This document shows positions 1 through 61,957 of a stretch of DNA of 61,957 nt, in pieces (positions within the stretch are counted from its first letter, which is position 1; each line of letters starts with the position of its first letter). The DNA is from Prevotella sp. GTDB taxonomy: Bacteria; Bacteroidota; Bacteroidia; Bacteroidales; Bacteroidaceae. The DNA is taken from assembly GCA_017557405.1 (NCBI GenBank), contig JAFYYV010000032.1, positions 1-61,957 on the forward strand. Direction: 5' to 3'. The position numbers and the translations under genes are program-made. Below the pieces are notes generated by a model. It did no database searches, had not been told where the DNA came from, and was given only the letters and a program-made list of their open reading frames with translations.

Positions 1-45
1 GTATACTATTATTTCTCCCCTTCTGCACATCCGAAACGACCTTAA

Positions 46-75
46 TGGGACGCGGGACGCTGGGACGCGGGGACG
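46..75. repeat. GC-rich tandem repeat (GGGACGC units)
   Basis: Two consecutive 15-bp copies, TGGGACGCGGGACGC then a near copy, are built from the 7-bp unit GGGACGC. The block is much more GC-rich than its surroundings. It lies in a 340-bp stretch with no credible gene upstream of the antiporter. It belongs to the general pattern of 7-bp repeats seen throughout this window. Confidence 0.75.
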
Positions 76-94
76 TTTTTGGATGTCAGAAGCC

Positions 95-194
95 CCAAAT
101 GAGGAGGTCAAAAGCTACAAATGAGTCAGTCAAAGCTATGCAATGAGACGGTCAAAGACCATCAATGACGCCCTCAAATGCCACATTTGAGAGG
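95..194 (+). repeat. Degenerate ~22-bp tandem repeat, about four units
   Basis: Successive units of 21-23 bp each follow the pattern AATGAgnnGGTCAAAGCTATGC with drift between units. The same unit recurs in either orientation near 27.1, 28.4-28.6, 48.5-48.7 and 56.2-56.3 kb. There are no conserved-repeat/unique-spacer blocks, so it is not a CRISPR array. No coding potential is apparent. Confidence 0.7.
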
Positions 195-294
195 ATAATG
201 GATGAAAGATGAAGGATGAGGGGTACTTCATTGACTTCAAAAGTGCTTTTAGAGGGTGAAGGAGGGCAAACAAGGAAAAAAGATTGGATTCATC

Positions 295-325
295 TTTGCG
301 GGTTGAACTTTTTATTGTATTTTTG
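295..325 (+). promoter_or_regulatory. Bacteroidetes-type promoter for the antiporter gene
   Basis: A -33 box TTTG (295-298) is followed after 19 bp by a -7 box TATTTTTG (318-325), matching the TTTG/TAnnTTTG consensus. The predicted transcript would start near 331, giving a very short leader before the ATG at 343. Confidence 0.7.
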
Positions 326-342
326 CAAAAAGTTATTGTGTG

Positions 343-2592
343 ATGGAGAATCTCATTCTCGACCTGACACTGATATTGGTGGTTGCCGGTGTGGTGACCC
401 TGTTGTTCAAGGAGCTCAAGCAGCCGCTTGTGCTGGGTTACATCGTGGCTGGTTTCCTGGTGTCGCCCCACATGCCTTACGTGGCGTCGGTGGTTGACAA
501 GGAGAACATTCACACGTGGGCCGACATCGGTGTGTTGTTCCTGCTGTTTGCGTTGGGATTGGAATTTTCGTTCAAGAAGATTCTGAGGATGGGCATGGCT
601 CCCGTGATTGCCGCCCTGTCGATTGTGTTCTCGATGATGACGTTGGGGATTCTGGTGGGCAAGGCGTTCGGATGGTCGCAGATGAACTGCGTGTTCCTGG
701 GCGGAATGCTCGCCATGTCGTCCACCACCATCATCTACAAGGCTTTCGACGACATGGGGCTGCGGCAACAGCACTTCGCTTCGCTCGTGATGAGCGTGCT
801 GATATTGGAGGACGTGCTGGCCATCGTGATGATGGTAATGTTGTCGACCATTGCCAGCGGCAAGTCGTTAGGAGGTGGTGTGATGCTCATGAGCGTACTG
901 CGGTTGGTCATCATCCTCATCCTGTGGTTCATTGTCGGCATTTTCCTCATCCCCCTATTCCTGCGCAAGACGCGGCGGCTGATGACCGATGAAACGCTGG
1001 TAATCATCTCGCTGGGGCTTTGCTTCCTAATGGCTGTCATCGCTACGAGAGCGGGTTTCAGTTCGGCTTTCGGAGCCTTCGTAATGGGTAGCATCCTTGC
1101 CGAGACCATCGAGGCCGACAAGATCATCCGCTTGGTGGAACCCGTGAAGAATCTCTTTGGAGCAGTGTTCTTCGTATCGGTAGGCATGTTGGTCGACCCG
1201 CAGATATTGTTTTCGCAATGGCTCCCCATCCTGATGCTCACACTCACCATCCTGATAGGTCAGGCGGTGTTAGGCTCAACGGGGTATATGCTCAGCGGAC
1301 AGCCTTTGAAGACCGCCATGCGATGCGGTTTTTCGATGGCGCAGATAGGTGAATTTGCCTTTATCATCGCCTCGTTGGGTCTCACGTTGGGCGTCATCAG
1401 CGATTTCCTCTACCCTGTGGTGGTGGCGGTGTCGGTAATCACCACCTTCCTGACACCCTACATGATACGCGCCGCTGAGCCCAGCTACAACTATTTGGAA
1501 CAACGGTTGTCGAAGAAATGGATTCGGAGGCTCAACCATCTGGGCGCCATACACCACACGACGACCACCGAGAAGAACGAGTGGCGGTCACTGTTGCGGC
1601 AGATGCTGGTCAACACGGTCATCTACTCCATCCTTTCAGCCGCCGTCATCGCACTGATGTTCACGTTCGTTCTGCCTTTCATGCGCCGCATACTACCTGG
1701 CTGGGAGCTACATTGGTGGGCGAATGGCATCACGGGCGTGGCTACTGTGGCGCTCATCTCACCCTTTCTGAGGGCTATGATCATGAAGAAGAACCACTCA
1801 CCCGAGTGGCGCTCGTTGTGGACACGCAGCCGATTGAACCGCCTACCGCTCATCTTCACGGTGCTCGCACGCATTGCAGTTGCTGCGGCGTTCCTGTTCT
1901 ATATCTGCAACTACCTGTCGCGCTTTGCCAATGCGCTCATCATCACGTTGGCGCTGGTGGTGATCATCTTGATGATATTATCGCGTAGGCTGAAACATCA
2001 ATCCATTCGCATGGAACGTTTGTTCATCCAGAACCTTCGTTCGCGCGACATAGAGGCACAGGTGCACGGCAAGAAGAAACCGCTCTTCGAAGGCCATCTG
2101 CTCGACCGCGACATACACATCTCCAACTTCGAGGTGCCTGAAGGGTCGGCTTGGGCAGGCCAACGGTTGAGCCAACTGCGCATAGGAAGCCGTTTCGGAG
2201 TTCACGTGAGCAGCATCCTGCGCGGCTTGCAACGCATCAACATCCCTGGTGGCAGCACTGTGCTCTTCCCGGGCGATCGCATTCAAGCCATCGGAAACGA
2301 CGACCAGCTGCGGGCGTTCGGCAAGGCATTGAAGAACGAACTGGTGGCTGAAGACCCTGAGATTGAGAAACGAGAGATGCACCTCAGACAGCTCATCCTC
2401 ACCGCCGAGAGTCCTTTCATTGGGAAGACTTTGCGCAATAGCGGTTTTCGCGACCAATACAACTGCATGGTGGTGGGTGTGGAGGAAGGTCAGGAGAACC
2501 TCACGCTCATCGATCCTGAACGCCTGTTCGAACAAGGCGATATCATCTGGGTGGTGGGCGAAGAGGGCGACCTTAATCGACTCATCAACTGA
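343..2592 (+). CDS. CPA2-family monovalent cation:proton antiporter with two RCK C-type domains
   Basis: The product is an inner-membrane antiporter of the KefB/CPA2 type, expected to exchange K+ or Na+ for H+. About 12 hydrophobic segments fill residues 1-380, and a second, less typical hydrophobic block spans roughly 420-560. The soluble tail (about 590-749) reads as two successive TrkA_C (RCK_C) domains, the second starting near 'LRQLILTAESPFIGKTLR'. The classical nucleotide-binding TrkA_N domain of KefB/KefC is not apparent, so ligand control probably differs. ATG at 343 is preferred over the GTG just before it because ATG follows the promoter and gives a normal N-terminus. The exchanger gene follows 67 bp downstream on the same strand and may be co-transcribed. 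The exact ion cannot be read from sequence. Confidence 0.88.
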   Translation: MENLILDLTLILVVAGVVTLLFKELKQPLVLGYIVAGFLVSPHMPYVASVVDKENIHTWADIGVLFLLFALGLEFSFKKILRMGMAPVIAALSIVFSMMTLGILVGKAFGWSQMNCVFLGGMLAMSSTTIIYKAFDDMGLRQQHFASLVMSVLILEDVLAIVMMVMLSTIASGKSLGGGVMLMSVLRLVIILILWFIVGIFLIPLFLRKTRRLMTDETLVIISLGLCFLMAVIATRAGFSSAFGAFVMGSILAETIEADKIIRLVEPVKNLFGAVFFVSVGMLVDPQILFSQWLPILMLTLTILIGQAVLGSTGYMLSGQPLKTAMRCGFSMAQIGEFAFIIASLGLTLGVISDFLYPVVVAVSVITTFLTPYMIRAAEPSYNYLEQRLSKKWIRRLNHLGAIHHTTTTEKNEWRSLLRQMLVNTVIYSILSAAVIALMFTFVLPFMRRILPGWELHWWANGITGVATVALISPFLRAMIMKKNHSPEWRSLWTRSRLNRLPLIFTVLARIAVAAAFLFYICNYLSRFANALIITLALVVIILMILSRRLKHQSIRMERLFIQNLRSRDIEAQVHGKKKPLFEGHLLDRDIHISNFEVPEGSAWAGQRLSQLRIGSRFGVHVSSILRGLQRINIPGGSTVLFPGDRIQAIGNDDQLRAFGKALKNELVAEDPEIEKREMHLRQLILTAESPFIGKTLRNSGFRDQYNCMVVGVEEGQENLTLIDPERLFEQGDIIWVVGEEGDLNRLIN

Positions 2593-2659
2593 AACGAGGG
2601 TGATGGCTTTCGAGTCGCATTACTGAAAACAAGAATTATAAACCAAACAAATAAGGAAC

Positions 2660-3649
2660 ATGTATTCGTTACTGATGATTTTTGGAATTGAGCTTCCCCA
2701 ACTGATTTGGGTGAACTTGCTGCTGATAGTGGTGGGAGTGATATTGGTGCTGTGGGGTGCTGACCGCATGACAGATGGTGCGGTGGCCATCGCCCAACGG
2801 TTGAATGTTTCCGAAATTGTAATTGGCTTGACGATTGTGGCCTTGGGCACTTCAGCGCCCGAGTTCTGCGTCAGCTTGGTTTCGGCACTGAACGGAACGC
2901 CCGACTTGGCTGTGGGCAACGTGGTGGGTAGCAACATCTTCAACTCGATGCTTATCGTGGGCGTGGCGGCTATGGTGGCTCCAATGATCATCATGGAATC
3001 CACCGTAAAGAAAGACATTCCGTTTGCGTTCTTCGCTTCGTTGCTGATGATGGGAATGGTATTGATTGATGGCAATATCTCGCGCGTCGATGCTGCCATC
3101 TTGTTCATTGGGTTCCTGCTCTTCATGTATATCACGCTGAAGGGCTCGAAAGGCAGCCATGCCGTTGAGCAGCAAAAGGCGGGAAAGAAGAACTATTCGC
3201 TCCTGACCTCCATCTTGCTCATCCTGCTGGGATTGGCTTGTTTGGTTGTCGGCTCGAAGGTGTTTGTGGAGTCGGCTACGATGGTCGCCCAATCGTTGGG
3301 TGTGAGCGAGGCTGTCATCGGTTTGACCATTGTGGCAGGTGGAACATCTCTGCCTGAGTTGGCCACAAGTGTGGTTTCGGCTCGCAAAGGTCAGAGTGGT
3401 ATCGCCATCGGTAACGTGCTGGGTAGCAACGTGTTCAACATCTTGCTTATCCTCGGTGGCGCTGGTCTCATCTGTCCGATGCAGGTACAAGGCATCACGT
3501 TCATCGACCTGTTGGTGATGGGTTCATCGATGGTGTTGCTGTGGTTGTTCTCCTATACGAAATACACAGTGGAACGCTGGGAGGGCGCTGTACTGACCAT
3601 CCTCTTCCTCGCCTACATGGGGTGGCTGATATCGCCGTACATTCAATAG
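2660..3649 (+). CDS. Sodium/calcium exchanger family protein (CaCA, YrbG-like)
   Basis: This 329-residue membrane protein consists of two homologous Na_Ca_ex halves. Each has the family alpha-repeat signature: 'GTSAPEF' with 'GNVVGSN' in the first half, and 'GGTSLPELATSVVSARKG' with 'GNVLGSN' in the second. The acidic residues in GTSAPE and GTSLPE are the expected ion-coordinating positions. It probably exchanges Ca2+ for Na+ or H+ across the inner membrane. About ten hydrophobic segments are present and the length is typical of bacterial YrbG-type proteins. The start ATG is preceded by 'aaggaac', a plausible weak ribosome-binding site. It sits between the antiporter and queF on one strand, suggesting an ion-homeostasis transcription unit. 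Confidence 0.9.
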   Translation: MYSLLMIFGIELPQLIWVNLLLIVVGVILVLWGADRMTDGAVAIAQRLNVSEIVIGLTIVALGTSAPEFCVSLVSALNGTPDLAVGNVVGSNIFNSMLIVGVAAMVAPMIIMESTVKKDIPFAFFASLLMMGMVLIDGNISRVDAAILFIGFLLFMYITLKGSKGSHAVEQQKAGKKNYSLLTSILLILLGLACLVVGSKVFVESATMVAQSLGVSEAVIGLTIVAGGTSLPELATSVVSARKGQSGIAIGNVLGSNVFNILLILGGAGLICPMQVQGITFIDLLVMGSSMVLLWLFSYTKYTVERWEGAVLTILFLAYMGWLISPYIQ

Positions 3650-3682
3650 ATAAATAGATAAGAGATAAATAGATAAGAGACC
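3646..3682 (+). repeat. Short tandem repeat (AGATAAAT / AGATAAGAG) abutting the queF start
   Basis: Units of AGATAAAT and AGATAAGAG alternate from the stop of the exchanger gene to the ATG of queF, so the whole intergenic spacer and the region where a ribosome-binding site would lie are repeat sequence. A related AGATAAT array occurs at 26831-26868. Confidence 0.75.
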
Positions 3683-4165
3683 ATGCAGAAAGAAAGAAAA
3701 GACGAAGGCCTGGAAGCGTTGGGCCGCGAAACCGAATACAATGCAGCCTATGCCCCTGAGGTGTTGGAGACATTCGAGAACCGTCATCCAGAGAACGACT
3801 ATTGGGTACGCTTCAACTGCCCTGAGTTCACATCGCTTTGTCCCATTACGGGGCAACCTGATTTCGCTGAAATCCGCATCGCCTATGTGCCAGCAAAGCG
3901 AATGGTGGAGAGCAAGAGCTTGAAACTCTATCTCTTCTCGTTCCGCAATCATGGCGATTTCCACGAAGACTGCGTGAACACCATCATGAAAGACCTCATC
4001 CGACTGATGGAACCCAAGTATATCGAGGTGACTGGTTTGTTCATGCCACGTGGTGGCATCTCCATCTGGCCCTACGCCAACTATGGAAAGCCTGGCACGA
4101 AATGGGAGCAACTGGCTGAAAAGCGGCTGTTCAACCATGATCTCGCTTCGCAAGAAGAAAGATGA
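3683..4165 (+). CDS. queF: NADPH-dependent 7-cyano-7-deazaguanine reductase (preQ0 reductase)
   Basis: QueF reduces the nitrile of preQ0 to the amine of preQ1 in queuosine synthesis, in the cytoplasm. The 160-residue protein has the short unimodular (type I) form. The catalytic cysteine is in '[16 protein letters not shown]' and the family motif is '[22 protein letters not shown]', within which the ESKSLKLY stretch binds NADPH; the substrate-binding Glu/His region follows. Length and order match the family. Its spacer from the upstream exchanger is entirely tandem repeat. No other queuosine gene is seen in the window, so the placement is probably incidental to the ion-transport genes. Confidence 0.95.
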
Positions 4166-4216
4166 GGGACGAAGGCTTAAAACACAATAACAAACAAACT
4201 ACTTAGAAACTGATTC

Positions 4217-7200
4217 ATGAGGAGAGTCCTGACCGTCATCATACTGTTTTCAGTGTGTCTGCTGGTGTTTGGCCAAGGTGGGCATTTTTACACGTCGGAA
4301 AAGTTGTCGAGCAACCAGATCATCGACATCTGTCAGGACAAGACTGGCTACATCTGGGTGGGAACCGAATACGGTTTGAGCAAGTACGATGGATATCGTT
4401 TCACGAACTACCTCAATGAACCACAAGACACGACTTCGCTTTGCAGCAATGTCGTCTCTTTCCTTTTCACCGATACGAAAGGCAATTTGTGGGTGGGTAC
4501 CCGCAGAGGGTTGGACCTCTACAACCCTGTCTCAGATCAATTCGAACACATCACGATGGAGGGTGCAAAGGATGTTCCTCGCATCAATCACATCATTCAA
4601 GAAGACGACCAACACCTCTTGGTAGGAACTGCTGGTTATGGCCTCTTCCGACTCGACATCGCCAGCCATCGCACGCAGAAACTCGAGGGCTATGCTCTTG
4701 AAGACAACGACTATTTCAGTCATATCCTCATCGATAGCGAAGGCGCTTTCTGGAAATCGGGTCATGGCAACAAGATCATTCGCCGCGCCCCTGATGGCCA
4801 ACTGCGTGAGTTCGAATCGCCTTTTGGAACGGTGACCGATTTTGTCGACTACGAGGGCGGAGTGGTCATGGTATGCATCCATGGTCTGCTCTATTATCGC
4901 GATGGAAAGCTCCACACTGACTATTTCAGCCAAGAGTCGCTGGGAGGTAAGGATCTCCTCTTCCGCACAGCCATGACCGATCGGCGTGGCAACCTATTTG
5001 TGGGTACCATGGGCAACGGACTCTGTTGGGTTCCACGAGGCGAACGGCAGATGAAGAGGTATATGTATCAAAGTGCATCGTTCGACCTCAACACGTCGAA
5101 TGTTTGGACGCTCTTCGAAGACAACCAGGACAACCTTTGGGTGGGTTGTCAGAAACGCGGTCTGCTGCTGCTTCCTCAAGCCAAACCCCAGTTCCGCAGT
5201 TGGAAGTTTGCCGACCTACACATGAATATCGGAGGGTCGCTCACATCCCTTTGTGATGGTGGAAATGGAGTCGTATGGTGCGCTGTACAGAACAATGGAA
5301 TCTTTGCACTAGATGCCGAAGGGCGCATGGTGGCTCATCCTTCCTCACCCGAAGGCACCTACATTCTCTATCGTGACAAGCGGGGCAACTACTGGGTGGG
5401 TACCAATGGCTGTATCTATTCTTATCAACCACAGACAGGCCAAGCCCAACTGAAAATCTCTTTCAGCAACGGCTTTATCAATGCCATCACCGATGATGGT
5501 CGCGGCCACCTTTTCTTCTCCTTGTATGGTGAGGGACTCTGCTGCTACGATACTGCCAGTGGTCAGATACAGAAATACTCGATGCGCCAGCAAGACGAGA
5601 AACGCGGGCGTTTGCACAACGATTGGATATCTTCCCTGTTCGTTGATAGCCGAGGAAAACTATGGATTTGCTCGGCCTCGGGCGTAAACTGCTACGATCC
5701 CGTTGCCGACCACTTTCACCCCTATGGCTGGGAGGTCATTCTCGACTATCATGCCGTTGAATCCATTTGCGAGACTTCTGACCATCAGATTCTTTTCGGC
5801 ACGGCCACAGGACTCTACATCTATGATGTCAAAAAGAAAGAGGCCGTTCCATTTCCCGGAGCTGAGGTACTGGCCAATAAAATCATCTGTTCCATCGTTG
5901 AAGACCGCTCGGGCGACCTATGGTGCAGTACCACGATGGGCATTTGGCAATATCAGCGTCAGAAGAAGAGCTTTGTGAGCTATATGCATGGCAACGGACT
6001 CCTCAGCCGAGAGTATGTCAACGGAGTAGCCATGCACACGCCTGATGATCGAGTGTGGTTTGGCCTCAGCGATGGCATCACCTCCTTCCTCCCCGAAGCT
6101 TTGCAGGGCAATCATCAGAAGCAGGGTGTTGTCCATCTCACGGGTCTTTTCATTGGCGGCAATGCCGTCAACGGCTCCACTCTCTCCGATGGGAAGCCTG
6201 TAGTCAACGGTCCCATAGCCGAAACCGACCGTATTGAACTGTCGTATATTGACAACACGTTCACGATGGAGTTCTCCCTGCTAAACTACTCCAATGCTGA
6301 GAGTGTGCTCTACGAGTATCGCCTCAATGGCAGTTCCGAATGGACTCGAACACTCGATGGCAGTAATGTCGTGTCGTTCCACCATCTGCAACCAGGTTCC
6401 TATGTCATCGAAGTGAGAGCTTTGGAGAACGGACTCTATACCGAATCGCAGACATTCCACATCACCGTTCGTCCTCCTTGGTATCGTTCCACACTCGCTT
6501 CTTTCATTTGGCTATTGTTGCTCGCCGCTGCCATTTGTCTTGTCGCATGGAGCTACCGGCGTCATGCCCGTCAGCAACTCAACGAAGACAAGATGAGGTT
6601 CCTCATCAATGCCACCCACGACATACGTTCACCTCTCACACTGATTACGAGTCCGCTCCACAAGTTATTGAAGCGCGACCTTCCTGGTGACGTTCGCGAT
6701 GATCTCAAAACCATCGAGCACAATGCTAGCCGTATTCAGAATCTTGTCACCCAGATTCTCGACATCCGAAAAATCGACAAGCAGCAGATGCGCCTACAAT
6801 GCCAAGAGACCGACATCGTGCAATATGTAGGCAACATCCTGAAAACCTACGAATACACCGCATGCGAGCGCGGCATCAAGCTCTCCTATGTGCCCACCAT
6901 CGACAAACTCCTCGTATGGGTAGACCGAAGCGGACTCGACAAGATTCTTGACAACCTTCTCTCCAACGCATTCAAATACACGTTTGATGAGGGTGAGATT
7001 CTCGTACGCATTTCCAAACCTGATTCTTCCACAGCTGAACTACAGGTCATCGACAATGGTATGGGCATCAAAGGCGACGTTCATAAGATTTTCGATCGTT
7101 TCTATCAAGGCTCCACCTCACGCGCACTTCATATTGAAGGAACGGGTATCGGACTCAACCTCTGCAAATCGATTGTCACCATGCATCATGGAACCATTGA

Positions 7201-8122
7201 AGCTGAGAACAGAGAGGATGTGCAGGGTAGCATCTTCACCGTTCGCCTACCATTGGGAAAAGAGCATTTGTCAAGCCAAGGAAGAATTGAAAACACAACA
7301 ACGCACAACAAACAACAAACAACATCAAACACCAAAAAGCCATTGTCAAGCTACCGCGTATTGGTGGTGGATGATGATGTTGAAATCGGCAATTATATCA
7401 GTCAGGAACTAGGTGGTTATTATTACATCTCAGCCGCTACCAGCGGGCGTGAAGCCTTGCACAAACTTCTCTCCTCTTCCCCTGAGAAACCATACGATCT
7501 TGTCATCAGCGATGTAATGATGCCCGAGATGGATGGATTCACTCTTCTTCGTATGATCAAGACGAATATGAATCTTAGTCATATCCCCGTTGTGATGTTG
7601 ACTTCGAAAGCCGATGTGGCCAATCGACTCGAAGGATTGGAAAAAGGAGCCGATGCTTTCCTTGCCAAACCTTTCGACATGGATGAGTTGCACATGGTGA
7701 TCAACAATCTCATCAATAAGAATCTGAGACTAAAGGGTAAATATTCTGGAACCCAACAACAAAAAGACAAAGTTGAGGAGAAAGTTGTCAAAGGCAATGA
7801 TGAATTGTTGATGGAACGCATCATGAAGGTTGTCAATGAGCATCTGTCGGACAGCGATTTCAATGTCGAGGTACTGACATCTGAAGTGGGCATCAGCCGT
7901 GCACAATTGCATCGTAAGATGAAAGAGATGACAGGACTGCCAGTTACTGAATTTATCCGAAACATCCGTCTCGAACAAGCTGCCAGACTTTTAAAGGAGC
8001 AGAAAATCAATGTGACACAGGTAGCTTACGCCGTCGGCTTCAGCAAGCTCGCACATTTCTCAACCGTCTTCCGCAAACAATTCGGTGTTTCTCCCACTGA
8101 ATACATTGAACAAAATTCATAA
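4217..8122 (+). CDS. Hybrid two-component system sensor/regulator (HTCS) with AraC-type output
   Basis: This 1301-residue one-piece regulator combines a sensor, histidine kinase, receiver and DNA-binding domain, as in Bacteroidetes PULs. Order: signal peptide (1-20), periplasmic beta-propeller repeats of the Reg_prop type with recurring 'LWVG' motifs (about 35-690), a Y_Y_Y domain (about 690-750), one membrane helix (about 757-779), HisKA with phospho-acceptor His801 in 'ATHDIRSPLTLI', HATPase with 'NLLSNAFKYT' and 'GTGIGLNLCKSIV', a receiver with phospho-acceptor Asp1099 in 'VISDVMMPEMDG', and a C-terminal AraC helix-turn-helix pair. The kinase-receiver linker (about residues 1025-1040) is encoded by ACAACAA-type repeat DNA. 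Known HTCS proteins sense oligosaccharides in the periplasm and activate the adjacent susCD; this one likely controls the downstream PUL. Confidence 0.96.
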   Translation: MRRVLTVIILFSVCLLVFGQGGHFYTSEKLSSNQIIDICQDKTGYIWVGTEYGLSKYDGYRFTNYLNEPQDTTSLCSNVVSFLFTDTKGNLWVGTRRGLDLYNPVSDQFEHITMEGAKDVPRINHIIQEDDQHLLVGTAGYGLFRLDIASHRTQKLEGYALEDNDYFSHILIDSEGAFWKSGHGNKIIRRAPDGQLREFESPFGTVTDFVDYEGGVVMVCIHGLLYYRDGKLHTDYFSQESLGGKDLLFRTAMTDRRGNLFVGTMGNGLCWVPRGERQMKRYMYQSASFDLNTSNVWTLFEDNQDNLWVGCQKRGLLLLPQAKPQFRSWKFADLHMNIGGSLTSLCDGGNGVVWCAVQNNGIFALDAEGRMVAHPSSPEGTYILYRDKRGNYWVGTNGCIYSYQPQTGQAQLKISFSNGFINAITDDGRGHLFFSLYGEGLCCYDTASGQIQKYSMRQQDEKRGRLHNDWISSLFVDSRGKLWICSASGVNCYDPVADHFHPYGWEVILDYHAVESICETSDHQILFGTATGLYIYDVKKKEAVPFPGAEVLANKIICSIVEDRSGDLWCSTTMGIWQYQRQKKSFVSYMHGNGLLSREYVNGVAMHTPDDRVWFGLSDGITSFLPEALQGNHQKQGVVHLTGLFIGGNAVNGSTLSDGKPVVNGPIAETDRIELSYIDNTFTMEFSLLNYSNAESVLYEYRLNGSSEWTRTLDGSNVVSFHHLQPGSYVIEVRALENGLYTESQTFHITVRPPWYRSTLASFIWLLLLAAAICLVAWSYRRHARQQLNEDKMRFLINATHDIRSPLTLITSPLHKLLKRDLPGDVRDDLKTIEHNASRIQNLVTQILDIRKIDKQQMRLQCQETDIVQYVGNILKTYEYTACERGIKLSYVPTIDKLLVWVDRSGLDKILDNLLSNAFKYTFDEGEILVRISKPDSSTAELQVIDNGMGIKGDVHKIFDRFYQGSTSRALHIEGTGIGLNLCKSIVTMHHGTIEAENREDVQGSIFTVRLPLGKEHLSSQGRIENTTTHNKQQTTSNTKKPLSSYRVLVVDDDVEIGNYISQELGGYYYISAATSGREALHKLLSSSPEKPYDLVISDVMMPEMDGFTLLRMIKTNMNLSHIPVVMLTSKADVANRLEGLEKGADAFLAKPFDMDELHMVINNLINKNLRLKGKYSGTQQQKDKVEEKVVKGNDELLMERIMKVVNEHLSDSDFNVEVLTSEVGISRAQLHRKMKEMTGLPVTEFIRNIRLEQAARLLKEQKINVTQVAYAVGFSKLAHFSTVFRKQFGVSPTEYIEQNS
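7292..7332 (+). repeat. ACAACAA-type low-complexity repeat inside the HTCS gene
   Basis: Repeated ACAACAA/AACAAAC units encode a Thr/Asn/Gln-rich linker between the kinase ATPase domain and the receiver domain. The reading frame is kept. It may be a natural flexible linker or an expanded/inserted tandem repeat like others in this window. Confidence 0.6.
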
Positions 8123-8170
8123 GGAGAAGGAGGCAATTAGAAGACTTTAGGAAGTAAGATTACGATAAAG

Positions 8171-8210
8171 GCCATTACTCTTGCCAATTGGAGGAGTAAT
8201 GGCTTTTTTC
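8171..8210 (+). terminator. Rho-independent terminator after the HTCS gene
   Basis: A perfect 10-bp stem, GCCATTACTC (8171-8180) with GAGTAATGGC (8194-8203), is followed by a T run. It separates the regulator transcript from susC. Confidence 0.88.
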
Positions 8211-8285
8211 TTTTGGTTACATTAGGATGAAACAAATTTGAAACGAAACGAAACATACGTGGAAACCATGAAACACAAATGGATG

Positions 8286-8293
8286 TACCTTTG
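8286..8293 (+). promoter_or_regulatory. -7 promoter box upstream of susC
   Basis: TACCTTTG matches the TAnnTTTG consensus and lies about 58 bp upstream of the susC ATG. No good -33 TTTG is found at the usual spacing, as expected for a promoter needing the HTCS activator (inference). Confidence 0.55.
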
Positions 8294-8351
8294 CAGAGGA
8301 AACTTAAAAACTTAAAATACCCTTAAATACATTATTAACTAAACCAAACGT

Positions 8352-11300
8352 ATGAGAAGTTTCAAAGCAAAGAAAACAGCCTTCTGTATCGGATTGTGCT
8401 TCTTAGGCATGACCTCCGTACAACAGGCTTCGGCAGCTACTGAATCAGTGGCTTCCGTACAGCAAACGAAGCAGGCTACTGGTCAGGTGTCAGACTCTCA
8501 AGGTCCCCTGGTTGGAGCCACGGTTATGGAGAAAGGTACTAGTAATGGTACTGTCACCGACTTAAACGGTAATTTCTCCCTTAATGTCAAGTCGGGCGCT
8601 ACGCTCGTCATCTCTTATGTGGGTTATGTGACCCAGGAAATCAAGGCTGATTCCAACATGCGCATCACCCTTGCCGAAGATGGACACTCTGTCAATGAGG
8701 TCGTTGTCATCGGTTATGGTACCCAACGCCGTGAAGCAGTAACAGGTTCGGTTGCCAATGTGAATGGTGAAAAACTGAACCAGATTGCAGCCACCAACGC
8801 CGCTCAGGCCCTGCAAGGTCGTGTAGCCGGTGTGCTCATGACACAAACTTCTACTAAGCCTGGAGAGGAAATGCAAATCCGCATCCGTGGTCAGCGCTCA
8901 CTGAGTGCTAGCAACGACCCGCTGATTGTGCTCGATGGAATCCCCTTCATGGGACAACTCTCGGATATCAATCCAGCTGACATCAAGTCGATGGATATCC
9001 TGAAAGACGCCTCCGCCACCGCCATTTACGGTTCTCGTGGTGCCAACGGTGTGATTATCATCACTACTGCAAAGGGCAACCAAGGTGCTCCCGCCAAAGT
9101 GTCCTATAATGGTTATATCAGCTTCAAGAAGGTATTCAGCAAATATCCGATGATGGATGGTCCTACTTTCTCGAAGTTCCGTCAGTATGCTGGCAAGTAT
9201 CAGAACTCGCTTGACGAGAGCGACGACACCAATACTGACTGGCAGGATTTGTACTACCAGACGGGTGTCAGCCACAACCATGACATGAGCGTTTTCGGTG
9301 GTACCAACGGTGGCAGTTATAGTTTCGGCGCTGGTTACTATCACGATGAATCGCCCGTTCCCACTGAGGGTTACAATCGTATCTCCGTGCGTGGTAACTT
9401 TGACCAGATGGTTGGCAAATGGTTCCGCTTCGGTCTGAGCACCAACAACAGCTATCGTATGACTCAGGGTGTCAACAACATGTATAACATTTTGAGCACG
9501 ACTCCATTGGCAAGCCCATACGATGCAGACGGCAATCTGAAGCGTTACAACACTCTGCCTGCTGACGACCAAGTGGTTGTTACGAAGGAGACTGTTGAGC
9601 GCGACAAAGATGTCTGGCTGAGCGAGAACAAGGGTATTGGCTCTTACAACACACTCTTCGGAGAGGTGAAATGCCCGTGGGTTGAAGGTCTGAGCTATCG
9701 CATCAACATCGGTTTGAACTTCCGTTCTTCAAAGTCTGGCTCTTTCACAGGTACTGGTATTAACAGCAAGGATCCCAATGCCGTCAACAGCGGTTCTATC
9801 TATGAGAACCAAACCCGCAACTGGGCTGTTGAGAACCTGCTGAATTATGACCGTGCATTTGGCAAGCATAATATTAATGTAGTAGGTATGTATTCTGCAG
9901 AGCAGACTACTTACGAGCAGACTGGTGGTTCCGCACAAGACATTCCTGCCGACTACTTCCAATACTATGCACTCGACAAGGCCACTGGTCAGGCTAACCT
10001 CACAGGTTACAACTACTGGCAGAGCGGTCTGATTTCTTGGATGGGTCGTGTGATGTACTCTTATGACAACAAGTACATGCTCTCTGTTGCTCTTCGTTCC
10101 GATGGTTCTTCTCGTCTTGCTGAGGGTCACAAATGGCACACTTATCCCGCTATCAGCGCTGGTTGGAACATCGCACGTGAGGAATTCATGGAGGGCACCA
10201 AGTCGTGGCTCGACAACCTGAAGTTCCGCGTGGGTTATGGTGAGACTTCTAACCAAAGTATCAACCCCTACTCCACCCTCGGTGGATTGGCTATCCGCAA
10301 CTACAACTTCGGTGATGGAACCAACTACAAGGCTGGTTACTACGTGAACGCACTGCCTAACCCCAACCTCGGCTGGGAGTACTCTAAGACTTGGAACTTC
10401 GGTATCGACTTCTCAATGCTCAATGGTCGTCTGTCTGGATCACTCGAATATTATACTCAGAAGACCAACGATATTCTGCTCGACGTCTCTCTGCCTTCCA
10501 CCTCTGGTGTAAACAGCTTTACTGGTAACATCGGTAAGACCCAGAACAAGGGTTGGGAATTCACCTTGAACGGCATCATTATCGATAATAAGAATGGTTG
10601 GAACTGGGATGCTGGTATCAACCTTTATCAGAACCGCAACAAGTTGACAGCCTTGGCTTCTGGCGAAGATCGCGACGAGGGTAACCGCTGGTTCGTGGGT
10701 TATCCCATCGATGTCATCTACGACTATGAGTACGAAGGACTGTGGCAGGCTGGAGAAGAGGAAGCTATGAACATCCTGGAACCTGGTGGCAACGTAGGTA
10801 TGATCAAGGTGAAATACACTGGTGATTACGATGCCAATGGTCTGCCTACCCGTGCTATTGGTCCTGACGATCGTCAAATCATAAGCATGGAACCCGATCT
10901 TATTGGTGGTTTCCACACGACAGTCGGCTATAAGGGCTTCGATTTGAACGTCATTGGTGCCTTCCAGGTTGGTGGCAAACTCATCTCTGCCATCCACTCG
11001 TCCAACGGCTACCTAAACATGCTGACTGGTCGTCGCAACAACATCGATGTTGACTATTGGACTGAGGATAACACGGGAGCCAAGTATCCGAAACCAGGTG
11101 GTATCCTAAGCGGAGACAACCCCAAGTATGGTTCCACCCTCGGTTACTTTGATGCTGGCTATCTGAAGATCCGGGCGATCACTCTCGGCTACAATTTCCA
11201 AAATCTGAAGGCTGTCAAGGACTTTGGCATCAACCGTCTGCGCCTCTATGCTACGATTCAGAATCCGTTCGTACTGTTCTCGCCGTTCAACAACGAGAGC

Positions 11301-11447
11301 GGACTCGACCCCGAAACGAACTCATGGGCCAACCAGAACACCGCTGTGGCTTACAGCGAGTACTCTGGCAAGCACAGGATGCCGATTGTAGGTTACAACA
11401 CACCTGCTACCCGCAACTTTATCTTCGGTCTCAACGTGACTTTCTAA
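8352..11447 (+). CDS. SusC/RagA family TonB-linked outer membrane transporter
   Basis: This 1031-residue outer-membrane transporter imports oligosaccharides together with its SusD lipoprotein. It has a signal peptide (1-28, ending 'QQASAA'), a carboxypeptidase-regulatory-like domain (about 43-110, 'LVGATVMEKGTSNGTVTD'), the SusC plug signature 'VVIGYGTQRREAVTGSVA' (about 117-135), the plug domain with 'ANGVIIITT', then a long beta-barrel ending in a C-terminal phenylalanine ('GLNVTF'), the usual outer-membrane assembly signal. Length is normal for the family. susD follows within 20 bp, and the HTCS and a GH115 enzyme flank the pair, pointing to a glucuronoxylan-derived substrate (inference from context). 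Confidence 0.96.
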   Translation: MRSFKAKKTAFCIGLCFLGMTSVQQASAATESVASVQQTKQATGQVSDSQGPLVGATVMEKGTSNGTVTDLNGNFSLNVKSGATLVISYVGYVTQEIKADSNMRITLAEDGHSVNEVVVIGYGTQRREAVTGSVANVNGEKLNQIAATNAAQALQGRVAGVLMTQTSTKPGEEMQIRIRGQRSLSASNDPLIVLDGIPFMGQLSDINPADIKSMDILKDASATAIYGSRGANGVIIITTAKGNQGAPAKVSYNGYISFKKVFSKYPMMDGPTFSKFRQYAGKYQNSLDESDDTNTDWQDLYYQTGVSHNHDMSVFGGTNGGSYSFGAGYYHDESPVPTEGYNRISVRGNFDQMVGKWFRFGLSTNNSYRMTQGVNNMYNILSTTPLASPYDADGNLKRYNTLPADDQVVVTKETVERDKDVWLSENKGIGSYNTLFGEVKCPWVEGLSYRINIGLNFRSSKSGSFTGTGINSKDPNAVNSGSIYENQTRNWAVENLLNYDRAFGKHNINVVGMYSAEQTTYEQTGGSAQDIPADYFQYYALDKATGQANLTGYNYWQSGLISWMGRVMYSYDNKYMLSVALRSDGSSRLAEGHKWHTYPAISAGWNIAREEFMEGTKSWLDNLKFRVGYGETSNQSINPYSTLGGLAIRNYNFGDGTNYKAGYYVNALPNPNLGWEYSKTWNFGIDFSMLNGRLSGSLEYYTQKTNDILLDVSLPSTSGVNSFTGNIGKTQNKGWEFTLNGIIIDNKNGWNWDAGINLYQNRNKLTALASGEDRDEGNRWFVGYPIDVIYDYEYEGLWQAGEEEAMNILEPGGNVGMIKVKYTGDYDANGLPTRAIGPDDRQIISMEPDLIGGFHTTVGYKGFDLNVIGAFQVGGKLISAIHSSNGYLNMLTGRRNNIDVDYWTEDNTGAKYPKPGGILSGDNPKYGSTLGYFDAGYLKIRAITLGYNFQNLKAVKDFGINRLRLYATIQNPFVLFSPFNNESGLDPETNSWANQNTAVAYSEYSGKHRMPIVGYNTPATRNFIFGLNVTF

Positions 11448-11463
11448 TTGAAAATTGAAAATT

Positions 11464-13443
11464 ATGAATATTATGAAAACTAAGAGTATCAAATATTTCA
11501 TCGCTGCGGGTCTTGTATGCTGTGGCCTTTCCACCACGATGACATCTTGTGATGATGTTCTCGACGAGCAGCCTCGCAGCCAGTTCGACCCGACATTCTT
11601 CAATACGAAGGCGGGTATCGAGGGCGGTTTGACATCGCTTTATGCACATTTGCGCTATTTCTATGGCAATGGTTATTGGTTGAATGCCTGTGAAACAGGT
11701 ACAGACGAGTACACCTATGCACAATCTGCTGATGGTAACTTCAAGGATGCCGACCTCTCTGGAGTTGGTTCAATGACTTCTTCCAATAGTATTGCCGGCG
11801 GATGCTGGGGAACAGCTTTCGCAAATATCAACACTGCAAGCGGTATCATCGAGAATGGCGCTGAAGCGGGTATCGATGCTTCCCTATTGGCTGAGGCATA
11901 TTTCTTCCGTGCATTCGACTATTTCCTCCTTGTGCAGTACTATGGTGGTGTACCCCTCGATTTAGGTGCTGGAGAACTGAAGTTCAACACTTCTACCGTT
12001 CGTACCTCTGTTCGCAATACTGTGCCTGAGGTATATGCCGCTATATTCAGCGACTTGGAGAAGGCAATTGCCGACCTCCCCGAGAATCCTCGTTTGACAG
12101 GTACCGTTACGAAGAACGTGGCTCGCCTGTATCTCTCGAAAGCTTACCTGACATACGCCTGGTGGTTGGAGAATCCCAACAACATTCCAACCTATCCCGA
12201 GTGCAGCCGTAATTCTGGAGAAGCTCAAAGCTATTTCCAGAAGGCATACGATGTAGCTCAGCAGGCCATCAACAATCCAGGCCCCTATAAACTACAGAAC
12301 ACTTTCTATGATGTGAACGTGGCCACCAACGACCGCAATGCCGAGATCATGCTCTATGCCGACCACGACGAGGACGAGAAGTATGGTAATGGTGGAACTG
12401 GTTATGGTTGGGGTAGCGGTGGATCTCCCGAGAACTTCGCTTACTGGATGGAGACATGGAACTATACCGAGATGATAGCCAAAGCCAAGGATAAGAAAGG
12501 TGAGGATATAAACCTCAATCCCGTACAGCGTGAAGCTGTTCAGGGCCTCGGGCGTCCTTGGACCCGTATGGCTCCTGTGGCCGATGCCTTCATCGAGGGT
12601 GGTGTTTGGGAAGATGCCGTCAAGGCTATCGACTCACGCTACGATGCTACGTTTACCCTGAGCTACTACACCAACTGGCAGAAGGCTGGAGGGGATAACG
12701 CTTCCATCATGTTCGTACAGGGTGCCAATGGCATGCAGGTCAATCATGGAGACGTTTACTTCAGCTGGGTTCCCGAGAGCGAGGACAGCAAGATCAATTA
12801 CACTGGTGCCGATGGTAAGCTTGGCTTCGGCGAAATGGCTGGTCGTCCCGACTTCGTAGTTGCTGTGAACCACATCAGCCGTAAGAAGTACCCCATCAAC
12901 TGGAAGATTGGTATCTATCGTACAGACAATGCTGGTGGCCTTGGCTCAAAGGTTAACGGTGGTAGCCCCCGTCCTTGGAACATCGCTAAGTTCTCTGAGT
13001 TCTATCTCATCGCCGCTGAGGCTGCTGTGAAACTTGGTAAAAACAATGAAGCCAAGAATCTTGTCAATGTGCTTCGTGCTCGTGCCGGTAAGATGACCTA
13101 TTGCGTGAACAACAGAGCTTCCCTGATAGCCGACCATAGCGCCGAAATGCTGGCTGCCACACCTGCCACCATCACCATCGACTACATCCTCGATGAGCGC
13201 AGCCGTGAGTTCTGGGGTGAGGGATATCGTTGGTTCGACCTCGTTCGCACACAGAAGTGGGCCGAGCGTGCAGGCACCTATCGCATCGCTGGTAGTGGCT
13301 ATACTGATAAGGATCTGGAAACATTCAAACGTGACATCCCCGTAGGTTACTACCTCCGTCCGATCCCACAGGGTCAGCTTGACGGTATGGAGATGGATGC
13401 AGCCGAGAAGGCAGCATACCAAAATCCTGCATATAGAGATTAG
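11464..13443 (+). CDS. SusD/RagB family nutrient-binding outer membrane lipoprotein
   Basis: The surface lipoprotein partner of the upstream SusC, expected to bind glycan and lid the transporter. The N-terminus is a lipoprotein signal peptide with lipobox-like 'TMTSC' followed by 'DDVLDEQP', a usual SusD start. The body is rich in aromatic residues and TPR-like helices ('LLAEAYFFRAFDYFLLVQYYG'), and the C-terminus has the SusD/RagB motif 'RSREFWGEGYRWFDLVR'. ATG at 11464 is chosen; the ATG at 11473 gives an equally good signal peptide, while an earlier TTG is unlikely. It is separated from susC by 16 bp and followed by a terminator, so susCD is a two-gene transcript. Confidence 0.95.
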   Translation: MNIMKTKSIKYFIAAGLVCCGLSTTMTSCDDVLDEQPRSQFDPTFFNTKAGIEGGLTSLYAHLRYFYGNGYWLNACETGTDEYTYAQSADGNFKDADLSGVGSMTSSNSIAGGCWGTAFANINTASGIIENGAEAGIDASLLAEAYFFRAFDYFLLVQYYGGVPLDLGAGELKFNTSTVRTSVRNTVPEVYAAIFSDLEKAIADLPENPRLTGTVTKNVARLYLSKAYLTYAWWLENPNNIPTYPECSRNSGEAQSYFQKAYDVAQQAINNPGPYKLQNTFYDVNVATNDRNAEIMLYADHDEDEKYGNGGTGYGWGSGGSPENFAYWMETWNYTEMIAKAKDKKGEDINLNPVQREAVQGLGRPWTRMAPVADAFIEGGVWEDAVKAIDSRYDATFTLSYYTNWQKAGGDNASIMFVQGANGMQVNHGDVYFSWVPESEDSKINYTGADGKLGFGEMAGRPDFVVAVNHISRKKYPINWKIGIYRTDNAGGLGSKVNGGSPRPWNIAKFSEFYLIAAEAAVKLGKNNEAKNLVNVLRARAGKMTYCVNNRASLIADHSAEMLAATPATITIDYILDERSREFWGEGYRWFDLVRTQKWAERAGTYRIAGSGYTDKDLETFKRDIPVGYYLRPIPQGQLDGMEMDAAEKAAYQNPAYRD

Positions 13444-13460
13444 TTAGTTAGATTCGCTTT

Positions 13461-13500
13461 CAACACCAGTCACTATACTTGGTTAGTGGCTGGTGTTTTC
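13461..13500 (+). terminator. Rho-independent terminator after susD
   Basis: The arms AACACCAGTCACTA and TAGTGGCTGGTGTT form a long, nearly perfect stem with a short loop, followed by a T-rich run. It implies that the GH115 gene downstream has its own promoter or depends on read-through. Confidence 0.85.
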
Positions 13501-13610
13501 TTTAATTGGCAATAAAATCGCGATCTCATCGTTATTAAATTGATGGATTTCATCATTCAAATGATGATGAAAGCGTCGTGGCGTTTAAATCTTATGAAAT
13601 TCAGAACGAC

Positions 13611-16082
13611 ATGAAAAAAACTTTGATTCTATTCCTTATGGTGTTGATGGCACGTGGAATGAGCGCTGCCGAACAGTTCGTTGTGTTCCAAACAGCAACT
13701 GACGTGCTTTCGCTGCAAGATGCGGGCATCTCATTCGACACCAACGAACACAGTTGTGTGCAACGGGCTGTCACCAACTTAAAACTAGACTTCGAACGTG
13801 TCACAGGACACATGCCCAACGGAAGCCGCACGGGGATTCTCATTGGCACCGTTGGCGTGAACAAGCAAATCGACCAATGGGTGAAAAAGGGACAACTTCG
13901 CGACCTGAAAGGAAAAACTGAGAAATACATCATCAAGACCATTGGTGACCAATTGGTCATTGCAGGAAGCGACAAGCGAGGCACGGTGTTCGGCATCTAT
14001 GAACTGTCGAAACAGATTGGTGTCTCGCCTTGGTACTATTGGGCTGACGTGCCCATTGAGAAACACGATAACATCTACATAAAGAAAGGTGAATACACCG
14101 ATGGTGAACCTAGCGTACGCTATCGAGGCATCTTCCTTAATGACGAGGCTCCCTGTCTCACCTCTTGGGTGAAAAACACCTTCGGCACCGACTATGGCGA
14201 CCATCATTTCTATGAGAAGGTCTTTGAACTGATTCTTCGTTTGAAAGGCAACTTCCTGTGGCCCGCCATGTGGGGATGGGCTTTCTATGCTGATGATCCC
14301 GAGAACTCGAAGGTGGCCGATGAGATGGGTGTCATCATCGGAACGTCGCACCATGAACCAATGGCTCGCAACCATCAGGAATACGCTCGTCATCGTCAGG
14401 AGTGGGGTGCTTGGAACTACCAAACGAACAAGGAGAATCTAGATCGATTCTTCCGCGAAGGCATCGAACGCATGAATGGCACAGACGATATTGTGACCAT
14501 TGGTATGCGTGGCGATGGTGACGAAGCCATGAGTGAGACGGCAGATACGAAGTTGATGGAGAACATCATCGACAACCAACGCCGCATCATCAAGGAAGTG
14601 ACTGGAAAGCCCGCTGAGAAGACCACACAGGTGTGGGCGTTGTATAAGGAAGTGCAAGACTATTACGATGCAGGTCTCCGCGTTCCTGACGATGTGATGA
14701 TTCTCATCAGCGATGATAACTGGGGCGATATCCGTCGTGTACCCACCGCTGCCGAACGTAGTCGCAAAGGTGGTTGGGGTATTTACTACCACGTGGATTA
14801 CGTGGGTGCTCCCCGCAACACGAAGTGGCTCAACGTCACCCAGACACAGCAGATGTTCGAGCAGTTGTCATTGGCTTACGACTTCGGTATCCAACGCATG
14901 TGGATTCTCAATGTAGGCGACCTGAAACCAATGGAGTATCCCATCCAACTGTTTATGGATATGGCTTGGAATCCGAAGGAGTACACCCAGCAGAACGTCA
15001 CCGATCACACCCGCAGTTTTTTCAGTTCCGTATTCAGCAAAAATGTTGCTGAAGAAGCCGCCGACATCTACAACCGCAACTGCCAATATATGGCTCGCGT
15101 CACTCCCGAGATGCTCGATGCACGTACCTATAATGTGGAAACAGGCGAATGGAGACAGGTGGCTGATGACTACCAACGTTTGGAGCTGCGTGCTGTACGC
15201 CTCTACGACCAGATTCCTTCCGAATCCCGCGATTTCTACCGTCAACTCATCCTCTTCCCCGTGCAGGCAATGGCCAACCTCTACGACATGTACTACGCTC
15301 AGGCAATGAACCAATACCTGTCTGCCAACAAGAACCCTGATGCCAACGAGTGGGCAAATCGTGTAGCACAATGTTTCCATCGCGACTCGTTGCTCTGTGC
15401 TGCCTACAACCACGACATCGCTGGTGGCAAGTGGAACGGCATGATGACACAGAAACACATTGGTTATCGTTCGTGGAATGATAATTTCCGTGCCGACACC
15501 CAACCACGTACATCGCTCGTTGCGTCCAGCGAAGAAGTTGGCGGCTACAGTTTCGGTTATAACAACGGCTACGTGGCTATGGAAGCCGAGCACTACTATA
15601 GTGCCAAAGCTGCAGAAGGCACCGAGTGGACGGTCTATCCTTACTACGGTCGCACTCGTAGTGCAGTCGCCCTGACACCTTATACAGCCTCTGTCGGCAA
15701 TGCTACGTTGACCTACCGATTCTCACTACCCACCGATGCTCCCAAGACTGTTAAGGTGCGCGTTGTGGTAAAATCGACACTCGATTTCCTGAACGTTGGT
15801 GGTTTCGAATATGCCGTCAGTTTGGATGGTGGGGAAGCACAAACGGTGAACTTCAACAAGACACTCGTGGATCGCCAACCCTACATGTACTCCGATTACT
15901 ATCCTGCCGTTGCTCGTCGCGTGGTGGAGAAAGTGGTGGAACTGCCTGTTGGCAATGGTTCCGAACATGAATTGACGTTGCAACCCAAGCACCCTGGTAT
16001 TGTCTTCGAGAAGATTGTGGTTGACTGGGGTGGCTACAAACCCTCGTATCTCTTCATGGACGAGTCGCCCTGCAAACGATAA
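13611..16082 (+). CDS. Glycoside hydrolase family 115 (xylan alpha-1,2-glucuronidase)
   Basis: GH115 enzymes remove (4-O-methyl)glucuronic acid side chains from xylan. The 823-residue product has a signal peptide ('MKKTLILFLMVLMARGMSAA'), an N-terminal domain typical of GH115 (about 20-150), and a catalytic region with the family stretches 'RYRGIFLNDEAP', 'GTSHHEPMARN' and 'TIGMRGDGDEAMSE'. A C-terminal beta-rich domain (about 650-823, with 'YSDYYPAV' and 'HPGIVFEKIVVDWGGY') resembles the GH115 C-terminal domain. Start ATG at 13611 is chosen because it begins the signal peptide; an in-frame GTG upstream is less likely. Position just after susCD makes it the likely catalytic member of the PUL, secreted or surface-exposed. 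Confidence 0.93.
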   Translation: MKKTLILFLMVLMARGMSAAEQFVVFQTATDVLSLQDAGISFDTNEHSCVQRAVTNLKLDFERVTGHMPNGSRTGILIGTVGVNKQIDQWVKKGQLRDLKGKTEKYIIKTIGDQLVIAGSDKRGTVFGIYELSKQIGVSPWYYWADVPIEKHDNIYIKKGEYTDGEPSVRYRGIFLNDEAPCLTSWVKNTFGTDYGDHHFYEKVFELILRLKGNFLWPAMWGWAFYADDPENSKVADEMGVIIGTSHHEPMARNHQEYARHRQEWGAWNYQTNKENLDRFFREGIERMNGTDDIVTIGMRGDGDEAMSETADTKLMENIIDNQRRIIKEVTGKPAEKTTQVWALYKEVQDYYDAGLRVPDDVMILISDDNWGDIRRVPTAAERSRKGGWGIYYHVDYVGAPRNTKWLNVTQTQQMFEQLSLAYDFGIQRMWILNVGDLKPMEYPIQLFMDMAWNPKEYTQQNVTDHTRSFFSSVFSKNVAEEAADIYNRNCQYMARVTPEMLDARTYNVETGEWRQVADDYQRLELRAVRLYDQIPSESRDFYRQLILFPVQAMANLYDMYYAQAMNQYLSANKNPDANEWANRVAQCFHRDSLLCAAYNHDIAGGKWNGMMTQKHIGYRSWNDNFRADTQPRTSLVASSEEVGGYSFGYNNGYVAMEAEHYYSAKAAEGTEWTVYPYYGRTRSAVALTPYTASVGNATLTYRFSLPTDAPKTVKVRVVVKSTLDFLNVGGFEYAVSLDGGEAQTVNFNKTLVDRQPYMYSDYYPAVARRVVEKVVELPVGNGSEHELTLQPKHPGIVFEKIVVDWGGYKPSYLFMDESPCKR

Positions 16083-16135
16083 AGAATTTTTAAATCTCTC
16101 TCTTCGCGAATTAAAAAGCGAATAATAAACACGAA

Positions 16136-16170
16136 CGGAAGTTGTTGACAACCAACGACTTCCGTTTCCC
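16136..16170. terminator. Hairpin terminator between convergent GH115 and menE genes
   Basis: Arms ACGGAAGT (16136-16143) and ACTTCCGT (16159-16166) form a stem between the 3' ends of two converging genes. It is followed by a short T run on the plus strand, and AT-rich sequence lies on both sides, so it may serve both directions. Confidence 0.65.
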
Positions 16171-16198
16171 ATATTCGTATATATCAAAATTAAACTCT

Positions 16199-17197
16199 TT
16201 AAGAGGCATCGATATTTTCAACGAGTTCTTCAGCTATTTGTTGTGCAAGAACACGTGATGGTTTTCCCGTTTCTGTCGTAGGAATCTGAGCAACATGCAG
16301 ATAATGTCGAGGACGCCAATGCTTTGGAAGAACCTGCTCGCAAATACGGCGGGCATCTTCCACATCCCCCTCCGTCAACAATACCACGCATTCTCCGAAC
16401 TTTTCATCACGGCATTTTGTAATCATAAAAGCACTTGATAGATGGCGTCCCAACAGGCGTTCCACTTCCTCCGCCTGAATCTTGATGCCTCCGGAACAAA
16501 TCACATTGTCTCTGCGTCCTAAGATGCGAAACACCTTTTTGTCTCCAGAAATCTGTAGTTCAGCGATGTCGTTGGTAGTCAAAGGACCATTACAGACGTA
16601 TGGAGCATTTATCACAAGACATCCGTCTTCATTCAACGAGACCTCCACCCCATCAAAAGGAGTGTACCACTCGCTAGGTTCCGTGCCGTTCAATCGCCGT
16701 AAAGCCACATGCGATAAGGTTTCAGTCATTCCGTATGTGCTCCACACAGCATTTGGAAAGTCCTTCAAAGCGTCTGCCAACGCATCGTCAATAGGACCGC
16801 CACCGATAATCAGATGACGAATGTTCATCAATCGTTCGCGCTCTTTCGGAACCTGAAGCGAATTCCACACCTGCAAGGGAACCATCGCCGCGAAATCCAA
16901 TGGAGGGAGGGGGCTTTCCAAAGGATGCCCACAAGGTTCCACGCTCACCAATTCCAGTTTTCGAACCAACGAACGCACAACCATCATCTTTCCGGCGATA
17001 TAATCGAGTGGCAGACACAACAACGCTCTGTCGCCCTCGCGCAAGCCCAAGAAATCGCACGTCATACGAGCAGACGCCTCCATGCGCGACTTCTCCACCC
17101 ACAAGGGTTTCGGCATTCCCGTCGAACCACTCGTGTGAACCAACAATCGATGGTCGCCGTTGTTCCACTCGGCAAGAAATTCATCAAGACTCATCAT
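16199..17197 (-). CDS. menE: o-Succinylbenzoate--CoA ligase, short form (AMP-binding)
   Basis: MenE activates o-succinylbenzoate to its CoA thioester, which MenB cyclises in menaquinone synthesis. The 332-residue protein has the adenylate-forming P-loop-like motif 'HTSGSTGMPKPLW' near residue 20, 'STYGMTETLSHVALR' in the middle, 'GRRDNVICSGGIKI' (A8 hinge), and the catalytic lysine region 'TETGKPSRV' near the C-terminus. It lacks the ~120 N-terminal residues of the E. coli enzyme, which is common in Bacteroidales. Start is one of two adjacent ATGs. The other men genes here lie about 3-9 kb upstream on the same strand, so this gene is detached from them. ndk diverges from it, sharing a 114-bp promoter region. 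Confidence 0.9.
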   Translation of the reverse strand: MMSLDEFLAEWNNGDHRLLVHTSGSTGMPKPLWVEKSRMEASARMTCDFLGLREGDRALLCLPLDYIAGKMMVVRSLVRKLELVSVEPCGHPLESPLPPLDFAAMVPLQVWNSLQVPKERERLMNIRHLIIGGGPIDDALADALKDFPNAVWSTYGMTETLSHVALRRLNGTEPSEWYTPFDGVEVSLNEDGCLVINAPYVCNGPLTTNDIAELQISGDKKVFRILGRRDNVICSGGIKIQAEEVERLLGRHLSSAFMITKCRDEKFGECVVLLTEGDVEDARRICEQVLPKHWRPRHYLHVAQIPTTETGKPSRVLAQQIAEELVENIDAS

Positions 17198-17252
17198 AAC
17201 AGGGCAAAATTACAAAATAAATGCCATTTCGTCATCATTATCACGCCATTTG

Positions 17253-17283
17253 TTGCGACAAATGGTAATTTTTTGTATATTTG
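17253..17283 (+). promoter_or_regulatory. Promoter of ndk
   Basis: TTG (17253-17255), 20 bp, then TATATTTG (17276-17283) matches the Bacteroidetes consensus, 28 bp before the ndk ATG. Confidence 0.7.
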
Positions 17284-17311
17284 CAAAGAATTCACAAATA
17301 CAAGACACATT

Positions 17312-17773
17312 ATGGAAACAACACTCGTTCTACTCAAACCCAGCTGTGTACAACGGCAACTCATCGGAGAGATTATCCAACGTTTCGAACGCCGCGGACT
17401 TCGCATCGCAGGCTTGAAGATGATGAAACTCGACGAACCCATCCTGCGTGAGCACTATGCCCACCTTGCCGACCGTCCTTTCTTCCCATCACTCGCCGCC
17501 TCCATGATGGCATCGCCCGTCGTAGCACTCGCCGTTGCAGGACTCGATGCCGTGCAAGTAGTGCGCACGATGACAGGTTCCACCAATGGTCGCGAAGCCG
17601 CTCCTGGTACCATTCGTGGTGACTATTCCATGAGCAATCAGCAGAACATCGTGCATGCCAGCGACTCCACTTCCAATGCCGCCATCGAACTCGCACGATT
17701 CTTCAAGCCCGAGGAGATTTTCGACTACGAAACTCCCACGCAAGCCTACGTTTACGGAGCTGGAGAAGTTTAA
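17312..17773 (+). CDS. ndk: Nucleoside diphosphate kinase
   Basis: Ndk transfers the terminal phosphate from ATP to NDPs through a phosphohistidine, supplying (d)NTPs. The 153-residue product starts 'METTLVLLKPSCVQRQLIGE' and carries the family motifs 'VVRTMTGSTNGREAAPGTIRGDY'-type loop and the active-site histidine in 'NIVHASDS'. One oddity is Cys12 in 'LLKPSCV', where most Ndks have Asp or Gly. The open frame extends far upstream through noncoding DNA and the menE antisense strand; the ATG here fits the family start and the promoter. Confidence 0.95.
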   Translation: METTLVLLKPSCVQRQLIGEIIQRFERRGLRIAGLKMMKLDEPILREHYAHLADRPFFPSLAASMMASPVVALAVAGLDAVQVVRTMTGSTNGREAAPGTIRGDYSMSNQQNIVHASDSTSNAAIELARFFKPEEIFDYETPTQAYVYGAGEV

Positions 17774-17855
17774 CACACCCACCTAAATCCCCTCGGCAAC
17801 ACCATGTGATGCTGGGGGGCATTCTTTTGCATCTCCCTTCTTAATCTTTCATCCC

Positions 17856-19886
17856 TTGAAAACATTCCTGCTTCTCGGTGTCGCACTCATGACACCCTCC
17901 TTCAACACTATCGCCCAAACCGTTTCCGATAGTTTGGGAGTGAACGCCATCGATGAGTTCATCGATGCGAGCATCGACATTGATGAAGCAGAAAGCACCT
18001 CGTGGGAGACCATTTATGAAGACCTCGATGCCCTGCACCAGCAGAAAATCAACCTGAACACCGCCACTCGTGAGGATTTGGCGCAACTTCCTTTCCTTTC
18101 CGAACAACAAATCGAAGACATCTGCGAATACATCTACCGCTATGCTCCTCTGCGTAGCATGGCCGAACTCGCCATGATAGAGTCGATTGAAATGCCGACC
18201 CGCAAACTGCTGCATCAGTTTGTTTATATTGGTGAGGCGCCCAACACCTATCATCCCAAACCCAAAAGCCAACTCACCCTGACGGGAAGCATTCCTTTCT
18301 ACGAACGACAGGGCGACAAGAACGGCTATCTTGGCTACCCCTATCGCCATTCATTGCGATATACGCTCAACGTAGGACCTCATCTCAAGGCTGGGTTCGT
18401 TGCTTCGCAAGACGCTGGCGAGCCATTCTTTGCCAATCGCAACGGATGGGGATACGACTATTATTCGGCATACATCCAGGCGAAGAAGTTGGGAAGCGTG
18501 AAGAACCTCGTTGTGGGACGCTACCGGCTTCGTATGGGACAGGGTCTCATCATGGGCGGTGATTTTGCTTTCGGAAAACTGATGACACTCGCCCACTTGG
18601 GACGAACCGATACCAACCTACGCGGCCATTCCTCACGTATGGAAGCCGATTACCTGCAAGGTGTAGGAACCACAGTGGCCCTCTCGCGCCACTTCGATAT
18701 GACTGGTTTCATCTCCTATCGAAACATCGATGCCACAATGGACAGCATCGCGATGGACGATGGAAGCATGCAAGCAACCATCAGGACGTTGCTCAAGACT
18801 GGCTATCATCGCACACCCTCGGAGATGGAACGCAAACACAATGCTTCGGAATTCATCGCTGGCGGCAATCTGGTGTTTCATCAAAATCGATTCAGTGCCT
18901 CCCTCAACGCTCTCTATGGTCAGTTTTCCAAACCGCTACGACCCGACACAGCCACTTTGTTCCGAAGATACCAGGCGCAAGGTTCCCATTATCGCAACGC
19001 CAGCATCGGTTATCGATATCGTGGAAGGAAATTAAGTCTCAGCGGAGAAACAGCCATCAGTCCTGCTTCTGGTACTTCCGAAAGCAACATCGCTTTGGCA
19101 ACGCTCAACATGCTTTCCTTCACGCAGAACGACCTGACGCTGATGGTCCTCCAACGCTTCTACAGCTATCGATACATCGCCCTTCACGCACAATCGTTCA
19201 GCGAAGGTACCAACATACAAAACGAAAGCGGAGTTTATTTGGGAGCCAAATGGAACGCCTCTCGCCAGCTCACCCTCATGGCTTATGCCGACTACACTTA
19301 TTTCCCGTGGGCACGCTATCAGGTTGATTTCCCCTCCCACGCTTTCGATGCTCATTTCTCGGCACTCTACCAACGGGAAAATCTGCGCATCTCTGCACGC
19401 TATCGGTTTCATATTCGCGAAAAAAACAACGAGGACAAGAATGCCCTCGACACACATACCGAACACCGCGCACGACTGCAATTGGCCATCAACGCGGCTC
19501 CGTGGAATTTCAAAACGCAGATCCACGCCGTTCAAGCTTACACCCCACAAAGTTCCTTTGGAATACTCCTTAGCCAGAACGTCGCCTATCAGTTCCAACG
19601 TGCCACCCTCAACGCGGGAATCGCCTATTTCAATACCACCGACTACGACAGTCGTCTCTATCTGCAAGAGCCCGACATGAGATTCACTTTTTCCGCTCCT
19701 ATGCTCTATGGACACGGCATCCGATACACCTTCTTCGCTGATGTCAAACTCTCCAAGAACATCTTCCTCAGAGCGAAACTCGCCACCAACAGCTATTTCG
19801 ACCGCAATCACATCAGTAGTTCGCTACAACAAATCAATCATTCATCGCAAACCGACTTGCATCTGCAGCTGCACATGCGGTTTTGA
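17856..19886 (+). CDS. Helix-hairpin-helix protein fused to an outer-membrane beta-barrel
   Basis: The 676-residue protein has a signal peptide ('KTFLLLGVALMTPSF', cleavage near 'TIAQ'), an acidic stretch, then a ComEA-like helix-hairpin-helix segment (about 60-125: 'INLNTATREDLAQLPFLSEQ'). The remainder (about 135-676) has alternating aromatic strands, many Tyr/Arg/Ser, and ends '...LQLHMRF' with terminal Phe, as outer-membrane beta-barrels do. Such HHH-barrel proteins recur in Bacteroidetes; their function is not known to me, and DNA binding or uptake at the outer membrane is only a guess. No ATG gives the full signal peptide; TTG at 17856 is the best start, with ATG at 17889 as an alternative that would cut the signal peptide. 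Confidence 0.75.
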   Translation: MKTFLLLGVALMTPSFNTIAQTVSDSLGVNAIDEFIDASIDIDEAESTSWETIYEDLDALHQQKINLNTATREDLAQLPFLSEQQIEDICEYIYRYAPLRSMAELAMIESIEMPTRKLLHQFVYIGEAPNTYHPKPKSQLTLTGSIPFYERQGDKNGYLGYPYRHSLRYTLNVGPHLKAGFVASQDAGEPFFANRNGWGYDYYSAYIQAKKLGSVKNLVVGRYRLRMGQGLIMGGDFAFGKLMTLAHLGRTDTNLRGHSSRMEADYLQGVGTTVALSRHFDMTGFISYRNIDATMDSIAMDDGSMQATIRTLLKTGYHRTPSEMERKHNASEFIAGGNLVFHQNRFSASLNALYGQFSKPLRPDTATLFRRYQAQGSHYRNASIGYRYRGRKLSLSGETAISPASGTSESNIALATLNMLSFTQNDLTLMVLQRFYSYRYIALHAQSFSEGTNIQNESGVYLGAKWNASRQLTLMAYADYTYFPWARYQVDFPSHAFDAHFSALYQRENLRISARYRFHIREKNNEDKNALDTHTEHRARLQLAINAAPWNFKTQIHAVQAYTPQSSFGILLSQNVAYQFQRATLNAGIAYFNTTDYDSRLYLQEPDMRFTFSAPMLYGHGIRYTFFADVKLSKNIFLRAKLATNSYFDRNHISSSLQQINHSSQTDLHLQLHMRF

Positions 19887-20033
19887 GTTTGTAAGTTGGT
19901 GAGTTTTTAAGTTGATGAGTTTCTAAGTTTATGAGTTTGGGAGTAAATAGAATGTTATTTCACAAACTTGTGAATCACAAACTTGTGAAATTTAAGATTA
20001 ATTATCCAAAAAAGATTATCCAAATCGGATAAT
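19884..20033. repeat. Stack of three short repeats/palindromes after the HHH-barrel gene
   Basis: First comes a ~15-bp tandem repeat (AAGTTGGTGAGTTTTT-like, 19884-19945, about four units). Next is a duplicated CACAAACTTGTGAAT containing the palindrome CACAAACTTGTG (19959-19992). Last is a palindrome ATTATCC-aaatc-GGATAAT (20014-20033) preceded by a partial copy. The final hairpins may terminate transcription, but no T run follows cleanly. The gap to menC (203 bp) holds no gene. Confidence 0.6.
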
Positions 20034-20089
20034 ATGTATTAAAAACGTAGAATATATACCCTTTAAGCCCCTCCACTCCTCTTTAAGCC

Positions 20090-21121
20090 CTATAAACCCT
20101 TATAATAGAGCCTTTCCCCACGAATCTGCAGGTTCATTGGGATGTTGTCCGTGAACAGTTGGCCGGTGCCGAGACCTTGACAAAGTTCGGGGTGGTCGCC
20201 ATACACTTGGGCGGCAAAGAGACCTATCGAGCGCAATCCCACATTGCTCTCCAATGCGGAGGTCATCCACGAACCAATGCCACGTTCACGCGCCAACTCA
20301 ATCCATTCCCTGCAACCACGCATGCCGCCATGCAACGAGGGTTTCAAGATGATATATTGAGGATGGATGGCATCCAGCAAACGTTCCTTTTCCGCCACAT
20401 CGTTCACGCCAATCAACTCCTCGTCCAAAGCAATCGGAACCAAACCAGCATCGCACAATGCACGAAGCACCTCCCATTGTTTCGTGGCAATCGGCTGCTC
20501 TATCGAGTGGATGTCGTAGTTCGCCAACTCCTCCAAACGGTTCATCGCCACATCCACACCGAAACCACCATTCGCATCCAAACGCAACTCAATCTCCTCA
20601 CGTTTGAAATGCTGACGAACGAAACGAATCAACTCGCGTTCCTGCGCCCAGTCAATGGCGCCAATCTTCAACTTCACGCAATGGAAACCAGCCTCCAGCT
20701 TTTCTTCAATGCGCCCGTACATCTCCTCGAACGTACCCATCCACACCAAGCCGTTGATAGGAATGCCGACCTCGCCACGCGAGAATGCCGTAGCGCCATC
20801 AAACGGAGGCAAACCATACAAATCAGCGAATGCCGTCTCCAAACCGAAAAGCATTGAGGGATAAGGACGCAACGTATCGTAAGGAATCTCTCCCGATGCA
20901 CAGCAACGCTCACACATCGCCGTCAACACCCGCTCGTATTCCTCGTCTGGCAAAGCATCGCACGACAAATCGGGTAAGGGAGCACACTCGCCCACGCCTA
21001 CCCTTCCATCCGTCTGCGACCTCAACGTCACAAACCAACTGGTGCGCGTCAGATAGACACCTCGCGACGTACCAGCAGGACGGCGGAAATGAAACACCCG
21101 CTTGGTTAATTTATAATTCAC
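20090..21121 (-). CDS. menC: o-Succinylbenzoate synthase
   Basis: MenC dehydrates SHCHC to o-succinylbenzoate in the menaquinone pathway. It is an enolase-superfamily enzyme with the catalytic 'KLKIGAIDW' (KxK), metal ligands in 'LDANGGF', 'IEQPI' and 'LDEEL', and a late Lys in 'ILKPSLHGG'. The N-terminal family signature 'RPAGTSRGVYLTRTSWFV' is present. The frame stays open upstream to about 21190 through repeat DNA, with no ATG. I chose GTG at 21121, which yields 'MNYKLTKRVFHFRRPAGTSRG', matching the usual MenC start; this GTG and the first residues fall in a 7-bp tandem repeat. It lies downstream of menB in the minus-strand men cluster. Confidence 0.87.
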   Translation of the reverse strand: MNYKLTKRVFHFRRPAGTSRGVYLTRTSWFVTLRSQTDGRVGVGECAPLPDLSCDALPDEEYERVLTAMCERCCASGEIPYDTLRPYPSMLFGLETAFADLYGLPPFDGATAFSRGEVGIPINGLVWMGTFEEMYGRIEEKLEAGFHCVKLKIGAIDWAQERELIRFVRQHFKREEIELRLDANGGFGVDVAMNRLEELANYDIHSIEQPIATKQWEVLRALCDAGLVPIALDEELIGVNDVAEKERLLDAIHPQYIILKPSLHGGMRGCREWIELARERGIGSWMTSALESNVGLRSIGLFAAQVYGDHPELCQGLGTGQLFTDNIPMNLQIRGERLYYKGL

Positions 21122-21148
21122 AATTGACAATTGACAATTCACAATTAA
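21111..21148. repeat. 7-bp tandem repeat (AATTCAC/AATTGAC) over the menC start
   Basis: Five heptamers of the AATTSAY type cover the proposed start codon and the upstream region of menC. The same family occurs at 21221-21253, 22088-22120, 25085-25118, 25147-25173, 34603-34658 and elsewhere. Confidence 0.8.
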
Positions 21149-21150
21149 AC

Positions 21151-21220
21151 TACGTTTGAATATCGGCTGCACCTCAGCAATTAAAACCAAGTTTTATTGC
21201 ATTCGGTTTGCACGATATTT
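21151..21220 (+). repeat. Diverged copy of a promoter-bearing repeat element
   Basis: The plus strand reads GGCTGCACCTCAGCAATT, then a small hairpin (AATTAAAAC/GTTTTATT), then GCATTCGGTTTGCACGATAT. It aligns along its length with the better-preserved elements at 33088-33200 and 36975-37071. The TAnnTTTG boxes are degraded here, and nothing on the plus strand downstream could use it. Confidence 0.6.
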
Positions 21221-21262
21221 CACAATTCATAATTCATAGTTCATAATTCATAGTGCACCGCA

Positions 21263-22087
21263 CTAGGGGAACTTCGGATATTTGTCAAAGTCAGGTTTGC
21301 GTTTTTCAAGGAACGCCTTGCCACCCTCCTGAGCCTCGTCCAGACAATAATACAAGAGTGTTGCATCGCCAGCCAACTCCTGAATGCCCGCTTGACCATC
21401 CAGTTCGGCATTCAAGCCCGCCTTGATCATACGGAGTGCCAAAGGTGAGCGTTCCATCATCGTTTCCGCCCACTCCACACACTCGTCCTCGAGTCGTTCG
21501 AGTGGCACCACCTTGTTCACGAGCCCCATCTGCAGCGCCTCCTCAGCGCTGTACTGACGGCACAGAAACCAAATCTCACGCGCCTTCTTCTGCCCCACAA
21601 TCCGAGCCAGATAGCTCGAACCGAAGCCCGCATCGAACGAACCCACCTTGGGTCCTGTCTGTCCAAAGATGGCATTCTCAGAGCAGATAGTCAGGTCGCA
21701 CACCACATGCAACACATGACCGCCTCCGATGGCATATCCGTTCACCATCGCAATGACAGGTTTCGGCAAACGACGTATCTGCATCTGCACATCGAGCACA
21801 CTCAGACGCGGCACACCCTGCTCATCGATGTAGCCTCCATGACCTTTCACGTGCATGTCGCCACCAGCACAGAACGCAACATCTCCCGCACCCGTCAACA
21901 GCACCACACGAATGTCCAGGCAGTCGCGGCAATAGGTGAACGCCTGCGACATCTCCCATGTGGTCAGCGGTGTGAACGCATTACGATACCGTTCGCGATT
22001 GATGGTAATCTTCGCGATGTGATGATACTCTTCAAAAAGAATCTCCTTGAAGTCGAATCCTTCTATCTTTTTCCAGTTTCTTTCCAT
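21263..22087 (-). CDS. menB: 1,4-Dihydroxy-2-naphthoyl-CoA synthase
   Basis: MenB cyclises o-succinylbenzoyl-CoA to DHNA-CoA. The 274-residue crotonase-fold protein has the family's '[17 protein letters not shown]' oxyanion-hole region, '[21 protein letters not shown]', '[18 protein letters not shown]' with the catalytic Asp/Gly, and ends 'FDKYPKFP', the usual MenB tail. Length is normal. It is transcribed after menD across a gap of only 22 bp that is itself 7-bp tandem repeat, and before menC. Confidence 0.96.
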
Positions 22088-22109
22088 ATTTTATTTACGA
22101 ATTCATAAT

Positions 22110-23795
22110 TCATAATTGCTCACGCAGTGAGCGCTCATCCTCCTCCGAATCCGTGAACACCTCGAGGACCAACGGACGTCGTTCAGCCACCTCCCCGTTC
22201 ACCAACCAGTCGATGCCTTCTTTCATCTCCTCCATGTTGTGGGCGGCACGATGTTGAACGCCATAACTCTCGCAGATTCCTGCTGCCGTAGCATGATGTT
22301 TCGCCATCACAAAACGCTCGCGGGCGGCACTACCATTCAAGCCCTCGAACTTCTCGAAGATTCCACCGCCACCGTTGTTCAGCAACAAGATACGAAGGTT
22401 GTCGCGCAACTCATCCTGCCACAGGCCATTCGAATCGTAGAAGAAACTCAAGTCGCCGATGACGCAGAACACCTTATCCTCACACATCAACGAGAATCCA
22501 GCCGCTGTGGAGAGAGAGCCCTCGATGCCATTCACCCCGCGGTTGCAATAGACATAATGGCGGGCGAAGAGGTTGGCAAGTCGAACGGACATGCTGTTCG
22601 CATAATGCGTGATGCCCCGATTCCCCAACAGGTCCTCCAAAGCCTTCACGGCAGCCATCTGCGAATAGGGTGGATTGGCGTTCCGAACCTTCATCGATGC
22701 CTTCTCCAACTCCTGTTGCCATCGGGTGACAAACGCCGACGTGTCAGCCAATTCCCCGAAATCCCTTTCGTAGCATTCCTCATACGTCTTCGTGTCAGCC
22801 ACCAACTCCTCCAACCACAACAGCACGTCAGCGTGACCACCTTCCAACACGCCCTTCGCGTGCATGAACGTATCGTGCAACCGTCCATCGGGCGATATCT
22901 CCCAGAAGTTGGCTTTGTTGGCTTTGCGCAAGAACTGCTTCAGCCGTTTGCTCACCACCATTCCGCCATAGAGCACGAAGTCGGGCATCAAGTTCTCATC
23001 GTCGCCCAGCGCAACGAGTACCTCATCGAAATGGTTGGCACCCATCTCGCTACCCAACGGTTCGTAGAGCACCACCGCATGCTTCATCAGATGCTGCATC
23101 TCCTCGTCCAGCATGATGCCCTCACGGTTCTGACCCATCACTATCATCGGGCGCTTGGCCGACCAGAAATCGGCACGCAAACCACTGTCCTCGATGTCCA
23201 GATGATCTATTGTCCCACGATGCCGACTGATGGCTTCCAAACGCGGAAGCTGCTCCACATCGAACTGATACAGAGGCTCCGTGAGGGGCACGTTGATATG
23301 CACCGGGCATCCACCTTTGTTTGTCGCCTCGAGCAACGTCTCACGAATCAGCCGACTGCAATACCACTGGCTCTCCGCATCTGTCACCTCCGGAATGCTC
23401 ACACTACGCGCCACGAAACGCCCCAGCGCACCCACCTGCGGCAATGTCTGCCCATCGAGTTGGTCAATCCATTGTGGAGGTCTATCGGCTGAGATCACCA
23501 CCAACGGCACATGCTGATAGTAGGCCTCGGCAACGGCAGGAGCCAAGTTCAACAACGCCGTTCCACTGGTGACACACACCGCCACAAGCTCCCCCTCACT
23601 CAGGGCCATCCCCAAGGCATAGAAGCCCGCACACCGCTCATCGGTCACTGGGTGGCACATGATGTCGGGACATTCGTTCAGGTTGTGCACGATGGGTGCA
23701 TTGCGCGAGCCAGGACACACCACCGCCTGTCTCACACCAGCCGCCACCAGCAACGCCGTCAACGTATTTACATTCTGTTTACTACTATAACTCAT
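22110..23795 (-). CDS. menD: 2-Succinyl-5-enolpyruvyl-6-hydroxy-3-cyclohexene-1-carboxylate synthase
   Basis: MenD is the thiamine-diphosphate enzyme joining isochorismate with 2-oxoglutarate. The 561-residue protein begins 'MSYSSKQNVNTLTALLVAAG' with 'CPGSRNAPI' typical of MenD, has 'CVTSGTALLNLAPAVAEAYYQ' in the pyrimidine-binding domain, and 'NRGVNGIEGSLSTAAGF' plus 'CVIGDLSFFYDSNGLW' in the ThDP/Mg-binding domain (GD...N motif). Length matches the family. The neighbouring menF and menB give the next and previous steps. The C-terminal codons run into a tandem repeat leading to menB. Confidence 0.96.
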   Translation of the reverse strand: MSYSSKQNVNTLTALLVAAGVRQAVVCPGSRNAPIVHNLNECPDIMCHPVTDERCAGFYALGMALSEGELVAVCVTSGTALLNLAPAVAEAYYQHVPLVVISADRPPQWIDQLDGQTLPQVGALGRFVARSVSIPEVTDAESQWYCSRLIRETLLEATNKGGCPVHINVPLTEPLYQFDVEQLPRLEAISRHRGTIDHLDIEDSGLRADFWSAKRPMIVMGQNREGIMLDEEMQHLMKHAVVLYEPLGSEMGANHFDEVLVALGDDENLMPDFVLYGGMVVSKRLKQFLRKANKANFWEISPDGRLHDTFMHAKGVLEGGHADVLLWLEELVADTKTYEECYERDFGELADTSAFVTRWQQELEKASMKVRNANPPYSQMAAVKALEDLLGNRGITHYANSMSVRLANLFARHYVYCNRGVNGIEGSLSTAAGFSLMCEDKVFCVIGDLSFFYDSNGLWQDELRDNLRILLLNNGGGGIFEKFEGLNGSAARERFVMAKHHATAAGICESYGVQHRAAHNMEEMKEGIDWLVNGEVAERRPLVLEVFTDSEEDERSLREQL

Positions 23796-23867
23796 CTAAT
23801 AATAATATATTCATCCTTCATCCCTATTCCTTCATCCCTATTCCTTCACCCCTCCCCCCTTTGGGGG

Positions 23868-23903
23868 AAAGGCTACGGGTAGGCGAGTCTTACTCGGGAA
23901 TGG
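23868..23903 (+). repeat. REP-like hairpin element, copy 1
   Basis: GAAAGGCTACGGGTAGGCGAG is followed by tctt and a stem-closing ACTCGGGAATG. Three further copies occur (26939, 35596 minus, 35677). In this copy the stem is CGAGT/ACTCG. It lies in the 119-bp gap between menF and menD. Confidence 0.75.
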
Positions 23904-23914
23904 CTTGGAGGGGG

Positions 23915-25084
23915 CTAATATAGATTTCTCATTGTCTGCATCTTCGCCTCCGTCTCATCCCATTCCAATTGCTCACTGCTCTCCTTCAGCAGTCCTCCGC
24001 CCGCATGCAACATGCACGTGCGACCATCCATCTGCATGCATCTGAGCGACACGAAGAGCGATGTGCTCCGCTCGTCCTGGGCCTCCACCGCGAGGTTCAA
24101 CGGACCGCAATAGCCACTGTAATAGCGGCGTGGAGCCGATTCGTTGGCAAGAATGAAGTCCATCGCCTCGCCTTTCGGAATACCACAGACGGCTGGTGTG
24201 GGATGAAGGGCTTCCAACACCGCCCCCACTCCTTTCCCTTCGCGGAGGGTGAATCGGAAATCGCTTCTGAGATGCGCAAGGTTGCCCGCACGCACCGTTC
24301 GAGGTCCTTGTTCCTCGATGTTGAGCGCCAGGCTTTCCAGCCGTTCATAGATGTAGGTGGCCACCAACCGTTGTTCTTCGATGTTCTTGTCCGACCATCT
24401 TATTCCTCCATCGGCCGTTTGCAGGGGCGTGTCGAATTTCAGATGCCGACCGCGCAGCACCATCGTACCCGCCAGCGCCATCGTGGAATAGAGCCCTCCG
24501 GCATCCTGCAGCAACACCTCGGGCGTCGCCATCAGCCACGTGCCACTCTCCCGTGTGCTCACCAACGCCACGAACATGCGCGGATAGGATTGGCAGGCAC
24601 GCAGGAACAACTGTTCGGCATCGATGTCGTCCTCAATCTCGTCCTTGCTCTGTCGTGCCAACACAATCTTCCTGAACCGACCTTCCTGCAACTCGTGGTG
24701 GAACATCTCGAAGCATTGGTGATAAACAGCACGGTCGTGCATTGAACGTTGAACATTGAACGTTGATGATTGAAGATTGAACATTGATTCATCCTCCTTC
24801 ATCCTTCTTCCTTCATCCTTCATCCCCCTTCCATCATCCTTCATCCCCTTTCCATCATCCTTCATCCTTCTTCCTTCATCCTTCATCACTTTGACGCAAG
24901 TCACCCTGTCGGGTCGAATGAGCAGCAACGGACAGTCGTCAGTCACCACGAAGGGAGCGAAAACAAACCCCTCGCGGCCTTCCAAGTCCATCGCCGATGC
25001 CAATCGGCAAGGCTCGCCATCCAATTGCTCCACACGCACGTACTCCTCAGCGTATGGCATCCTATAGCAGGCAAAAGAGTTCAT
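23915..25084 (-). CDS. menF: Isochorismate synthase with an in-frame repeat insertion
   Basis: MenF isomerises chorismate to isochorismate, the entry step of menaquinone synthesis. The 389-residue protein has the chorismate-binding C-terminal region: 'KIVLARQ', 'TWLMATPEVLL', 'LAGTM', 'AVCGIPKGEAMDFI', 'YYSGYCGPL' and 'CMLHAGGGLLKESSEQLEWDE'. Residues about 66-115 are an oddity: a run of Met/Lys/Asp/Glu/Gly units (MKDEGRR, MKDDGKG, ...) followed by 'SMFNLQSSTFNVQRSM', encoded by two families of 7-bp tandem repeats. This lies between the N-terminal domain and the catalytic domain, so function may survive. It heads the menF-menD-menB-menC series. Confidence 0.92.
   Translation of the reverse strand: MNSFACYRMPYAEEYVRVEQLDGEPCRLASAMDLEGREGFVFAPFVVTDDCPLLLIRPDRVTCVKVMKDEGRRMKDDGKGMKDDGRGMKDEGRRMKEDESMFNLQSSTFNVQRSMHDRAVYHQCFEMFHHELQEGRFRKIVLARQSKDEIEDDIDAEQLFLRACQSYPRMFVALVSTRESGTWLMATPEVLLQDAGGLYSTMALAGTMVLRGRHLKFDTPLQTADGGIRWSDKNIEEQRLVATYIYERLESLALNIEEQGPRTVRAGNLAHLRSDFRFTLREGKGVGAVLEALHPTPAVCGIPKGEAMDFILANESAPRRYYSGYCGPLNLAVEAQDERSTSLFVSLRCMQMDGRTCMLHAGGGLLKESSEQLEWDETEAKMQTMRNLY
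24740..24888. repeat. In-frame 7-bp tandem repeats inside menF
   Basis: On the plus strand, 24740-24788 consists of ATTGAAC/GTTGAAC/ATTGAAG heptamers and 24787-24887 of TTCATCC/TTCTTCC/CTTCATC-type heptamers. The block of about 149 bp keeps the menF frame open and adds roughly 49 low-complexity residues. The same two families occur in intergenic DNA at 23813-23850 and 28790-28980. Confidence 0.88.
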
Positions 25085-25175
25085 TCAATTTACAATTTAC
25101 AAATTACAATTTACAATTTTGTGCAGCCGACATTCAAATGTAGTTTTAATTGTCAATTGTCAATTGTCAATTAGG
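25085..25175. repeat. 7-bp tandem repeats and a fragment of the promoter-bearing element
   Basis: AATTTAC-type heptamers (25085-25118), then a short stretch matching the minus-strand form of the promoter-bearing repeat (25121-25150, GTGCAGCCGACATTCAAATG), then AATTGTC heptamers (25147-25173). This fills the gap between menF and the thioesterase gene. Confidence 0.65.
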
Positions 25176-25181
25176 CTTTCA

Positions 25182-25625
25182 CTATTCACTCCCCTTTACT
25201 CCCTTTAGGCTTTCCTTTCTCCCCGCCACCACATAATTCGTCACTTGCACGGTCGAAATCAGTTCACCCTCCTCGTTCTTGATCTCGATGTGCCATTGGT
25301 GCAGCGTGCGACCTTTGTGCAGCAACCGCGCGATGGCCGTCACCGTACAGCCCTCCAGCACCGCCTTCACATGACTGCCGCTCACGTTGATGCCCACGCT
25401 GATCTTGCCCGGACAGAGGGCCATCGAGCCCACTCCAGCCAGATTCTCCGCCAATGCCAACGAAGCACCGCCACTGAGGAAGCCAAACGGCTGCCTGTTA
25501 CGTTCGTCCACATGCATTCGCGCCATACACGTGTCGGGCTCGGGGGTGGAAAGGAACTCCATCCCCAGCGCGTTCGAAAGCCCTGGTTGACGCATCACGA
25601 TATCCTTGATGTTATCAATGTTCAT
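25182..25625 (-). CDS. menI: Hotdog-fold acyl-CoA thioesterase (probable DHNA-CoA thioesterase)
   Basis: The roughly 147-residue protein is a PaaI/MenI-like hotdog thioesterase. Key stretches are 'GMEFLSTPEPDTCMARMHVDERNRQPFGFLSGGASLALAE', with the catalytic Glu at its end and 'GFLSGGA' in the substrate-binding turn, followed by the hotdog helix. Position at the head of the men genes suggests it hydrolyses DHNA-CoA to DHNA; this is inference, and a generic thioesterase role is possible. ATG at 25625 ('MNIDNIKDIVMRQPG') is chosen; an upstream in-frame codon would add nine residues overlapping the -7-like box CAAAAGTA (25650-25657, minus strand TACTTTTG). Confidence 0.85.
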   Translation of the reverse strand: MNIDNIKDIVMRQPGLSNALGMEFLSTPEPDTCMARMHVDERNRQPFGFLSGGASLALAENLAGVGSMALCPGKISVGINVSGSHVKAVLEGCTVTAIARLLHKGRTLHQWHIEIKNEEGELISTVQVTNYVVAGRKESLKGVKGSE

Positions 25626-25739
25626 AGTATCTTGTTTACATTTAATCTTCAAAAGTACAAAAAAACATCGAAACTTGCCCCACCATTTGCGAACATTAAC
25701 GCAGATGGCGACATTTTTACATTATCTTTGCAAACCGTT

Positions 25740-26690
25740 TCAAAGGAAGAACAACGACACGCCCACCACTGAGATCACCGCACCCAGGACGGCGCGAACG
25801 GTGATGCGTTGGCCAAAAAGCCATCGCGAGGGCAGCAGGATGATGATGGGCGTCGTGGCCATCAGTGTCGAGGCAATGCCGGCAGCCGTGTATCGAAGGG
25901 CCATCAGCGAGAATCCCACACCCAGGAACGGACCGCTCACCACCAGCACCAGCATCGCCAGGAATCCCTTCCTGTTCGACAAGCTGGCACGCAATGTCTG
26001 CCGTTCCTCCTTCGGACGCCGCAGGTTCATCGCCATCAACCATAACGAATAACAAACCAAACCCGCCACACAACGAATCATATTGCTGCCGAAAGGCAGG
26101 TAGTTCTCCATCTGTGGCAACAAGTCGCTGGGCACGCAGGCCTCGTAGCAATCCAATCCAATCTTGCTGAGCACCAATCCGACGCCCTGTCCCAAAGCCG
26201 CACCAAGTCCGAAGAGCACTCCCTTTGCGGGCAGGTCCAACGTGAGCTTGTGCCCCTCACCACGTCCCAGCACCGAGATGGCGATACCAGTCAACGTGAC
26301 CGCCATTGCCAGCAGACTTTGCCAACTCAGCGTCTGCCCCAGCATCGTCCAAGCCGAGAATGCCGCGAAAGCCGGTGCCAACGTCATGAACAATTGTCCG
26401 TAGCGCGAACCGATGGTCAGATAGCTGTTGAACAGGCACCAGTCGCCGAAGAAATAGCCCACCACACCGCTCAGCAGCAGCCAGAACCACGCCTCCCCAC
26501 TGGCATAAGCAGGAAAGAACCAACCCGTCCCGAAGCCTATCAGCAACGCCGAGAAACACAAAGCAAACGCCATGCGCCAGACGTTCATCACGAAAACACC
26601 CAAGCGCCTGCTGGCCACCTCGCCCGACAATGCCGATATCGTCCACAAGAAAGCCACTCCCAAAGAGATCAATTCACCTAAATATGCCAT
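25740..26690 (-). CDS. EamA/DMT superfamily transporter
   Basis: This 316-residue protein has about ten hydrophobic segments arranged as two EamA repeats (about 4-140 and 155-315). The repeats include 'VAFLWTISALSGEVASRRLG' at the start and 'TTPIIILLPSRWLFGQRITVRAVLGAVISVVGV' at the end, the usual drug/metabolite transporter pattern. It is an inner-membrane exporter or permease of unknown substrate. It lies upstream of the men genes on the same strand, 87 bp or more from the thioesterase; whether it is linked to menaquinone metabolism is not shown. A TACCTTTG box lies about 65 bp upstream. Confidence 0.88.
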   Translation of the reverse strand: MAYLGELISLGVAFLWTISALSGEVASRRLGVFVMNVWRMAFALCFSALLIGFGTGWFFPAYASGEAWFWLLLSGVVGYFFGDWCLFNSYLTIGSRYGQLFMTLAPAFAAFSAWTMLGQTLSWQSLLAMAVTLTGIAISVLGRGEGHKLTLDLPAKGVLFGLGAALGQGVGLVLSKIGLDCYEACVPSDLLPQMENYLPFGSNMIRCVAGLVCYSLWLMAMNLRRPKEERQTLRASLSNRKGFLAMLVLVVSGPFLGVGFSLMALRYTAAGIASTLMATTPIIILLPSRWLFGQRITVRAVLGAVISVVGVSLFFL

Positions 26691-26753
26691 TCCTTTCCCG
26701 ATTCTCCCATTCGCAAACCTACGTCCGCGTCATAGTTTAGTTTATTCGACATG

Positions 26754-26786
26754 CAAAGGTACAAAAAAAATAGGAGAACGAATCAA
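26754..26786 (-). promoter_or_regulatory. Probable promoter of the EamA transporter gene
   Basis: On the minus strand, TACCTTTG (26761-26754) matches the -7 consensus. A TTG lies 22 bp upstream (26786-26784), slightly longer than usual spacing. Confidence 0.5.
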
Positions 26787-26830
26787 AAATGAACAATTAA
26801 AAAGGAGTTAGAAGGCAAAGCCTTAGATAT

Positions 26831-26898
26831 TGAGATAATAGATAATAGATAATAGATAAAAGATAAAAAGCCACCGCACTCTCGCGAGTCAGTGGCTT
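26831..26898. terminator. AGATAAT tandem repeat followed by a hairpin
   Basis: AGATAAT/AGATAAA heptamers (26831-26868) precede a stem AGCCAC...ACTC-tcgc-GAGT...GTGGCT (26869-26897). The hairpin could be a terminator, but the gene immediately upstream on the plus strand is absent, so its role is unclear. Confidence 0.5.
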
Positions 26899-26938
26899 CT
26901 ATTAAAGGGAGTTAGAAGCAGTTAGAAGAAGTTAGAAG

Positions 26939-26974
26939 GAAAGGCTACGGGTAGGCGAGCTTGCTCGGGAATGA
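26939..26974 (+). repeat. REP-like hairpin element, copy 2
   Basis: GAAAGGCTACGGGTAGGCGAG then CTTGCTCGGGAATGA; the stem is GCGAGC/GCTCG. It directly abuts the left inverted repeat that flanks the ATPase gene. Confidence 0.75.
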
Positions 26975-26976
26975 AT

Positions 26977-27129
26977 GCTCACGTTGACCTTTGTCTTCTT
27001 CCGTTACGACTCGGCAAACTGAAAACAAGTTTTCTTCTGCTCTCGCTGCTCCGTCAGTTCGGGATAGCTATAATATAATTCTGCTTTCCTCTCACTAACT
27101 CGCATCTTTGACCGCCTCATTGCATAGCT
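26977..27129 (+). repeat. Left inverted-repeat arm of the ATPase unit
   Basis: It runs from GCTCACGTTGACC to CATTGCATAGCT. Inside are nested palindromes (GAAAAC-aa-GTTTTC at 27021-27034; AACTGA...TCAGTT), so a single strand could fold. The inner end carries one unit of the 22-bp GGTCAAAGCTATGCAATGA family in reverse orientation. Confidence 0.85.
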
Positions 27130-27159
27130 TTGACAAGTTCAAAGATGGCCCCGACATGT

Positions 27160-27189
27160 GTTGCGAAATTTTTCGTTGCGAAATTTTTC
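27160..27189. promoter_or_regulatory. 15-bp direct repeat upstream of the ATPase promoter, possible operator
   Basis: GTTGCGAAATTTTTC occurs twice in a row (27160-27174 and 27175-27189), followed by GCA. Each copy plus its next bases forms a palindrome GCGAAA-tt-TTTCGC. It lies about 20 bp before the -33 box, a location suited to a regulator; the ATPase's own C-terminal winged-helix-like region is one candidate (inference). Confidence 0.5.
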
Positions 27190-27208
27190 GCATAAAGTTT
27201 TCAATTCA

Positions 27209-27240
27209 TTTGTGAGTGTCAGATAAAAGTTGTATATTTG
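27209..27240 (+). promoter_or_regulatory. Promoter of the ATPase gene
   Basis: TTTG (27209-27212), 20 bp, TATATTTG (27233-27240): a consensus Bacteroidetes promoter placed inside the inverted-repeat unit, so the gene carries its own promoter. Confidence 0.75.
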
Positions 27241-27268
27241 CGGCATTAATGATGTAAAATGAGAGAAT

Positions 27269-28336
27269 ATGAATCCATTTAAGTTTGGCGTACTTGTTGA
27301 CGACGAGTTTTTCACCGATAGAAACGATGAGTTGAAAGAGGTTCAGTGGACACTGAATAGTGAAAACCATTTGATACTGATTAGTCCCAGAAGGTTTGGT
27401 AAGTCAAGCCTTGTAGCCAAGGCTGTCAAAGCCTCCGGGCGTCCATGCATATCTCTTAACATGCAGAATATGCTGAGTGTTGATGATTTTGCTTCTAAGC
27501 TTTTACGCGAGTTGTTCCGTTTATATCCAATGGAGCGCATCAAACACTTGATGTCTCATTTTAGAATTGTGCCCACGGTCTCGACTAATCCTGTGACTAA
27601 TGGTGTTGATGTTTCTTTCCAACCCGTGATAAACAGCATGGTGTTGTTGGAGGATGCAATGTCCTTGATAGAAAAAGTGAGCACGGAGAATAAAAGGCTG
27701 ATCGTGGTGCTTGATGAATTCCAAGAGATTCTGAACATCCGTACAGGGTTGGACAAACAACTGCGTTCCATCATGCAGGAACAGGAGCATCTAAATTATG
27801 TTCTTTTAGGAAGTCAGGAATCAATGATGGCAGAGATATTCGAACGGAAGAAGTCGCCCTTTTATCATTTCGGAAAGCTGATGCATCTTGACAAGATTCC
27901 GTATGATGACTTCAAAGAATATGTTTCTGCTCGTCTGCCATCAAAAGGGGAAAAAGATTTGAATGGTATTGTAGAGGAGATATTGGACTTTACCAGTCTT
28001 CATCCCTACTATACCCAGCAGCTGTCTGCCCAAGTTTGGGACATGATGACTTATGAAAACCTCACAGATGGGGTTGTGTGGGAAGCCATCAGCAAGATAG
28101 TACGAACGCATGATTTGGATTTCGAACGTCTTTGGTTGAACTTTAACCGTACAGATCGCTCCATTATGATTAGTTTGAGTAAAGGTTTCAACCCCTTACA
28201 GAATCGCCAAGTGGCCACCAGTACATCGTTCAGCGGAATCAAGAGATTGATGAAGGCAGGATATGTCATACGTGTGAATGACTATGAGATAGAAGACCCA
28301 TTCTTTAAGGAATGGATCATCAGGTTCTGTAATTAA
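27269..28336 (+). CDS. AAA ATPase of the ATPase_2/'archaeal ATPase' type
   Basis: The 355-residue protein has a P-loop 'LISPRRFGKSSLVAKA' near residue 37 (the PRRxGKSS form typical of this family), Walker B 'LIVVLDEFQEIL' near 150, and a sensor-like 'VLLGSQESMM' near 185. The C-terminal region has a winged-helix-like part ending 'VNDYEIEDPFFKEWIIRF', the usual tail of these ATPases. No membrane segment or signal is seen. These proteins are often present in many copies in Bacteroidetes and archaea with unknown roles. The codon usage looks more AT-rich than the neighbouring men and lysS genes (visual impression, not measured). The gene is enclosed by long inverted repeats. Confidence 0.88.
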   Translation: MNPFKFGVLVDDEFFTDRNDELKEVQWTLNSENHLILISPRRFGKSSLVAKAVKASGRPCISLNMQNMLSVDDFASKLLRELFRLYPMERIKHLMSHFRIVPTVSTNPVTNGVDVSFQPVINSMVLLEDAMSLIEKVSTENKRLIVVLDEFQEILNIRTGLDKQLRSIMQEQEHLNYVLLGSQESMMAEIFERKKSPFYHFGKLMHLDKIPYDDFKEYVSARLPSKGEKDLNGIVEEILDFTSLHPYYTQQLSAQVWDMMTYENLTDGVVWEAISKIVRTHDLDFERLWLNFNRTDRSIMISLSKGFNPLQNRQVATSTSFSGIKRLMKAGYVIRVNDYEIEDPFFKEWIIRFCN

Positions 28337-28350
28337 GTTGGAAGGGCAAC

Positions 28351-28504
28351 AGCTATGCAATGAGGCGGTCAAAACTGCGCGTTAGTGAGAGGAGAGCAGA
28401 ATCACATTCTAACTATCCCGAACTGACGGAGCAGCGAGAGCAGAAGAAAACTTGTTTTCAGTTTGCCGAGTCGTGACGGAAGAAGACAAAAGGTCAACGT
28501 GAGC
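28351..28504 (-). repeat. Right inverted-repeat arm of the ATPase unit
   Basis: It is the reverse complement of the left arm with scattered substitutions and one extra base. It begins 15 bp after the ATPase stop codon. Confidence 0.85.
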
Positions 28505-28590
28505 AGTTTCGACGGCTATGAAATGACACCGTCAAAGCAGTGCAATGAGCGGGCTAAAAGCCCACAATAACGGCGTTATTTGTGGTCTTT
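28505..28590 (+). repeat. Further units of the ~22-bp repeat family
   Basis: Units such as GGCTATGAAATGACACCGTC and AAAGCAGTGCAATGAGCGGG continue beyond the right arm, followed by an inverted pair AAAGCCCACAATAACG / CGTTATTTGTGGTCTTT (28555-28590) that can form a stem. Confidence 0.6.
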
Positions 28591-28663
28591 TACAGATATA
28601 AAGATAAGAGATATAAGATAAGCATTTTTCTTGAAAAGGATGTAAAGATTTTTTACCATGAAA

Positions 28664-28695
28664 TTTGGTAGTTTGAAATCTTTTTTGTACCTTTG
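28664..28695 (+). promoter_or_regulatory. Strong promoter upstream of a candidate RNA and the HU-like gene
   Basis: TTTG (28664-28667), 20 bp, TACCTTTG (28688-28695). The nearest credible coding start is 400 bp downstream, so the transcript must have a long leader or be a separate RNA. Confidence 0.7.
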
Positions 28696-28696
28696 C

Positions 28697-28790
28697 TGAT
28701 GTAAACATCAGCGATGTTACTCCATCTCGGCATAAGAAGAAAGCCGGCCTCTTCTGCGCTCGATTTGCCGTAACATTGTAGTGTGAAAAA
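28697..28790 (+). ncRNA. Candidate structured RNA (leader or small RNA)
   Basis: Right after the promoter there is a perfect hairpin CTGATG-taaa-CATCAG. It is followed by a longer stem in which ATGTTA (28714-) and CGGCA pair with TGCCG and TAACAT (about 28766-28777), enclosing an inner hairpin AGAAGA...TCTTCT around 28735-28754. No protein-coding frame is obvious. It could be an independent small RNA or the 5' leader of the HU-like gene. I do not match it to a known RNA family. Confidence 0.4.
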
Positions 28791-29075
28791 AGGAAGAAGG
28801 AATAAGGATGAAGGAATAAGGATTAATTGACAATGACATTTTAGCTATGGGCGCCGGCAAGAATGGTCAATGTTCAATGGTCAATGTTCAATAATCCGCC
28901 CCTCTCACCTCTAAAAACTAGAGAGTAACTAACTAAATTAATCACCAATGAGGATGAAGGAATAGGGATGAAGGATGAAGAGCCTCACCCCCGACCCCTC
29001 TCCAAAGGGCGAGGGGAGACAAATGCCAAGCATGCAGGCTATTCTCTTACCTCTTACCTCTTACTTCTTACCTCT
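28785..29075. repeat. Mixed 7-bp tandem repeats before the HU-like gene
   Basis: Blocks of GGAATAAGGATGAA-type units, TCAATGTTCAATGG-type units, GGATGAAG heptamers and CTTACCT heptamers (29047-29075) fill the interval. A C-rich stretch (28985-29015) resembles other intergenic C/G-rich repeats in the window. No gene was seen. Confidence 0.65.
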
Positions 29076-29099
29076 AAAATGAAACGAAAGGAGAATTTT

Positions 29100-29552
29100 A
29101 TGGCAGTATTGTATCGTGTCTACAAGGACAACCGCGAGAATTCGTTGACCTCAGGTCAGTATTTCGCACGCGCCATCCACACCGACACCATCGGGTTGAA
29201 GGAGATGGCCATGGAGATCGAGGAGAACGTATCGGTGAAGTATTCTGATGTGAGTGCCGTGCTCATCGAGCTAGTGAACGTGATGAATCGCCACCTGAAT
29301 GCCTCTCGCCGCGTGAAGCTCGACGGCTTCGGAGCCTTCAAGATCGGGTTGAAGACCAAGGGTGCCTTGCGTGAGGAGGACTTCTCGGCCACCAAGAACA
29401 TCGTGGGCAGCCGCGTGCTGTTCCAGCCTGAGTACACCGTGGACGTGGCAACCCAGAAGCGCAACCGTCAGTTCCTGAACAACGTCACCGTACGCAATGT
29501 GAAGGACTTGTTGCCGAAGGAGGATGCTGAGCAGGAGCCCAGCAATCCGTAA
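29100..29552 (+). CDS. HU/IHF-like DNA-binding domain protein
   Basis: The 150-residue product starts 'MAVLYRVYKDNRENS' and is an HU-related domain of the type common in Bacteroidales (HU_HIG-like). It has an N-terminal helical part ('KEMAMEIEENVSVKYSDVSAVL'), a conserved 'RVKLDGFGAFKIGLKTKGA' strand region, and a positively charged arm. It is expected to bind and bend DNA in the nucleoid. ATG at 29100 is preferred because AGGAG precedes it by about eight bases; ATG at 29079 is possible. The C-terminal tail is acidic. A smalltalk-family small protein follows about 235 bp downstream, a recurrent pairing. Confidence 0.9.
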   Translation: MAVLYRVYKDNRENSLTSGQYFARAIHTDTIGLKEMAMEIEENVSVKYSDVSAVLIELVNVMNRHLNASRRVKLDGFGAFKIGLKTKGALREEDFSATKNIVGSRVLFQPEYTVDVATQKRNRQFLNNVTVRNVKDLLPKEDAEQEPSNP

Positions 29553-29555
29553 AAG

Positions 29556-29775
29556 ACCCCCCAGTCCCCCCTGTTTAGGGGGGCTTTTACGGGGGGAAAA
29601 AGCCTCCCCAAGCCCCTCTCGTAGAGGGGATGTTTAGAAACCCAAGTAAAATGGAGGCCTCACCCTTCTGGGGGAGGACGGGAGGGGGCTCCTAATAACT
29701 AATCTATTAACCACCGACTCCCAAGCTCTCTTGCAGAGTCTTCCCCCTAAACAGGGGGAGTGAGGGGGTCTGAAA
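29556..29775. repeat. C/G-rich inverted repeats between HU and smalltalk genes
   Basis: The interval is made of C-runs and G-runs. CCCCCCTGTTTAGGGGGG-like and CCCCCTAAACAGGGGG inverted pairs sit near its two ends (about 29568-29585 and 29742-29760), and CCCCTCTCGTAGAGGGG lies between. Several hairpins are possible; no gene was seen. A related palindrome lies inside the sialidase gene at 52179. Confidence 0.6.
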
Positions 29776-29787
29776 AAACTAATGCTT

Positions 29788-29889
29788 ATGAACAATAAAG
29801 AAAAGTGGAAGTTTGTCATTCAAACTGTCATTGCGATTTTGACCGCTATCGCCACCAGCCTTGGCGTAACCGCTTGCTTTGCAAGCTAA
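29788..29889 (+). CDS. Smalltalk-family small protein (33 residues)
   Basis: The reading frame encodes a short basic N-terminus 'MNNKEKWKFVIQ' followed by a hydrophobic helix 'TVIAILTAIATSLGVTACF' ending at Cys-Phe-Ala-Ser. Length, W-K-x-x-x-Q motif and 'TAxATxLGVTxC' match the small conserved Bacteroidales proteins known as smalltalk, usually found beside HU-like genes, as here. Probably a single-span membrane peptide; function unknown. An in-frame ATG six bases upstream would add two residues. Confidence 0.8.
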   Translation: MNNKEKWKFVIQTVIAILTAIATSLGVTACFAS

Positions 29890-30100
29890 ATGGAAAAGCC
29901 TCACCCCCGACCCCTCCCCAAGTAGGGAGGGGAGTTTTGTAAATAGCTAAATAGGAAAATCAATTGTCAAATCGGACTCGCTACGCGCTTTTACAAAGCA
30001 AAGCGACTAAAAGAAATCGTCAAATTGTAAATTGATCTTGCTTCTTACCTCTTGCTTCTTACCTCTAAGGTTTTAATCTTACCAACTTACCAACTTAAAA
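29890..30100. repeat. Intergenic repeats after the smalltalk gene
   Basis: Contains a C/G-rich stretch (29897-29935), AATTGTCAAAT-type heptamers, an imperfect palindrome GCGCTTTTACAAAGCAAAGCG near 29975-29995, and CTTGCTT/CTTACCT heptamers (30042-30066). No gene was seen. Confidence 0.5.
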
Positions 30101-30136
30101 AACAAGAAAAAGCTTCCCTTTTGGGGGGAAGCTTTC
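30101..30136 (-). terminator. Terminator of the large lipoprotein gene
   Basis: The stem AAAGCTTCCC / GGGAAGCTTT is read on the minus strand just after the stop codon and followed by a T-rich tract (TTCTTGTTTTTTAAG). Confidence 0.8.
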
Positions 30137-30159
30137 TTCTGTGAGAGAGGGGTGCGGGA

Positions 30160-32799
30160 TTAGTCGTCGTAGTTGAAGCGGATCTCACCGAGGCGCTGCA
30201 GGTGGTTGGTCTTGTCGGTATTCTGAATCTCGAAGCGGAAGTACTGCATGTCTTCGCACTTGTTGAAACGGAACGGGAGTTCGTGGGTAGGCTGGCTATT
30301 GGCTTTTGGCAGCATGTCCTCAGGCTGGTTGTTGTAACTCGACATTCCAAGCATGGTCCAGGGGTCGCTCTCCTTCTTCTTGCCGTAGAGGATCCAGCAC
30401 TGAGGATTGCACTGCGGGTACTTGCCGGCGTCGTTGGCTGAGATGAGGGTGTAGCTGCGGGGGCTGATCGGGAGGTTACTCTTGAACTCTACCCACCAGC
30501 AGGGCTGGTTCTTCCATACACCGTCGCATACGGCTCTGCCTGAACAGAATATATCGTCATCCGTAAGCCATCTATCGTACACGAAGTAAACATTATCCCA
30601 GGCAGCCACCCAGCGGTTAGAGAGGTCGTTGTCGAAGAGTGCGGCGTATGACTCCTTCTCGCTTACATAACACTCGTTGTCATCCACATACCATGTATCA
30701 GCGCCCTTTGTACATTTTCTTTTTGCCTCCATGTGGCAAGGTGTTCCACCAGTAGGTATCAAGGTGCGGCGGGTCCAGTCGCGGATGTCCTTGACGTGAG
30801 CCATCTGCTGTGCATAGAGTTCGGGCACGTAGTTAGCGGGCAGGTTCTGCTCGATGTAACTGTCAGTGATCTGTGGCATCTGCTCGATGGGCATCTCCTT
30901 GTACTCGGGCAGGTAGGTGCGGCTGTAAACAATGGGCTTGCCGTTGTGCTCAACCATCACTGTCACTGTCACCTCGTAGGCGGGCAGCATATTTGGATCA
31001 TTGTATCCCCCAAGGGCTTGGGGCTCTACCAGATAGTCGGCATCGCCGCGACCGAACACACCATACTGGTGTCCATTGTAAGTTTCGGCATTGAACTTGG
31101 CACCGATCTTCATACCCATGTCGTTCTTTTGGCTGCTGTAGGCATCGAACGGAGCCTCAAATAACGGGCGGTTGGCATATTCGATGTAGGAGTTGTTGAA
31201 CTGGCTCTTATTGAGACCCAGGGCTGCACGGTAGGCCTCTGTGCTGCCGAACTTGGCATCTTTGCGAACACCGCAGACGGCATAGACCTTAGCAGAGGCA
31301 ATCTCCTCGGGGGTGAATACGTTGGGGTTCAGGGCCAGTTTGATGCTGCTGGGGTCGAAGTAGCAAACCGATCCGCGACAAGGTTTTGCATATTCATCAC
31401 CTGCGTTTCCACCGAATGGGCTCTGCTTTTTAAAGCGGATGAGAGTGTTACAAGCGATATACTTTTGATCCCATAAGACAGTTGCGTTTGTGTGGTAAAC
31501 CACTGGCGATGTCTCGAGGTTCCATACGCCCTGACCTACGGTTGAGTTTGCGAAGTCGAAGTAGTTCATGGCCTGCACGGTGTTGGAAATACCGTTGATG
31601 TTGAATTCGGTGTTGATTCTGCCAGCCATATTGATGGTTCCGTTGAGTTTCAAATTCACGTCGCCCTTGTAGCCGTCGAAACCAGTCTTCTCTGCACCAT
31701 AATCGATGCCCACGAGATCACAACCCTGCTTGGCCACGTTGATGCCGCCCTCGATGGCACCCAAGATGTCGCCGCTCATCAGGTTACTATACACTTCCTT
31801 GGCACCGCCGATGAAGTCCTTGATGCCCTTCACCTGTCCCAGCACGTCCTCCAGGGGACCGAACACGCCGCTCGTCGTGTTCACGCAGCACTTCTCCAGT
31901 TTTATGTCGCCGGTGATATCAGCATTCAGTTTGCCAAACAGATCAACATTGCTTGTCGTATAGCCGCAAATAGAGGTCTTCATCATGTCGCTCGACTTGA
32001 TGCGGTTGTTTTCGCCGCGATATACAGAGAGGTCCACGTCGAATGCATACCATCCCTCCTTCACCTTCTGCTGTCCAAGACTGTTGGCTGTCGAAGTCCA
32101 AGGAGTCACGAACTGTGTCCAGTATCCACCCAGTTCAGCATCGATGGCCTTTGGATTTGTCATTTTAACATCCATTGGTGCAGCATAGCCGAATACGGAG
32201 TGCTCGGCAACACCGTCCTGCATTTGGATCTCCCAGTTGTGATCGTTTGCCTGACTGTTTTGGGCGTTTCTTGGAATGAAGTAGAAGTAGCGCAACTTGC
32301 CCATGTACTTGTTGTAGAGCACGAAGTAGTTGGCATTGGGATTGTGGAAGTCGCCACAGAAGTTGGCCACGAGCTCCCATCCATTTTCAGGTGTTATGTC
32401 GTCACAGAATTTATTGGGAAGGTTCGATGCACACGAAAGAGATCCCCCCTCGTCCTTACCCCAAGGTAAAATCTCGAGTCGGTAGCCCTTGCGACCTTCG
32501 CTGTCCTTGATGGTCTCATCAATCTCTGAAGCGTCGCTGTAGCACATGTAAATGGCATTGTGCTGACGCCAGTTCTCGTGGTTGAAGGTCGGATTGCAAA
32601 CTCCAAGATCTTCGTTAATGTTATACCTGAGTCCCTTACCATCTACAATGGCACGGGTTCTGCAGTCAAAATCCTGCTCGGTGGCAGTTGCCTGGTCCAT
32701 TTCGACTTCGTCGTTACAAGCTGTCATAGCTACTGTGAAAAGACTTGCGGTTAGGATGTTCATGAACATCGACTTTACCAATAAACTTTTTGTTGTCAT
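30160..32799 (-). CDS. Large surface lipoprotein with C-terminal discoidin-like domain, function unknown
   Basis: The 879-residue protein has a lipoprotein signal peptide with lipobox 'VAMTAC' (Cys27) followed by acidic 'NDEVEMDQ', which favours surface exposure. The body (30-700) is not recognised; it contains many Trp/Tyr/Asn residues and repeated extracytoplasmic features such as 'YFYFIPRNAQNSQANDHNW'. Residues about 725-879 look like an F5/8 type C (discoidin) fold: 'ESYAALFDNDLSNRWVAAW' followed by strands ending 'MQYFRFEIQNTD' and 'RLGEIRFNYDD', a common carbohydrate-binding module. It stands alone, with its own promoter and terminator, and is probably a surface binding or adhesion protein. 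Substrate unknown. Confidence 0.7.
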   Translation of the reverse strand: MTTKSLLVKSMFMNILTASLFTVAMTACNDEVEMDQATATEQDFDCRTRAIVDGKGLRYNINEDLGVCNPTFNHENWRQHNAIYMCYSDASEIDETIKDSEGRKGYRLEILPWGKDEGGSLSCASNLPNKFCDDITPENGWELVANFCGDFHNPNANYFVLYNKYMGKLRYFYFIPRNAQNSQANDHNWEIQMQDGVAEHSVFGYAAPMDVKMTNPKAIDAELGGYWTQFVTPWTSTANSLGQQKVKEGWYAFDVDLSVYRGENNRIKSSDMMKTSICGYTTSNVDLFGKLNADITGDIKLEKCCVNTTSGVFGPLEDVLGQVKGIKDFIGGAKEVYSNLMSGDILGAIEGGINVAKQGCDLVGIDYGAEKTGFDGYKGDVNLKLNGTINMAGRINTEFNINGISNTVQAMNYFDFANSTVGQGVWNLETSPVVYHTNATVLWDQKYIACNTLIRFKKQSPFGGNAGDEYAKPCRGSVCYFDPSSIKLALNPNVFTPEEIASAKVYAVCGVRKDAKFGSTEAYRAALGLNKSQFNNSYIEYANRPLFEAPFDAYSSQKNDMGMKIGAKFNAETYNGHQYGVFGRGDADYLVEPQALGGYNDPNMLPAYEVTVTVMVEHNGKPIVYSRTYLPEYKEMPIEQMPQITDSYIEQNLPANYVPELYAQQMAHVKDIRDWTRRTLIPTGGTPCHMEAKRKCTKGADTWYVDDNECYVSEKESYAALFDNDLSNRWVAAWDNVYFVYDRWLTDDDIFCSGRAVCDGVWKNQPCWWVEFKSNLPISPRSYTLISANDAGKYPQCNPQCWILYGKKKESDPWTMLGMSSYNNQPEDMLPKANSQPTHELPFRFNKCEDMQYFRFEIQNTDKTNHLQRLGEIRFNYDD

Positions 32800-32895
32800 G
32801 ATTGTTGATTTTTTTATATTATACTTTATTTATTTTCTCACTTTTTGATGTAGGTCGTTCGGGTTTTTGAGGTCCGTTATCGACTTTTGACATTG

Positions 32896-32925
32896 CAAAA
32901 TTATGATGAATTTCAGCAGGCACAA
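32896..32925 (-). promoter_or_regulatory. Promoter of the large lipoprotein gene
   Basis: On the minus strand, TTG (32925-32923), 19 bp, TAATTTTG (32903-32896) matches the consensus. It gives a leader of about 90 nt. Confidence 0.7.
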
Positions 32926-33036
32926 TGGATTTTCATGTTTTTCGCTCCGGGTTGTTGCGACAGAGGGCCAATATTGCGACAAAACCGATTCGACCCCTCA
33001 AAATCTGTCGCATCAATCCTAAAAAATCTCATTTAA

Positions 33037-33068
33037 TTTGGTTTTTTGTTTACTAAATAGTATCTTTG
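33037..33068 (+). promoter_or_regulatory. Promoter upstream of the NAGLU-like gene
   Basis: TTTG (33037-33040), 20 bp, TATCTTTG (33061-33068). It lies 200 bp before the start codon and directly before the promoter-bearing repeat; a second TATCTTTG (33237-33244) lies 25 bp before the ATG. Confidence 0.6.
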
Positions 33069-33087
33069 GCTTCGCAGAATTTCACAC

Positions 33088-33244
33088 TACCTTTGACCTT
33101 CGGTCGAAGATAGGCTGCATCTCAACAATAAAAATAAAAGCGATTTTATTTGGCATTGTGCTCGATTTAGATAAAAATCTCACGCTCAAGAATGCAAATA
33201 TATTTGTATTCTCTTCGCTAAATCGATTTTTTGCACTATCTTTG
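33088..33244 (+). repeat. Promoter-bearing repeat element (long copy) upstream of the NAGLU-like gene
   Basis: It starts TACCTTTGACCTTCGGTCGAA (a -7-like box overlapping a small GACC/GGTC hairpin), continues GGCTGCATCTCAACAATAAA, then a hairpin AATAAAA-gcga-TTTTATT and TGGCATTGTGCTCG. It ends with AT-rich sequence and TATCTTTG. A shorter copy precedes lysS (36975) and decayed copies lie at 21151 and 25121. Confidence 0.7.
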
Positions 33245-33268
33245 CAAAAAATAAAAACATACAATCGC

Positions 33269-35575
33269 ATGAGAAACATTCTTAGCATCGTTTTCTGGCT
33301 CATGGCCTTCACGGCTACTGCCAACCCTGTGACTGACATGCTGGAACGCATTGACCGCGGCGCATCGAAGAAATTCAAGATTGTGCTGAGCGAGTCGAAG
33401 AACAAGGGGGACACCCAAAAGGACTTTTTCGAGCTGTCGGGGCAGGGAGGAAAAGTGGTCGTGAAAGGCAACTCGTGGGTGAGCATCGCCACGGGCGTGA
33501 ACTGGTATCTGAAACACTACTGTGGCATTCACATCGCGTGGAACAACCCGAAGGCGACTTTGCCGGCGAAACTGCCTGCCATTCAGAAGCCTGAGCGGCA
33601 CGAGACATCCCTCACACTGCGCTACGACTTCAACTACTGCACGTTCTCCTACTCTATGGCTTTCTGGGATTGGAAACGCTGGGAACAGGAGATTGACTGG
33701 ATGGCGCTGCACGGCGTGAACCTGCCCTTGGCGGTGGTGGGCGAGGAATGCGTGTGGAGGAACATGCTGCTGAAGCTCGGCTACACGAAGGAGGAGGTGA
33801 ACCAGTTCATCGCGGGTCCTGCGTTCCTGGCTTGGTGGGAGATGAACAACCTGGAGGGTTGGGGTGGTCCGCTACCCGATTCGTGGTATGCACAACAGGA
33901 GGTGTTGCAGAAGAAGATTCTGAACCGTATGAAGCAGTGGGGCATGCACCCCGTGCTGCCTGGCTACAGCGGAATGGTGCCCAGCAACGCCCGCGAGAAA
34001 CTGGGGTTGAACGTGGCGGAGGGAGGTCTGTGGAACGGCTACACGCGTCCGGCTTTCCTGCAACCCACCGATGAGCGTTTCCATGAGATTGCGACCTTGT
34101 ATTACAACGAACTCACAAACCTCTTCGGTCGTGCCGACTACTATTCGATGGACCCCTTCCACGAGGGTGGAAAGACCGATAGCGTGGACCTCGACGCCTC
34201 GGGCAAGGCCATCATGCACGAGATGAAGCTGGTGAACCCGAAAGCCACGTGGGTGGTGCAAGGGTGGCAGGAGAATCCACGCGAGAAGATGATTGACAAT
34301 CTGCAGACGGGTGATCTGCTTATCCTTGACCTGTTCTCGGAATGTCGACCGAAATGGGGTATCGCCTCCATCTTCCAGGACGACCGCGGATATGGGAAAC
34401 ACGAATGGCTGTTCTGCATGCTCGAGAACTTCGGTGGGAACATCGGTTTGCACGGGCGTATGGATCAATTGCTGAACAACTGGGCGCAGGCGCTGAAGCC
34501 TTCGGCGAACACTGAACACCTGCGAGGCATCGGCTTCACTATGGAGGGCTCGGAGAACAATCCCGTGATGTTTGAGTTGATGAGCGAGCTGGCGTGGGTG
34601 AACAATTCACAATTGACAATTGACAATTCAGAATTCACAATTCATAATTCACAATTTAAGGGGGCTTCTTTTAAAGAAAAATGGCTGCGTGGCTACTGCA
34701 GGGCGCGATATGGGGTGAGCGACCCGGCGATTGAGGAGGCGTGGATGATTCTGGCCAATTCGATCTACAACTGTCCGGCGGGCAACAACCAGCAGGGGCC
34801 TCACGAGAGCATCTTCTGTGGACGTCCATCGCAGAACAACTACCAAGTGAGTTCGTGGTCGAAGATGTCGAACTATTACGACCCTGACGACACTCGGCGT
34901 GCTGCCTTGATGTTCGCCAGTGTGGCTCAGAAATATCGTGGCAACAACAACTATGAATACGACCTCGTGGACATTGTACGACAGGCGCTGGCCGATCAGG
35001 GGCGCGTGCAATACCAGCAGACGATGGCCGACTATAAAGCTTTCCGCCGCGAGCCTTTCCGCCGTGATTCAGAGCGGTTCCTCGAGATGATTCTCGCCCA
35101 GGACAAGCTGCTCGGCACTCGTTCGGAATTCCGTGTTGGTCGTTGGATTGAGCAGGCTCGTTCGCTGGGCAACACACCTGAGGAGAAGGACCTCTACGAG
35201 TGGAACGCCCGTGTGCAGATCACCACCTGGGGCAACCGCGTATGTGCCGACAAGGGTGGATTGCGCGACTATGCCCACAAGGAGTGGCAGGGCATCCTGA
35301 AGGACTTCTACTACCAGCGTTGGGCGACCTATTTCAAGGCGCTGAGCGACCAGATGGTGGCAAAATCGAAACCCGACATCGAGAAGCTGGGAAGTGGCAA
35401 ATACAAGGGGTTGACCACCGATGAACTCTTCGCGCTCGCACTCGAGCAGGACGTGAAAATCGACTGGTATGCCCAAGAGGAGCCTTGGACGCTGCAGCAC
35501 AATCCCTACTCCTCGAAACCTGAGGGTGAAGCGGTGGAGGTGGCAAGAGAGATTTGTGAGAAATACCTGCAGTGA
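33269..35575 (+). CDS. Alpha-N-acetylglucosaminidase (NAGLU, GH89)
   Basis: GH89 enzymes release terminal alpha-linked GlcNAc (in animals from heparan sulfate; in bacteria also from mucin O-glycans). The 768-residue product has a signal peptide ('MRNILSIVFWLMAFTATA'), the NAGLU N-terminal domain (about 25-115), the TIM barrel with 'YDFNYCTFSYSMAFWDWKRW', 'EIDWMALHGVNLPLAVVG', 'DPFHEGGKTDSVDL' and 'GIGFTMEGSENNPVMFEL' (catalytic Glu region), and the helical C-terminal domain. ATG at 33269 starts the signal peptide. Oddity: about 20 residues near 445-465, 'NNSQLTIDNSEF...', are encoded by a 7-bp tandem repeat inserted in frame between barrel and C-terminal domain. An HGSNAT-like gene follows. 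Confidence 0.93.
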   Translation: MRNILSIVFWLMAFTATANPVTDMLERIDRGASKKFKIVLSESKNKGDTQKDFFELSGQGGKVVVKGNSWVSIATGVNWYLKHYCGIHIAWNNPKATLPAKLPAIQKPERHETSLTLRYDFNYCTFSYSMAFWDWKRWEQEIDWMALHGVNLPLAVVGEECVWRNMLLKLGYTKEEVNQFIAGPAFLAWWEMNNLEGWGGPLPDSWYAQQEVLQKKILNRMKQWGMHPVLPGYSGMVPSNAREKLGLNVAEGGLWNGYTRPAFLQPTDERFHEIATLYYNELTNLFGRADYYSMDPFHEGGKTDSVDLDASGKAIMHEMKLVNPKATWVVQGWQENPREKMIDNLQTGDLLILDLFSECRPKWGIASIFQDDRGYGKHEWLFCMLENFGGNIGLHGRMDQLLNNWAQALKPSANTEHLRGIGFTMEGSENNPVMFELMSELAWVNNSQLTIDNSEFTIHNSQFKGASFKEKWLRGYCRARYGVSDPAIEEAWMILANSIYNCPAGNNQQGPHESIFCGRPSQNNYQVSSWSKMSNYYDPDDTRRAALMFASVAQKYRGNNNYEYDLVDIVRQALADQGRVQYQQTMADYKAFRREPFRRDSERFLEMILAQDKLLGTRSEFRVGRWIEQARSLGNTPEEKDLYEWNARVQITTWGNRVCADKGGLRDYAHKEWQGILKDFYYQRWATYFKALSDQMVAKSKPDIEKLGSGKYKGLTTDELFALALEQDVKIDWYAQEEPWTLQHNPYSSKPEGEAVEVAREICEKYLQ
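34603..34658 (+). repeat. In-frame 7-bp tandem repeat inside the NAGLU-like gene
   Basis: Eight consecutive heptamers of the CAATTCA/CAATTGA/GAATTCA/TAATTCA type (56 bp) encode an Asn/Ser/Thr/Ile-rich loop. The family is the same as in many intergenic blocks of the window, and the host frame is kept. Confidence 0.88.
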
Positions 35576-35595
35576 AAGCCTCACCCCCGACCCCT

Positions 35596-35632
35596 CATTC
35601 CCGAGCAAGGCTCGCCTACCCGTAGCCTTTCC
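35596..35632 (-). repeat. REP-like hairpin element, copy 3 (inverted)
   Basis: The reverse complement of GAAAGGCTACGGGTAGGCGAG...CTCGGGAATG; the stem is CGAGC/GCTCG. It lies between the NAGLU-like and HGSNAT-like genes and is inverted relative to copy 4, 45 bp away. Confidence 0.75.
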
Positions 35633-35676
35633 AAAGGGCGAGGGGAGTAGAAAGCCTAAAGGGTATAAGGGGGAGT

Positions 35677-35713
35677 GAAAGGCTACGGGTAGGCGACCGA
35701 ACGTCGGGAATGA
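35677..35713 (+). repeat. REP-like hairpin element, copy 4
   Basis: GAAAGGCTACGGGTAGGCGAC then CGAACGTCGGGAATGA. The stem here is CGAC/GTCG instead of CGAG/CTCG, a paired change that keeps base pairing. Confidence 0.75.
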
Positions 35714-35808
35714 GGGCTTAAAGGGAAGTTAAATGGACAAATGCCCGTGAAATAGTAAAATCGTAAAATAAATTGTACATTGTAAATCGGCAAATTGTAA
35801 ATTGTAAT

Positions 35809-36915
35809 ATGGCAGAGGAACAAAAAAGTAAAAGATTGATGTCGCTCGACGTGATGCGTGGACTCACGGTGGCGATGATGATATTGGTGAACAACGGCTA
35901 CAACGAATCGTTCAGCCAACTGCAACACGTGAAGTGGAACGGTATGACCGTTTGTGACCTTGTATTCCCCTTCTTCCTCTTCATGATGGGTATCTCCACC
36001 TATCTGTCGCTGAAGAAGACGCAGTTCCAAGCAACGCCCGAGGTGTTGAGGAAAATCTTCAAGCGTGGCATACTGCTGTTCCTCATCGGACTTGGCATCA
36101 ACTGGTTCGACCACGCCATTGAGGGCGATCTGCTTTGCTTCGGACATCTGAGGATATGGGCGGTCATGCAACGCATCGGCCTCTGCTACCTGGCTGTATC
36201 GCTCTTCGCCATCACGGTGAAGCACAAATATACCATCCCCGTCATCGCCGTGCTGCTCTTGATCTACACGTTCATCATCATCATGGGAAACGGCTACGCT
36301 CAAGACTCGGCAACGAACATATTGGCACAGGTCGATTTGAAACTCTTCGGTTATGAACACCTCTATCACAAAAGTCCTGTCGATCCTGAGGGCCTCGTGA
36401 GCACCATCTCGGCCATCGCCCACACGATGCTTGGTTTCCTGTGCGGACAACTCATCTGCAGCAAGAAGGAAGTGAGCGAGAAGATTCGCGGTATGGCAGC
36501 CAACGGCATCCGACTGATTGTTGTGGGCTTGGCGTTCATGTACTGGCTTCCGCTGAACAAGCGCATCTGGAGCCCCACATACGTGCTCGTCACCTGTGGA
36601 TTGGCGATGCTGCTGTTGGCACTCATCATACAGGGTGAAAAATCGAGCACCCTGTTCGAGAAGGACGGGAAGAAAAGAGGATTGGCAACCTTCTTCCTCG
36701 TGTTCGGCATGAACCCCCTGTTCCTGTATGTATTGAGCGAACTGATGGCCATCGTTTTCGGACACTTCGGCATCAACGGATTCATCTTCGACACCATCCA
36801 CTCTGTGGTGAGTGCTCCGAAGTGGGCTTCGCTCGCCTACGCCTTCACGTTCGTGATGTTGAATTGGATAGTGGGTTATGTGCTCTACAAACGTAAAATC
36901 TTCATCAAGCTGTAA
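35809..36915 (+). CDS. HGSNAT-like membrane acyltransferase (DUF5009/YeiB-type)
   Basis: The 368-residue polytopic protein resembles the membrane core of heparan-alpha-glucosaminide N-acetyltransferase. It opens with 'KRLMSLDVMRGLTVAMMILVNNGY' and 'WNGMTVCDLVFPFFLFMMGIS', the family's conserved N-terminal region, and has about ten hydrophobic segments, with 'GGLVSTISAIAHTMLGFLCG'-like sequence and 'FGMNPLFLYVLSELM' near the end. In HGSNAT the equivalent protein moves an acetyl group across the membrane onto terminal glucosamine. ATG at 35809 is chosen; the upstream 35 bases are AATTGTA heptamers with no ribosome-binding site. Its position after NAGLU suggests paired action, but donor and acceptor are unproven. 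Confidence 0.87.
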   Translation: MAEEQKSKRLMSLDVMRGLTVAMMILVNNGYNESFSQLQHVKWNGMTVCDLVFPFFLFMMGISTYLSLKKTQFQATPEVLRKIFKRGILLFLIGLGINWFDHAIEGDLLCFGHLRIWAVMQRIGLCYLAVSLFAITVKHKYTIPVIAVLLLIYTFIIIMGNGYAQDSATNILAQVDLKLFGYEHLYHKSPVDPEGLVSTISAIAHTMLGFLCGQLICSKKEVSEKIRGMAANGIRLIVVGLAFMYWLPLNKRIWSPTYVLVTCGLAMLLLALIIQGEKSSTLFEKDGKKRGLATFFLVFGMNPLFLYVLSELMAIVFGHFGINGFIFDTIHSVVSAPKWASLAYAFTFVMLNWIVGYVLYKRKIFIKL

Positions 36916-36938
36916 TTTTAGCGTTTAAATGCAAATCT

Positions 36939-36968
36939 TTGAACTCTGAACTTTGAACTTTGAACTTT
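36939..36968. repeat. TGAACTT tandem repeat
   Basis: Four 7-8-bp units (TTTGAACT, CTGAACTT, TGAACTT, TGAACTT) lie just before the promoter-bearing element that leads into lysS. Confidence 0.7.
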
Positions 36969-36974
36969 TATTAA

Positions 36975-37071
36975 TACCTTTGACCTTCGGTCGAATGAAC
37001 TTTCGCTCTACAATAAAAATGAAAAAAAGACTTTTTTAATTTTGTATTGTGCTCACTTATTAGTACCTTTG
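36975..37071 (+). repeat. Promoter-bearing repeat element (short copy) upstream of lysS
   Basis: TACCTTTGACCTTCGGTCGAA, then CTCTACAATAAAAATGAAA, a hairpin with arms AAAAAAG/CTTTTTT, then TTTGTATTGTGCTCACTTAT and TACCTTTG. The terminal TTTG (37041-37044), 19 bp, TACCTTTG (37064-37071) is a full consensus promoter, so this repeat likely drives lysS. Confidence 0.7.
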
Positions 37072-37102
37072 CACCCACTTATAAGTACTTATTTGATTTT
37101 TT

Positions 37103-38887
37103 ATGAACATACTTGAACTGAGCGAACAGGAGATAGTTCGCAGACAAAGTCTTCAGGAACTGCGCCAGATGGGCATCAACCCCTACCCTGCCGCAGAATA
37201 TCCAACCAACGCATTCAGTACGGAAATCAGGAACAACGTTGAGAGTGGCAAATGGGTGATTGAGACCACTGCCGCCGAGGGTGAGGAGCCCCAGATGCTG
37301 CCCGTGGAGGAACTGCCAAAGGTGTGCATCGCAGGTCGCATGATGAGTCGCCGCGTGATGGGCAAGGCCTCTTTTGCCGAGATACAGGACTCGAAAGGTC
37401 GCATACAGGTGTATGTGTCGCGCGACGAGTTGTGTCCTGACGAGAACAAGGATTTGTATAATGTGGTCTTCAAGCGTCTGCTCGACATTGGCGACTTCAT
37501 TGGTGTGAAGGGTTATGTGTTCCGCACCCAGACGGGTGAGATCAGCGTTCATGCCAAGGAGCTCGTGGTGCTGTCGAAGTCGTTGAAGCCGCTACCCATC
37601 GTGAAATACAAGGATGGTGTCGCCTACGACAAGTTTGACGACCCCGAACTGCGCTATCGTCAGCGCTATGTAGACCTCGTTGTCAACGAAGGCGTGAAAG
37701 ACACGTTCCTGCAACGTGCCACCGTGATTCGCACCATCAGAAAAGTCTTGGACGAGGCTGGATACACTGAAGTCGAAACTCCCACCCTCCAATCCATCGC
37801 CGGAGGTGCATCCGCCCGTCCTTTCATCACCCATTTCAACGCGCTCGACCAGGACATGTATATGCGCATTGCCACCGAGCTCTATCTGAAGCGTCTCATC
37901 GTGGGCGGCTTCGAGGGTGTGTATGAGATTGGCAAGAACTTCCGCAACGAGGGAATGGACCGCAACCACAACCCCGAGTTCACCTGCATGGAGCTCTATG
38001 TGCAGTACAAGGACTACAACTGGATGATGTCGTTCACCGAGAAGTTGCTGGAGACGGTTTGTATTGCTGTCAACGGCTCTACCGATCGTGAGATTGACGG
38101 CAACATCATCTCGTTCAAGGCTCCTTATCGTCGTCTGCCCATCCTCGAGGCCATCAAGGAGAAGACAGGTTTCGACTGCGAAGGCAAGAGCGAAGAGGAG
38201 ATACGCGCCTACTGCCTGCAGAAAGGTATGGACGTGGATGAGACCATGGGCAAGGGCAAGCTGATTGATGAGCTCTTCGGCGAGTTCTGCGAAGGCACGT
38301 TCATCCAACCCACCTTCATCACCGACTATCCTGTCGAGATGTCGCCATTGACCAAGATGCACCGTTCGAAGGCTGGATTGACCGAGCGTTTCGAGCTGAT
38401 GGTGAACGGTAAGGAGTTGGCAAACGCCTACAGCGAGCTGAACGACCCCATTGATCAGGAGGAGCGTTTCGTTGAGCAGATGCGACTGGCCGACAAGGGA
38501 GATGACGAGGCTATGATCATCGACCAGGACTTCTTGCGCGCCCTTCAATACGGTATGCCACCCACCTCTGGAATCGGCATTGGCATCGACCGTCTGGTGA
38601 TGCTCATGACGGGCAAGACCTTCATTCAGGAGGTGTTGTTCTTCCCGCAGATGAAGCCCGAAAAGCGCATGCCGCAGAGCACCATTGCAGAGTGGGCGGA
38701 AATCGGAGTGCCCGAAGATTGGGTGTACGTGTTGCGCAAAGCAGGATTCAACCTCATCAGCGACATCGCAAAGGAAAAGCCCCAAGGTCTGCAACAGAAG
38801 ATTGGCGAGATCAACAAGAAATACAAGCTCGGATATGAGCGCCCATCGCTCGACGAGATTGCAAAATGGATAAGCCTTGCCCAGTAG
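37103..38887 (+). CDS. lysS: Lysyl-tRNA synthetase (class II) with C-terminal extension
   Basis: LysS charges tRNA-Lys. The 594-residue protein has the OB-fold anticodon domain (about 60-180), class II motif 2 'GKNFRNEGMDRNHNPEFT' near residue 280, and motif 3 'SGIGIGIDRLVMLMT' near 500. It is about 90 residues longer than E. coli LysS; the extra C-terminal part ('EWAEIGVPEDWVYVLRKAGF...') looks like a small helical domain seen in Bacteroidetes orthologues. ATG at 37103 follows the promoter by about 25 nt; no clear Shine-Dalgarno is present, as is common in this phylum. gpsA follows 70 bp downstream. Confidence 0.97.
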   Translation: MNILELSEQEIVRRQSLQELRQMGINPYPAAEYPTNAFSTEIRNNVESGKWVIETTAAEGEEPQMLPVEELPKVCIAGRMMSRRVMGKASFAEIQDSKGRIQVYVSRDELCPDENKDLYNVVFKRLLDIGDFIGVKGYVFRTQTGEISVHAKELVVLSKSLKPLPIVKYKDGVAYDKFDDPELRYRQRYVDLVVNEGVKDTFLQRATVIRTIRKVLDEAGYTEVETPTLQSIAGGASARPFITHFNALDQDMYMRIATELYLKRLIVGGFEGVYEIGKNFRNEGMDRNHNPEFTCMELYVQYKDYNWMMSFTEKLLETVCIAVNGSTDREIDGNIISFKAPYRRLPILEAIKEKTGFDCEGKSEEEIRAYCLQKGMDVDETMGKGKLIDELFGEFCEGTFIQPTFITDYPVEMSPLTKMHRSKAGLTERFELMVNGKELANAYSELNDPIDQEERFVEQMRLADKGDDEAMIIDQDFLRALQYGMPPTSGIGIGIDRLVMLMTGKTFIQEVLFFPQMKPEKRMPQSTIAEWAEIGVPEDWVYVLRKAGFNLISDIAKEKPQGLQQKIGEINKKYKLGYERPSLDEIAKWISLAQ

Positions 38888-38902
38888 AAATTTTCAAATC
38901 TA

Positions 38903-38949
38903 CAAATTGAACAATCAATTGTAAATTGTAAATTGTCAAATTGTAAATT
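38903..38949. repeat. AATTGTA/AATTGTC tandem repeat before gpsA
   Basis: About six 7-bp units cover most of the lysS-gpsA gap, ending ten bases before the gpsA GTG, where 'gagaaagg' may act as ribosome-binding site. Confidence 0.75.
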
Positions 38950-38957
38950 CGAGAAAG

Positions 38958-39953
38958 GTGTATAGTTGCGGAAAAATAGCAATCATTGGCGGCGGTTCGT
39001 GGGCAACAGCCATAGCCAAGATTGTGGTGAGCCACACTCATCACATCGGATGGTATATGCGCCGCGATGACCGCATTGAGGATTTCCGCCGTATGGGACA
39101 CAACCCCGCCTATCTCACCAGCGTACACTTCGACATCAACGAGATTTCGTTCTCGAGCGACCTCAACAAGATCTGCGACATGTACGACACGCTTGTGTTT
39201 GTCACACCTTCTCCCTATTTGAAGAACCACCTTCGCAAACTCAAGACCCGACTACGCGACAAATTTGTCATCACCGCCATCAAAGGTATTGTTCCCGATG
39301 AGAACCTGTCGTGCTCGGAATTCTTCCATCAGGTGTACGATGTGCCATTCGACAACCTTGCTTGCATTGGTGGACCTTCACACGCCGAGGAAGTGGCTTT
39401 GGAGCGTCTTTCCTACCTGACAATTGGTTGTGCCGATTTGGAGAAGGCTCAGGCTTTTGCCGATGTACTGGCCAGCGACTTCATCAAGACAAAGACCTCG
39501 AGCGACGTCATTGGCATTGAGTATTCCAGCGTGTTGAAGAACGTCTATGCCATCGCTGCTGGCATCTGCTCGGGTTTGAAATACGGAGACAACTTCCAAG
39601 CTGTCCTCATGTCGAACGCCGTGCAGGAGATGTCGCGCTTCATGACCGCCATTCATCCTATAGAGCGCAGCGTTTATGATTCGGTTTACTTGGGCGATTT
39701 GCTCGTGACAGGCTATTCGAACTTCTCGCGCAACCGCACATTCGGCACCATGATTGGAAAGGGATATTCGGTGAAGTCGGCACAGATTGAGATGGAGATG
39801 ATTGCCGAAGGCTACTTCGGTGTGAAGTGCATGAAGGAAATCAACCGCCACATGCACGTCAACATGCCCATCCTTGATGCCGTTTACAACATCCTTTATG
39901 AGCGCATCTCACCGCAGATTGAAATCAAGTTGCTCACCGACTCGTTCCGTTGA
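38958..39953 (+). CDS. gpsA: Glycerol-3-phosphate dehydrogenase (NAD(P)+)
   Basis: GpsA makes sn-glycerol-3-phosphate for phospholipid synthesis. The 331-residue protein has the Rossmann motif 'IAIIGGGSWATAIAKIV' at the N-terminus, 'FVTPSPYLKNHL', 'GPSHAEEVALE' and the catalytic Lys region 'EYSSVLKNVYAIAAGI', plus a C-terminal helical domain. The start is GTG at 38958 with 'gagaaagg' seven bases upstream; no ATG alternative keeps the glycine-rich motif. It is downstream of lysS, probably co-transcribed, and closed by a strong terminator. Confidence 0.95.
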   Translation: MYSCGKIAIIGGGSWATAIAKIVVSHTHHIGWYMRRDDRIEDFRRMGHNPAYLTSVHFDINEISFSSDLNKICDMYDTLVFVTPSPYLKNHLRKLKTRLRDKFVITAIKGIVPDENLSCSEFFHQVYDVPFDNLACIGGPSHAEEVALERLSYLTIGCADLEKAQAFADVLASDFIKTKTSSDVIGIEYSSVLKNVYAIAAGICSGLKYGDNFQAVLMSNAVQEMSRFMTAIHPIERSVYDSVYLGDLLVTGYSNFSRNRTFGTMIGKGYSVKSAQIEMEMIAEGYFGVKCMKEINRHMHVNMPILDAVYNILYERISPQIEIKLLTDSFR

Positions 39954-39974
39954 CTTCACAACAAAACAAATATA

Positions 39975-40009
39975 AAGCCTGTCCCAAATTCGTTAGGACA
40001 GGCTTTTTT
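39975..40009 (+). terminator. Rho-independent terminator after gpsA
   Basis: Perfect 10-bp arms AAGCCTGTCC and GGACAGGCTT with an 11-nt loop, followed by a T run. Confidence 0.92.
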
Positions 40010-40067
40010 CATTATACTCTTGATAATGTAGTCATGTGGCTTGCACTCGTAGTGCAGATGGCTTATA

Positions 40068-41174
40068 CTAAAGTGCGATTGGCTCGTAGGGCAATCCGAA
40101 GGCATCGGCAACGGCCTTGAACACCACTTTTCCTTCCACGATATTCAAGCCTTTTGCCAAAGCCTCATCATCGTGGCATGCCTGCTTCCAACCCTTGTCG
40201 GCCAAAGCGACCGCATAGCGGAGTGTGGCGTTGGTCAATGCGGTGGTGGAAGTGTTGGGCACAGCACCCGGAATGTTGGCAACGCAATAGTGTACGATGC
40301 CTTCTTCAACGAACACAGGCTCTGAATGCGTTGTCGGACGGGAGGTCTCGAAGCATCCTCCTTGGTCGATGGCAACATCAACCATCACCGTTCCAGGTTC
40401 CATCTCCTTGAGCATGTCGCGCGTGATCAACCGCGGAGCCTTTGCACCAGGCACCAATACGGCTCCCACCACGATGTCGACATCGCGCAATTCACGACGA
40501 ATGTTGCTCCTCGTAGAATAAAGCGTCTGCACATTGCTAGGCAGTTCCAACTCGAGTTGGCGCAGACGTGGAAGGGAAATGTCGGCAATGACCACCTGAG
40601 CACCCAATCCTGCAGCCATCAAAGCGGCAGCCTCGCCTACGACACCACCACCCAACACCAGCACTTTGGCTCGTTTCACACCAGGCACGCCACTAATCAA
40701 GCGACCTTTTCCACCCTTCGTCTTCTGCAGATAATAGGCTCCATTCAGCGTAGCCATACGGCCAGCCACCTCACTCATGGGTTGTAGCAATGGCAACGAA
40801 CGGTCGGCCTTCTGCACCGTCTCGTAAGCCAGACAGATGGCACCACTTTTGAGCATGGCATCGGTGAGCGGACGATCGCAAGCGAAATGGAAATAGGTGA
40901 ACAGTAGTTGTCCTTTGCGCACCAACCCGTACTCCTCTTCGATGGGCTCTTTCACTTTCACTATCATGTCGGCCTCACGGTAGACATCGGCAATCATGGG
41001 CAACATCTGCGCACCCACCGATTCGTACTCGGCATCAGAAAAGCCACTGCCAACACCAGCGGTCTTTTGCACATACACCACATGCCCACGGCCAATCAAC
41101 TCAGCAACGCCTGCAGGAGTCATACCCACGCGGTTCTCGTTGTTCTTAATCTCTTTTGGAATTCCGATTTTCAT
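40068..41174 (-). CDS. ald: Alanine dehydrogenase
   Basis: Ald interconverts L-alanine and pyruvate with NAD and ammonia. The 368-residue protein starts 'MKIGIPKEIKNNENRVGMTP', the family signature. It has the substrate-binding 'KVKEPIEEEY', the catalytic-region 'LFTYFHFACD', the Rossmann motif 'VLVLGGGVVGEAAALMAAGLG' and the loop 'DVAIDQGGCFETSRPTTHSEP' typical of Ald/PntA-like enzymes. Length is normal. It converges with gpsA and diverges from pgi. A small palindrome TGCACT-cgt-AGTGCA (40044-40058) after its stop may help termination. Confidence 0.95.
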   Translation of the reverse strand: MKIGIPKEIKNNENRVGMTPAGVAELIGRGHVVYVQKTAGVGSGFSDAEYESVGAQMLPMIADVYREADMIVKVKEPIEEEYGLVRKGQLLFTYFHFACDRPLTDAMLKSGAICLAYETVQKADRSLPLLQPMSEVAGRMATLNGAYYLQKTKGGKGRLISGVPGVKRAKVLVLGGGVVGEAAALMAAGLGAQVVIADISLPRLRQLELELPSNVQTLYSTRSNIRRELRDVDIVVGAVLVPGAKAPRLITRDMLKEMEPGTVMVDVAIDQGGCFETSRPTTHSEPVFVEEGIVHYCVANIPGAVPNTSTTALTNATLRYAVALADKGWKQACHDDEALAKGLNIVEGKVVFKAVADAFGLPYEPIAL

Positions 41175-41279
41175 GATTCAATAAAAAGGTTTAGTTGAAC
41201 TTCTCGACCGCTAAGTTACGAAAAAAACTGAAAAGTTGTTCACTTCGTGCCAACTTTTTTTAATTCATCTGCAATTCCC

Positions 41280-41310
41280 TTTGTTGTTTCAACAAGATGT
41301 TGTAACTTTG
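41280..41310 (+). promoter_or_regulatory. Promoter of pgi
   Basis: TTTG (41280-41283), 19 bp, TAACTTTG (41303-41310), an exact Bacteroidetes consensus, 39 bp before the ATG. Confidence 0.8.
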
Positions 41311-41349
41311 CACAGCACAATCAAAAGCTGAGAAATAAAAAACAAACAT

Positions 41350-42705
41350 ATGGAAAATATCAAACTTGACATCACAAAAGCAGCGTCCTTCCTTGCTGAA
41401 GACGCCGTGAAAGCTTTCGAACCACAAGTAAAGGCCGCTCAAGAAGCCTTGGAAAACGGCACATGCCCAGGTAACGACTTCCTTGGATGGCTTCATCTGC
41501 CGTCCTCCATCACCCCCGAGTTCATCAACGAGGTGCAGGCTGTTGCCGACACTCTACGCGAGAAATGTGAAGTGGTGGTTGTGGCTGGCATCGGCGGTTC
41601 CTATCTGGGTGCCCGCGCTGTCATCGAAGCCCTCGGAAACTCATTCGCGTGGCTCGTACAAGACAAGAAAAACCCCACCATCCTCTTTGCAGGAAACAAT
41701 ATCGGTGAAGACTATCTGGCCGAACTGACCGATTATCTGAAAGGAAAACGCTTCGGCGTCATCAACATCTCGAAGAGTGGAACCACCACTGAGACCGCCC
41801 TCACCTTCCGTTTGCTGAAAAAGCAATGCGAGGCTCAGATGGGTAAAGAGACTGCCAAGGATGTCATCGTGGCTGTGACCGATGCAAAACGTGGTGCCGC
41901 CCGCACCTGTGCTGACAAGGAAGGCTACAAGAGTTTCATCATTCCCGACAACGTAGGTGGCCGTTTCTCGGTGCTCACTCCTGTGGGATTGCTGCCCATT
42001 GCTTGCGCAGGATTCGACATCAAAGCCCTTGTACAAGGTGCTGCCGATATGGAAAGCGCTTGTGGCAAGGATGTTCCTTTCGAAAAGAATATCGCTGCTC
42101 AATATGCCGCCGTCCGCAATGGTCTATACCAGAACGGCAAGAAGATCGAGATCATGGTGAACTACCAGCCGAAACTCCACTTCATCGCCGAGTGGTGGAA
42201 ACAACTTTATGGCGAGTCGGAGGGTAAGGACAAGAAGGGCATCTTCCCAGCATCGTGCGACTTCACCACCGATTTGCACTCGATGGGTCAATGGATTCAG
42301 GACGGTGAACGTACCATTTTCGAGACGGTCATCAGCATTGAGCAACCCAACAAGCAAATGCTCTTCCCCGCAGACGAGGAGAATCTTGACGGCTTGAACT
42401 TCCTTGCTGGCAAGCGAGTGGACGAGGTGAACAAGATGGCCGAGCTCGGTACTCGTCTGGCTCACGTTGATGGTGGTGTGCCCAACATCCGCATCTCTGT
42501 GCCCTGCCTCAACGAATACTACATCGGACAGCTCATCTATTTCTTCGAGATTGGTTGCGGCATCAGTGGTAATGTGCTCGGTGTGAACCCCTTCAACCAA
42601 CCTGGTGTGGAGGCTTACAAGAAGAATATGTTCGCTCTGCTCAACAAACCTGGCTACGAGGCTGAGAGCAAAGCCATCCAAGAGCGACTGGCCAAAGAAG
42701 CATGA
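41350..42705 (+). CDS. pgi: Glucose-6-phosphate isomerase
   Basis: Pgi interconverts glucose-6-phosphate and fructose-6-phosphate. The 451-residue protein is the shorter form common in Firmicutes and Bacteroidetes. It shows '[16 protein letters not shown]', '[18 protein letters not shown]' (phosphate-binding), '[19 protein letters not shown]' and, near the C-terminus, '[18 protein letters not shown]' with the catalytic Lys. The next gene (HAD hydrolase) overlaps its last four bases, ATGA, indicating translational coupling. Confidence 0.97.
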
Positions 42706-43433
42706 TGAAAGAAATCATCGAACAATACTTGGAAAAGCACGGCTTTGAGCGGTTCGCCCCTAGAGCCGTGCTTTTCGATATGGATGGCGTGCTCTACAAC
42801 TCCATGCCCAATCATGCTGAGGCGTGGCAGAAATCGATGGAGTTTTTCCATATCCACATGACTGCCGCCGATGCCTATGCCACCGAAGGTGCACGTGGTA
42901 TAGACACCATTCGGATGATGGTCAAGAAGCAACAAGGTCGCGACATCTCACTCGAAGAAGCACAGAGCATGTACGATGTGAAGACACGCTACTATCACAG
43001 CATGAAAACTGCGGAGATCTTCGAGGGCGTCATCCCATTGATGCAGAAAATCAAAGACGACGGCATGCAAATCTGTGTCGTCACAGGCAGCGGACAACGC
43101 CCGTTGCTCAATCGTTTGTTGGTGGACTTCGGTGAGTTTCTCGATGAAAACCACATCGTCACCGCCTACGATGTCGTGCGTGGCAAACCACACCCCGACC
43201 CCTACTTGATGGGATTGCAAAAGGCTGGCGACCTGCAACCCTGGGAGGGCATCGTAATTGAGAATGCTCCGCTGGGTGTCAGGTCGGCCGATGCTGCAGG
43301 ATGCTTCACCATCGCCGTCAATAGCGGGCCACTACCCGATGAATCCCTTTCCAACGAGGGTGCACAGATGGTATTCCCACAGATGACGGCATTATGCGAA
43401 GCATGGCCGCGACTCATCGCCCTCACACGCTGA
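42702..43433 (+). CDS. HAD superfamily hydrolase, beta-phosphoglucomutase-like
   Basis: The 243-residue protein has HAD motif I '[16 protein letters not shown]' with Asp26/Asp28, a helical cap, motif II 'CVVTGSGQ', motif III Lys in '[13 protein letters not shown]' and motif IV '[17 protein letters not shown]'. These are the features of sugar-phosphate phosphatases and beta-phosphoglucomutases. The overlap with pgi suggests a sugar-phosphate substrate or a metabolite-repair role (inference). The ATGATG at the start leaves a three-base ambiguity. Confidence 0.92.
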
Positions 43434-43498
43434 TGTTAAGTTATACTAAAAATAGTTTGGATTTGACAGTTAGGCGCGTCTTATACAAAAGAACCAAC

Positions 43499-46444
43499 AT
43501 GAAACGATATATCACCCTACTATTCACACTGTTCCTGGCGCTGCAATCGGTCACTGCACAACGGGTTATCATCATTGGCGCAAACCCCACAAAAGCGAAA
43601 ACCGATACTGCCAACGCTGGGAACAAACGCCAGTTGCGCCTCTATGGAAGTGTCTACGATTCGTTCACCAAAGCCGCGTTGGATGCACGTGTCACATTGA
43701 TGCATCGCGATAGTACTGTTGTCGACACCACGAGATGCATCATGTGGACATGGGGCACCGGCGACAGCTATTACGAATTCAGCGTTCCACGCAAGCAAGA
43801 CCGTTTCATCATCAAAGCCGAAAGCGATGGTTATCATACAGGATATATCGACTACGATGTAAAGTATCTTGCCCGCAATCGTGATTTCGAGATGCCACGA
43901 TTGCTCTTGAAAAAGAAAATGGAGGAGGATGACATCTTCGCAGAGGGCAATCTGGATGGGGTCGTTGTGACTGGAACGAAGGTGAAGATTGCTTATAGGG
44001 GTGATACGGTGGTATATAACGCCGCTGCCTTCAACCTGCCTGAAGGTTCGATGCTTGACGGATTAATTCGCGAGATGCCTGGCGCGGAACTGAAAGACAA
44101 CGGCGACATCTACATCAACGGCAAGAAGGTGGATTATCTGACGCTCAACGGCAAGGACTTCTTCAAAGGCAACAACAAGGTGATGCTCGACAACCTTCCT
44201 TACTACACGGTGCAGAACGTGGAAGTTTATGACAAGTCTTCGGAGGAAAGCCGTTGGAAAGGTGAGGAAGTGGGCAAGAAAGACTACGTGATGGACGTGA
44301 AACTGAAACGCGAATACAATCGTGGTACACTTGTCAACACCGAAGCCGGAGCTGGTACCGACGACCGCTATTTGGCTCGCATCTTCGGTCTCTATTATAC
44401 TGACCACACACGTATCTCCGCATTCGCCAACACCAACAACGTGAACGAGGATCGACGACCTGGACAAGAGGGTGACTGGAGTCCTGCCAACCAACCACAA
44501 GGATTGAGAGCAACGAAGCAGGTGGGTACGAACATCACCACCGAAGACCAAGACAAGAAAGTGGAAGAACAATTCGGCGCCACATTGACCTGGAGCGATG
44601 CCGATGACCAAACACGCACCTCCACCGAGCGTTTTTCCACCGATGGCAGCATCTTCGGTGGACGGGAGTCGTTTAGCCGACAGAAAGACTTTCGTTTCTC
44701 AGCCTCGAACAACACAACGCTCAACGCGCCCATCAAATTGAGGATGAACACAAGTGTGAACTACAGCAATGGTGACCTACACGCTGAAGATACCGACTCC
44801 ACATTCCAATCGGCTGGGTTGATCAACCGCACTCTCAACCAAAGCTTGCGGAAATACCGTTCGTTGACGCTCAATAACTACGTTTATTGGTACAAGAAAC
44901 TACCTTGGGGCGACCAATTGTCGTTGACGGCTTTTGTCGGCTACACGAAGAACAAGCCCTCGGAGACATTCAGTCAAAACCTGACAGAATATCTGCAGAC
45001 AGGCCAAAGCGACTTCCGCAACCGATACAACGACACCCACTCCGACAGCTACAACTACGTGCTCACGGCAGATTATACCATTCTGCTGTTCAACGATTGG
45101 CACCTCAACCCAAGCATCTCTTACAGACAGGATTATCGTTCAGCACACAACATGAACTACCGACTCGATTGGTTGGAAGAACAAAAGAGGGAAACCAATC
45201 GCCGTCGGGCGGATGTTCCTTCCCGACCTACCTACTTGCCATTGGGTTGGCTGCCATCAAACGCTGAACTCATGCGCGTTGTCGACACCGATAACTCTGA
45301 CCATTACACCAGCTTGGAACGTACATACTTAGGCTCCATTCAATTCTACAAGGAACTCGCAAACGATGCCGGATGGGTGGAACTGAACTTCCCCATAAGG
45401 AAAATCGACCAGAGGTTGCACTATGATGACGGTGTGCTCGATACCATCGCCAAACGCAGCAATGTATTGTTCCAACCCTCATTCAGTTTCTATACCTGGG
45501 GGAAGAATTACAAATCGTTCTACTATAACATGTCGGTCGAACGACCTGACTTCACATCGCTCATGCCCGTTGACGATTCAACGAACCCGTTGGTTTACAC
45601 CATCAACAATCCAAACCTCAAGAATAGCATCTCACATTTCTTGTACGCAGGAACCAACTTCCGCAACGACTCCACCGCCCAACGCATCTCGATTTCGGCC
45701 AATGTAAACATCACCCAAAATTCATGGGGAACACGAAGCAGCTACAACTCGAAGACCGGTGCCTACACCTATATGCAGGACAACGTGAACGGAAACTGGA
45801 ATGCTTCAACAAGTCTCGGATTTGAACGACCATTGGGCAAGCAACGCCTGTTCAACATCGTATCCAACACTGAAATGTCGTACAACCACAGCGTGGACTT
45901 CGATATCGTGCAATCGGCTACTGCCGGACAACAACAGGACGAACAGCCAGAGATTTTAACAAGTCCTTATTCGAAAGTCAACACGACACTACTCTCTGAG
46001 CGGTTGCAATTGAAGTTCCAGAAAGACAAGCTCACACTCACACTCGGAGGTGGAACCAGTTGGCGCCACTCCAAGGGCACGAGTGACAATTTCCAAGTGA
46101 TCAACGCCTGTGACTACGACTATGGTTTGACAGCACAATACACCATCCCCGTGTTGAAACTCGATGTGGCCACCGACCTGAAAATGTTCTCGCGCCGCGG
46201 CTATAATTCATCGATGATGAACACCGATGACCTCGTTTGGAATGCATCACTCTCACGCGCATTCTTCAAAGGAAAACTCACCGCTCGCCTCATGGCCTTC
46301 GATATTCTGCATCAACTGTCTTCTACGCAGTATAACGTGAATGCACAAGGACGCACCGAGACTTGGCACAACTGCATTCCGCGCTACGCCCTGCTAACCC
46401 TCGGCTACAAATTCCAGAAAATGCCCAAGAACAAAAAGAAATAA
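43499..46444 (+). CDS. Outer membrane beta-barrel protein of the TonB-dependent receptor type
   Basis: The 981-residue product has a signal peptide ('MKRYITLLFTLFLALQSVTA'), an N-terminal carboxypeptidase-regulatory-like domain (about 40-130, 'LRLYGSVYDSFTKAALDARV'), then a plug-like domain ('DGLIREMPGAELKDNGDIYI', 'KVDYLTLNGKDFF', 'NVEVYDKSSEE') and a large C-terminal barrel ending 'LLTLGYKFQKMPKNKKK'. This is the 'outer membrane beta-barrel family' common in Bacteroidetes and distinct from SusC. No SusD partner is present. It may transport or assemble something at the surface; substrate unknown. The M15 peptidase gene follows 19 bp downstream. Start ATG at 43499 begins the signal peptide; a longer frame upstream overlaps the HAD gene. 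Confidence 0.88.
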   Translation: MKRYITLLFTLFLALQSVTAQRVIIIGANPTKAKTDTANAGNKRQLRLYGSVYDSFTKAALDARVTLMHRDSTVVDTTRCIMWTWGTGDSYYEFSVPRKQDRFIIKAESDGYHTGYIDYDVKYLARNRDFEMPRLLLKKKMEEDDIFAEGNLDGVVVTGTKVKIAYRGDTVVYNAAAFNLPEGSMLDGLIREMPGAELKDNGDIYINGKKVDYLTLNGKDFFKGNNKVMLDNLPYYTVQNVEVYDKSSEESRWKGEEVGKKDYVMDVKLKREYNRGTLVNTEAGAGTDDRYLARIFGLYYTDHTRISAFANTNNVNEDRRPGQEGDWSPANQPQGLRATKQVGTNITTEDQDKKVEEQFGATLTWSDADDQTRTSTERFSTDGSIFGGRESFSRQKDFRFSASNNTTLNAPIKLRMNTSVNYSNGDLHAEDTDSTFQSAGLINRTLNQSLRKYRSLTLNNYVYWYKKLPWGDQLSLTAFVGYTKNKPSETFSQNLTEYLQTGQSDFRNRYNDTHSDSYNYVLTADYTILLFNDWHLNPSISYRQDYRSAHNMNYRLDWLEEQKRETNRRRADVPSRPTYLPLGWLPSNAELMRVVDTDNSDHYTSLERTYLGSIQFYKELANDAGWVELNFPIRKIDQRLHYDDGVLDTIAKRSNVLFQPSFSFYTWGKNYKSFYYNMSVERPDFTSLMPVDDSTNPLVYTINNPNLKNSISHFLYAGTNFRNDSTAQRISISANVNITQNSWGTRSSYNSKTGAYTYMQDNVNGNWNASTSLGFERPLGKQRLFNIVSNTEMSYNHSVDFDIVQSATAGQQQDEQPEILTSPYSKVNTTLLSERLQLKFQKDKLTLTLGGGTSWRHSKGTSDNFQVINACDYDYGLTAQYTIPVLKLDVATDLKMFSRRGYNSSMMNTDDLVWNASLSRAFFKGKLTARLMAFDILHQLSSTQYNVNAQGRTETWHNCIPRYALLTLGYKFQKMPKNKKK

Positions 46445-46463
46445 CCTCACACCGGAAACCGAT

Positions 46464-47108
46464 ATGAAACGATTCATCCTGATACTGTTACTTGCCATCC
46501 CATCGGTGGCTTTGCTCGCACAACAACAAACAACATCGTTCACCATCGATACCATCAGCGATGCGATTTTTGCTCGCATGTGGAAGAAGTCGTACAAGGC
46601 CGACTGCACCATTCCTCGCTCCGACTTGCGTTATCTGCGTGTACTTCATGTAGACGCGCAAGGGAAAACCCACGAAGGAGAAATCGTGTGCAACAAAAAA
46701 ATAGCGAAAGACCTCATCGAGATCTTCCGCCAACTCTACAAAGAGCAATATCCCATCGAACGCATACGTCTCGTTGATGAATACGATGCTGACGATGAAC
46801 TCTCCATGCGCGATAACAACTCCAGTTGCTTCAACTTCAGAACTGTTCCGGGGTCGAAGAAACTGTCAAAACACGCGCAAGGACTCGCCATCGACATCAA
46901 TACACTGTACAATCCATACGTGAGACGCAACAAACAGGGAAAACTTGAAGTGATGCCAGCCAATGCCCAACCTTACGTGAACCGCTCACGCTCGTTCACC
47001 TATAAAATCAAACAAGGTGACCTACTCCACCGTCTTTTCATCCAGCACGGCTTCAGATGGGGAGGTGCATGGCGCTACAGCAAAGATTACCAACACTTCG
47101 AGAAATAA
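46464..47108 (+). CDS. M15 family metallopeptidase (VanY/CwlK-like)
   Basis: The 214-residue exported protein has a signal peptide ('MKRFILILLLAIPSVALLAQ') and an M15_4-type catalytic domain with zinc ligands in 'SKHAQGLAIDIN' (HxxGxAxD) and in the terminal 'SKDYQHFEK' His. These peptidases cleave D-Ala-containing or L-Ala-D-Glu peptidoglycan cross-links in the periplasm. It follows the outer-membrane barrel gene by 19 bp and converges with mnmA at zero distance. Confidence 0.92.
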   Translation: MKRFILILLLAIPSVALLAQQQTTSFTIDTISDAIFARMWKKSYKADCTIPRSDLRYLRVLHVDAQGKTHEGEIVCNKKIAKDLIEIFRQLYKEQYPIERIRLVDEYDADDELSMRDNNSSCFNFRTVPGSKKLSKHAQGLAIDINTLYNPYVRRNKQGKLEVMPANAQPYVNRSRSFTYKIKQGDLLHRLFIQHGFRWGGAWRYSKDYQHFEK

Positions 47109-48260
47109 CTAGATGACCACAGGCCGCTCGTTTTGCGAAACACAGATTTCCCCTGAACCGAAGCAACGATGGAACCGTTCATCATAAATCACGCAGAACT
47201 GTCCAGGCGCCACACCTTGCACCCATCGGTCGGTCACCACATGATAAGCACCTTCGCCCGTCTGCGTCAACTGTCCATCGAAATAGTCGGGTGTATGTCG
47301 AATCTTGAACGTCACTCGCTCGGGTAATGGCTCCAATGTTCCATCATTACGAAGGATGGGTGTGAGATGATGGAAATCATGGAAATCGAACTCCTTCACG
47401 TGCGCTTTGATAGGCTCATAGCCGCGAACCACATAGAGCACATTGTTCTCCACATCCTTCTTCACCACATTCCAAGGGCCTCCACCGAGCCCCAAGCCTT
47501 TGCGTTGGCCGATGGTATGGAACCAATGTCCCTTGTGTTTGCCAAGCACTTTGCCCGTTTCGAGGTCGATGACGTCTCCTTCCTGCTCACCCAGATAGCG
47601 ACGCAGGTAGTCGTTGTAGTTGATCTTCCCAAGGAAGCAGATGCCCTGCGAGTCCTTCCGACGCGCATTCACCAAGTGCTCACGCTCGGCAATCTCACGC
47701 ACCTCCTCTTTTCGCATGTGACCAATGGGAAATAATGCCTTTCGCAGCTGCCAATCGTAGATTTGCGCCAAGAAGTCTGTTTGGTCTTTCACAGGGTCAG
47801 GGCTCGTCACAAGCCATTTGCGCCCTTCCTCGTCAATCTCCGTCTGGGCATAATGTCCTGTAGCAATCAAGTCGTAGTCGTATCCACGCTTTTCGTGGAA
47901 GGCTCCGAACTTGATAAGTCGGTTGCACATCACATCGGGATTGGGAGTCATTCCTGCGCGCACCTTGTCCATCGTATAGCGCGTCACCTCGTCCCAATAC
48001 TCCCTATGGCAATCCACCACCTCGAGCCGACAACCGAATCGTGCAGCCACAGCCGTAGCCATCTCCACATCCTCCTCGCTCGTGCAATCCCACTCCTCTT
48101 CCTCTTCAGGACCAATCTTGATATAGAAGCAGTCGGGCTTCAACCCTCGCCGCGCCAGTTCGTAGAGAACCACCGCACTATCCACACCGCCCGAGAGCAG
48201 CACAGCAATGCGCTTGTCGTTCAATTCTTCATCCTTCATTTGTAATTTATCATTTGTCAT
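47109..48260 (-). CDS. mnmA: tRNA-specific 2-thiouridylase
   Basis: MnmA thiolates U34 of tRNA-Lys, -Glu and -Gln. The protein carries the PP-loop 'VLLSGGVDSAVVLYELARRG', catalytic cysteines in 'PNPDVMCNRLIKF' and 'SQGICFLGKI', and the C-terminal 'HTIGQRKGLGLGGGPWNV' and 'APGQFCVIYDE' regions. Length from the upstream ATG is 383. Its first 14-16 residues, 'MTNDKLQMKDEELND', are encoded by ATGACAA/ATGATAA/ATTACAA/ATGAAGG heptamers and have no counterpart in MnmA, so true translation may begin at an ATG further in or use the repeat ATG. The promoter lies 35-65 bp upstream. Confidence 0.93.
   Translation of the reverse strand: MTNDKLQMKDEELNDKRIAVLLSGGVDSAVVLYELARRGLKPDCFYIKIGPEEEEEWDCTSEEDVEMATAVAARFGCRLEVVDCHREYWDEVTRYTMDKVRAGMTPNPDVMCNRLIKFGAFHEKRGYDYDLIATGHYAQTEIDEEGRKWLVTSPDPVKDQTDFLAQIYDWQLRKALFPIGHMRKEEVREIAEREHLVNARRKDSQGICFLGKINYNDYLRRYLGEQEGDVIDLETGKVLGKHKGHWFHTIGQRKGLGLGGGPWNVVKKDVENNVLYVVRGYEPIKAHVKEFDFHDFHHLTPILRNDGTLEPLPERVTFKIRHTPDYFDGQLTQTGEGAYHVVTDRWVQGVAPGQFCVIYDERFHRCFGSGEICVSQNERPVVI
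48219..48260. repeat. 7-bp tandem repeat forming the mnmA N-terminus
   Basis: On the minus strand ATGACAA, ATGATAA, ATTACAA, ATGAAGG, ATGAAGA and ATTGAAC follow each other without interruption, supplying the first ATG and about 14 codons of mnmA. Confidence 0.8.
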
Positions 48261-48294
48261 TAATTATTTAGCGTAGCGTAGGCCGTTCAATTTG

Positions 48295-48325
48295 CAAAGA
48301 TACGCCTTTTTCCGTTACATCCCAA
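48295..48325 (-). promoter_or_regulatory. Promoter of mnmA
   Basis: On the minus strand TTG (48325-48323), 20 bp, TATCTTTG (48302-48295). Confidence 0.75.
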
Positions 48326-48534
48326 AAAAATGCACTTCTTATTATTCCTTTTGACCTTTTTTCCTTAATTTTTCATCACCATTCTCGCAGGAACAAGATT
48401 GAATAAAAGCTGAAAAAATACGACAAATTCTTGTCGACTTTTCCATTCAATCTAGAAAAGAATCGTGAGTGAAAAAACGTCATTTCCGCTCCAATTTCCT
48501 CATTTTCCACATCCGAAATTGTCACATGCATCAT

Positions 48535-48655
48535 CTAAGGCCCTCATAGCTATGCTTTGACCCGCTCACTTGTGGCATCTGAGGCCCTCAAAGCATAGCT
48601 GTGACAAGGTCATTGCATAGCTTTGACAAGGTCATTGCATAGCTTTGACAAGTCA
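48535..48655 (-). repeat. ~22-bp repeat family, clearest tandem block
   Basis: Plus-strand units TCATTGCATAGCTTTGACAAGG (repeated almost exactly twice) preceded by CTCAAAGCATAGCTGTGACA and CTCATAGCTATGCTTTGACC. It is the reverse orientation of the block at 95-194. The surrounding 870-bp intergenic region (48261-49132) contains no gene I can support. Confidence 0.75.
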
Positions 48656-48843
48656 AAAGAATGTAAAGAAAACGGAACTGATTGATTGTCAACGTTTTCC
48701 GAAAATGCTCATTTTACGTGTATTTGCCCACGAGGAACATTTTTCTCAAAAAACAAGCCTTCTCGTGGCACCAAAATTCAGAATTTCTTTTACAAAAGAG
48801 GAGAGTTCCCCTAATTGGTTTTACCATTCGTGAAGTCAGAAAG

Positions 48844-48997
48844 TCACATATTCACATATTAACAGGAATAAAAACGATATGTGACAAAGCTAACATGATT
48901 TAAAGATTTTATATATATTATTATTATAATTACTATTTATAATATTATTCTCAATATGAAAATATTCCTGTTAACATGTGATTATGTGAATATGTGA
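48844..48997. repeat. Long inverted repeat with AT-rich centre
   Basis: The left arm TCACATATTCACATA plus TTAACAGGAATA (48844-48870) pairs with TATTCCTGTTAA (48963-48974) and TATGTGAATATGTGA (48983-48997), with an 8-nt bulge on the right side. The 92-bp middle is almost pure A/T. No reading frame of interest. It could be a small non-autonomous element, a replication- or binding-related site, or a structured RNA. Confidence 0.7.
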
Positions 48998-49066
48998 TTA
49001 ACCGCTGCATCGAGGTGGTCTTTCTGTCTAGTTTCTCCTCGTTTTAGATTTTTCTTCATCTCTTCG

Positions 49067-49097
49067 TTGGTTTTCTCCGTTTTTTTGTTTATCTTTG
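49067..49097 (+). promoter_or_regulatory. Promoter of the sialidase gene
   Basis: TTG (49067-49069), 20 bp, TATCTTTG (49090-49097), 36 bp before the ATG. Confidence 0.75.
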
Positions 49098-49132
49098 AAG
49101 GCGAATAGACAACCAAGGAAAACCTAAACAAT

Positions 49133-52100
49133 ATGAACAAATACCTAATACTCATGCTTGGTATTCTTTTGACGATACCCGCAACGCTCAGCCTTTCAGC
49201 CGCTGAGACAGATATTCAATGGCCCATCGGCGACAAGACCTACGAAATCAGCATCGGCGCACAAGTGAAGACCGAAACCGAACTGCAAGACGGAGGTTTC
49301 TATGTCATCTACCAGCCACGCAACAACTGCTGCATCGAAGAGGCCGCTGACCACAAACTGATGCTCAACGGATTGGCCTACAATGCCTTGAACGGAACGA
49401 CCAATACATCTTACGTGTTGCGACTGTTGAAAAACAACGACGGCACATGGCGCATTCAAACGGCTTCCGGGCGCTATTTCCCTGTGCCAACGGGAAACCA
49501 GAACCTCTATTCGGCGGAAAAGGCTGGCAGCTATTCACCAAACTTCAATGCCGATGGCTACATATTCCCGCGTATTACCGCCAATGGAACCACATATGGG
49601 CTCGACCGCGCCAATTCGGGCGTCTATTCCTATTCCACACTCAACAACACGGTGGGCAGTGCCCAATGTTATCAAATCTTCGCTGTCAACCTGAACGAAC
49701 CGAACGTCATCGTACAACAAGGCTATCAAACCGTAGGACGTAACTCGACAAAGGCGCTGCTTCTGAAATTCAACATTCCTGGAAACAACAAAAACGCAAC
49801 CATCGACAAGATTTGCGTTACACTGAAAGGGAATACGTTGGCCAACATCAGTCAGTTGCAAGTCTATCAAACCGACAACCAGGAGTTCTATGCCGACAAC
49901 ACGCCACGCTTGATTGGTGAGGCAACACCCACCACGGAAAACGTGGAAATCCCCATTGAGCACTATGCACTACACAACGGCAGCAACCTCTTGTGGCTGA
50001 CGGCCGTCATCAAACACGATGCGACATTGGCCGACTTCGTCGATGCAAAACTCACACAAATTAGTTACAGCCATGAGGGGGAAAGCCAAACAAAGGAAAT
50101 TCCACAGAATATCGGCGACCCCGATGGACAAGCACAAATATTCAACGTGCAAAGCCTCGCTTATGTGCCAACTACTGATAACTGCCAGTATTACCGCATT
50201 CCTGCGATGATACTCGACCAGAAAGGCAACATCGTTGTTGCCGCCGACCGACGATACAACAGTAATTCCGACCTTGGCAACCATAAGATTGACGTCAGCA
50301 TACGTCGGAGCCTTGACGGTGGACGAACATGGTCGGAGCAGAACATCATCGCCACTGGCGATGGTAAGACACAAGCCAACTATGGTTATGGCGATCCTGC
50401 ACTCGCCCGCACTCAAACTGGTCGACTCATCTGCGTGATGGCTGCTGGAAGCACGATGTATTGGAATGGAATGCGCAACGCCGCCATCTGCCTGAGCGAC
50501 GACAATGGAATCACATGGACACGTCCGCGACAACTCTACACCAGTCATTTTACTGATGCAGTTAATGGAAAGACAAATTCATTGGGTTTCTATGCGAACT
50601 TCATCTCTTCAGGCAAAGGACTGACTACGAGCGATGGAACCGTGATGTTCACGAATAATTGCCTGACCTACGAAAACAAGAATTCGCCGCAATGTTACAT
50701 CCTTTCCTCCAACGATAATGGTGAGAATTGGGTTATGGGTCCTGCCAACGCTTATGCTGGTTGCGATGAGTCAAAACTTGAACAACTGAACAACGGCGAC
50801 TTGATGGTTTCTGTCAGACAGAGCGGCAATCGTGGATTCAATACGGGGTCAGCAGATGCCACCAAATGGGACGCGCAATGGCGCAACGGCCAGATATCGG
50901 GCAATGCCTGCAATGCCGACATCTTATATTATAGCCGCTCCACCAATGGCGAACGCGATATTATGTTGCATTCCTACATCAAGTCGAGTGCACGCGAGAA
51001 CCTCACACTTGCAATGAGCATCGATCAAGGAATCACTTGGCACGACTTCATGAACATTCAACCTGGCGGCTCGTGCTACTCCACCATGCAACGACTCAAC
51101 GATGGAAGTGTGGCAATTCTTTACGAAGACGAGTCTTATTCTGTAGGTAATGGCTATGCTATCAATTTTGTGACCATCACGCAAGAGCAAATCCATGCAT
51201 TCGCCGACCAATTGAAGAAAGAGACGAGCAACGAATATCAGAAAGCACTTGACAAACTGGAGAATGGTGGAGTTTACTACATTGCCACCAACTACCTGAA
51301 TGACGAACCTGTTAGGGGCTTTTACTATCTGAAAGCAGATGGAACTCTCACCACCGATATCTCCTTGGCGACTTATTTCACCTTTCAACGCAAACCCATT
51401 GCCAACGGATTCAAGCCTATTGGTTGGAAAAGTGGACAATTCACGAACCCTGCCAATGCCCATACAAACTCGACTTACATACGCACCGATCAACAGAATC
51501 GCGACAACTGGGAGGCACAAGTCATCACATGCAACGCTGATGGTCTTTTTGCCATTCGCGCCACCAATGCACCTACAGATGAGACATGGGGCTCGAACGC
51601 CTACTGGACAACTGATGCTGAAGGACATGCTACTTACGACCTGGCTGGTGCTGCCCACTACATTTGGAGAATCATCAAGGTGGGCACCACGCCTCGATTT
51701 GATACTAGTAAGACCTATCGCATTAAAAGTCATCTGCAAGGTGGATTTGCTATGGAACAAGACGGAAACGGATTCGCCACTTACTACGTAGGCATGAACG
51801 ACTATGCAGACGACTTCGTTTTTCAAACCGTAGCAAATGAAATTGGTGCGTTCACTATCAAGAACAAGCGCACCAACCACTTCGTTTCACAAGCCGACAA
51901 CAAAGGCTTTTGGACATTTGGCGAGTCAGCCGCCCAGTTTCGAATCCAACAGATAGAAAACGACGAGGAAAAAGAAGAATGCTTCATCATACAAGCACCT
52001 TTCTCCCAGCAATTGGCAAACCTCTGCGTTGACTGTCTCGTCAACCCCGACACAGAAATGGGTGGAAACTTTAGAATCCTGAACTGCAACAAGAACGGAA

Positions 52101-52312
52101 ACGAGGTTCTCTGGCAAATCATGACAACCGAAGAAGCATTGGTTAGTAAAATCGAACAACCATCATCCCCTACATTCTCCCCCCTTGGGGATGAACAAGG
52201 GGGGCCACTCATCTATTCCGTTGATGGTATCAGGCGACAACATCCACAACATGGATTGAACATCGTCCGCGAACTGACAAACGCGAAAACCCGCAAACTC
52301 ATCATCAAATAA
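49133..52312 (+). CDS. Secreted multidomain sialidase (GH33)
   Basis: Exo-sialidase releasing sialic acid from glycoconjugates. The 1059-residue protein has a signal peptide ('MNKYLILMLGILLTIPATLSLSAA'), an N-terminal domain (25-185), a BNR-associated N-terminal domain (about 190-335), and the catalytic propeller from about 345 with the RIP motif 'YYRIPAMIL' and Asp boxes 'SLDGGRTW', 'SDDNGITW', 'SSNDNGENW' and 'SIDQGITW'. Two beta-rich domains of unknown type follow (about 700-1000), then a tail 'PLIYSVDGIRRQHPQHGLNI' ending 'TRKLIIK', resembling Bacteroidetes T9SS sorting tails. Just before the tail, a palindromic C/G-rich insertion (52179-52204) adds 'SPLGDEQGGP' in frame. The protein is larger than most sialidases because of the C-terminal domains. 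A small exported protein gene follows 7 bp downstream. Confidence 0.93.
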   Translation: MNKYLILMLGILLTIPATLSLSAAETDIQWPIGDKTYEISIGAQVKTETELQDGGFYVIYQPRNNCCIEEAADHKLMLNGLAYNALNGTTNTSYVLRLLKNNDGTWRIQTASGRYFPVPTGNQNLYSAEKAGSYSPNFNADGYIFPRITANGTTYGLDRANSGVYSYSTLNNTVGSAQCYQIFAVNLNEPNVIVQQGYQTVGRNSTKALLLKFNIPGNNKNATIDKICVTLKGNTLANISQLQVYQTDNQEFYADNTPRLIGEATPTTENVEIPIEHYALHNGSNLLWLTAVIKHDATLADFVDAKLTQISYSHEGESQTKEIPQNIGDPDGQAQIFNVQSLAYVPTTDNCQYYRIPAMILDQKGNIVVAADRRYNSNSDLGNHKIDVSIRRSLDGGRTWSEQNIIATGDGKTQANYGYGDPALARTQTGRLICVMAAGSTMYWNGMRNAAICLSDDNGITWTRPRQLYTSHFTDAVNGKTNSLGFYANFISSGKGLTTSDGTVMFTNNCLTYENKNSPQCYILSSNDNGENWVMGPANAYAGCDESKLEQLNNGDLMVSVRQSGNRGFNTGSADATKWDAQWRNGQISGNACNADILYYSRSTNGERDIMLHSYIKSSARENLTLAMSIDQGITWHDFMNIQPGGSCYSTMQRLNDGSVAILYEDESYSVGNGYAINFVTITQEQIHAFADQLKKETSNEYQKALDKLENGGVYYIATNYLNDEPVRGFYYLKADGTLTTDISLATYFTFQRKPIANGFKPIGWKSGQFTNPANAHTNSTYIRTDQQNRDNWEAQVITCNADGLFAIRATNAPTDETWGSNAYWTTDAEGHATYDLAGAAHYIWRIIKVGTTPRFDTSKTYRIKSHLQGGFAMEQDGNGFATYYVGMNDYADDFVFQTVANEIGAFTIKNKRTNHFVSQADNKGFWTFGESAAQFRIQQIENDEEKEECFIIQAPFSQQLANLCVDCLVNPDTEMGGNFRILNCNKNGNEVLWQIMTTEEALVSKIEQPSSPTFSPLGDEQGGPLIYSVDGIRRQHPQHGLNIVRELTNAKTRKLIIK
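52179..52204. repeat. Palindromic C/G-rich repeat inside the sialidase gene
   Basis: CCCCCCTTG, 8 bp, CAAGGGGGG forms a perfect inverted repeat within coding DNA. It resembles the C-run/G-run repeats found in intergenic regions (for example 23850-23870 and 29560-29760) and falls between the last folded domain and the C-terminal tail. Confidence 0.75.
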
Positions 52313-52319
52313 AACCACT

Positions 52320-53135
52320 ATGAACAAAACGACTTTGAAACAAATTGCCGCTGTCATCACAGCATGTGCAATGGGCGGAATCGCCTACCTGAACTTGGGA
52401 AAAAACAACAACCAAAGCCCGTCTACCGATAACCAACAGACAATTACCGACAGTCAAGACCAATGGGGAAACCTTGTCAATGAAGCATCACAAGAAAGTT
52501 TAGTAAGCGGTTCAACTATGACATATGGTAGCCATACTTACACGCAAGAAGGGAACTTTACTATTGAAAACTACAACTCTTCCGCAACAGGGAAAGTGAC
52601 TTTCACAAATGTTCCATCGGGTTATACGGAATTTGAAGCCGTCTATCGGCAATTCCTAGGCAAGACGCCGCATGGAACAGCGGCCATGATGCCTATGGCT
52701 ATGGAGATATACGGTCGTGACAAAGATGTCGGTGAAAAATGCATACGACTCATCTGCACGGAAACAACAGCCGCTGAGGCACTTCGGGAACTGAAACAGA
52801 AGTATGTTCCTTCGAAATATAGTGAACCCAATGACCCATATGTTCAACGCTATTTGGCAGCCGCTGTGCTCGAAGGAGCCACCAACACGAATGCCTACAC
52901 GCCTATCGAACCATACACCGTGAACATGAAGGCTGGAGTAAACAAGCACCAGGAGATGCAGATGTACGACGGAACCGTGATGTGGCTCTACATCATAGGC
53001 GGCGGATGGGACACCACGCAACGAACGGTGCAGATTGTGAAGACATCAACAAGCGACCTCTTCCAAATCTTCAGCTGCCCCGCCCTCTACACTCAATGCA
53101 AAAACATCAAAGGAACCTGGCCAGGACTTAAATAG
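52320..53135 (+). CDS. Exported or membrane-anchored protein of unknown function
   Basis: The 271-residue protein begins with a basic end and hydrophobic stretch 'LKQIAAVITACAMGGIAYLNL'; ITAC could be a lipobox, or the segment may be an uncleaved anchor. A Ser/Thr/Asn/Gln-rich linker (about 30-65) follows. The remaining domain contains 'VTFTNVPSGYTEFEAVYRQFLGKTPHGTAAMMPMAMEIYGRDKDVGEKCIRL' and later 'YDGTVMWLYIIGGGWDTTQRTVQI'. I do not recognise the family with confidence. It starts 7 bp after the sialidase stop and probably shares its transcript, hinting at a surface or glycan-related role (inference). Confidence 0.75.
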   Translation: MNKTTLKQIAAVITACAMGGIAYLNLGKNNNQSPSTDNQQTITDSQDQWGNLVNEASQESLVSGSTMTYGSHTYTQEGNFTIENYNSSATGKVTFTNVPSGYTEFEAVYRQFLGKTPHGTAAMMPMAMEIYGRDKDVGEKCIRLICTETTAAEALRELKQKYVPSKYSEPNDPYVQRYLAAAVLEGATNTNAYTPIEPYTVNMKAGVNKHQEMQMYDGTVMWLYIIGGGWDTTQRTVQIVKTSTSDLFQIFSCPALYTQCKNIKGTWPGLK

Positions 53136-53138
53136 GTT

Positions 53139-54083
53139 CTAATAAGGATCACGATATTTGTTCTCGTCCTTGTCCTCAAGCATCGAGAGATAACTCTGAT
53201 ATCGTGATGCGGCTATATAGTGTTCTTCAAGGGCTTTCAACACCGCACACCCAGGTTCGTGAGTATGCGTGCAATTCGAGAATCGGCAGTCTTTGGAGAA
53301 ATGGAATATTTCGCGGAAATAGCTTGTCAACTCCTCGGGTTCCATATCGAATGTTCCAAAACCTTTGATTCCCGGCGTATCGATGAGCCAACCACACTGG
53401 CCAGCACCCGACTCATCATCATTTGGAACGGGGAGCATCTCCGAGAAAGTCGTCGTGTGCATACCCATGTTGTGAGCGTCGCTGATTTCAGCCGTTCGCA
53501 AGTTGACTCCTGGAAGCAACCGATTGATCAATGTGGACTTGCCAACTCCGCTGTTTCCACTCAGCAAAGTGATTTTCCCACGCATCAAGTCGTGCAACCG
53601 CTCGATTCCATAACCCGTCTTCGCTGATACCGACACGCACTCGTATCCGATGTTCTCATAGAGCGTCATCATCATTTCCTGATAATGCAAAACGTCATCA
53701 TCGAACAAATCGCGTTTGTTGAACACCAACACGACAGGTACACGATAAGCTTCCGCAGAAGCCAAAAAACGATCGATGAACGTCGTTGATGTCTGCGGAA
53801 GCTCAACAGTCACCACCAAAAAAGCCTGATCGACATTGGCGGCGATGATGTGGCTTTGCTTCGAAAGGTTCGACGACTTGCGGATGATATAGTTCCTTCG
53901 GTCTTCGATGGTGGTGATGAAAGAAGCGTCAATCACCACCCTATCCCCCACAGCAACAGGATTGGTGCTGCGAATACCCTTCAATCGAAAGTTGCCTTTG
54001 ATTTTGCAATCAACGGTCGTACCCTCGTCAGTAAGCACCGTATACCACGAGCCAGTATTTTTGATGACAAGTCCCTTCACCAA
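53139..54083 (-). CDS. rsgA: Ribosome small subunit-dependent GTPase A
   Basis: RsgA is a late 30S-subunit maturation factor. The 314-residue protein has an N-terminal OB-fold, circularly permuted GTPase motifs in order G4 'VLVFNKRDL', G5-like '[14 protein letters not shown]', G1 '[17 protein letters not shown]' and G3 '[10 protein letters not shown]', and a zinc knuckle '[17 protein letters not shown]'. It is the last gene of the minus-strand group rsmA-msrC-frr-rsgA and starts one base beyond the frr stop, indicating coupling. Confidence 0.96.
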
Positions 54084-54084
54084 A

Positions 54085-54645
54085 TTAAACGGTCATGATT
54101 TCCTTTTGCTTGGCTGCCAACAGCTCATCGAGTTTCTTGATGAACTTGTCGTGCAGTTTCTGGAGGTCGGCCTCGGCATCTTTCTCATTGTCCTCGCTGA
54201 GTCCATCCTTGATGGCTTTCTTCAGCTTCTCCTTGATTTCGCTACGCACGTTGCGCACTTCCACCTTTGCCTTCTCGCCAATCTTGTTACATTGCTTCAC
54301 AAGTTCTTTACGGCGCTCCTCGGTAGGTTGGGGAATACCAAGACGAATAATCTCACCGTTGTTCTCGGGCGTAATACCCACATCGCTGTCCATGATGGCC
54401 TTTTCAATATCGCGAATGGCCTTGCGATCCCACGGCTTGATGGCGATGGTACGTGCATCAGGGCACGACACATTGGCAACTTGGTTCAGTGGAACCATCG
54501 AACCATAACTACTCACACGCACACCATCCAAGATGGCCACGTTGGCACGTCCGGCACGAATGCGGTTGAGCGAGTCTTCCAAGAACATCGCAGCCATTTC
54601 CATGCGTTCTTCAGCGCCGTTTAAAGTCTGTTTGACGTCTATCAT
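54085..54645 (-). CDS. frr: Ribosome recycling factor
   Basis: Frr, with EF-G, splits the post-termination ribosome. The 186-residue all-helical domain I has '[31 protein letters not shown]', typical of Frr, and ends '[15 protein letters not shown]'. Size and motif order are normal. A consensus promoter at 54674-54704 lies in the 3' end of msrC. Confidence 0.97.
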
Positions 54646-54673
54646 AATTTCACGTATTAGTTTTCTAAAGGTA

Positions 54674-54704
54674 CAAATTTAGACAAATAATTTCAATAGT
54701 GCAA
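54674..54704 (-). promoter_or_regulatory. Possible internal promoter for frr-rsgA
   Basis: On the minus strand, TTG (54704-54702), 20 bp, TAAATTTG (54681-54674). It overlaps the last codons of msrC. Confidence 0.55.
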
Positions 54705-55193
54705 CTGTTTGGTCAAAATTTTTGCAATCTTTTCAAGATACAGGGCATCTACTGAGTCAAATGTCCCCAAATCGGTGCTGTCGATATCGATCACTCCTTT
54801 CACTTCGCCGTCTTCGCCGAAGATAGGAACGACAATCTCTGAACGCGACAAAGACGAGCAGGCAATATGACCCGGAAATTCCTCCACATCGGGTACAACC
54901 ATCGTGCGCTTTTCCGCCCACGCAGCACCACAAACGCCTTTGCCGAAAGGTATAGAGAAGCAGGCAACAGTACCTTGAAACGGACCTAATTGCAACACGT
55001 CCTTCCCATTTTGCGAAGCCACCAGATAGAAGCCCACCCAGAAATACTCCAATGGGAAAACACTCTTCATGGCCGCCGACACATTGGCCAGCACGCCGAC
55101 AACGTTCGCTTCGCCCTCAGCCAGGCTTTCCACCTGTTGGCAAAGCAATTCGTATCGCTCTTTCTTGATTTCCAATTTCATATCCTTATCCAT
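54693..55193 (-). CDS. msrC: Free methionine-(R)-sulfoxide reductase (GAF-fold)
   Basis: fRMsr (MsrC/YebR) reduces free Met-R-sulfoxide. The 166-residue GAF domain has the three signature cysteines in 'LGPFQGTVACFSIPFGKGVCGAAWA' and 'FPGHIACSSLSRSEIVVPI', matching family positions, with the acidic residues that bind substrate. It lies between rsmA and frr; the link with ribosome genes is positional. Confidence 0.93.
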   Translation of the reverse strand: MDKDMKLEIKKERYELLCQQVESLAEGEANVVGVLANVSAAMKSVFPLEYFWVGFYLVASQNGKDVLQLGPFQGTVACFSIPFGKGVCGAAWAEKRTMVVPDVEEFPGHIACSSLSRSEIVVPIFGEDGEVKGVIDIDSTDLGTFDSVDALYLEKIAKILTKQLHY

Positions 55194-55202
55194 CGACTCG
55201 GT

Positions 55203-56000
55203 TTATTTTTCATTCAAAAAAGCATCGACCATGTTGGTCAACTCCACAAACTCTTGTATCGACAACTGCTCAGGGCGACGTGTCATCATGTCGTGGGCAA
55301 AGAAGTCCTGCGTGCCTTCACGACCTCCCAACAACTGCTTGAGTGAAACACGCAACATTTTGCGACGTTGGTTGAAAACCGCCTTCACCACGCGTTTGAA
55401 CAAAGTTTCATCACACCCCAATCGCTCAACGCTGTTGCGCGTCATTCGAATGACGGCCGATTTCACTTTGGGAGGCGGATTGAACACCGTCTCGTCTACC
55501 GTGAAAAGATACTCCACATCATACCACGCTTGCATCAGCACCGACAAGATGCCGTAGGCTTTTGTGCCTGGTTGCGAAGCCATTCGCAAGGCAACTTCGC
55601 GTTGAATCATACCCGTGCAACACGGAATGAGGTCGCGATTGTCAAGCATCTTGAAGAATATCTGCGACGAAATGTCGTAAGGATAATTGCCCGTCAGCAC
55701 GAACTGCCGACCACCAAACACCTCGTTGAGATCCATTCGCAAGAAGTCCTGTCCGATGATGTTGTCGCGCATCTGCGGAAAATGCTCGTTCAGATAGGCC
55801 ACACTCTCGCGATCAATCTCCACCGCCTTCACTTCGCGCGGCTTTTTCACCAGATATTGCGTCAGCACACCCATTCCAGGACCTATCTCCAAGACGGGTA
55901 TGTCGGGGCAAGCATCCACCGTATCGGCTATGCGACGGGCAATGTCAAGGTCAATCAGGAAATGCTGCCCAAGGTTCTTTTTCGGCTTTACTTGTTTCAT
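55203..56000 (-). CDS. rsmA: 16S rRNA adenine dimethyltransferase (RsmA/KsgA)
   Basis: RsmA dimethylates two adenines of the 16S rRNA 3' hairpin. The protein begins 'MKQVKPKKNLGQHFLIDLDIARRI' (family start, used to choose ATG at 56000 over an upstream in-frame codon), has the SAM motif 'VLEIGPGMGVLTQYLV' and catalytic 'LTGNYPYDISSQIFF', and 'VTRRPEQLS'-type C-terminal region. Length of about 265 residues is typical. It is first in the minus-strand ribosome-maturation group and has its own promoter. Confidence 0.95.
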   Translation of the reverse strand: MKQVKPKKNLGQHFLIDLDIARRIADTVDACPDIPVLEIGPGMGVLTQYLVKKPREVKAVEIDRESVAYLNEHFPQMRDNIIGQDFLRMDLNEVFGGRQFVLTGNYPYDISSQIFFKMLDNRDLIPCCTGMIQREVALRMASQPGTKAYGILSVLMQAWYDVEYLFTVDETVFNPPPKVKSAVIRMTRNSVERLGCDETLFKRVVKAVFNQRRKMLRVSLKQLLGGREGTQDFFAHDMMTRRPEQLSIQEFVELTNMVDAFLNEK

Positions 56001-56019
56001 TTTCTTTCTCTTTTGGTTG

Positions 56020-56049
56020 CAAAGATAATGAAAACCGAGGGCAGAACAA
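56020..56049 (-). promoter_or_regulatory. Promoter of rsmA
   Basis: On the minus strand, TTG (56049-56047), 19 bp, TATCTTTG (56027-56020). Confidence 0.75.
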
Positions 56050-56214
56050 AATGAACGGGGGCATTTTTTACACAAATTGGTAATTTATCTTTACAATATC
56101 GGAAACAGCCAAAATCAATTTGTCAGCAAAAGGCTCGATTTCGCGACAAAATGCAAAGCAAAACACCGATTTAAATAACCGATTTGTTGAATCTTTTTAC
56201 TTATTGTCTGATTT

Positions 56215-56310
56215 TCCCATAGCTATGCTTTAGTGCTGTCAAAGCTATGCTTTCATCCCCTTAAAGCTATGCTTTGACCCGCTCAAAGCATAGCTGTCAT
56301 TTTGTCAAAT
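56215..56310 (-). repeat. ~22-bp repeat family block
   Basis: Units such as ATAGCTATGCTTTAGTGCTG, TCAAAGCTATGCTTTCATCC, TTAAAGCTATGCTTTGACCC and GCTCAAAGCATAGCTGTCAT. This is the only gene-free part of the 405-bp gap between rsmA and the YbhN-like gene apart from the promoters. Confidence 0.7.
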
Positions 56311-56364
56311 CACAACTTTTGTTTTCCCTGAAACCCGAAATTAAGAAATTACAACATCTTTTAT

Positions 56365-56395
56365 TTTGCCGTTCGGTCGATTATCCGTAACTTTG
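56365..56395 (+). promoter_or_regulatory. Promoter of the YbhN-like gene
   Basis: TTTG (56365-56368), 19 bp, TAACTTTG (56388-56395). The predicted start of transcription is only a few bases before the ATG at 56406, so the message may be nearly leaderless. Confidence 0.7.
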
Positions 56396-56405
56396 TATCT
56401 TGAAT

Positions 56406-57425
56406 ATGGAAAATGAACAGACGAAAAACGTGAAGAACCACGCAAAAGACATCCTCCACATCGTGTTGTCGCTGCTTCTGTGCAGCGCCATCCTCTATTG
56501 GATGTACCGCGGTTTCGACTTCGAGCGTGTGCGCAATGTGCTGTTCCACGAGATGAATTGGACCTGGATGCTCCTATCGTTTCCATTCGGCATCTTGGCT
56601 CAGGCGTTTCGTGGGTGGCGCTGGCGGCAGACGTTGGAGCCGCTGGGCGAGCATTCGCGCACGAGCACGCGCGTCTATTCCATCTTCCTCTCCTACGCGG
56701 CCAGCCTTTTGGTTCCGCGCATCGGAGAGTTCGCTCGTTGTGGCGTATTGAATCGCTACGATGGTGTTTCCTTCCCGAAAGCATTGGGTACTGTGGTCAG
56801 CGAACGAGTGGTCGACTCGTTGTTGGTTTTGCTGATGGCGGGTCTCACGTTTCTGTGGCAGATACCCGTCTTCATGCGTTTCTTCGATGAGACAGGCACG
56901 AGCCTCGATTCCATTTTCCATCGATTCACAACGGCGGGATGGATTGTGACGGCCGTCTGTGGATTGGCTGCGTTGGTGCTCATCTGGCTATTGCTTCGCA
57001 AACTCTCTATATATAATAAGGTAAAAGAGACACTGCATAGCGTATGGTTGGGAATCGCTTCGCTTCGCAAAGTCAAAAACCACATGCGGTTCATCCTCTT
57101 CACGCTCGCCATCTGGCTGTGCTATTTCCTCCACTACTACCTGACGTTCTTCTGCTTCGATGCGACTGCAGGTCTTGGCGTTTCGTGTGCATTAGTAACA
57201 TTCATCGTGGGAAGCATCGCCGTCATCGTGCCCACCCCCAACGGAGCAGGTCCTTGGCATTTTGCCGTGAAGACCATGCTGGTGCTTTATGGCGTTCATG
57301 AAACCGACGCCCTCTACTTCGTACTCATCGTGCACTCCGTGCAGACGCTGCTGGTGTTGGCATTGGGAGTGTTCGCGTGGCTGGGATTGAGTTTGAAACC
57401 AAAACAAGTGAAACAAAAACAATAA
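56406..57425 (+). CDS. Lysylphosphatidylglycerol synthase TM region family protein (YbhN/UPF0104-like)
   Basis: The 339-residue polytopic protein has about eight hydrophobic segments and the family's conserved stretches: 'AFRGWRWRQTLEPLGEHS', 'YAASLLVPRIGEFARCGVLNRYDG', 'VSERVVDSLLVLLMAGLTFLW' and 'VPTPNGAGPWHFAVKTMLVLYGV'. It lacks the soluble aminoacyl-transferase domain of MprF, so it is the flippase-like part only. The substrate, probably a lipid, is unknown. pepD follows 40 bp downstream. ATG at 56406 is chosen over an in-frame TTG at 56400. Confidence 0.88.
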   Translation: MENEQTKNVKNHAKDILHIVLSLLLCSAILYWMYRGFDFERVRNVLFHEMNWTWMLLSFPFGILAQAFRGWRWRQTLEPLGEHSRTSTRVYSIFLSYAASLLVPRIGEFARCGVLNRYDGVSFPKALGTVVSERVVDSLLVLLMAGLTFLWQIPVFMRFFDETGTSLDSIFHRFTTAGWIVTAVCGLAALVLIWLLLRKLSIYNKVKETLHSVWLGIASLRKVKNHMRFILFTLAIWLCYFLHYYLTFFCFDATAGLGVSCALVTFIVGSIAVIVPTPNGAGPWHFAVKTMLVLYGVHETDALYFVLIVHSVQTLLVLALGVFAWLGLSLKPKQVKQKQ

Positions 57426-57465
57426 TCATTAACCAAAGGAGGCTCTCCTCTAATAAAACACAACT

Positions 57466-58923
57466 ATGAACGAAATTTGCAATCTAAACCCATCGTGCAT
57501 CTGGAAAAACTTCTATGCACTCACACAAGTACCGCGCCCCAGCGGACATCTCGAGAAAATACAGCAATTCCTGCTCGACTTCGCAAAGCAGGCAGGCGTT
57601 GAAGCCTTCATTGACGAGGGTCGCAACGTAGTGATGCGCAAACCCGCTTCAGCAGGTATGGAAAACCGAAAAGGCGTCATTTTGCAGGCTCACATGGATA
57701 TGGTTCCGCAGAAGACTCCCGAATCGACCCACAATTTCGAAACCGACCCCATCCAACCTTGGATTGACGGCGAGTGGGTGAAAGCCAAAGGAACCACCCT
57801 CGGAGCCGACAACGGTATTGGCGTGGCTGCCATCTTGGCCATCATGGAAGACAAGACGCTCAAGCACGGACCTGTGGAGGCCCTCATCACAGCCGATGAG
57901 GAGACGGGTATGTTTGGCGCCAACGACCTTCCTGAGAAGATGCTCAAAGGCGACATTCTGATGAACCTCGATTCTGAACATTGGGGTAAGTTCGTCATCG
58001 GTTCGGCTGGTGGTATTGATGTAACTGCCACTCTCGGATACAAAGAGATTGAAACCGACCCCGAAGATGCTGCCGTACGCATCACGTTGAAAGGCTTGCG
58101 TGGTGGTCATAGTGGCCTTGAGATTCACGAAGGACGCGCCAACGCCAACAAGTTGATGGCTCGCGTAGTGCTCTGTTTGATGGAGGAGGAAGAGGCTCGG
58201 CTCGTTAGCTGGCACGGTGGAAACATGCGCAATGCTATTCCGTTCAAAGCCGAAGTGGTGGTAACAGTTCCAAAGGAAAACCTCGCTGGTTTGAAAGAAG
58301 ATGTTGAGGAACTGAAAGAGGAATTCATCGACGAGTACAAGGGTATCGAGAGCGGAATCGAACTCTACGTGGAAGATGTGGAGACGCCGAAGATGCAAGT
58401 ACCTGAGGAAATCCAAGACAACCTCATCGACGCCATTCTGGCTTGCCACGATGGTGTGCTTCGCATGATTCCCAGCTATCCCTCAGTGGTGGAGACAAGT
58501 TCAAACCTCGCCATTATCGACATCGAAGACGGCAAGGCTGCCATCAAGATCCTCGCACGAAGCAGTCGTGAAGACATGAAAGCCTATATCGTCGACATGC
58601 TGAAGAGTTGTTTCAACATGGCTGGCATGAAGATTGAGACCGCTGGAAGCTACGGTGGATGGGATCCCAACCCCGAATCTCCGCTGCTTCACTTGCTGCT
58701 GAAGATTTACAAAGAGCAGAATGGCGAGGACGGAATCATTCAAGTGGATCATGCTGGATTGGAGTGCTCGGTCATTCTTGGCAAGTATCCTCATCTCGAT
58801 GTCGTGAGTCTCGGCCCCACCATGAAGAGCCCGCACACCACTCAGGAGCGCGCTCTTATAGCCACAGTCGCTCCTTTCTGGGAACTTCTGAAGAAAGCAC
58901 TTGAGGAAATGCCCGAGAAATAA
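57466..58923 (+). CDS. pepD: Aminoacyl-histidine dipeptidase (M20C)
   Basis: PepD hydrolyses Xaa-His and other dipeptides in the cytoplasm. The 485-residue protein has M20 metal-binding motifs 'LQAHMDMVPQK', 'GTTLGADNGIGVAAILAIM' and 'ITADEETGMFGANDL' (catalytic Glu-Glu), the dimerisation domain insert with 'GLRGGHSGLEIHEGRAN', and the C-terminal ligand 'SLGPTMKSPHTTQE'. Length is typical. A hairpin terminator follows. Confidence 0.95.
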   Translation: MNEICNLNPSCIWKNFYALTQVPRPSGHLEKIQQFLLDFAKQAGVEAFIDEGRNVVMRKPASAGMENRKGVILQAHMDMVPQKTPESTHNFETDPIQPWIDGEWVKAKGTTLGADNGIGVAAILAIMEDKTLKHGPVEALITADEETGMFGANDLPEKMLKGDILMNLDSEHWGKFVIGSAGGIDVTATLGYKEIETDPEDAAVRITLKGLRGGHSGLEIHEGRANANKLMARVVLCLMEEEEARLVSWHGGNMRNAIPFKAEVVVTVPKENLAGLKEDVEELKEEFIDEYKGIESGIELYVEDVETPKMQVPEEIQDNLIDAILACHDGVLRMIPSYPSVVETSSNLAIIDIEDGKAAIKILARSSREDMKAYIVDMLKSCFNMAGMKIETAGSYGGWDPNPESPLLHLLLKIYKEQNGEDGIIQVDHAGLECSVILGKYPHLDVVSLGPTMKSPHTTQERALIATVAPFWELLKKALEEMPEK

Positions 58924-58966
58924 AGACATTAAAAACCTATAAGAGTTGAAAAGGCTCTTATTCATC

Positions 58967-59022
58967 AAAGGCCGTTCGGTTGTAGTACAAAAACCTTGTA
59001 TGCAAGCCGAATGGTCTTTTAT
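58967..59022 (+). terminator. Terminator after pepD
   Basis: AGGCCGTTCGG pairs with CCGAATGGTCT (with a G-T mismatch or two) and is followed by TTTT. A shorter hairpin ATAAGAG/CTCTTAT lies just upstream (58939-58961). Confidence 0.7.
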
Positions 59023-59077
59023 GTTCAGAAAAAGTTGCCTAGATTAATGATTTTGTTCGGAAAAAATCAAATAAAAT

Positions 59078-59108
59078 TTTGCTTTTCTCTCGTTTTTTCG
59101 TAACTTTG
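59078..59108 (+). promoter_or_regulatory. Promoter of corA with a long leader
   Basis: TTTG (59078-59081), 19 bp, TAACTTTG (59101-59108). The leader to corA would be about 150 nt. Confidence 0.75.
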
Positions 59109-59137
59109 CAACCGTTAAACCAATTATCAACAAAATT

Positions 59138-59179
59138 ATGGACGATTATCCGGCGGAAACTATTAGAGACTTCGCGTGA
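59138..59179 (+). CDS. Possible leader peptide in the corA 5' region
   Basis: A 13-codon frame, MDDYPAETIRDFA, begins about 25 nt into the predicted corA leader and ends 83 nt before the corA ATG. It could be an upstream ORF with a regulatory role, as known leader peptides of Mg2+ transporters in enterobacteria are, or chance. No ribosome-binding site was recognised. Confidence 0.25.
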   Translation: MDDYPAETIRDFA

Positions 59180-59262
59180 GGATATAGCCAAGGTGCTAAT
59201 CCCCATGCACACGACAATTTACTGTAGTTGTCAAACATCAATTATCAATGGAGGATTAGCAA

Positions 59263-60189
59263 ATGAAGACTTACTGGAATTTTGCAGAAAACCTGAAGGT
59301 GATTCCCGAGTGGGAACCCAATTGTTGGATTCAAGTGACTTGTCCGACAGAGGAAGACCAGCGCATGCTGGAAGAGAGATTCAATATCCCCGACTACTTT
59401 TTCACTGACATCAGCGATACTGATGAGCGTGCCCGTTATGAATACGATGACGGATGGATGCTCATCATCTTGCGTATACCCTATGTGAAAGAAATTCGGT
59501 CGCGCACACCTTATACGACTGTGCCTCTGGGTATCATCCACAAGCGTGATGTGACCATCACCGTGTGCTTCTACGAGACGAACATGATGCTCGATTTCGT
59601 TTCTTACCAACAGAAACGCAACGAGGGATTCACCGACTTCGTGGACATGACTTTCCGTTTGTTCCTCTCGTCGGCTGTTTGGTATCTAAAGAGACTGAAA
59701 CAAATCAACACGCTGATTGAAAAAGCCAAGCACAACTTGGATCATGGAGTGAACAACGAGAGCCTGATTGGATTGTCTCGTCTTCAGGATTCGCTGACCT
59801 ATTTCAACACTTCCATTCGTGGCAACGACAACTTGTTGCAGAAACTGAAGTTCAAGTTGCAGGTGGACGAGTTGGACGATGACTTGATTGAGGATGTTAA
59901 CATCGAGATGAGTCAGGCTAAGGAACTGACGAACATCTATTCCGACATCTTGGAATCAACGATGGATACGTATAGCAGTATCATCAACAACAACATGAAC
60001 ACCGTGATGCGTACGCTGACAAGCGTATCTATCATCATGATGTTCCCGACGCTGATAGCCTCTCTCTTCGGTATGAACCTCATCAACGGAATGGAGAATT
60101 CGCGTTTCGGATTCATGGCCGCTTTGGTCATCTCAATCGTTGTATCGGGTGTTTCATGGGGGATTCTGCGCTACAAGCGGCTACTGTAA
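59263..60189 (+). CDS. corA: Magnesium transporter CorA family protein
   Basis: Pentameric inner-membrane Mg2+/Co2+ channel. The 308-residue protein has a cytoplasmic N-terminal funnel domain, a long helix, and two C-terminal membrane helices with the selectivity motif GMN in 'IASLFGMNLINGMENS' between them, ending 'SWGILRYKRLL' (basic tail). A good GGAGG ribosome-binding site precedes the ATG. It is separated from pepD by a terminator and has its own promoter. Confidence 0.95.
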   Translation: MKTYWNFAENLKVIPEWEPNCWIQVTCPTEEDQRMLEERFNIPDYFFTDISDTDERARYEYDDGWMLIILRIPYVKEIRSRTPYTTVPLGIIHKRDVTITVCFYETNMMLDFVSYQQKRNEGFTDFVDMTFRLFLSSAVWYLKRLKQINTLIEKAKHNLDHGVNNESLIGLSRLQDSLTYFNTSIRGNDNLLQKLKFKLQVDELDDDLIEDVNIEMSQAKELTNIYSDILESTMDTYSSIINNNMNTVMRTLTSVSIIMMFPTLIASLFGMNLINGMENSRFGFMAALVISIVVSGVSWGILRYKRLL

Positions 60190-60273
60190 TACGATTTGCT
60201 TTGCTATACGATAGAATGAAAAATGAATTTAATCTACAAATAAACATCAATCATTATTTCAAAACAAAGACAA

Positions 60274-61566
60274 GTGAAAAAGAATACTTTGATTCTGACT
60301 GTAGCGTGTTGGCTGATGGGCTTGAGCTCAGTGTTTGGTGAAGTGGATCCGAATTTCCACATCTACATTTGCTTCGGCCAATCGAACATGGAAGGCAACG
60401 CACGTTGGGAGAGTATCGACAACTATGTCGATTCGCGTTTCCAAATGTTGGCAACATGCAATTTCTCAAGTCCCAGCCGTACCTTGGGCAAATGGTATAC
60501 GGCAAAATGTCCCATCGTCAGCCCCAACGGAGGATTAGGGCCGACCGATTATTTCGGACGCACAATGGTAGCAGCAATGCCAACTGACGTGAAAATCGGA
60601 GTGATAGCCGTAGCAATGGGTGGTAGTCCCATCGAGATGTTCGATAAGGACAAGTACCAACAAAAAATGAAAGATAACCCAACAGAATGGTGGGTGACAT
60701 TGGCAAAGAATCACTATGGTAGCAACCCTTACGGTCGTATCATCGATATGGCGAAGAAGGCCCAGGAAGTGGGTGTCATTAAGGGAATCTTGCTGCATCA
60801 AGGTTGTTCGAACTGCAATGACTCCAACTGGCCGAACATGGTGAAGAAGATTTACAACGACATGCTGACCGACCTCAACCTGAATGCTGCAGATGTGCCT
60901 CTGTTCGTAGGCGAGGTGGAATATGAGAATATGGGTGGTGGTTGCTCCAGTCACAACCAACAAGTGCAACGCATTCCCTCTGTTATTCCTACGGGACATG
61001 TGGTGAAAGCCAACATGATACCTGGCAACGGAAACGACCCTTGGCATTTTTCGGCAAGTGGTTACCGTATCTTCGGCAGACGCTACGCCTTTGAGGTGCT
61101 GAAAGTGCTGGGAGTGCCTACACAGAAGAATCCCGATTACCAATTGCCAGACAACTTGCAGAAGTTCTTTGGCGTGAAAAACCTCAAGGCTGACGATGTA
61201 ACCCTCAACATAGGAAAAAGCAAGCGACCTGTCGTGAATGCTGTCTATAACGATGGACATTCTGAGAATGTCAGCGCTGACGTAACTTACACTAGCGACG
61301 ACTTCGAGTTAAGCAGCAGTGGTACCGTGAAGAGCATGGTAGCAAAGAAAGGTATTGTTACCGCGACTTATACCGACTTCACAGGCGAAGAACATGTAAT
61401 AAATATAAATGTAAATGTGGTGGATCCTACTGGCGTCGAAAGCATTGAAGATGATTCGCAATCAATATCTCAGAAGGTTTTTACACCCGATGGACGTCGC
61501 GTTAAAGCTGACAAACTGCAGCCTAGCATTTATATTAAAAATGGTAAGAAGGTGGTATTGAAATAG
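60274..61566 (+). CDS. Secreted SASA/CE6-type carbohydrate acetylesterase with sorting tail
   Basis: The 430-residue protein has a signal peptide ('KKNTLILTVACWLMGLSSVFG'), a sialate/xylan acetylesterase domain (about 25-265) with the nucleophile motif 'CFGQSNMEG', 'VIAVAMGGSPIEMF', 'ILLHQGCSN' and the catalytic His in 'NDPWHFSASGYRIFG'. A Big-like beta domain (about 300-375) and a tail 'VFTPDGRRVKADKLQPSIY' ending 'NGKKVVLK' follow, as in T9SS-sorted proteins. The family removes O-acetyl groups from xylan or sialic acids; both fit this window (GH115 locus, sialidase). The start is GTG at 60274, chosen for the complete signal peptide. Confidence 0.88.
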   Translation: MKKNTLILTVACWLMGLSSVFGEVDPNFHIYICFGQSNMEGNARWESIDNYVDSRFQMLATCNFSSPSRTLGKWYTAKCPIVSPNGGLGPTDYFGRTMVAAMPTDVKIGVIAVAMGGSPIEMFDKDKYQQKMKDNPTEWWVTLAKNHYGSNPYGRIIDMAKKAQEVGVIKGILLHQGCSNCNDSNWPNMVKKIYNDMLTDLNLNAADVPLFVGEVEYENMGGGCSSHNQQVQRIPSVIPTGHVVKANMIPGNGNDPWHFSASGYRIFGRRYAFEVLKVLGVPTQKNPDYQLPDNLQKFFGVKNLKADDVTLNIGKSKRPVVNAVYNDGHSENVSADVTYTSDDFELSSSGTVKSMVAKKGIVTATYTDFTGEEHVININVNVVDPTGVESIEDDSQSISQKVFTPDGRRVKADKLQPSIYIKNGKKVVLK

Positions 61567-61587
61567 CCCGAAAAGGTGGTTTTATCA

Positions 61588-61629
61588 TAAAAAAACGGAA
61601 AAACTTTAGGTTTTTTCGTTTTTTTTATT
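61588..61629 (+). terminator. Terminator after the esterase gene
   Basis: AAAAACGGAAAAAC pairs with GTTTTTTCGTTTTT and continues into a T run. Confidence 0.75.
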
Positions 61630-61637
61630 TAAGTTTG
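61630..61637 (+). promoter_or_regulatory. -7 box upstream of the last gene
   Basis: TAAGTTTG matches TAnnTTTG; no clear -33 box lies at the usual spacing, and the leader would be about 85 nt. Confidence 0.45.
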
Positions 61638-61726
61638 CAACTTGAAACAAAATGAGAGAGGGGAAATTACGCCTTTTTCATTAATGTCAGTGTATAAAAA
61701 CCGAATCATAAAACTTAAACAGTGAA

Positions 61727-61957
61727 ATGATGGACTCTCAAGAAAACATCCTTGAACAAGGGAAAATGGAAGTTGAAAACGTAGAAGAGATCAGCGGGAA
61801 TGTAGCCGAAATTGCCGAAGATGCAACTTCTCAAGTTGAAAATCAAGTTGAACAGGCTGCTGAAGAGGTTGCTGAAGCTGCAGAAGAAGCTGTTGCCGAT
61901 GCTGTTGAAGCTACAGAAGAAGTTGCTACTGAGGCTATAGAAGCTACAGAGGAAACA
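61727..61957 (+). CDS. Acidic Ala/Glu-rich protein, N-terminus only (possibly DUF349 family)
   Basis: The frame starts 'MMDSQENILEQGKMEVENVEEIS' and continues as an Ala/Glu/Val-rich acidic stretch made of repeated EAxEE-like units to the window edge. Bacteroidales DUF349 proteins often begin with such an MDS... acidic region, but the diagnostic domain lies outside the window, so this is tentative. No signal peptide. Start is one of two adjacent ATGs. Confidence 0.6.
   Translation, partial: MMDSQENILEQGKMEVENVEEISGNVAEIAEDATSQVENQVEQAAEEVAEAAEEAVADAVEATEEVATEAIEATEET

Follow-up and report, generated by a model that had tools for sequence, protein, structure and literature searches.

The window, that is, the whole stretch of 61,957 nucleotides of Prevotella sp. 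DNA that we analysed, contains an ATPase gene (27269..28336, forward strand, 355 amino acids) that lies within a long inverted repeat. The original prediction described near-identical inverted arms around one promoter and one ATPase gene, and this description is accurate. The left arm (26976..27129, reverse strand) and its inverted copy, the right arm (28351..28505, forward strand), are 94% complementary over 140 nt (26990-27129 against 28351-28490), and their outer ends (26976-26992 and 28489-28505) form an exact 17-nt inverted match; a BLAST search of the genome against itself aligns 26977-27129 with 28351-28504 at 94% identity. A match of 140 nt should be far beyond chance, and a 22-bp piece of the repeat has three matches in the window compared to none in 100 dinucleotide shuffles. 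The ATPase gene is the only ATPase ORF between the arms. It is preceded by a putative promoter of the Bacteroidetes type (27209..27240, forward strand), consisting of TTTG (27209-27212) and TATATTTG (27233-27240), which we take to be the two boxes of the consensus. Between the left arm and the promoter there is a further feature that the prediction had overlooked, namely a twin, 15-bp-spaced palindrome, TTGCGAAATTTTTCGTTGCGAAATTTTTCGCATAA (27161..27195, forward strand, core 27164-27190), which we regard as a putative operator.

The protein matches the Pfam family ATPase_2 (PF01637) with E = 9.2e-10 and 39.1 bits, above the gathering score of 33.2, and the same profile was found at E <= 0.01 in all 62 aligned members. 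The AF2 model (mean pLDDT 80.8) predicts a P-loop ATPase core with a helical lid and a C-terminal winged helix; a model made from the single sequence (pLDDT 49.9) was discarded. In its modelled fold the protein is most like the archaeal ATPase_2 proteins PABY2304 (2QEN) and SSO1545 (2FNA), with each of which it matches over more than 310 residues and shares the ATPase core and the C-terminal winged helix, but the sequence identity to them is only 14-16%. A sequence search of the PDB with the ATPase gave nothing meaningful (best E 0.025). ATPases of this type had been expected to occur in many copies per genome. This holds for the genus in that distant homologues (E <= 0.001) occur in 114 of 150 genomes, several of which have more than one, but not for the source genome, which has a single homologue at this threshold. 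We were not able to find an assigned role for the homologues of the genus.

Next, we asked how the gene is distributed. Orthologues at E <= 1e-60 were found in at least 45 of 398 genomes of the genus, its own included (a lower bound, as at most five candidates per genome were scored). In the GTDB species genomes there were 367 orthologue places with an alignment; the best 80 of these 367 come mainly from gut and rumen Bacteroidales, and also from three Fibrobacterales MAGs and one Victivallales MAG. Six neighbours of the gene in the window were sought near the first 18 orthologues, and only HU-type genes were found, at two loci. When all 125 orthologue loci were searched, HU-type genes were again the only neighbours present apart from one EamA gene (L178), which stands in a different arrangement at a distance of 5.7 kb from the ATPase. 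Note that the 125 loci come from two collections with common genomes; the 124 genes and the window reduce to 103 non-redundant loci. EamA itself, a neighbour in the window, is present in 60 of 150 genomes of the genus; at 30 EamA loci inspected, the window's included, no HU gene was seen beside it, and at two of them (L127 and L138) it directly adjoins a NAGLU gene; the genes around EamA at these loci do not reveal an empty form of the window's site. By DNA comparison, about 30 of the 103 loci have a flank in common with another locus and the rest do not, where pairs with at least 150 nt in common were listed and diverged synteny would escape. Both flanks are in common in, for example, L182/L240, L190/L198, L222/L224/L226, L230/L232/L236 and L264/L265, and one flank in L184/L250/L261.

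An occupied and an empty form of one site can be compared in Fibrobacter, where 22 loci (22 of 41 genomes) have the same aminotransferase gene. Directly behind it, L285 and L286 carry palindrome, promoter, palindrome and ATPase in this order; a sugar transferase then follows in L259, which is from the same genome as L285, and none is shown in L286. In L295 the ATPase flanks the aminotransferase on its opposite side. At six of the 22 loci the aminotransferase is followed by the sugar transferase and there is no ATPase (in L296 the stop and start codons of the two overlap), and at the remaining 13 neither ATPase nor sugar transferase was seen. This is evidence of presence and absence at one site and in another phylum. 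The interval between aminotransferase and sugar transferase in L295 (G405) holds an ORF that by eye resembles an Abi-type gene, where G399 has the ATPase; single accessory genes may have a hotspot here. Upstream of the sugar transferase in L304 and L259, a sequence like the 5' end of this gene is repeated beside a GTCATCC..GGATC-type repeat, as if the latter inserted with target duplication.

The claim that the locus is a mobile unit has to be divided. The patchy occurrence of the ATPase gene, its varying flanks, its presence in Fibrobacterales MAGs and the Fibrobacter sites that are without it agree with mobility, and it appears that the ATPase gene itself roves horizontally; what is not supported is that the arms are the ends of the unit. 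As possible vehicles we considered phages and plasmids and rejected both, finding no close full-length homologue in either (two distant phage records under 60% identity; 23 plasmid records, all under 60%). The Bacteroides plasmid pCACC737_3 (L355) carries a truncated orthologue and a twin palindrome beside a site-specific integrase.

The twin palindrome follows the gene. Allowing at most one mismatch in 12 fixed positions and at most 200 nt from the start codon, it was found upstream of 101 of the 103 non-redundant orthologues, compared to one of 2060 shuffles; the exceptions are L274, where none was seen, and L281, with a single palindrome. By eye, the palindrome was recognised in all 44 loci whose 5' end is intact (L203 and L204, truncated there, were dropped), and the orthologues of the Fibrobacterales MAGs also carry the twin palindrome upstream. 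The sites have the form GCGAAAAATTTCG-CAA-CGAAAAATTTCGC or TACGAAAAAAGTCG-TAA-CGAAAAAAGTCGTA, and in its own genome the site of the window was found once at up to two mismatches. Distances from palindrome to start codon cluster near 31, 48 and 95 nt. With putative -33 and -7 boxes placed according to the Bacteroidetes consensus, the site by eye lies upstream of the -33 box in the nearest orthologues and between the -7 box and the ATG in most others. A site whose sequence stays constant at varying positions with respect to the promoter more probably acts at the level of DNA than in an RNA leader. Judged by sequence, the conserved companion of the ATPase gene is the twin palindrome of the promoter and not the arms. 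We also looked at covariation between the class of site and columns of the protein alignment, which we rejected as confounded by clade.

In a scan of the genus, 12 of 28 twin-palindrome sites had no intact ATPase orthologue nearby, nine of them according to tblastn and three (the second sites of G075 and G062, and G020:C27) according to a reading of the ORFs. By eye, the beginning of an ATPase gene is left at L160, L151, L152 and the second site of L090, and pieces of the promoter at L156. The left flanks of L155 and L158, palindrome included, match those of the filled loci L219 and L085; to the right, the match of L158 extends over just 39 nt at 82%. The varying length of the remnants suggests decay. 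At E < 1e-10, direct repeats 49-127 nt long surround the ATPase in five of 46 loci compared to three of 276 random placements, and all direct repeats at E <= 0.01 in nine of 46 compared to 10 of 276; two of the nine loci owe their repeat to the palindrome itself. Some of the repeats resemble dispersed families (L188, L194). L157 (G143) has an orphan twin palindrome (motif at 6880) that is followed after 293 nt by an ORF resembling a different P-loop ATPase, with repeated sequence between the two.

We wanted to know whether more distant relatives have a comparable layout. For 51 homologues from the genus with 25-35% identity (11 plus 40 chosen from the listed homologues), a manual inspection showed that in most cases the -33 region is covered by a dyad, two- or three-fold, whose half-sites differ from those above, such as ACACAAGTTTGTG, GTTACCTTTGGGTAAC, ATTATACC/GGTATAAT and TTAGTAATAA. 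A palindrome score of at least 10 was reached by 27 of the 51; when each was replaced by the best of its ten shuffles, just one of 51 reached it. A twin-repeat score of at least 9 was reached by 45 of 51, compared to 44 of 219 control regions upstream of other genes (all those available, with the pool capped at 300) and one of 51 shuffles. Among distant homologues from plasmids (10 of 12 listed matches were taken, leaving out two near-duplicates of H6, and nine were scored, leaving out the fragment L355), a shuffle p <= 0.005 was found for two of the seven that come from other phyla and for none of the two Bacteroidota homologues. With two of nine positive there, the rule of twin repeats is supported for the sample of the genus.

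The arms behave differently. Both are composites of a 22-bp unit (GTCAAAGCTATGCAATGAGGCG), a module b that contains ..GTTAGTGAGAGGAGAGCAGAAT..CTATCCCGAAC and a module c, and on the right the 22-bp-type units run on to about 28560. Counting both arms, DNA of this kind was found at E <= 0.001 in at least 44 places of the 3.56-Mb source genome (40 of 127 candidates were scored) and in at least 74 of 150 genomes of the genus (at most five candidates scored in each). The composite build emerged from 18 of the 42 other own-genome places that were inspected as loci, some of them overlapping, and several copies have the 22-bp units in tandem in addition to the modules. The BrickBuilt MITE of Porphyromonas gingivalis, an intergenic element with 23-nt tandem repeats and flanking subunits, resembles this arrangement (PMC4596501). 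It belongs to another genus, and an element of its type would have leader and tail subunits with inverted-repeat ends, whereas no such ends were defined for the arms. A further copy of the 22-bp unit lies near the contig end (135-156, reverse strand), and several contigs of the source genome end near repeats of this type. Elsewhere in the genus, module c forms tandem arrays with a unit of about 72 bp (L065 1501-1721, L053 1433-1573).

Taken together, we consider it fairly probable that the locus is a horizontally roving, autoregulated switch made of a single ATPase gene and its private twin-palindrome site, and that the arms are not its ends. The unit would consist of the archaeal-type ATPase_2 gene with its C-terminal winged helix and the twin palindrome in the promoter region. 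The protein most likely uses its winged helix to bind the palindrome, in the form of a dimer or oligomer; the bound ATPase would repress or tune its own promoter, and ATP binding or hydrolysis may switch it. Autoregulation is suggested by the conservation of the site, the subfamily-specific sites and the predicted winged helix. The distribution and the remnants point to a gene that enters intergenic places by horizontal spread and has repeatedly been lost, the 5' site sometimes staying behind, and the arms would be two copies of a dispersed repeat, separately assembled or gene-converted beside the gene.

If, on the other hand, the arms were the terminal inverted repeats of a non-autonomous transposon with the ATPase as cargo, one could explain why two near-full-length inverted copies enclose exactly one gene, and why for module c the identity is 97.6% from arm to arm but no higher than about 80% with any of the other copies from the source genome that were compared. 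However, module b of the right arm is identical (53/53) to three other copies in the genome and that of the left arm (53/53) to another one, while arm to arm it is only 88% identical, so that the arms must partly have been assembled or gene-converted separately. Nor were arms found in pairs around ATPase genes elsewhere: in the 125 orthologue loci (1.30 Mb, redundant) there was no arm pair, only three weak, partial and unpaired matches in L093 and L198, and at 47 other arm loci (18 from the own genome and 29 from others, some overlapping) there was neither an ATPase homologue within about 1.5 kb nor an inverted pair. The copies inspected are single or on the same strand, which agrees with the first of the two points that the prediction itself had named as counter-evidence, single dispersed copies unrelated to ATPase genes. 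No direct repeat at E <= 0.01 was found within 600 bp of the window's ATPase, although short duplications would escape. The transposon is therefore very improbable and already largely refuted; that the arms are element ends is not supported, and a gene in these genomes can be flanked by long inverted repeats through a coincidence of dispersed repeats.

Alternatively, the twin palindrome could be a recombination or insertion end that moves the ATPase gene rather than an operator, which we consider unlikely. The ATPase-less sites L151, L152, L160, L156 and the second site of L090 by eye keep promoter or ORF-start pieces of differing length, as would be expected of decay more than of precise excision; the palindrome was seen again downstream in just three of 46 loci, no recombinase gene is among the ORFs between the arms, and the paralogues retain twin repeats of other sequence at the promoter position. 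A role in anti-phage defence, with the ATPase as a single-gene sensor and the twin operator holding its basal expression low, is doubtful as well, if less so than an insertion end: the matches that point to it are weak and may be due to nothing more than generic P-loop ATPase features, no domain was recognised as an effector, and the nine loci inspected have no partner gene in common beside the ATPase.

Returning to the autoregulated switch, there is a likeness to AbiE, whose gene product acts on multiple inverted repeats controlling its own expression (PMC7319586). Such control would be a property of the window's ATPase by inference; AbiE, moreover, is a toxin-antitoxin pair and the gene in the window a stand-alone P-loop ATPase. 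From Cdc6/Orc1 initiators the ATPase differs in that its repeated site lies in its own promoter region and was found once in the genome. In the literature covered, which included few subscription papers, we found no description of the twin-palindrome site of these ATPases or of the arm repeat, and we do not claim that they are absent from print. More tentatively, ATPase_2-winged-helix genes of this type may in general be travelling single-gene switches with a private twin operator as address, in which the half-site differs by subfamily and the two-fold layout at the promoter is kept, so that many could coexist in a cell without cross-talk. A conserved twin site specific to the subfamily opens the regulation of these ATPases to direct tests and offers a way to find out what each of them senses.

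Finally, two other ORFs of the window, 23915-25084 (reverse strand), which we take to be isochorismate-synthase-like, and 33038-35575 (forward strand), presumably NAGLU-like, have in-frame low-complexity insertions (MKDEGRRMKDDGKGMKDD.. and NSQLTIDNSEFTIHNSQF) that resemble dispersed intergenic repeats within coding sequence.
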